NCBI GenBank assembly: GCA_944326515.1
Contig: CALVEI010000019.1
Location: 1-32,410, forward strand
DNA: 32,410 nt
Direction: 5' to 3'
Origin: Candidatus Gastranaerophilales bacterium
Lineage (GTDB): Bacteria > Cyanobacteriota > Vampirovibrionia > Gastranaerophilales > Gastranaerophilaceae
Made by a program: the position numbers and the translations under genes. Positions 1 through 32,410 of the stretch are shown here, piece after piece. How positions within the stretch are numbered: position 1 is the stretch's first letter; each line of letters begins with the position of its first letter. Under the pieces are notes generated by a model. That model had not been told where the DNA came from, did not search any database, and worked only from the letters and a program-made list of their open reading frames with translations.

Positions 1-84
1 GCAGATAACATCGTTGCCCATTTCTGCAAGACATGTGCCTGCTACCAATCCTACATAACCCGTTCCGATAACGCATATTTTCAA
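1..84 (-). CDS. ugd: UDP-glucose 6-dehydrogenase, N-terminal fragment (runs off the left edge)
   Basis: The reverse strand reads [20 protein letters not shown] followed by EMGNDVIC, 28 codons up to the window edge. This is the Rossmann NAD-binding start (GxGYVGL) of UDP-glucose/GDP-mannose dehydrogenases, which oxidise UDP-glucose to UDP-glucuronate in the cytoplasm. The start is a TTG at 84-82, with GGAG at 96-93 as ribosome binding site. The ATG at 98-96 is in another frame and stops at once. Its place at the end of the glycan locus suggests it supplies a uronic acid to the polymer. Only the first 28 residues are visible, so UDP-ManNAc-type dehydrogenases of the same family cannot be fully excluded. 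Confidence 0.85.
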
Positions 85-116
85 ATCTTTATCTCCATAG
101 ATATGTGTTGAAAATA

Positions 117-155
117 TTTTAGCACAATAACTTAAAAAATATTATTGTGCTAAAA
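117..155 (-). promoter_or_regulatory. 14-bp perfect inverted repeat in the ugd upstream gap (operator or terminator)
   Basis: TTTTAGCACAATAA (117-130) pairs perfectly with its complement at 142-155 around an 11-nt loop. It lies downstream of the stop of the radical SAM fusion gene and upstream of ugd. It could terminate the glycosyltransferase operon, but the T-tract after the stem is broken. It also overlaps the -10 box and likely start site of the ugd promoter, so an operator is equally possible. Confidence 0.5.
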
Positions 156-183
156 ATATACAGCCTGGTTTTTATCTTGTAAA
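155..183 (-). promoter_or_regulatory. Candidate sigma70-type promoter for ugd
   Basis: On the minus strand TTTACA (183-178) and TATATT (160-155) are separated by 17 nt, ahead of the ugd start. Transcription would begin near 148, inside the inverted repeat at 117-155. Motif match only. Confidence 0.45.
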
Positions 184-204
184 AACAATATTAATAAGCT
201 TATT

Positions 205-2445
205 TTAATGTTCTTTTTGTATTTTTATGCTATGTTGAACATCGCTACCAATACCGCTGCAGTCTTTACAAGGTTCTGTTGTCAAACGGTTTTTTAACCA
301 ATCTTGCATTTTTTTGTTGTTCCACATTTGTTTAATTGTATTGTTTTTAATGTTTCCAAATGTTGGATTTATTTGCCAATTAACACAACATGTTGTCATA
401 TCGCCCATAAAGTTGAAATTTATTGCACCCAAAATCTGCTGACAAGATTTTGCTGCGTTTTGATTTTTTAAATTTTTATGTACTCCTGCGAAGCCGTGTA
501 TCTGGGTGTAGTTAATTTCATCAACACCTAAATTCAAGAAAAACTTCTTAAATTCCTCAAATTCTCCTTGGTTAATTTCATTTTCTGTGAATCTAACAAC
601 AATTTTTGCTAAACAATTATTGTTATTTTTGTAATTAATTAGCATTTTTATATTTTCTATAACCTGTGGGAGAAAATTTGCATTTCCGTGTATTTTGGCG
701 TATGTATTAGGATTTATGCTATCAACACTTATACTAAATTCTGTAATGTTGTTCATTAATTTTTCAATATTATGTTTATTTATTGAAAGTCCATTGGTAT
801 TTACACAAATATCTTTAAAATGTCGCTTTTTGTTTACATATTCATAAAAGTCACTAATCTGTGGATTCATCATAGGGTCTCCCATTGGCCCACTGCAACT
901 AAACCATCTTAGACTATCATATTGAACAGCGTCATCTATGATTCTTTTAAATACATCGAATGGCATTGTATGATTTTGGGAATACTTATTTTGTATTTGT
1001 TTTAGATATTCAGTGTTGTTTTTTCTCCAGCAAAAACTACAGTTGTTGTTGCATAAAATGGTTGTATCAATTATTAGACTGTGTGGATAATTGAATAATT
1101 CATTTTTGGCAATTTTTTTATACTTAATTTTTAAGGGACCTATATGAATTATTCTTTTTTGTCCATGATTTTCCTTGTAAAAAATTTTTCTTGCCTTTGT
1201 AGTAAGAATGGTGTATAAGTCATATATCTTATAAGAAATTTGTTCTATTTTATGTGAAAGTTGTTCTATTTTATTTAAAAGTTCTTTTTTATTATTATAT
1301 ATATCTTGATTTAAGTGTGCTATTTTATTATTCACAATTTTTTCATTGATTTTGACGGATGGATCAAGTTCTGTCTGTCCCCAATAATCTCCAAATGCAG
1401 TTCTAATTTCATTAGTTCTATGTGGTAAAACTAGAGGGACGATATTCGGTTTCACGTCTAGTACATCTTGTAAAATATCTGCCCAAAATTGTGGTGTTAA
1501 AAACTCATTGTATATAGATAATGTTGTAAATTCTGAATATTCACAATTTTTATCATAATTTAAATTTATATAAGGCTTTCCAAGAAATATGCTTTCTTTA
1601 TTAAAATATTTTGCTTCATACAGAGTTCCTGAGGTTATACTTGCGACTGCTTTAATATTTTCATCTGAACATAACTTATAGAAATTTTCATCAATAATGT
1701 TTACAAAATCGAATTGTTCCAAAAATTCATATATGTTTTTTAAATCATCATTGTAAGGATGGGCTTTATAGTAAACTTTAGAATATTTTTCTCCAAATTC
1801 TTTTATTTTATCTTCAAAATCATAAATCGTCATTGCTTTATTATTAGAATAAAGAGATTTATCAATATTTGTTTGACCAGTAAATAGCAACGAATCCGGT
1901 TCTATCTTACTGTCATACCAAGATTTAACTTGAGATTTTATTAAGTTTGCGTATATATAAAAAGATCTCTCATCTATCTGATGTTTTTTTATTCTATTAA
2001 AAATATGTTCATTATTAGTGAGTATTCCCCAAAAATTGTCATCTAGGAATCTTATTGGATGTACATTTAAGTCTATGTATGGAATATTCAAAATATTGTG
2101 TATTTTTTTTATTATATTGGGTGCTTCGTGATAAATAACAATCGAATTTTCTATGTATTTGTTATAGTATTCCACTGCATTATTTGGAATATCTTGTAGA
2201 TCGTATATGTTTAACCAACTATAAACATCTCTAAGTTCTGTATTACACAATGAATAAAATTTAAATATATCGAAATCAGTATTGGTATAGCTAAATTTTT
2301 CGACAGGAACATTTACTGCTTGTGAAATTTGATACACTAAAGAAAAATAATATTTATCAAGTCTGGCTTTGTGAAAATATTCAATATGTCCGTTTGAATC
2401 AACAAGAGGTCTTAGTAAATCTGATGATATTAGTATTTTATTCAT
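205..2445 (-). CDS. Fusion protein: capsule-type glycosyltransferase-like domain plus radical SAM/SPASM domain
   Basis: The 746-residue protein has two parts. Residues 1-370 look like a capsule-synthesis/GT99-type glycosyltransferase: LLFTGQTNIDKSL (186-198), KAHP (227-230) and a SITSGTLYEAKYF segment (269-281) typical of sugar-nucleotide binding in that group. A charged, probably coiled-coil linker (about 380-415) and the peptide KRIIHIGPLKIKYKK (430-444) follow. Residues 455-740 are radical SAM with the CxxxCxxC cluster site C465, C469, C472, then a SPASM-like tail with C668, C686, C687, C726 and C729. The radical SAM half should bind [4Fe-4S] and SAM; the SPASM half probably holds an auxiliary cluster. 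It is last in the 7789-205 operon, 14 nt after the methyltransferase gene. The substrate is unknown; sugar or peptide modification linked to glycan assembly is inference. The N-terminal family assignment is moderate, the radical SAM assignment strong. Confidence 0.75.
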   Translation of the reverse strand: MNKILISSDLLRPLVDSNGHIEYFHKARLDKYYFSLVYQISQAVNVPVEKFSYTNTDFDIFKFYSLCNTELRDVYSWLNIYDLQDIPNNAVEYYNKYIENSIVIYHEAPNIIKKIHNILNIPYIDLNVHPIRFLDDNFWGILTNNEHIFNRIKKHQIDERSFYIYANLIKSQVKSWYDSKIEPDSLLFTGQTNIDKSLYSNNKAMTIYDFEDKIKEFGEKYSKVYYKAHPYNDDLKNIYEFLEQFDFVNIIDENFYKLCSDENIKAVASITSGTLYEAKYFNKESIFLGKPYINLNYDKNCEYSEFTTLSIYNEFLTPQFWADILQDVLDVKPNIVPLVLPHRTNEIRTAFGDYWGQTELDPSVKINEKIVNNKIAHLNQDIYNNKKELLNKIEQLSHKIEQISYKIYDLYTILTTKARKIFYKENHGQKRIIHIGPLKIKYKKIAKNELFNYPHSLIIDTTILCNNNCSFCWRKNNTEYLKQIQNKYSQNHTMPFDVFKRIIDDAVQYDSLRWFSCSGPMGDPMMNPQISDFYEYVNKKRHFKDICVNTNGLSINKHNIEKLMNNITEFSISVDSINPNTYAKIHGNANFLPQVIENIKMLINYKNNNNCLAKIVVRFTENEINQGEFEEFKKFFLNLGVDEINYTQIHGFAGVHKNLKNQNAAKSCQQILGAINFNFMGDMTTCCVNWQINPTFGNIKNNTIKQMWNNKKMQDWLKNRLTTEPCKDCSGIGSDVQHSIKIQKEH

Positions 2446-2459
2446 TGTGGTTTTCGCTC

Positions 2460-3266
2460 CTATATGATTTTAATTGTTAATTGAGAATATCCTACTGATA
2501 TGTATTTGAATTTGAGTCCTGTTTCTTCTATAAACTCCATAAATGCCTTATGTTCGTGATTACGCCAGTTGGGGTAATTAAAGTATTCATCAAAAACAAT
2601 AATTGTACCTTTTTTAATTCTATTTTTTAGGGATGAAAGTACAAATTTTGTTGATGAATAAATGTCGCAATCAATATGTAAAAAAGCTATATTTCCATGA
2701 TGCTGTGTTAAAAAATCCTGTAAGGTATCGTTAAACCAACCCTGTATAAGTTTAACGTTTTCTCTAACCTTAGGAAGTTTTGCCACTTTGAATTTTTCTG
2801 TATCACAATCAAAACCAAACCAGTCTTCAGGCAATCCATCAAAAGAGTCGAATCCATATATGTTTTTATTATAAAAATAATTAGCAATAAGATTAATTGT
2901 ATGGCCTTGATAAACTCCAAATTCTAAAAATAGACCGTCTGTTTGCACTTTGCTTAACGAATACAATAGGTTCCCATCTCGATTTTCGTGTAAGATTATG
3001 GAATCAAGGCCAATATTATTTTTAATGAAGTCTATAGTGTCTATGTGAGCTTCTTTTTTTAATGTTGTCAATGGAATTGTATCTTTATATAAATAATCAC
3101 TTGCTATCTTCCAAGATAGATTTTTTATTAATTTATTAGCAAGTTCTTCATATTCAATATCAGAAGATTTTTTTTTCTTAAATTTTAACTTAATTCCTAG
3201 TATTGTGAACACCCTGTGAAATTCTTTATTTTTAACAGAAAATAAGTTTGCAAAAATATTTGTCAT
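2460..3266 (-). CDS. TylF/MycF-type SAM-dependent O-methyltransferase
   Basis: This 268-residue protein carries a class I methyltransferase fold of the macrocin O-methyltransferase (TylF) family. Visible motifs are SAM motif I LEFGVYQG (114-121), YGFDSFDGLPE (137-147), the metal-site-like HIDCDIYSST (197-206) and DEYF (226-229). Such enzymes methylate sugar hydroxyls in antibiotics and in surface glycans. Before the catalytic domain lies FHRVFTILGIKLKFKKK (16-32), a basic hydrophobic peptide that recurs in neighbouring, unrelated enzymes. The gene sits 26 nt downstream of a GT2 gene, in the same operon. The methylated sugar cannot be read from the sequence. Confidence 0.85.
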   Translation of the reverse strand: MTNIFANLFSVKNKEFHRVFTILGIKLKFKKKKSSDIEYEELANKLIKNLSWKIASDYLYKDTIPLTTLKKEAHIDTIDFIKNNIGLDSIILHENRDGNLLYSLSKVQTDGLFLEFGVYQGHTINLIANYFYNKNIYGFDSFDGLPEDWFGFDCDTEKFKVAKLPKVRENVKLIQGWFNDTLQDFLTQHHGNIAFLHIDCDIYSSTKFVLSSLKNRIKKGTIIVFDEYFNYPNWRNHEHKAFMEFIEETGLKFKYISVGYSQLTIKII

Positions 3267-3292
3267 TTATACTCCTTTATTTTAAAACATTT

Positions 3293-4402
3293 TTATTTAT
3301 TCAACTTGCACTTAAGATTAACAATTTCGGTTTGTAAGTTATTTATTTCTTCAAAAATTTCAAATAAAGCATTTTTTTGTTGAATTTTTATGCCCAAAAT
3401 AAAAATAACTCTGTAAGTTTTATAGTCTTTAAAAAGAAAAAAGTGCTTAAAAAAATATTCTAGTCGTGTTTCTAAAAATTCTTCGCTTGATTTTATAAAG
3501 TTATCTTTATACTTTATAATGGAGCGATGTTTGAACTGTGAAAGATATGCTTTTGCTTTGTTTATAAATTTTCTTTTTATAGGATTTTTTCGTTTTAAAT
3601 TAATACTACGTTCCCATATTAAACGGACGGCTATTTTCGGCATTATTCTTTGATATTCTTGTTCTTTTAAATTTTTATGAAATATATTTTTTATAATTTC
3701 AAGAATATCAAATATTTCGAAAATCCTTGAAGAAGAATTTGACATTATGGAGTCATTACGATTATGTCTGTAGAAATACAACGCTTCGGGGCAATATACT
3801 ACTTTTTTGCAAGCTAGTACATATTCGTAGTAAAAGGAATGATCTTCATATAATATATTTTCCATGTATCTTATATTATTCTGATCAATTATATTTTTTT
3901 TATAAATTTTATTCCAAGCACTTGGCCACATATCTGTAAAATTTTCAAAATTAGTATTTGGATAAAATTCTTTATTTTGAGCTAAATCATAATTATGAAA
4001 TGGTTTGCAAGGCTCAGTAGTTCCGTCGTTATTCCAAAGTAATACATCACAAAAAGCCATGTCAGAAGATGATTCAGAAATTGATTTGTAAAGAACTTCT
4101 AACATATTTTCCGCAATTTTATCGTCAGTATCTACAAAAACTATATAATCTCCGTTAGCGACTTCTAGACCCGCATTCCTTGCTCCGCCTAGTCCACGGT
4201 TTTTTTCATTATTTATGATTTTTATTCGATTATCTTTTCGGGCATAATCCTTCACGATCGTCATAGAATTATCCATAGAAAAATCATTAACACAAATGAT
4301 TTCTATATCTTTAAAAGTTTGGTTAACAACACTCTCAAGACATTCTTCAATATAATTTTGCATGTTATAAATAGGTAAAATTACAGATATTTTTACTGAC
4401 AT
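3293..4402 (-). CDS. Family 2 glycosyltransferase
   Basis: A 369-residue GT-A enzyme. It starts with KISVILPIYNMQNYIEECLE, and the nucleotide-sugar binding DTDD motif is at 91-94. RGLGGARNAGLE (69-80) and a likely catalytic-base region LYEDHSF (184-190) are also present. It should transfer one sugar to the growing glycan on the cytoplasmic face of the membrane. The C-terminus holds TYRVIFILGIKI (329-340) and then a short coiled-coil-like tail. The start overlaps the stop of the upstream acyltransferase gene by 10 nt, which indicates translational coupling. The sugar donor and acceptor are not predictable. Confidence 0.9.
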   Translation of the reverse strand: MSVKISVILPIYNMQNYIEECLESVVNQTFKDIEIICVNDFSMDNSMTIVKDYARKDNRIKIINNEKNRGLGGARNAGLEVANGDYIVFVDTDDKIAENMLEVLYKSISESSSDMAFCDVLLWNNDGTTEPCKPFHNYDLAQNKEFYPNTNFENFTDMWPSAWNKIYKKNIIDQNNIRYMENILYEDHSFYYEYVLACKKVVYCPEALYFYRHNRNDSIMSNSSSRIFEIFDILEIIKNIFHKNLKEQEYQRIMPKIAVRLIWERSINLKRKNPIKRKFINKAKAYLSQFKHRSIIKYKDNFIKSSEEFLETRLEYFFKHFFLFKDYKTYRVIFILGIKIQQKNALFEIFEEINNLQTEIVNLKCKLNK

Positions 4403-5076
4403 TGTTCATTCTCCTTTAAGAAAACATATTTGTTATAAGGCATTTTGTTCCAGATAATATTCTCTTTTACTATATTTGCTGGTATTCCTGCTAATATACA
4501 GTTACTTTGGGTAAATGCTTTATTCACAACACTCCTATGAGCTACAACTGTATCAGATGCTATCATTGCTCCTTTTAAAATAGAAACGCTGTTGCAACAC
4601 CATACTCGTTCATCAATAAATATATTTTGTGGTTTGTTGATAGGTTTATCTTTGACTAAGTCAAGAATAGTATGTCCGTCTCCAGTTCTTAAATAAAAAT
4701 TATCAGAAAACAAACAATCGTTTTGTACAATAAGAGATGTCGATACGTCAATGCTTATCGTTCCTCCATAAAATGAAACATTTTTTCCCAATATTATCTT
4801 GCTTTTATCGTACAATTCAAACCAAATATTGGAAGAAAAATCATTGGTGGATTGTTTAGAAAATGTTGCACCATATCCTCGTATAATAATATTAGAGTTT
4901 TTCCAATTTCCAATGGGTTCATATAATTCAATAAGGTTATTTTTTCCTATGATAACTATGTTTAGTCCTGGAATCTCAGGATAATAAATAATAGAACCAT
5001 CTTTTTTGTGTAAAATAACTTTGTTGTTGTCGTGTTCTAATTTTTTTCTATTCCAATAATCTTTCAGAAAATTCAT
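4393..5076 (-). CDS. Left-handed beta-helix (hexapeptide) acyltransferase, glycan-modifying
   Basis: The predicted 227-residue protein shows irregular hexapeptide-like turns rich in I/V/L (NIVIIGKNN, KIILGKNVSF, SLIVQNDCLF), a TGDGHTILD segment and a C-terminal LAGIPANIVKENI cap, as in WcaF-type O-acetyltransferases. It probably acetylates a sugar of the surface glycan. I place the start at the ATG at 5076-5074, because GAGGA (85-81 of the 5081-5085 block) precedes it at good spacing. An in-frame ATG at 5097 would overlap the upstream gene and has no good ribosome binding site. Hexapeptide periodicity is less regular than in LacA or Maa, so the exact acyl donor is uncertain. Confidence 0.8.
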   Translation of the reverse strand: MNFLKDYWNRKKLEHDNNKVILHKKDGSIIYYPEIPGLNIVIIGKNNLIELYEPIGNWKNSNIIIRGYGATFSKQSTNDFSSNIWFELYDKSKIILGKNVSFYGGTISIDVSTSLIVQNDCLFSDNFYLRTGDGHTILDLVKDKPINKPQNIFIDERVWCCNSVSILKGAMIASDTVVAHRSVVNKAFTQSNCILAGIPANIVKENIIWNKMPYNKYVFLKENEQCQ

Positions 5077-5086
5077 AGAATCCTCA

Positions 5087-6337
5087 CTACATTTCATAAA
5101 TTTCTTGGATTAAATCTAAATATCTTTGAGCAAAATGTTCCGGTGTGTAATATTTGTAATAAGCATCCAAAATATTTTTACTCAATTCATTTGTTTCTTC
5201 TTTAGACAGATTCAAGAAGGTGTTTAATTTATTTACTAAATCATCACTGGTTGCGTTATATAAGATTAGAGAATTTGTTAAATTTTGTACTGATTTATTA
5301 CCTCCTGTATCTGAGGCTATTACTGGTGTGCCTGTTGACATTACTTCTAACAAAATCAAATCAAAATAGGTTCTTTTATTTGGTAATACAAAAACATCGG
5401 CAACCTTTAATAATTCAGCTAGATTAACCCATCCTAGTTCTTTCCAATTAGTATCTTGTGGTGGATTGATGAGTACATTTTGCTTGCCACCTATCATAAA
5501 AATTACATCTTGTCTTTTTGACAAGAGCTTTTTACCTGCATCAACCAAAACATCATAACCCTTAACTTCTATGTGTCTGCCTATATATACAACTACTTTT
5601 TTATCATTTGGTATATTGTATTCTTTTTTTAATTCTTCTTTGGTTTTAGTTGTTTCGAGTTGTTTTGCTCCAGTTTGGAAAAATCTGACATCTTTATCTT
5701 TAATCCAATCTTTAAATTCTGGTATTGTATCATAATATGGTTCCATTGCTTCTTTAGATGGAAATATTAAAATGTCACTTTCGCAGAATGCTCTTTTTTG
5801 AATATATTCCCATGCTTGTTTGAATTTTTGAGCTTTGTCTTCTGAATATCCCATTTCTTTCAAAAGATTATAATTCTCAAGCGCAGGAGCTTCTGGCATA
5901 TGAGAAGTCAAAATAACTTTTGTATCTTTAATATTTTCTTTTTTTAATGTATTTATTACCTTTAGTGCATCAACTACAAAATGACAATGTATTGTTTTTA
6001 TATTTTCATTTTTTATTTTTTCAAGTACTTCATCTTGAATGTAAATATTATCAATATCATTTAAAAATTTTATGTAATTTTTATAGTATTTCTTTTTACC
6101 TTTTGACAGGTAATTTACGTATAAATGCTGAATAAGTTTGTTTTGGTTTGCGATTTTTTCCCAAATACTTAGATTGTTTGTTTGTGTTACTTTTTTTTGC
6201 GACCACAATTCTAAATCAAATTTTTCCGGATTATCAATCCTATCAAGTCCGTATCTTAAATTTGCGAGGTAGCCAGGAGGACCGCCTGCTCTAATATCCA
6301 AATGCCAATCATAATATATTAAATTTTTTGCTTTCAT
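5087..6337 (-). CDS. Family 4 glycosyltransferase
   Basis: A 416-residue GT-B enzyme. The glycine-rich N-terminal loop RAGGPPGYLANL (16-27) is followed by the inter-domain strand motif VVVYIGRHIEVKGYDVLV (248-265). The donor-site region has E331 in LLEVMSTGTPVIASDTGG, the retaining GT4 signature (EX7E-like). The N-terminus LIYYDWHLDIRAGG resembles the start of the neighbouring upstream gene (VLYYNWIQFDNQ), so the two are probably distant paralogs. It lies 15 nt after that gene in the same operon. The sugar is unknown. Confidence 0.9.
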   Translation of the reverse strand: MKAKNLIYYDWHLDIRAGGPPGYLANLRYGLDRIDNPEKFDLELWSQKKVTQTNNLSIWEKIANQNKLIQHLYVNYLSKGKKKYYKNYIKFLNDIDNIYIQDEVLEKIKNENIKTIHCHFVVDALKVINTLKKENIKDTKVILTSHMPEAPALENYNLLKEMGYSEDKAQKFKQAWEYIQKRAFCESDILIFPSKEAMEPYYDTIPEFKDWIKDKDVRFFQTGAKQLETTKTKEELKKEYNIPNDKKVVVYIGRHIEVKGYDVLVDAGKKLLSKRQDVIFMIGGKQNVLINPPQDTNWKELGWVNLAELLKVADVFVLPNKRTYFDLILLEVMSTGTPVIASDTGGNKSVQNLTNSLILYNATSDDLVNKLNTFLNLSKEETNELSKNILDAYYKYYTPEHFAQRYLDLIQEIYEM

Positions 6338-6352
6338 AATTCTACTTACTCC

Positions 6353-7789
6353 TTAATTAATTGATTCATAAATATGCTCAAGTTCGTTTATGTGAGTTAA
6401 CATTTTTTTTAACTCGATATGATTTCGCCAATATTCCTGTAACATGTCAGGATTTTGTGCAAGAGTAGTGAGGTGTTCTAAAAAATCTTTCTCATCAGCA
6501 CCTATAAATTTGAATATCTCACTCTTGCATAGTTCGGATGCTCCACCAAAACTGCTACATAAAATAGGGACCCCACAAGCAACCATTTCTATTGCAACCT
6601 GAGGTAAATTATCTTCCCATAGAACTGGAACTATCCCTAAATTAACCTCATTTAATATATCTTTAAGATTTTCATGGGTGTAACCGTTATAAATTTTAAC
6701 TTTATTAAATTTTGACAATTTTTCATTTGCTAGTTTCGAATCAATATTTTTAACAGCCAAAACAACATTTATATTTGCACTGATAGTTTCATCTAAAGAA
6801 CTAAGTGCGTCAAGTAAAAAGTAATAACCTTTGTCAACTCTTTGGTAGCCTAAATATGCAATTGTAAATGGTTTGGTTGTATCGCAAACAGATTTGTTTA
6901 TTGCTTCATCAGCGAATTTTGTACCAATATACGACACTAATACTTTGTTATTGTCTATGCCGTTATCGATAAGAATTTTTTTTACTCGTTCAGAAACGGC
7001 CAATACTGCGTCTGCATTTTTATTTATAATTTCAATATTTTTTTGACGATATGTTTTGAAAACACTTGGATTTAAACATTTTTGCAAATTTAAAAATTTT
7101 TTAGTCTTGCTTTTATATAACTTTGAGAATAATTTAACTGGAAAGTTAAATAAAAAGCTAAACTTTTTAGGGATAAAATCCATTAAATAGTTATGAAATC
7201 TTTTTGAATATTCTGTTTTTTTTATACTTTCGTTTAAACAATTAATGCAATCGCTGCCATCATTAAAATTGTCACAAGTTTTTCCTTCTTCAAATTTAAA
7301 GAATTGATTTAATGGACAAATAGGCTGATAATTGTGTACGGTGAGTATAATTTTGGTGTTTGGAAAATATTGTTTTATTTTTAGAACATTTATTGATATT
7401 CCTTCAATATTATGAATATGTATAACATCAAAAGGTCCATGATCTTTAATGAAATCTAAAAATAATTTTTCGGTTATTTGATCATTTAGATATTTTTCTA
7501 AACTATTAAAAATAACGTAGGCTGGAGCCATTATTGGAGAATTGACAATTTCATAGGTTTTAATTTTATCTCCCCAAAAATTTTTTGTCTTTCTTATATA
7601 AGTGCTGCTTTTAAAAGGGTTGTATTTCCAGCCTGAGCTTAAAAAATAAATATCATATTTTTTCTGTTCCGAAAGTTTTTCTAATAAATTTCTTAAGTAT
7701 ACGTTTACTCCGCCACCAATGTTTTTCTGATTATCAAACTGAATCCAGTTATAATACAAAACTTTTTTTACAAGGTCTTTTGAGGCCAT
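6353..7789 (-). CDS. Family 4 glycosyltransferase with Cys-rich insert
   Basis: A 478-residue GT-B enzyme. It has the N-terminal GGGVNVYLRNLL loop (25-36), IILTVHNYQPICPL (147-160) and a four-cysteine insert (C158, C172, C181, C184) that recurs in some GT4 enzymes and may bind metal. The C-terminal domain has AYLGYQRVDKGYYFLL (311-326) and the donor-site E401 in AIEMVACGVPILCSSFGG. GGAG lies about 12 nt before the ATG, which is somewhat long. It is the first gene of the 7789-205 operon. I see no convincing promoter before it, although an inverted repeat lies at 7823-7858. Confidence 0.9.
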   Translation of the reverse strand: MASKDLVKKVLYYNWIQFDNQKNIGGGVNVYLRNLLEKLSEQKKYDIYFLSSGWKYNPFKSSTYIRKTKNFWGDKIKTYEIVNSPIMAPAYVIFNSLEKYLNDQITEKLFLDFIKDHGPFDVIHIHNIEGISINVLKIKQYFPNTKIILTVHNYQPICPLNQFFKFEEGKTCDNFNDGSDCINCLNESIKKTEYSKRFHNYLMDFIPKKFSFLFNFPVKLFSKLYKSKTKKFLNLQKCLNPSVFKTYRQKNIEIINKNADAVLAVSERVKKILIDNGIDNNKVLVSYIGTKFADEAINKSVCDTTKPFTIAYLGYQRVDKGYYFLLDALSSLDETISANINVVLAVKNIDSKLANEKLSKFNKVKIYNGYTHENLKDILNEVNLGIVPVLWEDNLPQVAIEMVACGVPILCSSFGGASELCKSEIFKFIGADEKDFLEHLTTLAQNPDMLQEYWRNHIELKKMLTHINELEHIYESIN

Positions 7790-7822
7790 TTTGGCTTTTA
7801 ACTCCGAATATAATCTATCGTT

Positions 7823-7858
7823 TGTTTACAGTGTTTGTTTTAAAATAGTATGTAAACA
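7823..7858. promoter_or_regulatory. TGTTTACA / TGTAAACA inverted repeat upstream of the GT4 operon
   Basis: TGTTTACA (7823-7830) and its reverse complement TGTAAACA (7851-7858) flank 20 nt in the 219-nt gap before the 7789 operon. The arrangement suits an operator but could be chance in AT-rich DNA. Confidence 0.25.
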
Positions 7859-7961
7859 TCATGTAAATTTTATAATAAACATAAAAAAAATTGGTTAATT
7901 TATAAATAATTGTTAAGATAAAAATTTCTTATAAATACTGGGTTTGATACATATATGTAAT

Positions 7962-7993
7962 AAAAAAGCAGCTTTTTAAAAAGCTGCTTTTTT
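7962..7993 (-). terminator. Rho-independent terminator after the ABC exporter gene
   Basis: A 32-nt perfect palindrome with GCAGC/GCTGC cores and A/T tracts lies 15 nt beyond the exporter stop. On the minus strand the stem ends in six T's. Its symmetry could also let it work on the plus strand. It separates the 13967-8009 operon from the 7789-205 operon. Confidence 0.85.
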
Positions 7994-8008
7994 ATTAGTG
8001 TTTTATCT

Positions 8009-9811
8009 CTAAACGTTTGCTATAGCTTCTTGATGTTTAAACTGAGCATTATACAATGCTTTGTACGCACCATTTTCTATATTCAAAAGTTCTTCATGGG
8101 TGCCTTGTTCAACAATTTGACCTTCGTTTATAACAACAATTTTATTTGCGTTTTGGATTGTAGAAAGTCTGTGAGCTATAACAAATACCGTTTTGTCTTG
8201 CATCAAGTTATCAATGGCTTTTTGTACAATAGCTTCTGCTTTATTATCAAGAGCTGATGTTGCTTCATCAAGAATAACAATAGGAGCATTTTTTAAGAAT
8301 GCACGTGCAATAGCAACTCTTTGTTTTTGTCCGCCAGATAACAAGATACCACGTTCACCGATTTGGGTATCTAATCCATCCTTTAATGTTGCTATAAATT
8401 CATCTAAAAATGCCATTTTTACAGCTTTTTCAAGTTCTGCTTCTGATGCATTTTCATTGCCAAGCATAATATTTTCTCTTATTGTTCCTGAGAAAAGGAA
8501 GTTGTCTTGGAACACAACTGCGAAATTTTGTCTTAATGATTTTAAAGTAAAATCTCTAATATCTGTTCCATCAATTTGGATAGAACCTGATTTTATATCA
8601 TAAAATCTTGGTAAGAGGTTAACTATTGTTGTTTTACCACCACCTGAATTACCTACAAACGCTACTGTTTCTCCCCTGTTAACAGAAAGATTTATGTGTT
8701 TTAGTACAGGTACATCTTGTATATATTCAAAGCAAACATCTTTCAGTTCAATTTTAGAATAGTTATCTGATAATTCTACAGCATCAGGTTTATCTTTTAT
8801 TGAAGGTTCTAAATCCATTACGTCAAAAACTCTTTCAATCGCAAAGAAAGAAAGTTGAACCTGATTGAAGTTATTACCCAAACTTTTTATTGGGGTATAA
8901 AGCATAATTAGAGCAGTAATAAATGATACAAAGTTGCCGCTTGTAATTTGTTTTGTCAAAATCAAATGGCTGCCGTATCCTATTGCAAGACCAATACCAA
9001 CTGAGACAATAACGTGCATCATTGGAGATAACCAAGATGTTCTTTGTACCATTTTGATTCTAAGATTAAAAATGCTTTTCAATATATCTTGGAATTTTCT
9101 TTTTTGGTCGGAATCAAGGTTATAGGAAATAATTGTTTTATTTCCTGCAAAAGCTTCATTATAAGCTGTAATAACAGCGGCATCCGCTTTCAGTGTTTTG
9201 CTCATAACGTCTTGGATACGTTTTCTGATTTTAGCAACTGGTAAGAATGCAGCACCCAAAACTACTACAGCAATCAACGCTAGTTGCCAAGAGTTATAAA
9301 ATAGTACGCAAACCAAGGATATAGAAGAGAACAATCTTTGTGTAAATACCTTTAAGTTGTCTAATAGCCCTGTACAAGCCATATCCGCGTTATTGTTGAA
9401 TGTAAATACTACGTCACCTGAATTTTTTGTATCAAAATAAGATGTTTGGAATGTTAGCATCTTTTTGAACAAATCAAATTTAAGTTTTTGGGTGATTTTT
9501 CCGCCAACCCATGTGTTAAGGTACGTGGCAAGATAATTTAAACCGCCTTGTAAAGATGTAAAGGCAACAATACCAAATGGTATGTACCAAGGTGATTGTA
9601 TTGATTTTTCAACCATTACAAGGTCCATATAAGGTTTTAATGATAAAGCTATGACTGCGTCTAGACCACCTATTGGGATACAAATTGTGACAGCCAATAA
9701 AGCTCTAAACCAAAAAGGCTTGACGTATGGCCACATTCTTTTGTAATTAACAACAAAACGTAGATTGTTTATTTTGTCGATTGTTTCTTTTAGTTTTTCG
9801 TTTAGTTTCAT
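8009..9811 (-). CDS. MsbA/PglK-like ABC exporter (fused membrane and ATPase domains)
   Basis: A 600-residue half-transporter that should work as a homodimer in the inner membrane. Residues 35-310 hold the type IV exporter membrane domain. The ATPase domain has Walker A GNSGGGKT (387-394), Q-loop Q435, signature LSGGQ (491-495), Walker B IVILDE (511-516) and H-loop H547. Length and motifs fit MsbA (lipid A flippase) and the related PglK (lipid-linked oligosaccharide flippase). Its place after glf, galE and two glycosyltransferase genes (2 nt from the nearest) suggests that it flips the glycan made here. That is inference; a general lipid or drug exporter remains possible. No Wzx, Wzy or Wzm/Wzt gene is visible in the window. 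Confidence 0.9.
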   Translation of the reverse strand: MKLNEKLKETIDKINNLRFVVNYKRMWPYVKPFWFRALLAVTICIPIGGLDAVIALSLKPYMDLVMVEKSIQSPWYIPFGIVAFTSLQGGLNYLATYLNTWVGGKITQKLKFDLFKKMLTFQTSYFDTKNSGDVVFTFNNNADMACTGLLDNLKVFTQRLFSSISLVCVLFYNSWQLALIAVVVLGAAFLPVAKIRKRIQDVMSKTLKADAAVITAYNEAFAGNKTIISYNLDSDQKRKFQDILKSIFNLRIKMVQRTSWLSPMMHVIVSVGIGLAIGYGSHLILTKQITSGNFVSFITALIMLYTPIKSLGNNFNQVQLSFFAIERVFDVMDLEPSIKDKPDAVELSDNYSKIELKDVCFEYIQDVPVLKHINLSVNRGETVAFVGNSGGGKTTIVNLLPRFYDIKSGSIQIDGTDIRDFTLKSLRQNFAVVFQDNFLFSGTIRENIMLGNENASEAELEKAVKMAFLDEFIATLKDGLDTQIGERGILLSGGQKQRVAIARAFLKNAPIVILDEATSALDNKAEAIVQKAIDNLMQDKTVFVIAHRLSTIQNANKIVVINEGQIVEQGTHEELLNIENGAYKALYNAQFKHQEAIANV

Positions 9812-9813
9812 AT

Positions 9814-10890
9814 CTATCCTATATTTATTATTTGTTTACCCAGTAATTTTATTGTAATTCTTGATTTATTTATTTTTACAGAAAAAATATTTCTTCTAAT
9901 ATTTTTCCATTTTTCTTTGTTTATAACTTTTTTTTCAAAACTATTTAAAAATTTTTCAGGGTCTGCTATTAATGTTTGAATATTTTGTTTTCCGTATTTA
10001 TTTAAAAATTCTTGTGATAACTCATTGTTATTATTATATCTCAAAAATTCTTCAGACATTTTTAAAACAAATTCTTGTCTGTATTCTTTTGCAATTCTTT
10101 TTAAAGTCCATCGATATGCTTTATATTGAGCAATTAGCTTTTGTGTAAGTACTTTGCTTTTTATCTCTTTATTCTCTTTCAAAAATTTATCTATTTCTTC
10201 GTATTCTTGGCAAATAAACAAAGCTTTACCACTGTTGTTGATTGATGAGTTTACGTTATCTTGTCTGTAATATAAATATGCTTTATCTGTAAATATGATT
10301 TTTTTTGCAAGACATAAAACTTTGAAAGAAAAAGATGTATCTTGGTAACTTGCTCCTGGGGTTGTTAAAAACTTGATATTGTTATTTTCTATTAAAGTTC
10401 TTTTGTATATTGCACTCCATAATGTTGGTTGAATTGTTAATATTTCAGGATGCTCTTTAACATTTACTATGTTGTTATTGTATGTGTTTATTCTTCCGTT
10501 TTTTTCTTTTGTATTTGTTTTTGTCCAAAAGTTAAACCAATCACTTTTTACAATGTCGCAATTATTTTGTTTGGCGATATTGTATAAATCCTCGAACATA
10601 TTGGGCTCGATAAAATCATCAGATTCTACTATTCCTATATACTCTCCTTTGGCACATTCAAGGCCTCTATTTAGAGAGTCTCCATATCCTGAATTTGACT
10701 TATCAATTATTCTTATGCGAGAGTCTTTTTGTGCAAAGCTTTTTATTATTTGTAAAGAGCTGTCAGTAGAACCATCATTTACACATATGATTTCTATATT
10801 TGCCAAGTTTTGTTTTATTAAGCTCTCTAAACATTCAGGTAAATAATTCTCGACGTTATAAATAGGGACTATTATTGAAAGTTTTATCAT
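9814..10890 (-). CDS. Family 2 glycosyltransferase
   Basis: A 358-residue GT-A enzyme. It starts with IKLSIIVPIYNVENYLPECL, and the ESDD donor/metal motif is at 89-92. SGYGDSLNRGLE (67-78) and the downstream YQDTSFSFKVLCLAKKI region are typical of this group. The C-terminal end (SRITIKLLGKQIINIG) is a weak version of the hydrophobic-basic peptide seen in neighbouring genes. ATGA overlap (10887-10890) with the upstream GT2 gene indicates translational coupling, and a GGGGGA stretch before the ATG serves as ribosome binding site. Confidence 0.9.
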   Translation of the reverse strand: MIKLSIIVPIYNVENYLPECLESLIKQNLANIEIICVNDGSTDSSLQIIKSFAQKDSRIRIIDKSNSGYGDSLNRGLECAKGEYIGIVESDDFIEPNMFEDLYNIAKQNNCDIVKSDWFNFWTKTNTKEKNGRINTYNNNIVNVKEHPEILTIQPTLWSAIYKRTLIENNNIKFLTTPGASYQDTSFSFKVLCLAKKIIFTDKAYLYYRQDNVNSSINNSGKALFICQEYEEIDKFLKENKEIKSKVLTQKLIAQYKAYRWTLKRIAKEYRQEFVLKMSEEFLRYNNNNELSQEFLNKYGKQNIQTLIADPEKFLNSFEKKVINKEKWKNIRRNIFSVKINKSRITIKLLGKQIINIG

Positions 10891-11873
10891 TTATTAATCC
10901 CCCCGTTTAAAAATTCATAGTAATTCATTGGTTTTAATAAAATTGCACCCATTAATTTCCCTAGATTTTTGCAAGATAATCCCAATGCATTAAAGAATAC
11001 AGTTCTTCCCAATATGACTGAAATTAATGAAATTAGCATATTAACAAAACAAATTAAAATCATTTTTATTAAATAAATAAATCTTCTTATTTGCTTATTT
11101 TTGTTTTTGTACTGTAAATACGAACCTGAATAACCATTGTAATAATTACGGCTTAAAATCCATTTTAGGTTTACTCTGTCTTTATCGTTAATTTCTCTTA
11201 CAATTGCATCTGGATTAAAAGCAATGTTATAACCGGCTTTGCTTGCTCTGTAGAAGAAATCTCCGTCTTCTCCACCCATAAAAACAAATGAAGAATCAAA
11301 CCAAATATTTGCTTCTTTGACAACATTTACTGGAAAAAAAGCGTTATGTGTTGAGCAAACTTTTCTTAGTTCGCCTTTTTTCTTTGTTGTTTTTTTGACA
11401 AAGATATTGTTATTTGTCAGGTATTTAGGAAATTCTCCATCAAAACAGCAATACTCCGGTCCTGAAATAATGTAGGCGTTTTCTTGGTTATTGTATAAAT
11501 CAACCAAATTCAAAACCCAATCTTTATCTGCTATGTCATCATCATCTAAAATTGCAATGTGAGATACACCAAGGTTTATAGCTTCTTGCAAAAGTCTGTT
11601 CCTTGCGTTAGCAAGTCCTCTTTTTTCTTCCACGCAATATTTCAATTCAAACGGATAAGTTGTTTTTACTTTTTCTATTACAGGTTTTGCTGTTGCATTT
11701 TTGTCATTATCAACAACAAGAACTTTGATGAGTATGCCATTAGGTATATTCAGTTTAGCAATGCTGTCTAAAGTTTTAGCCAAAATATCCGGTCGCAGAA
11801 AAGTATTGCAAGATATTGCAATACTTTCTATTATCGGTTTTTCTAAAATTGGTTTATTTTGTGTGCTATTCAT
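10887..11873 (-). CDS. Family 2 glycosyltransferase with C-terminal membrane segments
   Basis: A 328-residue GT-A enzyme. SIAISCNTFLRPDILAKTLDS starts the fold, then comes LANARNRLL and the unusually acidic donor site HIAILDDDDIADKDW. A GGEDGDFFYRASKAG catalytic-base region follows. After about residue 240 there are hydrophobic stretches (YLIKMILICFVNMLISLISV) that should anchor the enzyme in the inner membrane. The gene is 1 nt from galE and overlaps the next GT2 by 4 nt. With glf and galE upstream, a galactofuranosyltransferase role is attractive but unproven. Confidence 0.88.
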   Translation of the reverse strand: MNSTQNKPILEKPIIESIAISCNTFLRPDILAKTLDSIAKLNIPNGILIKVLVVDNDKNATAKPVIEKVKTTYPFELKYCVEEKRGLANARNRLLQEAINLGVSHIAILDDDDIADKDWVLNLVDLYNNQENAYIISGPEYCCFDGEFPKYLTNNNIFVKKTTKKKGELRKVCSTHNAFFPVNVVKEANIWFDSSFVFMGGEDGDFFYRASKAGYNIAFNPDAIVREINDKDRVNLKWILSRNYYNGYSGSYLQYKNKNKQIRRFIYLIKMILICFVNMLISLISVILGRTVFFNALGLSCKNLGKLMGAILLKPMNYYEFLNGGINK

Positions 11874-11874
11874 T

Positions 11875-12867
11875 TTACTTTAGTTTTTGAAGTTTTTGCT
11901 CAAATTTATATGCTGTTTCAATACTGTGTTCGAGTGAAGTTTCAGGCTTCCAGTTTAAAACAGATTTTGCCTTGTTTGCATTAGCAAACAAGGTTGCAGG
12001 GTCTCCTGGTCTTCTTGGCGCAATTTCAACTTTTATTTTTTGATTTAGTACTTTTTCACAAGTATCAAAAACTTCTTTTACACTGTTTCCATTTTCTGTG
12101 CCAAGATTAAATACTTCTGAACGGTTTTCTTTTTCTAACCAAAGATATGCAAGTTTGTGAGCTTGAGCTAAATCTTCTACGTTAACGTAGTCTCTTATGC
12201 AAGTACCGTCAGGAGTGTTGTAGTCATCTCCAAAAATTTTGAAAGTTTGTCCATTTCCAAATACTGATTTTAGTATGTTTGGGATAAGGTGTGTTTCGGT
12301 GTCGTGCCATTCTCCAACTCTACCTTGCGTGTCACATCCTGCAACATTAAAGTATCGTAGTTTAACAGATTTTAAGCCGTAAGCTTTATCATAATCTGCC
12401 ATTATTCTTTCAACCATAAGTTTTGAAGCACCATATGGGTTGATTGGATTTTGCGGATGTTTTTCATCTATTGGTGTATATTGTGGCTCTCCGTATGTTG
12501 CACAAGTTGATGAGAAGATTATCTTTTTAACATTATGTTTAACCATTGTGTCAAGAAGATTTAAAGTTCCAAACGTATTGTTTCTGTAATATTTTGCAGG
12601 GTTAGGAACGCTTTCTCCTACCAAAGAAAATGCTGCAAAATGTATAACCGCATCAATTGAGTGTTTTTCAAAAACACGTTCAATATCTTCAATATTTCTT
12701 AAATCACCTTTTTCAAAAATTACGTTGCCTGCTTTTTGTAGTTCTTCAATTGTTTCAATATGACCTGTTTCCAAATTGTCAAAAACAACTACATCGTATT
12801 TGTCTTTTAAAAAATTTAGTACGGTATGGCTACCAATATATCCCGCACCACCTGTGATTAAAATCAT
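11875..12867 (-). CDS. galE: UDP-glucose 4-epimerase
   Basis: The 330-residue product matches GalE of the extended SDR family. It has the NAD-binding GGAGYIG (6-12), VVVFDNLETGH, VIHFAAFSLVGES, the SSTCATYG block (119-126) and the catalytic Y145xxxK149 in NPYGASK. It interconverts UDP-glucose and UDP-galactose in the cytoplasm. It overlaps the upstream glf by 4 nt, so the two together would supply UDP-galactofuranose from UDP-glucose. Length is normal. Confidence 0.96.
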   Translation of the reverse strand: MILITGGAGYIGSHTVLNFLKDKYDVVVFDNLETGHIETIEELQKAGNVIFEKGDLRNIEDIERVFEKHSIDAVIHFAAFSLVGESVPNPAKYYRNNTFGTLNLLDTMVKHNVKKIIFSSTCATYGEPQYTPIDEKHPQNPINPYGASKLMVERIMADYDKAYGLKSVKLRYFNVAGCDTQGRVGEWHDTETHLIPNILKSVFGNGQTFKIFGDDYNTPDGTCIRDYVNVEDLAQAHKLAYLWLEKENRSEVFNLGTENGNSVKEVFDTCEKVLNQKIKVEIAPRRPGDPATLFANANKAKSVLNWKPETSLEHSIETAYKFEQKLQKLK

Positions 12868-13967
12868 TTGTTTATCTCCTCAAATAGTTCAATGGCTCTG
12901 CCTATTGCTTGATCCATATTGTAGTATTTGTAATCACCTAATCTTCCCAAGAAATATACGTTGCTGAGCTTTTTAGCTTCTTCAAGATATTTGTTGTAAA
13001 GAGCTGTGTTCTCATCTTTCGGAATCGGATAGTATCTTTCATTTTTTCCATTTTCAAAGAATTCGGAGTACTCTTTTGCAATAACTGTTTTAGATGAAAT
13101 ATCATTGAGATAGTATTTGTACTCGTGTATTCTTGTAAAATCATAATTACAAGGATAATTTACAACAGCATTCGATTGATAGTGCTCGTGGTTGTGTGTT
13201 TCAAGTTTAAAATATACACTTCTGTAAGGCAATTCACCGTATTTGTATTCGAAAAATTCGTCTATAGATCCTGTGTAAAAAATTCTGTCAAATTTACCTG
13301 ATAAATCTTTGTAATCTGTGTTCAATTTGATGGAAATATTAGGATGTCTTAGTATTCTTTCAACAACCTTTGTGTATCCCCCTGTTGGAATGCCTTGGTA
13401 TTTATCTTGAAAATATCTGTCATCACAGCTTATATAAACAGGAACTCTTGCTGTTACTGCACTATCAACTTCGTCAGGAGAGTTGCCCCATTGTTTGTTT
13501 GTGTAGTGTAAGAAAACTTTTTCATAAACATAATTGGCAAGAAATTTTAAATCGTTGTCTGCTTGTTTTTGAAACTCTAAAATAGGAACTTTTTTGTTAT
13601 ACTCAAACGCTTTTAAAAGTTTCTCTTCAAGTCTTCTAGCTAATGATTCAGGAAATACATCATAAAGTGTGTTGATATTGAAGGGGATAGTTGTTTCTAT
13701 ACCATCAATAACTGCAACAACTTTGTGCATGTATGTGTTAAAATCAGTGAAATTTTTTATGAAATCCCATACTTTTTCATTATTTGTATGAAATATATGA
13801 GATCCGTATTTGTGTATTTTTATTCCGTTTTCATCAGTATAGTCGTAGCTGTTGCCTGCAATATGTTCTTTTTTGTCAATGACAAGAACTTCTTCTCCTG
13901 AGTCTGCTAATAACCTTGCAATTACAGCACCTGAAAAACCAGCCCCTACAACTAAATTTTTTGTCAT
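12864..13967 (-). CDS. glf: UDP-galactopyranose mutase
   Basis: The 367-residue flavoprotein converts UDP-galactopyranose to UDP-galactofuranose. It has the FAD-binding GAGFSGAVIA (8-17), VLVIDKKEHIAGNSYDY, HKYGSHIFHT, the substrate-region PTGGYTKVVERIL, and the C-terminal GRLGDYKYYNMDQAIGRA that completes the FAD site. Length and motif order are those of bacterial Glf. It is the first gene of the operon, with AGGG 5-6 nt before the ATG, and overlaps galE by 4 nt. It implies galactofuranose in the surface glycan. Confidence 0.96.
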   Translation of the reverse strand: MTKNLVVGAGFSGAVIARLLADSGEEVLVIDKKEHIAGNSYDYTDENGIKIHKYGSHIFHTNNEKVWDFIKNFTDFNTYMHKVVAVIDGIETTIPFNINTLYDVFPESLARRLEEKLLKAFEYNKKVPILEFQKQADNDLKFLANYVYEKVFLHYTNKQWGNSPDEVDSAVTARVPVYISCDDRYFQDKYQGIPTGGYTKVVERILRHPNISIKLNTDYKDLSGKFDRIFYTGSIDEFFEYKYGELPYRSVYFKLETHNHEHYQSNAVVNYPCNYDFTRIHEYKYYLNDISSKTVIAKEYSEFFENGKNERYYPIPKDENTALYNKYLEEAKKLSNVYFLGRLGDYKYYNMDQAIGRAIELFEEINK

Positions 13968-13997
13968 AATAACCCTGCATTTACTCTATCGACTCTG

Positions 13998-14026
13998 ATT
14001 ATAATACAAAAATTATTTTAGGGTAT
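13998..14026 (-). promoter_or_regulatory. Candidate promoter for the glf-galE operon
   Basis: A consensus TATAAT lies on the minus strand at 14003-13998, giving a start near 13991 and a leader of about 24 nt before glf. The -35 region (ATACCC at 17 nt) is poor, so the promoter may need an activator. Confidence 0.4.
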
Positions 14027-14058
14027 TTGTTTTATGTAATTTTATAACAATATGTAAC

Positions 14059-14087
14059 TTGACAAATTGTTCGGTTAGCCATACAAT
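14059..14087 (+). promoter_or_regulatory. Consensus promoter of the DtxR-family gene, leaderless
   Basis: TTGACA (14059-14064), exactly 17 nt, then TACAAT (14082-14087). Six T's follow and then the ATG at 14094, so transcription should start at or next to the A of the start codon. No Shine-Dalgarno sequence is present. AAATTGT (14064-14070) and ACAATTT (14083-14089) form an inverted repeat across the spacer, which could be an autoregulatory operator. Confidence 0.8.
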
Positions 14088-14512
14088 TTTTTTATGCAAG
14101 AAATTAAAGGTAAAAGTATTTCATCAAGCCTTGAAGATTATCTTGAGGCTATATATGAGATTTATATAGAAAAACGTGGTGTTAAAGCCATTGATATTTC
14201 TAAAAAACTCGGAGTCGGTAGGTCTTCTGTTACAGAGGCTCTTAAAACTCTTGCTCAAAAACATCTTGTCAATTACAGCAGATACGGGGTTTTGTCTCTT
14301 ACTTCTGCTGGTGAAGATGCTGCCAAAAATGTTATAGAAAAACACAAAGTTTTATATAACTTTTTTAAAAATACACTAAATCTTGATGAACATGAAGCTC
14401 AAGAAAATGCTTGCAGAGTTGAACATGTTCTTTCTGAAAAGGCTTTTCAATCTTTAATGGATTTTGTAAACAAAAGCTAGAATTTTTTTGAACTAAATGT
14501 TAGCTATACAAA
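14074..14512 (+). repeat. Imperfect direct repeat flanking the DtxR-family gene
   Basis: GTTAGCCATACAA (14074-14086, over the -10 box) recurs as GTTAGCTATACAA (14499-14511), upstream of the next gene, with one mismatch in 13. The first copy contains GGTTAGCC, which resembles part of the known DtxR-type box. It may be a binding site shared by both promoters. Confidence 0.4.
14094..14480 (+). CDS. DtxR/MntR-family metal-dependent transcriptional regulator
   Basis: The 128-residue protein has the winged-helix start SSLEDYLEAIYEI (11-23), a helix-turn-helix around 34-55 (ISKKLGVGRSSVTEALKTL), a wing with YGVLSLTSAGE, and a dimerisation/metal domain. Expected metal ligands are visible: D15, E18, H84, and C107, E110, H111 in ACRVEHVLS. 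D15 is MntR-like, while the Cys of the CxxEH block is DtxR-like, so the metal (Mn or Fe) is open. It lacks the SH3-like third domain of DtxR, as MntR does. The next gene is an unknown membrane protein, so the targets are unclear. Confidence 0.88.
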   Translation: MQEIKGKSISSSLEDYLEAIYEIYIEKRGVKAIDISKKLGVGRSSVTEALKTLAQKHLVNYSRYGVLSLTSAGEDAAKNVIEKHKVLYNFFKNTLNLDEHEAQENACRVEHVLSEKAFQSLMDFVNKS

Positions 14513-14548
14513 ACAATGTTTAAAAAACAAAACAAATGAAAGGTTTAA

Positions 14549-15517
14549 ATGAAGGTTTTACGCATAGCCGGAAAATATCTGGATCAACCAAAGTTGGTAT
14601 CAGATTTTGCTGATAAAGTACCCTTACTATTAACAACGGGCATGGGTTTACATGGAGCAAAAGAGGTTTACCACGCTCCCAAAGAAAAAAGAAAAGATAC
14701 TTTGATTAAGCTCATGTCCGTCTTATCTTTAACAGCAGTATCATCTTTGCTGTTAAGAAGAAAACCTGATTTTAATAAGGCAAAACAAACAGCTCTAATC
14801 GATAATTTTATAAAAACTGCTGATAAAAATGTTGTAGAAAAAATAGGTTCTACTTTAGAAAAAGCTAAAAATAATATTCTATCTTTTAATGAAATAAAGT
14901 TATTAGATAAACATTTAAATAAAACAAAAGAAGGTAAGAAATTTTTTAATAAATTAATTCCAGAACCCGAAAATATATCATCAGCAGAAATTTTTAAAGA
15001 AATAAAATGGCTTTCCTTAATGGGCTTTTTGCCTGTTGTTGGAGGTGTGACCGGTGGAATAATCGGAGATGTTGCTACTGATAAAAATTGGAAAAGTAAG
15101 ATTCCTGACAAAGTTAAGGAAGGTGCTTATCAGTTTTTAGCAAACATATTTTTGTGTAATGTTGGAGCAGGGACAGCTCTTGGTATTTTGGAAAAGTTTA
15201 ATATAAAAAGCAAATCTGCACGTGCGGCAGGGATGACAGCCGGTATAATCACAACAGGTATTGTAGGTGGAAATTTTATTGCTAATTACATCGGTAAAAA
15301 ATGTATAGATCCTCTTTTCAAAAATTGTTCAGCTTCAGGCAGAAAGCCTGAAGCATTAGATGTAGGATTACACGTTGATGATATTGCTACAGTTGCTGTG
15401 TTATCGGGGTTAAAGTGGATAGAACCTGCGTTGCCTATTTTATACTCAATATCAGGATATCGAGCAGGTATTGGTTATAGAAATATTCAAAATGCCAATA
15501 AGAATGATTGTAAATAA
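14549..15517 (+). CDS. Unrecognised membrane-associated protein with glycine-rich hydrophobic segments
   Basis: I do not recognise this 322-residue protein. It has no signal peptide. Hydrophobic stretches are visible near 14-36 (PLLLTTGMGLHG), 54-68, 152-175 (LSLMGFLPVVGGVTGGIIGDV), 193-212 (FLANIFLCNVGAGTALGIL) and 225-250 (AAGMTAGIITTGIVGGNFIANYIG), separated by Lys-rich soluble segments. The Gly/Ala-rich helices suggest tightly packed membrane helices. AAAGG lies 5 nt before the ATG. It follows the metal regulator by 68 nt and a repeat of the regulator's promoter-proximal sequence, so it may be a target of that regulator. Confidence 0.7.
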   Translation: MKVLRIAGKYLDQPKLVSDFADKVPLLLTTGMGLHGAKEVYHAPKEKRKDTLIKLMSVLSLTAVSSLLLRRKPDFNKAKQTALIDNFIKTADKNVVEKIGSTLEKAKNNILSFNEIKLLDKHLNKTKEGKKFFNKLIPEPENISSAEIFKEIKWLSLMGFLPVVGGVTGGIIGDVATDKNWKSKIPDKVKEGAYQFLANIFLCNVGAGTALGILEKFNIKSKSARAAGMTAGIITTGIVGGNFIANYIGKKCIDPLFKNCSASGRKPEALDVGLHVDDIATVAVLSGLKWIEPALPILYSISGYRAGIGYRNIQNANKNDCK

Positions 15518-15589
15518 TTTTATTATTTTGATTAAATCTTATATAATGTAGCAGATATTTATAATAGAATATGGGTAAAGAACTAGACT

Positions 15590-16240
15590 ATGAAAAAGAT
15601 TATATCTGCACAACAAGCAATAAGTTTAATTGAAGAAGGCTCTACTATAATGATAGGGGGCTTTTTAAGCTGTGGTGCACCTGATAAACTTATTGATGAG
15701 TTGGCAGAACAAAATATTTCAAAATTGACTGTTATTTCTAATGACACTTCATATCCTGACGTTGATAAGGGGAAATTAATTGTTAACAAACAGGTAAAAA
15801 GATTAATTACTTCTCATATAGGTACAAACCCTGAAACAGGCAAACAAATGAATTCAGGAGAGTTAGATGTTGAGCTTGTTCCGATGGGAACGTTAATTGA
15901 AAAAATCAGAGCAAAAGGTACAGGTCTTGGTGGTGTTCTTACTCCAACAGGTGTTGGAACAATTATTGAAGATAGTAAAGAAACTGTAGAGATTGGCGGT
16001 AAAAAGTTTATTTTTGAAGAGCCTATAGGTGCTGACTATGCTCTTATATACGGAACTAAAGTTGATAAGTACGGTAATGTTGCTTATTACGGTACAACAA
16101 GAAATCTAAATACTGTTATGGCAACAGCAGCAGAAACAGTAATTGTACAAGCAGATGAGCTTGTAGATTGTCTTGACCCAAATGATGTTATCATACCTGG
16201 GTTGTTCATTGATTATATTGTTGTAAAAGAGAACTCTTAA
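15590..16240 (+). CDS. Butyrate/acetoacetate-type CoA-transferase, subunit A
   Basis: The 216-residue protein is a class I (family I) CoA-transferase alpha subunit, close to AtoD/CtfA/ScoA. It has MIGGFLSCGAPDKLIDEL near the start, VISNDT, SHIGTNPETGKQMNSGELDVELVPMGTL and LTPTGVGT in the family order. It pairs with the next gene to move CoA between acyl-CoA and a short-chain acid such as acetate, butyrate or acetoacetate. The ribosome binding site is weak. A TATAAT occurs at 15543-15548 but without a good -35. The GGFLSCGAP loop is more often GGFMGxGTP. The exact acid pair cannot be told from sequence. Confidence 0.93.
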   Translation: MKKIISAQQAISLIEEGSTIMIGGFLSCGAPDKLIDELAEQNISKLTVISNDTSYPDVDKGKLIVNKQVKRLITSHIGTNPETGKQMNSGELDVELVPMGTLIEKIRAKGTGLGGVLTPTGVGTIIEDSKETVEIGGKKFIFEEPIGADYALIYGTKVDKYGNVAYYGTTRNLNTVMATAAETVIVQADELVDCLDPNDVIIPGLFIDYIVVKENS

Positions 16241-16261
16241 TAAATTGGAGATGTATGTTAT

Positions 16262-16957
16262 ATGGTCTTAGCAATGGAAAAAGAATTTAATAAAGAATTA
16301 TCAAAAGATAAAACAAGAGAAATTATTGCTAAAAGAGCAGCTAAAGAATTTAAAGAAGGCGATGTTGTTACTCTTGGTATTGGCTTGCCTACAGAAGTTG
16401 CTAATTATGTTCCTGAGGACATGCATATTATTTTTCAATCAGAAAACGGGCTTTTGGGTGTTGGTAAAAAGCAAAAAGAAGATAATATCGACCCGCGTAT
16501 TATTAACGCAGGTGGCGGATATGTAGAAGCAAAAAAGGGCGCTTGTTTTTATGATTCTCAAATGGCTTTTACTATGATGCGTGGTGGTCATATAGACGCA
16601 ACAGTTCTTGGCGCTTTGCAAGTTGACGAAGACGGAAGCATTGCAAGTTGGATGATTCCCGGCAAAATGGTTCCTGGTATGGGTGGTTCCATGGATTTGG
16701 TTGTTGGGGCTAAAAAAGTTATTGTTGCTATGGAACATCTTTCAAAAGGTCAGGTTAAAATTGTGAAAAAATGCACTTTGCCTTTAACTGCATACAAGGA
16801 AGTTGATACAATTATTACCGAAAGATGTGTATTTGATGTGTCAAAAGACGGTCTTGTTCTTATTGAGATAAACCCAATGTTTAGTATCGATGATATAAAA
16901 TCATCAGTTGAGGCTGATTTTAAGGTTGCACCAAATCTGAAATATATGGAAGTTTAA
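16262..16957 (+). CDS. Butyrate/acetoacetate-type CoA-transferase, subunit B
   Basis: The 231-residue beta subunit (AtoA/CtfB/ScoB type) has the VTLGIGLPTEVANYV segment (36-50) and FQSENGLLGVG (58-68), in which E61 is the expected catalytic glutamate that forms the glutamyl-CoA thioester. MMRGGHIDATVLGALQVDEDG and PGMGGSMDLVVGAKKVIV also fit the family. It starts 22 nt after subunit A, with GGAG about 11 nt before the chosen ATG. The neighbouring upstream ATGs (16251, 16255) are out of frame. It acts as a complex with subunit A. Confidence 0.94.
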   Translation: MVLAMEKEFNKELSKDKTREIIAKRAAKEFKEGDVVTLGIGLPTEVANYVPEDMHIIFQSENGLLGVGKKQKEDNIDPRIINAGGGYVEAKKGACFYDSQMAFTMMRGGHIDATVLGALQVDEDGSIASWMIPGKMVPGMGGSMDLVVGAKKVIVAMEHLSKGQVKIVKKCTLPLTAYKEVDTIITERCVFDVSKDGLVLIEINPMFSIDDIKSSVEADFKVAPNLKYMEV

Positions 16958-16959
16958 AA

Positions 16960-17571
16960 ATGAAAAATATCTTGTGTTATGGTGATAGCAATACTTTTGG
17001 ATTTAATCCAAAAGATGGTTCAAGATATAAAAAAGATGAACGTTGGACTGGAGTTTTAGCTTCTTTGTTAGGTAGTGAATACAAAGTTATAGAAGCGGGT
17101 TTTAATAATCGTACTTTGTATTTTAAAAATGCCTCAGGTCTTATGCAAAGTGGTTGTGCTTATTTTCCAAAGTTTATAGAAAATTATCCTTCTTATGATT
17201 GGGTAATTTTTGCTCTTGGTGTAAACGATACTCAATTTTTGTATAATGCAACGGAAGATACTTTTAAATCAGGAATAATTGATTTAGTTAATACTGTTAG
17301 AAATTACTGTGATGCAAAAATCTTGATATTAGGGCCTTCTGTTGTAAAAAAAGAGGTTTTAACTACATTTTTTGCTGAGATGTTTGATGAAAAATCTATA
17401 GAAACATCTAAAATTATTTCAGATGTTTATAAATCTGTAGCGCAACAAAATAACTGTCATTTTATTGATTTAAATAATATAGCTCAGGCATCAGATGTTG
17501 ATGGTTTGCACTATAGTGTAGAATCTCACAAAAAAATTGCAAAAGCTGTTTATGATACCTTGTTAGGCTAA
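16960..17571 (+). CDS. SGNH/GDSL hydrolase (arylesterase-like)
   Basis: The 203-residue cytoplasmic protein has block I GDSNTFG with nucleophile S10, N50 region (GFNNRT), block III GVND (87-90) and block V DGLH with D181 and H184. This is the full SGNH catalytic set. There is no signal peptide. It starts 2 nt after the CoA-transferase subunit B gene, so the two are probably translated from one mRNA. Relatives hydrolyse short-chain aryl or sugar esters. A link to short-chain acid metabolism is suggested only by position. Confidence 0.9.
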   Translation: MKNILCYGDSNTFGFNPKDGSRYKKDERWTGVLASLLGSEYKVIEAGFNNRTLYFKNASGLMQSGCAYFPKFIENYPSYDWVIFALGVNDTQFLYNATEDTFKSGIIDLVNTVRNYCDAKILILGPSVVKKEVLTTFFAEMFDEKSIETSKIISDVYKSVAQQNNCHFIDLNNIAQASDVDGLHYSVESHKKIAKAVYDTLLG

Positions 17572-17639
17572 TTTAATAGAAAAAAGAATTAGTCTTATTG
17601 GCGAATGGTTTGTTATTTCTTAAAAAATAAAATTGTCTT

Positions 17640-20249
17640 ATGAATTTTCATAAGATTTTATTTGTTATTTGTTTTTTTATCTTAACTAATACAAATGTGT
17701 ATGCTAACGAAATAAATATAGCCAATTTTGGACAGTTGATTGACGCAAATGTTCAAAGTGGTGATACTTTAAGCTTTACTAACGATTTAGTCTCTGATGA
17801 AACAATAGGCAATCATTTTGAGGGGTTGAATATAACTATTAATGGAAATAGTCACTATTTGAACGGAGGAAATTCCTTCGGTGGCTTCGTTGTTAGTCAG
17901 AACAGTGATTTTAATAATGTTGCAATAGTTCAATGTAAAGGACAAGCCTATCAATCATCTGTATATGCTGGTGCTATTTTTAATAACGGCAGTCATACTG
18001 TTATAAATAATGCTGCTTTTAGTCAAAATTTTGTAGATGCTGCAAGCTATTATTTTGGTGTAGCTGGTGCAGTTTATAACATAAATGGCGGGACAATAGA
18101 TATAAATAATTCTTTGTTTTTAAATAATAGTACAAATGCTGCATCTTCTTTTGGTGGGGCAATTGCCAATGGCTATCACGACAGCCCGTATGTCGCAAGA
18201 ATGAATATAAATAATACAGTATTTAACGGAAACCATTCTGAGGGTTCTGTAGTTCCTTATGGTGGAGCTATTTATAACCGTGGAGAAATAAATATAAACA
18301 GTTCTCTTTTTGAAAATAATTATGCTCAAGGTGGGGATAATATTTTTGTCTATGGCGGAAGTTTGTATAATATCGGGACAATGTCAATTGAAAACACAAC
18401 GTTTAAAGGTAATTACGGACAAGCTGAGAATAATTCTGTAATTCTTGGCGGGGCAATATACAACAATGCTAAATTGTCTATTAATAATTCTGTTTTTCAA
18501 GGTAATTTTGCAAAATCTAATTATTATGCTGACGGTGCTGCAATATATAATGATATTGACGGCAATGCAACTATTTCAAACTCTTTATTTGATGATAATT
18601 CTGTTAAATCATCTGCTCAATTTGGAGAATGTGGCGCTGTTTATAATAGCGGAAAGATAACTGTTATTGATTCTACTTTTAAAAATAATACTGACAAGAA
18701 CGGGGATTTGAATGATATTTACAATACGTCCACTGGTGTTGTAGAGTTCACAGGTTCAGGAACAACAAATATTCTAAGCGGCATAAATGGTAGTGGCCTT
18801 GTTGAAAAAAACGGATCAGGTATTTTAAATCTTGGTGGTGAGAACAACAAATATACTGGAGATTTTGATTTTAATGAAGGAACTGTCCATTTATTGGCTA
18901 ATAGCAGTTATTTTAGGGCTGTGAATTCTAATTTTGCAAATAATGTAAATTTTAATATGCAAAATGGTCAAATAGATAATGTTGATTTTGGAAATTTGAA
19001 TTTAAACGGAACTACAAATGTTTTTGCTGATGTAAATTTTAATACCAAAACAATGGATACAATTGCGGCTAAATCACTTGGCGGTGGTGGCTTTTTGCAA
19101 GTAAAAAATTTGGCGTTGGAAGGGGTTCCTGATGGAGATTTTATTTCAATACCATTTGCAGATACAGTTTTAAAAGATTCTGTAAAGTACACATCTACAA
19201 CTTTGCATACACCTATTTATGATTATCTGACGACTTATGATTCGACTGACGGTAATTTTGATTTTACACGTTTAGGGTTTAATTCTGCAATTCTTGTTTC
19301 ACCAGTGGCTGCTCAATTAGCTGGGTATTTAACCCAAATTGATACGTTTAGAAATGTTTTTGCAAATTTAGATATGGTTATGATTATGCCCCCTGATGTA
19401 AAAGCAAAATATTCCTTGCTTAATAAGAGTGCTTTTAGTGATGAAAGACTTGTCTATGCTCCGCTATTAATGCCTGAAAATAAAAAAGGCATTTGGTTTA
19501 AACCGTATTCTTCTTTTGAAAATGTGTCTTTAAAAAATGGTCCCAGAGTCTCTAACGTAAGTTATGGCAGTTTAGTCGGAGTAGAAAGTGAATTAAAAAA
19601 AGTTCGTAACGGTTGGTATTCTTTATATGGTGCTTATTTATCTTATAACGGATCGCATCAGGCATATCAGGGTAACAGTATTTATAATAATGGTGGTATG
19701 GTTGGGTTAGATGCAGTATTCTATAAAGGTAAATTCTTTTCTGCTTGGACTGCTAATGTTGGGGCTAATAGTTCTGAAGCTGGTACTAATGAGGGAATAG
19801 ATAATTTTGCGATGCTAAATACAGGCATTGCGCAAATGAGTGGTTTTAATTTTGAAACTTTTCGAAGAAAGATAATTATACAACCAAGTGTGCTGACTTC
19901 GTACTCTTTTATCAATACATTTAACTATAAAACAGCGTCAGGCGTTAATATTAATACAACACCTTTACAAGCTTTGCAGGTTGAACCTAGGGTTAAGTTA
20001 ATAGGCAATTTTAAGAACTATTTGCAGCCTTATTTAGCTGTTTCTATGGTATGGAATATCATTGACCATGCAAAGTTTCAGGCAAATGATGTTTATTTAC
20101 CTAATTTGGCAATAAAACCGTTTGTTCAATACGGAGCAGGTGTACAAAAACGTTTTGGTGAAAGGATAACAGGATTTTTTGAGACTATGTTAAGGAACGG
20201 AGGAAGAAACGGCATTGTTCTTCAATTTGGTTTGCGATTTAGCATCTAG
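17640..20249 (+). CDS. Autotransporter with chlamydial-Pmp-like GGAI/FxxN repeat passenger
   Basis: The 869-residue protein has a signal peptide (1-23, ending VYA). Residues 110-350 hold eight repeats pairing a GGAI-like motif (GAIFN, GAVYN, GGAIAN, GGAIYN, GGSLYN, GGAIYN, GAAIYN, GAVYN) with an FxxN motif (FSQN, FLNN, FNGN, FENN, FKGN, FQGN, FDDN, FKNN). This is the pattern of chlamydial polymorphic membrane proteins and predicts a parallel beta-helix. A PATR-like beta-strand segment follows (383-418, NGSGILNLGGENNKYTG). The last 260 residues form an autotransporter beta-barrel (GIWFKPYSSFENV onward) ending in LQFGLRFSI. The passenger would be displayed on the outer surface, perhaps as an adhesin. 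No Shine-Dalgarno is visible; a TAAAAT lies 6 nt before the ATG, but it lacks a good -35. Confidence 0.9.
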   Translation: MNFHKILFVICFFILTNTNVYANEINIANFGQLIDANVQSGDTLSFTNDLVSDETIGNHFEGLNITINGNSHYLNGGNSFGGFVVSQNSDFNNVAIVQCKGQAYQSSVYAGAIFNNGSHTVINNAAFSQNFVDAASYYFGVAGAVYNINGGTIDINNSLFLNNSTNAASSFGGAIANGYHDSPYVARMNINNTVFNGNHSEGSVVPYGGAIYNRGEININSSLFENNYAQGGDNIFVYGGSLYNIGTMSIENTTFKGNYGQAENNSVILGGAIYNNAKLSINNSVFQGNFAKSNYYADGAAIYNDIDGNATISNSLFDDNSVKSSAQFGECGAVYNSGKITVIDSTFKNNTDKNGDLNDIYNTSTGVVEFTGSGTTNILSGINGSGLVEKNGSGILNLGGENNKYTGDFDFNEGTVHLLANSSYFRAVNSNFANNVNFNMQNGQIDNVDFGNLNLNGTTNVFADVNFNTKTMDTIAAKSLGGGGFLQVKNLALEGVPDGDFISIPFADTVLKDSVKYTSTTLHTPIYDYLTTYDSTDGNFDFTRLGFNSAILVSPVAAQLAGYLTQIDTFRNVFANLDMVMIMPPDVKAKYSLLNKSAFSDERLVYAPLLMPENKKGIWFKPYSSFENVSLKNGPRVSNVSYGSLVGVESELKKVRNGWYSLYGAYLSYNGSHQAYQGNSIYNNGGMVGLDAVFYKGKFFSAWTANVGANSSEAGTNEGIDNFAMLNTGIAQMSGFNFETFRRKIIIQPSVLTSYSFINTFNYKTASGVNINTTPLQALQVEPRVKLIGNFKNYLQPYLAVSMVWNIIDHAKFQANDVYLPNLAIKPFVQYGAGVQKRFGERITGFFETMLRNGGRNGIVLQFGLRFSI

Positions 20250-20297
20250 AATTTAACCGCTTTTAACAAGTTTGTAAAAATATCTGATATTATACAC

Positions 20298-20326
20298 TTC
20301 ACAACGTGTTATAAATGTAGTAAAAT
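20298..20326 (+). promoter_or_regulatory. Promoter of the SprA-related gene
   Basis: TTCACA (20298-20303), 17 nt, TAAAAT (20321-20326). The predicted start near 20333 gives a leader of about 30 nt containing AAAGGGG ahead of the GTG start at 20362. Confidence 0.55.
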
Positions 20327-20361
20327 ATAAATAGAGAAAGTTGTTCATTAAAGGGGCGAGT

Positions 20362-20748
20362 GTGTTAGTAAATGTTTTTACAAATTCTTTTTCTACTCCG
20401 TTAAGAGAAAGACAAAAGCAAAAAGAAGATTTGATTCAAAAGAATTACAATCATATCTATGCGCACGAGCTTGCTCATAAAATGGCGGGCGGATCTTTCG
20501 CAGGTGCTATCAGTATTGAAAAAAATTCTGAAGGGATTCCTGTTTCAGGACACGTTCCTATAAAAATGCCTGTTTTAGACAAGCTAAATCCTCAAAAAAC
20601 TATCGAACACGCTAATACTGTTATAAGAGCTGCATTGGCTCCAGCGGACCCTTCTGCTCAAGATTACAAGGTTGCTGCTGAAGCTTCTTCTATAAAATCT
20701 AAAGCTGAAAATCTAAAGCAAGGCAGTAAATTAAACGTCATTGCATAG
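20362..20748 (+). CDS. SprA-related putative metalloprotease, short form
   Basis: The product (128 residues from GTG) carries YAHELAHKMAGGSFAGAISI, with the HExxH zinc motif HELAH at 35-39. The rest of the signature of the SprA-related family (PF12118) is also present: a G(H/E)V block and then IRAALAPADPSAQDYKVAAEA near the C-terminus. AAAGGGG sits 5-6 nt before the GTG at 20362. A TTG at 20341 would add seven residues but lacks a ribosome binding site. Family members are often longer, with extra N-terminal sequence; this one is almost only the core. There is no signal peptide. Proteolytic activity has been assumed for the family from HExxH, not read from this sequence. Confidence 0.82.
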   Translation: MLVNVFTNSFSTPLRERQKQKEDLIQKNYNHIYAHELAHKMAGGSFAGAISIEKNSEGIPVSGHVPIKMPVLDKLNPQKTIEHANTVIRAALAPADPSAQDYKVAAEASSIKSKAENLKQGSKLNVIA

Positions 20749-20783
20749 CGTATTTTTTTGTTAAATTCACTTAATGCAGTTTG

Positions 20784-20813
20784 TTGAGTAAATATTCCGT
20801 TTTATAGTATAAT
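20784..20813 (+). promoter_or_regulatory. Promoter of the envelope cluster
   Basis: TTGAGT (20784-20789), 18 nt, TATAAT (20808-20813). Transcription should start near 20820, which rules out the TTG at 20816 as the start of the next gene and favours the TTG at 20843. Confidence 0.65.
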
Positions 20814-20842
20814 CTTTGTGTGATGTTAGTGGAGTATTCGTC

Positions 20843-21016
20843 TTGTTCACTTCTGTTAATGTTGGTTATGCAAAGATTTTTATGTTTTTGGTTATAACAT
20901 TGGTTTTTTTTAGCTGTTGTTTTTTATATGTTGTAAAACCAAAAATGCACAAGCCGTTTCAGCTTAACATTATTGAATATATGATGGTTTTTAATGCGGA
21001 CAAGACTAAAGATTAG
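20843..21016 (+). CDS. Small single-pass membrane protein with PKMH motif
   Basis: The 57-residue protein begins at a TTG with GGAG 8 nt upstream. One transmembrane helix (about 11-32, IFMFLVITLVFFSCCFLYVV) is followed by KPKMHKPFQL and a short polar tail. The TM-then-PKMH layout recurs in the TonB-like protein at 24368 (FNPKMHGRTF). It lies 17 nt before the glycine-zipper protein gene and is probably the first gene of that operon. Function is unknown. The predicted promoter and ribosome binding site support it as a real gene. Confidence 0.6.
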   Translation: MFTSVNVGYAKIFMFLVITLVFFSCCFLYVVKPKMHKPFQLNIIEYMMVFNADKTKD

Positions 21017-21033
21017 AGCAAAGGGCTATTTTA

Positions 21034-22071
21034 ATGAAAAAGTTTTTATCGTTAATAATTTGTATAATTTATTTTTTATCGACAAATGCTTGCTTTGCTT
21101 TTGAGGAATTGTATTATTTGAAAAATGCAGATAAAAATGCAATATCCTCTCAAGTAGAAAATATCTTAACAGAGGAAAATTTTGAAATAGCAAAGAAAAA
21201 TCCAATACAGGCAATTTCCAAAAAAAATAAAGACAACTTTGCTTATATAGTTTTTCAGCAAAGTGGTCAAAACCTTTTTTATTATTACGAATCCAATGAT
21301 AAAAATAAAAAACTGAATAAGACTATTTTAAAATCTTTTAAAAAAAATAATATAGAATATGAACAATCAAAAGATTCTATGCTTTTGGCTAATTTTGGTG
21401 ATATTGTTTATCGCTCTATTACCGGTCAAAAAAAGGTTTACAATTTTGAAGAACCAAAACAACAGCCGGCTGTTAATAAGGTTGCAGAAAAACCTCAAAG
21501 CCCTACAACGTTAAAAGGCTTTGTTGGAAAAATCGGCAGAGGGGAAAAGCTTGATGTTTATCTGCAAAACTCTATAAACACTGCTACAGCACAGAAGGGC
21601 GATATTGTAACAGCAGTTTTAAAGCAAGATTGGATGTATAAAGATTTTGTTGTTGCTCCACAAGGAAGTCTTTTATATGGGACTTTATCAAAAGCTAATC
21701 CTGCAAAGATGGGCTCTCGTAATGGTTCTGTTGAGTTTCAATTTAATAAAATAGTTACCCCACAAGGCAAAACTCTTTTACTCTCTACGGAAAAAATAGC
21801 TTTTAATGTTACAAATGACGGAAAGTTTAAAAGCGTTATAATAAACACTGTTGGAATGGCAGCGGTAGGTGCTGTAATTGGTTTACTTTTTGCTGTTGCT
21901 TTCGGGGATTCTTCAAATATTGCACAGGGTGCTATAATAGGAGCAAGCGTTGGTGGCGGTACAGGGCTTGTATCTTCTACGGTCGCCAAAGGTGTTGATG
22001 CTGAGATTCCTGCCTTTACTGATGTGGAAGCAGTTTTAGACAAACCCGTTAACGTTATATTAAATTACTAA
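21034..22071 (+). CDS. Exported protein with glycine-zipper segment, VirB10/TrbI-like C-terminus (weak)
   Basis: The 345-residue protein has a signal peptide (1-22, ending CFA). Residues 23-125 are a mixed, Lys-rich domain. A Pro/Gln linker follows, then from about 165 a beta-rich domain (VYLQNSINTATAQKGDIV, VVAPQGSLLYGTLSKA, IVTPQGKTLLLST). A glycine-zipper-like hydrophobic stretch (about 268-315, GMAAVGAVIGLLFAV then GAIIGASVGGGTGLV) precedes the end DVEAVLDKPVNVIL. The pattern of a beta-domain, hydrophobic hairpin and a final VLDxPVxV strand recalls the outer-membrane domain of VirB10/TrbI proteins, but I cannot confirm homology. AAAGGG serves as ribosome binding site. It is the first large gene of the cluster. 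Confidence 0.7.
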   Translation: MKKFLSLIICIIYFLSTNACFAFEELYYLKNADKNAISSQVENILTEENFEIAKKNPIQAISKKNKDNFAYIVFQQSGQNLFYYYESNDKNKKLNKTILKSFKKNNIEYEQSKDSMLLANFGDIVYRSITGQKKVYNFEEPKQQPAVNKVAEKPQSPTTLKGFVGKIGRGEKLDVYLQNSINTATAQKGDIVTAVLKQDWMYKDFVVAPQGSLLYGTLSKANPAKMGSRNGSVEFQFNKIVTPQGKTLLLSTEKIAFNVTNDGKFKSVIINTVGMAAVGAVIGLLFAVAFGDSSNIAQGAIIGASVGGGTGLVSSTVAKGVDAEIPAFTDVEAVLDKPVNVILNY

Positions 22072-22080
22072 AGGAAATGA

Positions 22081-22749
22081 ATGAATAAAAGATTAATAAT
22101 ATCAGGAATATTGATACTTGCTTGTTCGATTGTTTTAAAACTTTTATTTGTCGCATTTAAAAATATAGAAATTGACGATTTTCATCCTGCTTCAGTTATT
22201 TTTGTTGTGGATTCTTCTGCTTCTAATCAAGCTAAATTGGCTCAGGAGATTGAATATCTTAAATCAATATGCAATATCTTGGATCCTGAGGATAGTATAA
22301 AAATTTTAAAGGTTTCAGAGTCTTCGTATTTGATATATGAGGGTGTTCCAACAGATAATTCCTCTATTAATAAAACTCTTGCTGAGTTTACAAAATACGA
22401 CAGTTCAGAGTACGGTACCGCATACGGGGAGGCAATAAAAAAAGCTTTTGAACACGCATTGAATATGAAAAAAGAGGGATATGTGCCTTCTATAGTTGTT
22501 ATCGGTGATTTGGAAAACGAAGGTGATGCGGCAAAACAGATTGATTGGGAAACACTGCCGACAAATGTTGAAAATATAAAAAAATATATCCCTGAAATTT
22601 CGATGATGTTTGTATATGCGCATCCTGAAAAATTGGATTTTGTTAAAACAAAGTTGACACCTGTGCTTGGTGAAAAAAAGTTGATAATTGCAAATGAGCA
22701 GACTGTTGCAAAATCTCAAAGAAAATTGTTAGAAGCTATTGGAAGATAG
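22081..22749 (+). CDS. Membrane-anchored VWA-like protein
   Basis: The 222-residue protein has an N-terminal transmembrane anchor (5-27) and then a von Willebrand A-like fold. ASVIFVVDSSASNQ carries the MIDAS motif DSSAS (44-48), SSEYGTAYGEAI supplies a possible MIDAS threonine, and SIVVIGDLENEGD a possible later aspartate. The domain should face the periplasm and bind a divalent metal and a protein partner. It starts 9 nt after the glycine-zipper gene and ends 9 nt before the polytopic protein gene, so it is in one operon with both. Confidence 0.78.
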   Translation: MNKRLIISGILILACSIVLKLLFVAFKNIEIDDFHPASVIFVVDSSASNQAKLAQEIEYLKSICNILDPEDSIKILKVSESSYLIYEGVPTDNSSINKTLAEFTKYDSSEYGTAYGEAIKKAFEHALNMKKEGYVPSIVVIGDLENEGDAAKQIDWETLPTNVENIKKYIPEISMMFVYAHPEKLDFVKTKLTPVLGEKKLIIANEQTVAKSQRKLLEAIGR

Positions 22750-22758
22750 GAGTTTTTT

Positions 22759-24357
22759 ATGTCATTTAGCATAATTACCAAAAATGGAGAAAAAACTTTT
22801 GAGGATAAAAAGATTATAAATATATCATCAAAAGAAGGTTTTGATGTTCAATTGGATTTGGGTTTTGATTATATGCTAAGTGTTCAGTATGATGAAGAAT
22901 TCCAAAAGTGTAAGATATTAAACCAATTTGGGGGCGACAAATTTCTTTTTAAAGGTCAACCTTTGCCACAAACTCTAGAGGTTGAAAAGATGTGCAAAAT
23001 TATGTTGAAAGATTCTGATGAATTTATATCAGTCAGAGTTAATGCCGAAAAAAAACCTTCAAAAGTTGTTTTGGAAAATATTTCAGAGCAGGACATAAAA
23101 AATCTTTATGGGACACAGGTTAATGCTGCAGCAAAGTTAATGATAGAAAAAAGAAAATCAGAAATTGAAGAAGCCAGAGTTGCAATAATAAAGCAAATTT
23201 CTTATTCAATAAACGATTTAAAACACAAAATCTCTATGAACTCTAAGGCTGGTATCGTTTTGCATATAGGGCTTTTTCTTGCTTCTATGATACTTGCATT
23301 TGGGGTATCTAATTATCTTACAGGATTACCTTTAAAAGAATCAGGCTCTATTATACAACTGCCTGTGAATATAAAGCTTTTGTTTGTTTATTCTTTGATA
23401 GTTTATGGTATTGGGATTGTATTAAAACAGGGAATGTATCTGTTTTTGCAAAACAAACTGGGTAACAGCTCTGCTGATTCTAACATTGCTGAAAAATTGT
23501 TTATTACAATATCTTCTTTATTTTATGCCGGGGGTTACTTTATAAACGTTCTTTACTATTTTGCTCCCGGTACAATGCCATTTTTTGCGGTGTTTATGTC
23601 TTTTTTCTTTACTTCTGCTTGTGTTATTTTGGCACTTGCTTGTGGGTATTTTAAAAGTAATAACGTTTCTCTTTCTAAAGAGCTTAGCCAATATGAGTAT
23701 AGAGAAGATTTTGAACAAGTTATAAAAGAATATCAGTTGTGGATAGAAAGATACATAAATAATTTGACAAAAGGAAAAATATCGCAAATAAAAGATAAGT
23801 TATTCAATTTGCAGATAAAATCAGTTGGAGAAACTATCTTGGGTATTTTGACTGCTCCATTTTTGGCTTATGGGGTTTCAAATACTCTTGCAATGTGCTT
23901 CCCTGACGCAGCCGGCTGGATAAGGATTTCAGGTTTAAGATTTAGTCCCGTTTTTCTTGTTTTGGCTTCATTTATGATTGTTTTTGCGTTTTTTGCTTTC
24001 GTCAATGCTTTTTGGACTAATAAAAAGATTCAAGCTTCTAATGTTTTAAAGAATGATGGCTTTAGCAACTATCTTCAACACGGGGTTGAAATATACGGGC
24101 TTCAAGGTGTTAAAAAACTTGATGTTGATATGCGTCGTTCTTTTATTATTGGTTTGTGTATTATATTTATTGAATTTTCGATGAATATATCTTATTTTAT
24201 GCAAGAAATAGGCGGTGATTTAAACGGTATTTTATTAAGTTCCGTTGCCGCTCTTGTGCCTACTGCTCTTTTGATTGCAGAAACTTATATGTTAAGCCAG
24301 ACTAAGTTTGAAATATTTGCCTGTGACGGTTTGTTATCAAAATTTGATAGAGAGTAG
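22759..24357 (+). CDS. Eight-TM membrane protein with soluble N-terminal domain
   Basis: I do not recognise this 532-residue protein. Residues 1-95 form a beta-rich soluble domain. The pattern IINISSKEGFDVQLDLG then FLFKGQPLPQ and KIMLKDSDEFISVRV loosely recalls an FHA fold but lacks clear FHA signature residues. Residues 105-160 look helical and charged. Eight hydrophobic segments follow at about 165-187, 204-228, 246-268, 273-297, 357-378, 396-419, 461-480 and 488-512, with a charged loop at 300-355. AGGAG precedes the ATG. Sitting between VWA and TonB-like genes, it may be the membrane base of an envelope complex; that is inference. Confidence 0.72.
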   Translation: MSFSIITKNGEKTFEDKKIINISSKEGFDVQLDLGFDYMLSVQYDEEFQKCKILNQFGGDKFLFKGQPLPQTLEVEKMCKIMLKDSDEFISVRVNAEKKPSKVVLENISEQDIKNLYGTQVNAAAKLMIEKRKSEIEEARVAIIKQISYSINDLKHKISMNSKAGIVLHIGLFLASMILAFGVSNYLTGLPLKESGSIIQLPVNIKLLFVYSLIVYGIGIVLKQGMYLFLQNKLGNSSADSNIAEKLFITISSLFYAGGYFINVLYYFAPGTMPFFAVFMSFFFTSACVILALACGYFKSNNVSLSKELSQYEYREDFEQVIKEYQLWIERYINNLTKGKISQIKDKLFNLQIKSVGETILGILTAPFLAYGVSNTLAMCFPDAAGWIRISGLRFSPVFLVLASFMIVFAFFAFVNAFWTNKKIQASNVLKNDGFSNYLQHGVEIYGLQGVKKLDVDMRRSFIIGLCIIFIEFSMNISYFMQEIGGDLNGILLSSVAALVPTALLIAETYMLSQTKFEIFACDGLLSKFDRE

Positions 24358-24367
24358 GTAGGTTGTT

Positions 24368-25108
24368 TTGTACAGATTATTTTTCACAATTGTTGCTGTT
24401 ATATTGGCTTTAGCTACTTTGGGTGTTTGTGTTTTTAACCCTAAAATGCACGGACGAACATTTGTGTATGATTCAAACTATCAAGTATCAGTGTCTGATG
24501 TAAAAACCGTTGATACAAAAAATATTCCTGTAAAACTCAATAATACAAAATCAACTAAACAAGTCAAAAAGCAGGATATGAAGTTGGTTGACACAAATAA
24601 TTTTAAAACTGCCGATGTCTCTATAAAACAAGTACCAATAAAAGCTGTTGATAAAGGAGTTAACCTAACAAATACTAAGGTAAAAACAGTTACTCAAAAC
24701 GTACAAAAAACTCAGCCTAAAGTTGTTCAACAACAAAAACAGGTACAAGAGCAAGAAGCAGAAGTTGTTTTATGGAACAAATGGCGTTCTAATTTGCAAA
24801 ACCAAATAATGAAGGATGTTAAATTGCCTGATGTCCCGTATGGTACAATTTTTAGGTTTGCTTTTGAAGTAGATAAGTACGGTAAGGTGACAAACTTACA
24901 AACTTGGTCAGATCAGCCACAGTATACGCCTTATGCCATACAGTATATTGCCCCTGTAATAAAAAGTTATCAGGGACGAGATATTTTAGTGTTCCCAAAC
25001 GGCTCAAACAGAATAACAACAAATGTTTCCGGGGCGTGGAAAATTGCTGACTCTACAAAATACAGTAGCCCTGAAGATTATAAAGATATAGAAAAAATAA
25101 GGAATTAA
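24368..25108 (+). CDS. TonB-like C-terminal domain protein, single TM
   Basis: The 246-residue protein starts at TTG (24368), since no ATG occurs before residue 27 and AGGTAGG lies just upstream. A transmembrane anchor (4-24) is followed by FNPKMHGRTF, then a long Lys/Thr/Gln/Val-rich linker (about 40-135) of periplasm-spanning type. The C-terminal domain (138-232, WRSNLQNQIMKDV, FRFAFEVDKYGKVTNLQTWS) resembles TonB C-termini. TonB proteins carry energy from the inner to the outer membrane. Whether this one does is open: no ExbB/ExbD pair is visible nearby, although the eight-TM protein is adjacent. Confidence 0.72.
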   Translation: MYRLFFTIVAVILALATLGVCVFNPKMHGRTFVYDSNYQVSVSDVKTVDTKNIPVKLNNTKSTKQVKKQDMKLVDTNNFKTADVSIKQVPIKAVDKGVNLTNTKVKTVTQNVQKTQPKVVQQQKQVQEQEAEVVLWNKWRSNLQNQIMKDVKLPDVPYGTIFRFAFEVDKYGKVTNLQTWSDQPQYTPYAIQYIAPVIKSYQGRDILVFPNGSNRITTNVSGAWKIADSTKYSSPEDYKDIEKIRN

Positions 25109-25110
25109 AT

Positions 25111-26049
25111 ATGTACAGATGTACGGATTGTTCTCAAGTGTATAAAGAAAAACCAGAGTATTGTGATTGCGGAAATAATGTTTTTGAAGAAATTCCAGAT
25201 ATTGAGGAGTTAAGCAATTTTCAGTTTGATTTTGAACAGAATTTAAACTATCAAGATGAAGATAAATTTGAACCTGATAGCGAAAAAGTAATTGCTAACA
25301 AAAACAATGATTTACCTTCTGTGCTTATATTTGTTTTCTGCATTATACTTTCAATATGCTTTTTTATTTTTATTGGAAAAGATGATAAACAGGATAATAA
25401 ATCTAACGTCGATAATAAAAATCAACAAGTATCAGTTAGTAAAAAAACTGTAGATATTCCGCAAATAGACGAAATATGGAAGGAAAATCCTAATAAAACG
25501 ACTTCTGAAAAAGAACTTTCACGTAATGATGTTAATGTTAGTGAAAATACTTCTGAAAAATCTCCTGTTACACAAAATGTGACAGGAGTACAAAAGCAAG
25601 ATAACAAACCTAAGACGGTAATAGCTAAAAATAATCCGTCTAATAATACAATCAATACAAATGTCTCAAATAAGCCTGTTGTAAAAAAACAAACTGTAAA
25701 TAAAATTGCCAGTACTGTAACAAAGCCAAAGACTATAGATTATGCAGCGGCAAAAAAAGAGCTTTTAAATTACAAAATTGCGTTAAGAAATAAAATGGCT
25801 GCTAATGTTAATTTTGCTTCAATTGTTGGAGATGGAAACTGTGTTGTTACATTCAAAATAGACAATAGCGGCAAACTGATTGATCGTAAATTTACCAAGT
25901 TATCTCAAAACGACAGTGTAAACGATGCTGTTTATGCTGCAGTAATGCAGACACCCGCATACAACCCTCCGCCTGTTGCTTATAAAGGTGAAACGTTGTC
26001 TTTTTCTTTTAAAATGTATGGCGGTAATTTTGAGATTGATTTACGTTAA
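25111..26049 (+). CDS. Zinc-ribbon, single-TM, TonB-like C-terminal protein
   Basis: The 312-residue protein opens with a zinc ribbon (C4, C7, C18, C20) on the cytoplasmic side, then an acidic stretch, one TM helix (69-88), a long Asn/Lys/Thr-rich linker (90-210) and a TonB-family-like domain (about 215-305: KIALRNKMAANVNF, CVVTFKIDNSGKLIDRKFTK, AVMQTPAYNPPP). A zinc ribbon on a TonB-like protein is unusual and could sense or recruit a cytoplasmic partner. It starts 2 nt after the other TonB-like gene. Its stop overlaps the stop of the convergent VWA gene by 4 nt. Confidence 0.75.
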   Translation: MYRCTDCSQVYKEKPEYCDCGNNVFEEIPDIEELSNFQFDFEQNLNYQDEDKFEPDSEKVIANKNNDLPSVLIFVFCIILSICFFIFIGKDDKQDNKSNVDNKNQQVSVSKKTVDIPQIDEIWKENPNKTTSEKELSRNDVNVSENTSEKSPVTQNVTGVQKQDNKPKTVIAKNNPSNNTINTNVSNKPVVKKQTVNKIASTVTKPKTIDYAAAKKELLNYKIALRNKMAANVNFASIVGDGNCVVTFKIDNSGKLIDRKFTKLSQNDSVNDAVYAAVMQTPAYNPPPVAYKGETLSFSFKMYGGNFEIDLR

Positions 26050-26957
26050 TCGTTTATGAACTCGTATTTTTGCGATTTATCATCTGTAGAACTTTGGGGC
26101 GCTGCTTGTTGGGTTACAGATTCAATTAGGTTTGAGCTAAAATCCATCGGTGTTTGAGGGGTGTAGAATTTTCCACCTGTAACGTTTGCAAGACACTTCA
26201 ATTCTGTAGAGTAAGAAGAGACAAGAACAACATCTACGATGATATCTTTTCTTTCAGAGGCTAGTTTTGCTACGTATGCACAAGGGTCGCCTCCACAATT
26301 TTCTCCACCGTCAGTTATTAAAATTATTTTTTTAGGATATGTTGTTGAAAGACCGGAAAAATCAAATTCAACAGCTTGTTTTAAAGCAAGTGTTAATGGG
26401 GTCGATCCTCCTATATTAACGGAGTTCATTCCGCTTAAAACTTTTAGTGCGTTATTTTGTTTAACAGGAATTATTTGTGATGTCGCTGAACATCCTCCTG
26501 AAACATTTCCAAGATAAGAGTCTTGAGATGCTGTTACTTTATATTTTCCGCTTTTTGTTTGTGCTATTTCTTTTACTTTTGCAAGGACTGGGGTGTATGG
26601 GTTGTTTCCTGAATTATGACCAAAAACCCTAAACCCTATAGCTGTAGTTGTAGGAAGTTGAGAAACAATCATAGACATTGTTTTTTTAGCTTCGTTTATC
26701 CAGTAGTACATACTCCCCGAATAATCCATTACTATGTCGATTGTTCCAATAGGTGTTTTGGTTACTTGTTGTGAATTAACATAATTTTTTGCACTATAGT
26801 TATTATAAAAATTTGTTGGGTTATTTAACACACTGCTGTTTTGGCTTTTTCCGTTAGGGGCTGTGACTTTTCCACTTGTGTTTATTTTGTATTTTGCAGC
26901 AAAAGCTGATAGAGAAAAACAACTTGTTAAAAGCAGTATGATTAAAAGTTTTTTCAT
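26046..26957 (-). CDS. Secreted VWA-domain protein
   Basis: The 303-residue protein has a signal peptide (1-20, ending AFA in MKKLLIILLLTSCFSLSAFA). The VWA domain runs from about residue 70, with IDIVMDYSGSM carrying the MIDAS DYSGS (78-82), GGSTPLTLAL with the MIDAS Thr, and ILITDGGENCGGDPC with the later Asp. Several cysteines may form disulfides. It should bind Mg/Ca and a ligand outside the cytoplasm. I use the ATG at 26957, with GGGTGA overlapping the end of the yjbQ-like gene. A GTG three codons earlier is possible. It converges on the TonB-like operon, so the two VWA proteins may belong to one system. Confidence 0.85.
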   Translation of the reverse strand: MKKLLIILLLTSCFSLSAFAAKYKINTSGKVTAPNGKSQNSSVLNNPTNFYNNYSAKNYVNSQQVTKTPIGTIDIVMDYSGSMYYWINEAKKTMSMIVSQLPTTTAIGFRVFGHNSGNNPYTPVLAKVKEIAQTKSGKYKVTASQDSYLGNVSGGCSATSQIIPVKQNNALKVLSGMNSVNIGGSTPLTLALKQAVEFDFSGLSTTYPKKIILITDGGENCGGDPCAYVAKLASERKDIIVDVVLVSSYSTELKCLANVTGGKFYTPQTPMDFSSNLIESVTQQAAPQSSTDDKSQKYEFIND

Positions 26958-26958
26958 T

Positions 26959-27372
26959 CTATTCACCCATTACTTTAACTATAACACGTTTTCTTCTTTG
27001 TCCGTCAAATTCTGCATAGTATATCTGTTGCCAAGGGCCAAAATCAAGACGACCGTTTGTTATAGGTACTATAACTTCGTGTCCGATAACAAGACTTTTT
27101 AAGTGGCTGTCACCGTTTGTTTCACCTGTTCTATGGTGGTTGTAGTTTATATCAAAAGGCGCAATTTCTTCTAGCCATTTGTCTATATCTGCAATAAGCC
27201 CGTTTTCTGCATCATTGACATAGATACCTGCTGTAATATGCATTGCAGATACAAGAACCATACCTTCTTTAATACCACTTTTTTGAACAATTTCTTCTAC
27301 TTCATCGGTTATGTTTATGTATTCTCTGTGGTTTTGTGTGTTGAACCATAAGTATTCAGTTGCAAATTTCAT
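26959..27372 (-). CDS. yjbQ: YjbQ/UPF0047 family protein
   Basis: The 137-residue protein matches the YjbQ family in full length. It has the conserved [18 protein letters not shown], a [18 protein letters not shown] block and the C-terminal [24 protein letters not shown]. The E. coli member has reported weak thiamine phosphate synthase activity; the real substrate is not settled. AAGGAG lies 8 nt before the ATG. It is between lysR (12 nt upstream) and the VWA gene (1 nt downstream), probably one transcript. Confidence 0.93.
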
Positions 27373-27384
27373 AAATAAACTCCT

Positions 27385-28293
27385 TTAATTTTGCTTAAAT
27401 TTTTTATGTAGTTCGTCTAAAAAAAGTTTTGATGGCTTTGAAAATACCTGATCTTTTTTCCAAGCAATATTAATTTCTACTTCCAGTTTAGGACATAATG
27501 GCCTAAAACAAAGAGGGCTGTCAACTGTATCTTTTATTAGTCTGTCTAATCCCAGTGTGTAGCCTATTTTGCTTTCTGTCATAATTGCTGCATTATAGAT
27601 AAGGTTGTAGGTGCCTGCTATATTTAGTTTTTCAAAATCTTCGCCAAACCAATTTAAAATTGGGTTGTTAGTGAAAGATTTTTTTATAGCTTGTCTTGAT
27701 ATTAATAACGGCAAATTTATTAAATCGTTCACTTTTATGCTTTTCTTTTTGGCAAGAGGATCATCTTCTCTCAGTAAAATTCCCCAAACGTCTTTTTCAC
27801 CAAGGTTTACATAGCCGTATTTTTGAGACTGTTGTTCTACATCAAAAGGTTGTATGAATATGCAGAAGTCTAGCAAACCTTTATCAAGCTTTTCGGATAA
27901 ATCTTCGCTATCGCCTGAAACTATGTGGAACTTGATTTGAGGGTATTCTTTGTTAAGGTTGCTCATAATATCTGCAATTAGTTTTATGGATTTTGTTTCT
28001 CCAGCACCGATAAAGATATCTCCTGATACGGTATCTTTTATTGATGAAAATTCATTCTCTGTTTTTTCAACTAGTTCTATTATTTCTTCGGCTCGTTTTC
28101 TTAAAATCATTCCCTCAGGGGTTAAAGAAACACTGTGATTCCCTCTAATAAAAAGCTTTTGACCTAATTCTTTTTCTAAATCTTGCAGTTGTCTGGAAAG
28201 AGTTGGTTGTGTAAGGTGCATAGAGTTTGCAGCTTTAGTTATATTACCGATTTGTGCAACTGTTAAAAAGTATTTTAAAACCCTGATTTCCAT
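27385..28293 (-). CDS. LysR-family transcriptional regulator
   Basis: The 302-residue protein has the N-terminal LysR helix-turn-helix (MEIRVLKYFLTVAQIGNIT then AANSMHLTQPTLSRQLQDLE) and a periplasmic-binding-like effector domain (DIFIGAGETKSIKLIADI onward). The ATG at 28293 is the true start. An in-frame TTG 12 codons upstream is the -35 TTGACA of this gene's own promoter, so the longer reading is an artefact. The transcript appears leaderless. It is divergent from the acetyltransferase/hydrolase operon and probably controls it and itself through the palindrome at 28312-28340. The effector is unknown. Confidence 0.93.
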   Translation of the reverse strand: MEIRVLKYFLTVAQIGNITKAANSMHLTQPTLSRQLQDLEKELGQKLFIRGNHSVSLTPEGMILRKRAEEIIELVEKTENEFSSIKDTVSGDIFIGAGETKSIKLIADIMSNLNKEYPQIKFHIVSGDSEDLSEKLDKGLLDFCIFIQPFDVEQQSQKYGYVNLGEKDVWGILLREDDPLAKKKSIKVNDLINLPLLISRQAIKKSFTNNPILNWFGEDFEKLNIAGTYNLIYNAAIMTESKIGYTLGLDRLIKDTVDSPLCFRPLCPKLEVEINIAWKKDQVFSKPSKLFLDELHKKFKQN

Positions 28294-28299
28294 AGTTTT

Positions 28300-28329
28300 A
28301 TTATATTTTGTGTCTGCAATGCTTGTCAA
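28300..28329 (-). promoter_or_regulatory. Consensus promoter of lysR-family gene, leaderless
   Basis: On the minus strand TTGACA (28329-28324), 18 nt, TATAAT (28305-28300), then six bases (AAAACT) and the ATG at 28293. Transcription should start at the start codon. The -35 box lies in the centre of the palindromic operator. Confidence 0.85.
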
Positions 28330-28340
28330 GCATTGCAGAC
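28312..28340. promoter_or_regulatory. 29-bp perfect palindrome, likely LysR operator (contains T-N11-A)
   Basis: GTCTGCAATGCTT (28312-28324) and AAGCATTGCAGAC (28328-28340) are exact inverted repeats around GTC. The centre holds the LysR-type T-N11-A box (T28320 to A28332). It covers the -35 of lysR and of the divergent operon. This fits negative autoregulation and control of the operon. Confidence 0.8.
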
Positions 28341-28350
28341 GATGTAATAT
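28323..28350 (+). promoter_or_regulatory. Candidate promoter of the acetyltransferase-hydrolase operon
   Basis: TTGTCA (28323-28328), 16 nt, TAATAT (28345-28350), giving a start near 28357 and a leader of about 55 nt. The -35 overlaps the lysR -35 on the other strand within the palindrome. An alternative is TTGCTA (28357-28362), 17 nt, AATAAT (28380-28385). Confidence 0.5.
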
Positions 28351-28412
28351 AAGTATTTGCTATTTTGAAAAACGGGGTAAATAATAAATTTATACATAAG
28401 GAGATAATGCTT

Positions 28413-28985
28413 ATGAATAACAAAGAATTTCTCGAGTATATGTCTAAAGAGTCTTATATTGCAGAAGGTTCTGACGTGTTAAATAAATTTTTTGAGCTGA
28501 GTGAATCAGCAAGAAAAATCACAATGGAACTAAATACCAAATACCATACGCAAGAAGAAATAAGAGATTTGTTTTCTCAACTAACCGATAAAAAAGTTGA
28601 TGAAACATTCAGGATGTTCCCACCTTTTTATACAGAGTGCGGAATCAATATAAGTGTCGGTAAAAATGTTTTTATAAATGCTTGTTGTAAATTTCAAGAT
28701 CAGGCAGGAATTGAAATTGGTGATAATGTTTTAATTGGACACGGCGTAATTATTGCAACATTAAACCACGATGTAGCCCCAAAAAAACGCGTATCAATGA
28801 TTGCTCAAAAGGTAAAAATCGGTTCTGATGTATGGATAGGCTCAGGTTCGATAATTCTTCCCGGTGTTACTATTGGTAGAGGGTCAATTATTGGTGCAGG
28901 CTCTGTTGTGACAAAAGATGTTCCCGATAACGTCATTGTGGCAGGGAATCCTGCCAAGGTTATAAAAGCTGTTGAAGTAAAATAA
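28413..28985 (+). CDS. LacA/Maa-like hexapeptide O-acetyltransferase
   Basis: The 190-residue protein begins with a Mac-type helical cap ([20 protein letters not shown]) and continues with regular hexapeptide repeats of a left-handed beta-helix ([60 protein letters not shown]). It ends in [13 protein letters not shown]. The His in NHD is the expected catalytic residue of galactoside/maltose acetyltransferases. I choose the ATG at 28413, 9 nt after AAGGAG; an ATG at 28407 is too close, and a TTG at 28365 lies in the leader. It is the first gene of the LysR-linked operon. The acceptor is unknown and may not be a plain sugar in this context. Confidence 0.88.
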
Positions 28986-28996
28986 GGAGATTTTAT

Positions 28997-29956
28997 ATGT
29001 TGTATGATACTCACTATCAAGAAGGTAAAAAAGTTACATTTAAAAAATTCAATTTAAATATTGCTGGACTTTTATTTTTGCCAAAAGATTTTGACGAAAG
29101 CAAAAAGTATTCGGCTGTGGTTGTTACGCATCCAGGGGGCGGCGTTAAAGAACAATGTTCTTCCTTATATGCGTGGAATCTGTCACAAAATGGTTTTGTT
29201 GCTTTAGCTTTTGATGCCAGCCATCAAGGTGAAAGTGAAGGTTTGCCAAGATACTTGGAAGACCCGACATCACGTGTTGAAGATATTCGTTCGGCTGTTG
29301 ATTTTCTTACAACTTTATCTTATGTAGATGAAGAAAAAATAGGCGCTATGGGTGTTTGTGCCGGTGGTGGTTATACTATGAACGCTATTCAAACAGATGC
29401 TCGTATAAAAGCTGCAGCAGGCATAAGTACTTGGGATGTTGGTGATAGTGCAAAAAACGGATTCCCTGGTGTTAATGAAGAAAATTTTTTGCAAAAACTT
29501 TTAAAAGAAGTTGCTGATGCAAGAACACAAGAAGCTAGAGGGGGAGAACCTAAATATTGGAAATACGTTCCTGAAACGGAAGAAGAAATTAAAAATGCTC
29601 CGTCAGTGATTTCAAAAGAAGCTAGTGAGTACTATCGCACAGAAAGATGTTTTTATCCTACATCAGTAAACAGGTACCTTGTTTCAAGCAACGATAAATT
29701 AGCTGCTTGGGATGCTTTTGCTCATATTGAAACAGTTTCTCCACGACCTATATTGCTAATTGTTGGGTCAAAGGCCGATACTTTATTTTATACACAAGAT
29801 TGTTATGACAAAGCTCTTGAGCCTAAAGAAATTTTTGTTATACAAGATGCTACCCACGTTGATTTGTATGACAAACCTCAATTTGTTAATCAGGTTGTAC
29901 AAAAACTTGTACAGTTTTTTACTCAATATATTAAGGAGAATAACGATGTTAAATAA
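28997..29956 (+). CDS. Alpha/beta hydrolase with Cys nucleophile, cytoplasmic
   Basis: The 319-residue protein has the alpha/beta hydrolase fold of the YcjY/dienelactone-hydrolase-like group: VVVTHPGGGVKEQ (oxyanion-hole region), ALAFDASHQGESEG, the nucleophile elbow GVCAGGGY with C121 where most hydrolases have Ser, D261 in VGSKADTLF and H287 in DATHVDLYD. There is no signal peptide. AAGGAG precedes the ATG. It is paralogous to the next gene (shared GESxGLPR, VDFLTT/STQ, THVDLYD) but is cytoplasmic. The stop overlaps the next start by 11 nt. Substrates may be esters, lactones or thioesters. Confidence 0.9.
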   Translation: MLYDTHYQEGKKVTFKKFNLNIAGLLFLPKDFDESKKYSAVVVTHPGGGVKEQCSSLYAWNLSQNGFVALAFDASHQGESEGLPRYLEDPTSRVEDIRSAVDFLTTLSYVDEEKIGAMGVCAGGGYTMNAIQTDARIKAAAGISTWDVGDSAKNGFPGVNEENFLQKLLKEVADARTQEARGGEPKYWKYVPETEEEIKNAPSVISKEASEYYRTERCFYPTSVNRYLVSSNDKLAAWDAFAHIETVSPRPILLIVGSKADTLFYTQDCYDKALEPKEIFVIQDATHVDLYDKPQFVNQVVQKLVQFFTQYIKENNDVK

Positions 29957-30980
29957 AATTTTTCTTGTACTTTTATCTGCTGTTATTTTTATGGGGGCTA
30001 ATAATATGGCACAAGCAAAAAATATAAATTCTTGGGACAAAGTTTTTCCTAAATCAGATAAGGTCGATATCCAGAAAGTAAGTTTTAAAAACAGATTTGG
30101 CATAACTATTGTTGGTGACTTGTATATTCCTAAAAATATCCAAAAATCTATTAAGTATCCTGCTATAGCTATTTCCGGTCCGTTCGGTGCAGTGAAAGAA
30201 CAAGCATCAGGGTTATACGCACAAACCCTTGCTGAACGTGGGTTTATAACTTTGGCTTTTGACCCAAGTTACACAGGTGAAAGCTCCGGATTGCCGAGAA
30301 ATATTGCTTCACCTGATATAAATACCGAGGATTTTTCTGCCGCAGTTGATTTTTTAAGTACTCAAAATAATGTAGATGAATCACAAATAGGTGTATTGGG
30401 TATTTGCGGATTTGGCGGCTTTGCATTAAACGCTGCAGCAATTGATACAAGAATAAAAGCTACTGTAACATCTACAATGTACGATATGACCCGTGTTTCT
30501 GCTTACGGGTACAATGATTCAATTGATGAGTCTGCTCGTTATCAAATGAAAGAGAAACTCAATCAAGTAAGAACGGTTGATTTTAAGAATAATACTTACA
30601 CAAAGGCTGATGGTTTACCTGAGACTTTGAAGGGAGACGAGCCTCAATTTGTTAAAGATTATTGGTCATATTATAAAACCAAAAGAGGTTTTCATTCTCG
30701 TTCTATTAACTCAAATGGCAATTGGAACTACACATCCAGCTTATCATTGATAAATTCTCCAATATTGGCTTATGCACATGAGATAAAAACACCTGTTTTA
30801 ATTGTGCATGGCGAAAATGCTCATAGCAGATATTTTTCAGAAACTGCTTATAACAAATTAAAAGGAGATAATAAAGAACTTTTTATAGTAAAAGACGCAA
30901 ATCACGTGGATCTATACGATAATTTGGGAAAAATTCCTTTTGACAAGATTGAAATATTCTATAAGGAAAATTTGAAATAG
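29946..30980 (+). CDS. YcjY-like alpha/beta hydrolase with Cys nucleophile, exported
   Basis: The 344-residue protein starts at 29946 (TAAGGAG upstream) and has a signal peptide (1-24, ending AQA). It resembles YcjY-type hydrolases: GDLYIPKN, ISGPFGAVKEQASGLYAQ, FDPSYTGESSGLPRN, SPDINTEDFSAAVDFL, an elbow LGICGFGGFALNAA with C154, acid candidate E290 in VHGENAHS and H320 in DANHVDLYD. The elbow GxCxF differs from GxSxG. A longer reading from 29760 is only the extension of this frame into the previous gene. It should work in the periplasm, unlike its paralog. Confidence 0.92.
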   Translation: MLNKIFLVLLSAVIFMGANNMAQAKNINSWDKVFPKSDKVDIQKVSFKNRFGITIVGDLYIPKNIQKSIKYPAIAISGPFGAVKEQASGLYAQTLAERGFITLAFDPSYTGESSGLPRNIASPDINTEDFSAAVDFLSTQNNVDESQIGVLGICGFGGFALNAAAIDTRIKATVTSTMYDMTRVSAYGYNDSIDESARYQMKEKLNQVRTVDFKNNTYTKADGLPETLKGDEPQFVKDYWSYYKTKRGFHSRSINSNGNWNYTSSLSLINSPILAYAHEIKTPVLIVHGENAHSRYFSETAYNKLKGDNKELFIVKDANHVDLYDNLGKIPFDKIEIFYKENLK

Positions 30981-31394
30981 ATGAAGATTTATAAAATATT
31001 AGTATTTTTGTCACTTTTAATTTTTTTCAATTCAACGACAATGGCAAATGATTTTTCGAACAACAATAATGATATGATTGTAAGAATTTCGGAAGTTGAA
31101 ATTTATCCGCAGTATCTTAATGATTATATTACTTTTGCTAAAGAAGTTGCAGAATCTTCTGTCGCTAAGGAAAAAGGTGTTATTGCTATTTATCCAATGA
31201 TTCAGATTAAAGATAATAACCAAATTAGGATTTTAGAGATATATAAGAATCAAGAAGCATACAATTTACATATTCAATCTGAGCATTTTGAAAAGTATAA
31301 AAAAGGTACTTTTCATATGATAAAGTCACTAGAGTTGATTGATAATTATCAACTAAGCCAAAAGAATTTTAACAAGATTTTTAAAAGGAGATAG
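30981..31394 (+). CDS. Exported ABM-domain protein (putative quinol monooxygenase-like)
   Basis: The 137-residue protein has a signal peptide (1-22, ending MA of TTMA) and one ferredoxin-like antibiotic-biosynthesis-monooxygenase (ABM) domain: MIVRISEVEIYPQYLNDYITFAKE, VIAIYPMIQIKDNNQIRILEIYKNQEAYNLHIQSEHFEKYKKG. This is the YgiN/quinol monooxygenase pattern, including the conserved H of the HxxxxHF region. It starts directly after the stop of the exported hydrolase gene (0 nt gap) and ends 5 nt before the CMD-cupin gene. Members act on quinones or other small aromatics without a cofactor; the substrate here is unknown. Confidence 0.85.
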   Translation: MKIYKILVFLSLLIFFNSTTMANDFSNNNNDMIVRISEVEIYPQYLNDYITFAKEVAESSVAKEKGVIAIYPMIQIKDNNQIRILEIYKNQEAYNLHIQSEHFEKYKKGTFHMIKSLELIDNYQLSQKNFNKIFKRR

Positions 31395-31399
31395 CTAAA

Positions 31400-32269
31400 A
31401 TGAGATTTTTGACGGTACAAAAAATTTTTATAAGTTCAATAACTATTGTTGCATTTTTCATGTTGGCTTTTAATCCTTGTTTTGCAAAATCTGATAGTAC
31501 GAAAGGAACAAGTATGAAAAAAATTACACAAACAGCAGGCAGAGCTCAGTTAGGCTCTTTTTCTCCTGAATTTGCTCATTTTAATGATGATGTATTGTTT
31601 GGTGAAAATTGGAATAATCAGGATATTGATTTGAAAACAAGAAGTATTATAACTGTTGTTTCTCTTATATCTATGGGGATAACAGATAATTCTCTTGTGT
31701 ATCATTTGCAAAATGCAAAAAATAATGGTGTAACAAAGTCAGAAATTGCTGCGATAATAACACATAACGCTTTTTATGCGGGATGGCCGAAAGCTTGGGC
31801 TGCATTCAATTTAGCTAAAACTGTTTGGGCTGATGATTCTGTATCAGCTTCTCCAAAAGATCAATATGCCAAAACTATAATGTTCCCTATTGGTGAGCCA
31901 AATAATGCGTATGCAAAATATTTTATAGGGCAAAGTTATTTAGCACCTGTTTCTACTGAACAAGTGAAAATATATAACGTAACTTTTGAGCCAAAATGCA
32001 GAAACAACTGGCATGTTCACAAAGCAAAATCAGGCGGTGGACAAATGCTCATTGGTGTAGGCGGTAGAGGATATTATCAGGAATGGGGTAAAGAACCTGT
32101 TGAAATTAAAGAGGGTACAGTGATTAATATACCTGCTAATGTAAAACACTGGCATGGTGCTGCTCCTGACTCTTGGTTTTCGCATTTGGCGATTGAAATC
32201 GATGGAGAAGAAACTTCCAATGAATGGCTTGAGCCTGTTAATGATAAACAGTATAACACCTTAAAATAA
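31400..32269 (+). CDS. Exported carboxymuconolactone decarboxylase (CMD)-cupin fusion
   Basis: The 289-residue protein has a signal peptide (1-29, ending CFA). Residues 50-145 form a CMD domain (LFGENWNNQDIDLKTRSIITVVSLI, EIAAIITHNAFYAGWPKAWAAF). It lacks the CxxC of AhpD peroxidase relatives. Residues 185-270 form a cupin with metal ligands H205 and H207 (NWHVHK), probably Q215 and H252 (KHWHGAAPDSW). CMD-cupin fusions occur in other bacteria, but the reaction is not established. AAAAGGAG lies before the ATG. It is the last gene of the operon and is followed by a terminator. Confidence 0.9.
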   Translation: MRFLTVQKIFISSITIVAFFMLAFNPCFAKSDSTKGTSMKKITQTAGRAQLGSFSPEFAHFNDDVLFGENWNNQDIDLKTRSIITVVSLISMGITDNSLVYHLQNAKNNGVTKSEIAAIITHNAFYAGWPKAWAAFNLAKTVWADDSVSASPKDQYAKTIMFPIGEPNNAYAKYFIGQSYLAPVSTEQVKIYNVTFEPKCRNNWHVHKAKSGGGQMLIGVGGRGYYQEWGKEPVEIKEGTVINIPANVKHWHGAAPDSWFSHLAIEIDGEETSNEWLEPVNDKQYNTLK

Positions 32270-32290
32270 AAAGCTGAGAGAAGACAGAAA

Positions 32291-32314
32291 AAAAGACTCC
32301 GCCTGGAGTCTTTT
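32291..32314. terminator. Bidirectional terminator between the CMD-cupin gene and tRNA-Val
   Basis: AAAAGACTCC (32291-32300) and GGAGTCTTTT (32305-32314) form a 10-bp stem with a GCCT loop. On the minus strand the stem is followed by seven T's (32294-32288 region), so it ends the tRNA transcript. On the plus strand four T's end the operon. Confidence 0.85.
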
Positions 32315-32317
32315 AAA

Positions 32318-32393
32318 TGGTGGGCGATACTGGACTCGAAGCAGCGACCCCCACAATGTCAATGAGATGCGCTACCAACTGCGCCAACCGCCC
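32318..32393 (-). tRNA. tRNA-Val(GAC), with two stem mismatches
   Basis: The reverse strand folds as a 76-nt tRNA with encoded CCA (32320-32318). The acceptor is GGGCGGT/ATCGCCC, the D-arm GCGC/GCGC, the anticodon loop TTGACAT (anticodon GAC), and the T-loop TTCGAGT. Two positions do not pair: T29-T41 in the anticodon stem and C53-C61 in the T-stem, where G53-C61 is normally fixed. It may be a functional but weak tRNA or a decaying copy. Confidence 0.85.
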
Positions 32394-32410
32394 ATTTATT
32401 TGTTATCATA

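Follow-up and report, generated by a model that had tools for sequence, protein, structure and literature searches.

Organization of the Locus

What could drive TonB-like proteins whose operon encodes neither ExbB nor ExbD? The TonB/TolA-type transducers described to date are regarded as powered by ExbBD or TolQR, with docking via a Ser-His motif, and a gene cluster in a Candidatus Gastranaerophilales bacterium raised this question. The window analyzed was the whole stretch of 32,410 nucleotides (assembly GCA_944326515.1, contig CALVEI010000019.1, positions 1 to 32,410), and all coordinates follow its numbering. A literature search turned up no papers dealing with the operon, nor any about TonB in Gastranaerophilales.

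ORF calling placed six genes on the plus strand in the order sTM-GZ-VWA-8TM-TonA-TonB, with intergenic gaps of 17, 9, 9, 10, and 2 nt. The secVWA gene (26046..26966, minus strand) converges on the TonB gene with a 4-nt stop overlap (TTAA). Both the overlap and gaps of 2–17 nt had been claimed in an earlier note on this DNA and were reproduced by the ORFs. That note also let the system begin at 20362, where the first ORF (20341/20362-20748), upstream of sTM, encodes an SprA-related HExxH protein (PF12118). Across the 40 loci compared, this ORF (20341-20748) was the sole member of its cluster. Since it has no counterpart at other loci, it was rejected as an operon member and is not part of the system. 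An autotransporter-like gene adjoins the operon in three genomes.

Conservation and Distribution of the Operon

The gene order was kept across 112 distinct loci, and the gaps between core genes had medians of 3–12 nt. Neighbors were counted in the 99 of these loci that lie away from a contig edge, and a gene was counted if it stood within four genes. VWA was found in 90 loci, TonA in 94, TonB in 82, GZ in 81, sTM in 49, and secVWA in 48, which leaves nine loci with no VWA gene nearby and five with no TonA. The secVWA gene was tied exclusively to GZ-carrying loci (48 vs. 0), and divergent loci had VWA-8TM-TonB alone.

In the 97 genomes compared within the family, VWA and full-length 8TM occurred together in 64 and were jointly missing from 33, a concordance of 97/97. 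TonA was found in 61 of the 64 genomes with this pair and in none of the 33 without it. Scattering of the genes in relatives, named in the earlier note as a possible refutation, was thus not what we observed: the genes were syntenic and co-occurred almost perfectly in these genomes. No relative was detected outside the family in the class and phylum samples. Roughly one third of the family is without the system, so it is accessory. These results confirmed that the tight, conserved operon with its convergent secVWA gene is real and not a product of chance.

TonA, TonB, and the Small Single-TM Protein

The TonB gene (25111..26049, plus strand) encodes a four-Cys module, a TM segment, a linker, and a TonB_2 C-terminal domain (PF13103, 1.9e-7, above the cut-off). 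The N-terminal module resembles a zinc knuckle, and its cysteines C4, C7, C18, and C20 were invariant in 26 sequences. The product of the TonA gene (24368..25108, plus strand) consists of a TM segment, a PxMHK motif, a disordered linker, and a TonB/TolA-like C-terminal domain. Comparison of the TonA and TonB profiles gave a probability of only 19%, and structure prediction was therefore used. The AlphaFold models are of single chains, with shallow alignments of 37 and 32 rows. The C-terminal domain of TonA (residues 118-225) was modeled with a pLDDT of about 97 as a helix-beta-beta-alpha-beta fold, and its 14 best Foldseek matches in the PDB were all TonB, TolA, HasB, or FusB domains, with individually weak E-values of 0.035–0.5. 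The earlier note had proposed an unrelated fold of these domains as a further refutation; TonB instead belongs to Pfam TonB_2, and the model of TonA shows a TonB/TolA domain. Sequence searches of the PDB with 8TM, GZ, and TonA, as single sequences or profiles, returned nothing useful.

The sTM gene (20816..21016, plus strand) was called from its ORF and a PKMHK motif and encodes a small single-TM protein of 66 aa, the start codon being uncertain. A module of TM segment plus P-x-M-H-K boundary is common to sTM and the N-terminus of TonA, and the motif appears as PKMHK in sTM and its homologs. Moreover, positions 2-60 of the TonA profile retrieved small sTM-type proteins in relatives at an E-value of about 1e-5.

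Relation to the Canonical Ton Genes of the Genome

The earlier note had reported ExbB and ExbD as absent, which holds for the window and fails for the genome: both are encoded on contig C16, together with another TonB. ExbB was present in 40/40 genomes examined, and in 19/19 genomes a GZ homolog lies directly upstream of TonB-ExbB-ExbD-ExbD, elsewhere on the chromosome. The operon TonB C-terminal domain is homologous to that of the canonical TonB (hhalign, 94.8%), and the operon GZ to its counterpart at the ExbBD locus (30% identity across 184 columns; hhalign, 99.7%). No GZ, VWA, or 8TM gene neighbored the remaining TonB_2 genes in this genome (contigs C42, C29, and C9). Every genome of the class carries several copies of GZ proteins, and for that reason the position of GZ beside TonB is suggestive and not exclusive. 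The absence of a TonB receptor from the window, also claimed earlier, extends further, as no TonB-receptor Plug domain was matched in the genome, with positive controls in E. coli, Caulobacter, and Bacteroides.

The chromosomal ExbB-ExbD-ExbD might drive the operon TonA and TonB in trans, with 8TM and VWA as accessories. The ubiquity of ExbB and the homology of the two TonB domains fit this explanation, and in other bacteria tonB is often located apart from exbBD (PMC12204202). It is nevertheless quite improbable in our estimation, in view of the docking motif and the gene distribution. The Ser-x3-His motor-docking motif (PMC12215075) was found at the TM segment in 17/19 canonical TonBs of the lineage, compared to 0/26 operon TonBs and 1/32 TonA sequences, and the sole match in TonA is the SPKMH boundary motif, a chance hit. 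Furthermore, the co-occurrence of VWA with 8TM is perfect, and TonA is found exclusively alongside both.

The VWA and Glycine-Zipper Proteins

The VWA gene (22081..22749, plus strand) encodes an N-terminal TM anchor followed by a VWA domain (PF13519, above the cut-off), predicted to be periplasmic. Its MIDAS is complete (D44, S46, S48, T113, and D143), and all five residues were found in 29/31 relatives. At the anchor, Ser-x3-His occurred near the TM segment in 1/31; no His was found in the TM cores, and no Asp was seen in the TM segments listed. The convergent secVWA (PF00092, 1.1e-7) consists of a Sec signal, a VWA domain, a variable Q/P-rich linker, and a conserved C-terminal YEF[I/V] tail, here YEFI at residues 301-304 (26055..26066, minus strand). 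Motif counting found the strict tail in 51/57 distinct secVWA homologs and in only 5/1808 other proteins of the same loci.

The GZ gene (21034..22071, plus strand) encodes an exported protein with an N-terminal lineage domain, a TrbI/VirB10-like beta domain, and a glycine zipper. These assignments come from weak, sub-threshold matches, with PF03743 found in 11/22 members of the family (best 2.3e-6), along with Gly-zipper families. The TrbI/VirB10-like domain, the convergent secVWA gene, and the autotransporter-like neighbor in three genomes could be explained by a secretion or assembly apparatus, in which GZ would form a VirB10-like outer channel and 8TM/VWA a translocon exporting secVWA or the neighboring autotransporter. 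We consider such an apparatus very improbable: type IV secretion genes, a VirB4-type ATPase included, are missing from the operon, secVWA has its own Sec signal, and GZ, which also flanks TonB-ExbBD, occurs in multiple copies throughout the class. VirB10/TrbI and GZ share the beta domain; GZ is short, exported by a signal peptide, and equipped with a glycine zipper.

The Eight-Helix Membrane Protein

The 8TM gene (22759..24357, plus strand) encodes a degenerate FHA domain and an eight-helix membrane domain. The AlphaFold model (pLDDT 84.5) contains eight helices and a beta hairpin in each half. Of 348 relatives of 8TM, 80 were retrieved. No consistent Pfam match was found across 37 members, and no solved structure matched the membrane domain in a Foldseek search with the model. 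The two hairpins hint at an internal duplication of this domain; with an hhalign probability of only 0.2% it had no sequence support and was rejected. Comparisons with ExbB and with MotA by hhalign were negative, and the ExbB-MotA positive control failed likewise. ExbB has three TM segments, unlike the eight plus a hairpin per half of 8TM.

Residues 1-96 (22759..23046, plus strand) adopt an FHA fold according to AlphaFold, Foldseek, and conservation, with Foldseek matches at a probability of 1.00 and a TM-score (target length) of 0.78 to Rv1747 FHA-1. The consensus reads IGS, LLTVQ, and NNDK where GR, SxxH, and N would stand, at sites which we take from the general FHA signature. Canonical phosphothreonine signaling by this domain was rejected, as these residues are missing. 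VWA/FHA pairings are known, and a membrane VWA protein beside an FHA-fold protein recalls them, so that a VWA-type chaperone or maturation complex of the Bat or MoxR-associated type with FHA-mediated signaling was considered. This is the least probable of the explanations weighed here, since the FHA domain lacks the phosphothreonine-binding residues, the operon showed no AAA+ ATPase of the MoxR type, and TonB/TolA domains are not known from such systems.

Glu472 of 8TM is invariant (37/37) and lies at a hydropathy peak, and conserved polar residues are found in TM7-TM8. These features bear on whether the operon encodes a passive tether or scaffold, a non-energized structure connecting the inner membrane to the wall and the outer envelope, in which the TonB-like domains would be static binders and the VWA adhesive. 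VWA and glycine-zipper proteins are often structural, the operon has no ExbB/ExbD genes, the genome has no TonB-dependent receptor by the Plug search, and the energization of the complex is itself something that we infer. However, the buried invariant Glu472 and the TM7-TM8 polar residues exceed the needs of a tether, as does an eight-helix base together with FHA and zinc-knuckle modules predicted to lie in the cytoplasm, and we regard a tether as possible but rather unlikely.

Comparison With Known Systems and Proposed Mechanism

Like the Ton system, the operon has TM-anchored proteins that carry disordered linkers and C-terminal domains of the TonB type, and it includes a GZ protein, as does the lineage's own Ton locus. 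It differs in having neither ExbB/ExbD nor Ser-x3-His, in a genome without a TonB-dependent receptor (Plug search), and in having 8TM and VWA instead, with two transducers, one of them bearing a zinc-knuckle-like module. The TonA C-terminal domain also matches TolA domain III, and a role in envelope stabilization, not nutrient uptake, is possible as in Tol-Pal (TolQ-TolR-TolA-TolB-Pal), but the operon has no TolQ/TolR, TolB, or Pal genes. Tol-Pal has been reported from Gracilicutes only (PMC12204202). TMH-vWA proteins, putative force transducers, adjoin tolQ-like genes; in them the vWA takes the place of TonB or ExbD and has a TolQ-like partner, using a TM aspartate or an SHLS motif (Williams-Jones et al. 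2025, PMC12204202). The VWA protein described here is likewise anchored by a TM segment and predicted to be periplasmic, in an operon with a putative role in force transduction, but the operon has no tolQ-like gene, Ser-x3-His is all but missing (1/31), no TM-core Asp was seen, and TonB-like domains are present. The operon keeps the TonB/TolA-type domain, drops the docking motif, and brings in its own membrane base.

Our preferred reading, held tentatively and at a little short of an even chance, is that the seven genes encode one Gastranaerophilaceae-specific Ton/Tol-type trans-envelope complex without ExbB/ExbD. It builds on the operon, the co-occurrence, the domain folds, the paralogy of GZ and TonB with the Ton locus, the absent ExbB-docking motif, and the tail motif. 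In its predicted topology, 8TM would be the inner-membrane base and VWA, on its periplasmic face, a metal-ion-dependent (MIDAS) clamp, the two standing in for ExbB/ExbD. TonA and TonB would be anchored at this base through their TM segments, with PxMHK as the attachment for TonA and for sTM, which would be an anchor alone, and the disordered linkers of TonA and TonB would span the periplasm. The C-terminal domains would grip GZ and secVWA as outer partners, the YEF[I/V] tail perhaps joining a TonB-like domain as an extra strand, and the complex would act at the outer membrane or cell wall.

The base probably transmits force or a gated contact, for which the buried Glu472 and the TM7-TM8 polar residues are a candidate ion-coupling site. 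The earlier note had suggested an inner-to-outer-membrane system; the GZ family upstream of canonical TonB-ExbB-ExbD-ExbD supports this, while for the energy part we can only infer. That 8TM-VWA is an inner-membrane motor without kinship to the MotA/ExbB/TolQ family, having evolved as a drive for transducers of the TonB/TolA type, seems unlikely to us; if true, there would be a second way for the inner membrane to power the outer membrane. With 8TM and VWA in place of the ExbB/ExbD motor, work or contact may thus be transmitted differently across the envelope. The operon yields a short list of testable residues and motifs and a direct way into the question of whether there are further motors or couplings, and GZ and the YEF[I/V]-tailed VWA protein are candidate outer partners for the envelope of non-photosynthetic gut cyanobacteria.

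Gene Content and Conservation of the Operon

Candidatus Gastranaerophilales are non-photosynthetic gut relatives of cyanobacteria, and the draft genome whose contig C19 is the window amounts to 2.2 Mb. Six genes run on the forward strand (20816-26049) with gaps of 17, 9, 9, 10, and 2 nt, encoding a small single-TM protein (sTM), a glycine-zipper protein (GZ), a membrane-anchored VWA protein (VWA), an eight-helix membrane protein (8TM), and two TonB-like proteins (TonA and TonB). The gene of a secreted VWA protein (secVWA, 26046-26966, reverse strand) shares the stop TTAA with TonB. VWA, secVWA, and the C-terminal TonB_2 domain of TonB scored above the Pfam cut-off; no credible Pfam family was found for 8TM or TonA. 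The 8TM gene has a near-identical match (99%) in a Candidatus Gastranaerophilales MAG.

The SprA-related ORF (20341/20362-20748) was ruled out as an operon member because its cluster had no other member in the compared loci. This short ORF (20341-20748) covers only part of the PF12118 profile and carries an intact HELAH zinc-protease-like motif (HExxH). An autotransporter-like protein with a PATR repeat adjoins the operon in three genomes (window 17640-20249, L047, and L063), its orientation relative to the operon varying among them.

Profile searches with 8TM gave 102 matches in the phylum (292 genomes) and 82 in the class (194 genomes), all in the family of the window. Among 97 family genomes, full-length 8TM and VWA were jointly present in 64 and jointly absent in 33, with zero exceptions. 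Of the 64 genomes with both, 61 also had TonA, which occurred in none of the 33 (Fisher p 8e-23, the genomes not being phylogenetically independent). A free FHA-like domain only was present in three of the 33. Gene order was conserved in 112 distinct loci, where the median gaps were 12 nt (GZ-VWA), 12 nt (VWA-8TM), 3 nt (8TM-TonA), and 4 nt (TonA-TonB). Linkage of secVWA was limited to loci with GZ (48 with GZ, 0 without). VWA-8TM-TonA/TonB is the core, to which sTM, GZ, and secVWA are additions. The operon and secVWA genes almost certainly form one functional unit.

A second, reduced copy, VWA-8TM-TonA, lies on contig C4 of the same genome (L034), after the gene of an unrelated 271-aa protein. 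In the most divergent loci (L058 and L062), a VWA-8TM-TonB core immediately follows genes reading like TrkA-TrkH potassium transport. One genus (L065, L066, and L067) encodes a free 99-aa homologue of the FHA-like domain of 8TM, beside a MarR regulator and EmrA-like, MFS efflux, and outer-membrane efflux-like proteins.

Structure of the Membrane and TonB-Like Proteins

The AlphaFold model of 8TM (37 sequences in the alignment, mean pLDDT 84.5) comprised an all-beta domain (residues 1-96) and long helices read as eight TMs, with one beta hairpin per half of the membrane part. In Foldseek, the beta domain matched FHA domains with a probability of 1.00, and the membrane part had no convincing structural match. 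The phosphothreonine residues of the FHA signature are substituted in 8TM. Invariant residues cluster in the second half: Glu472, invariant in 37/37 sequences, sits at a hydropathy peak, and Asn476, Thr502, and Thr509 are also invariant. Comparison with ExbB/MotA by hhalign gave no match, but the ExbB-MotA positive control failed at the same settings.

TonB consists of four invariant N-terminal Cys, a TM, a linker, and the TonB_2 domain. The invariant four-Cys module, CxxC...CxC (25120-25173), is located at the predicted cytoplasmic end. The C-terminal domain (CTD) aligned with that of the canonical TonB, encoded with ExbB/ExbD elsewhere in the genome (hhalign 94.8%). In TonA, a TM with PxMHK at its end is followed by a disordered linker and a CTD that AlphaFold modelled at a pLDDT of about 97; the 14 best matches of this CTD among solved structures were all TonB, TolA, HasB, or FusB domains (single E-values 0.035-0.5). 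Judged by sequence, sTM corresponds to the TonA anchor minus the CTD.

The Tail of secVWA

Homologues of secVWA carry a Q/P-rich linker of variable sequence, followed by a terminal YEF[I/V] or close variants. The strict pattern occurred in 51 of 57 homologues, versus 5 of 1808 other proteins of the same loci. Four of the remaining six were near variants; of the two clear exceptions, one was the unlinked copy on contig C2 and the other came from a single divergent locus. Conserved as it is behind a linker that varies, the tail resembles a docking peptide and might bind a TonB-like domain. In L053 (3672-7439), four tandem secVWA copies lie upstream of an operon version without VWA.

Comparison With the Canonical Ton Locus

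The genome of the window encodes ExbB and two ExbD on contig C16, in the order BamA-GZ-TonB-ExbB-ExbD-ExbD. A GZ gene was upstream of TonB-ExbB in 19/19 family genomes and is homologous to the window GZ (hhalign 99.7%, 30% identity); GZ therefore accompanies TonB-like genes in two distinct operons of the lineage. GZ proteins are multi-copy across the class (194/194 genomes), and in the window's genome the three further TonB_2 genes have no adjacent GZ. No TonB-dependent receptor Plug domain was found in the genome carrying this canonical Ton locus (L184, 2288-7917).

The Ser-x3-His motif mediates the docking of TonB and TolA on ExbB and TolQ (PMC12215075). It was found in 17/19 canonical TonB, 0/26 operon TonB, and 1/32 TonA, the single TonA match being the boundary motif. 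With TonB-like CTDs present and the motif missing, the operon thus has the TonB-type end retained and is without ExbB-type docking.

TM-anchored vWA proteins beside tolQ-like genes were described as putative force transducers (Williams-Jones et al., 2025; PMC12204202). In contrast, the system in the window has no TolQ-like gene, its VWA lacks the SHLS motif, and it has true TonB-like domains in addition to VWA. Our literature search found no paper on the sTM-GZ-VWA-8TM-TonA-TonB operon.

The gene set probably encodes a trans-envelope complex of the Ton/Tol type. That this complex is energised via 8TM is a conjecture we rate as somewhat doubtful. Taken as a whole, we tentatively propose, at slightly less than even chances, a Gastranaerophilaceae-specific trans-envelope complex of this type that would use 8TM and VWA instead of ExbB/ExbD.
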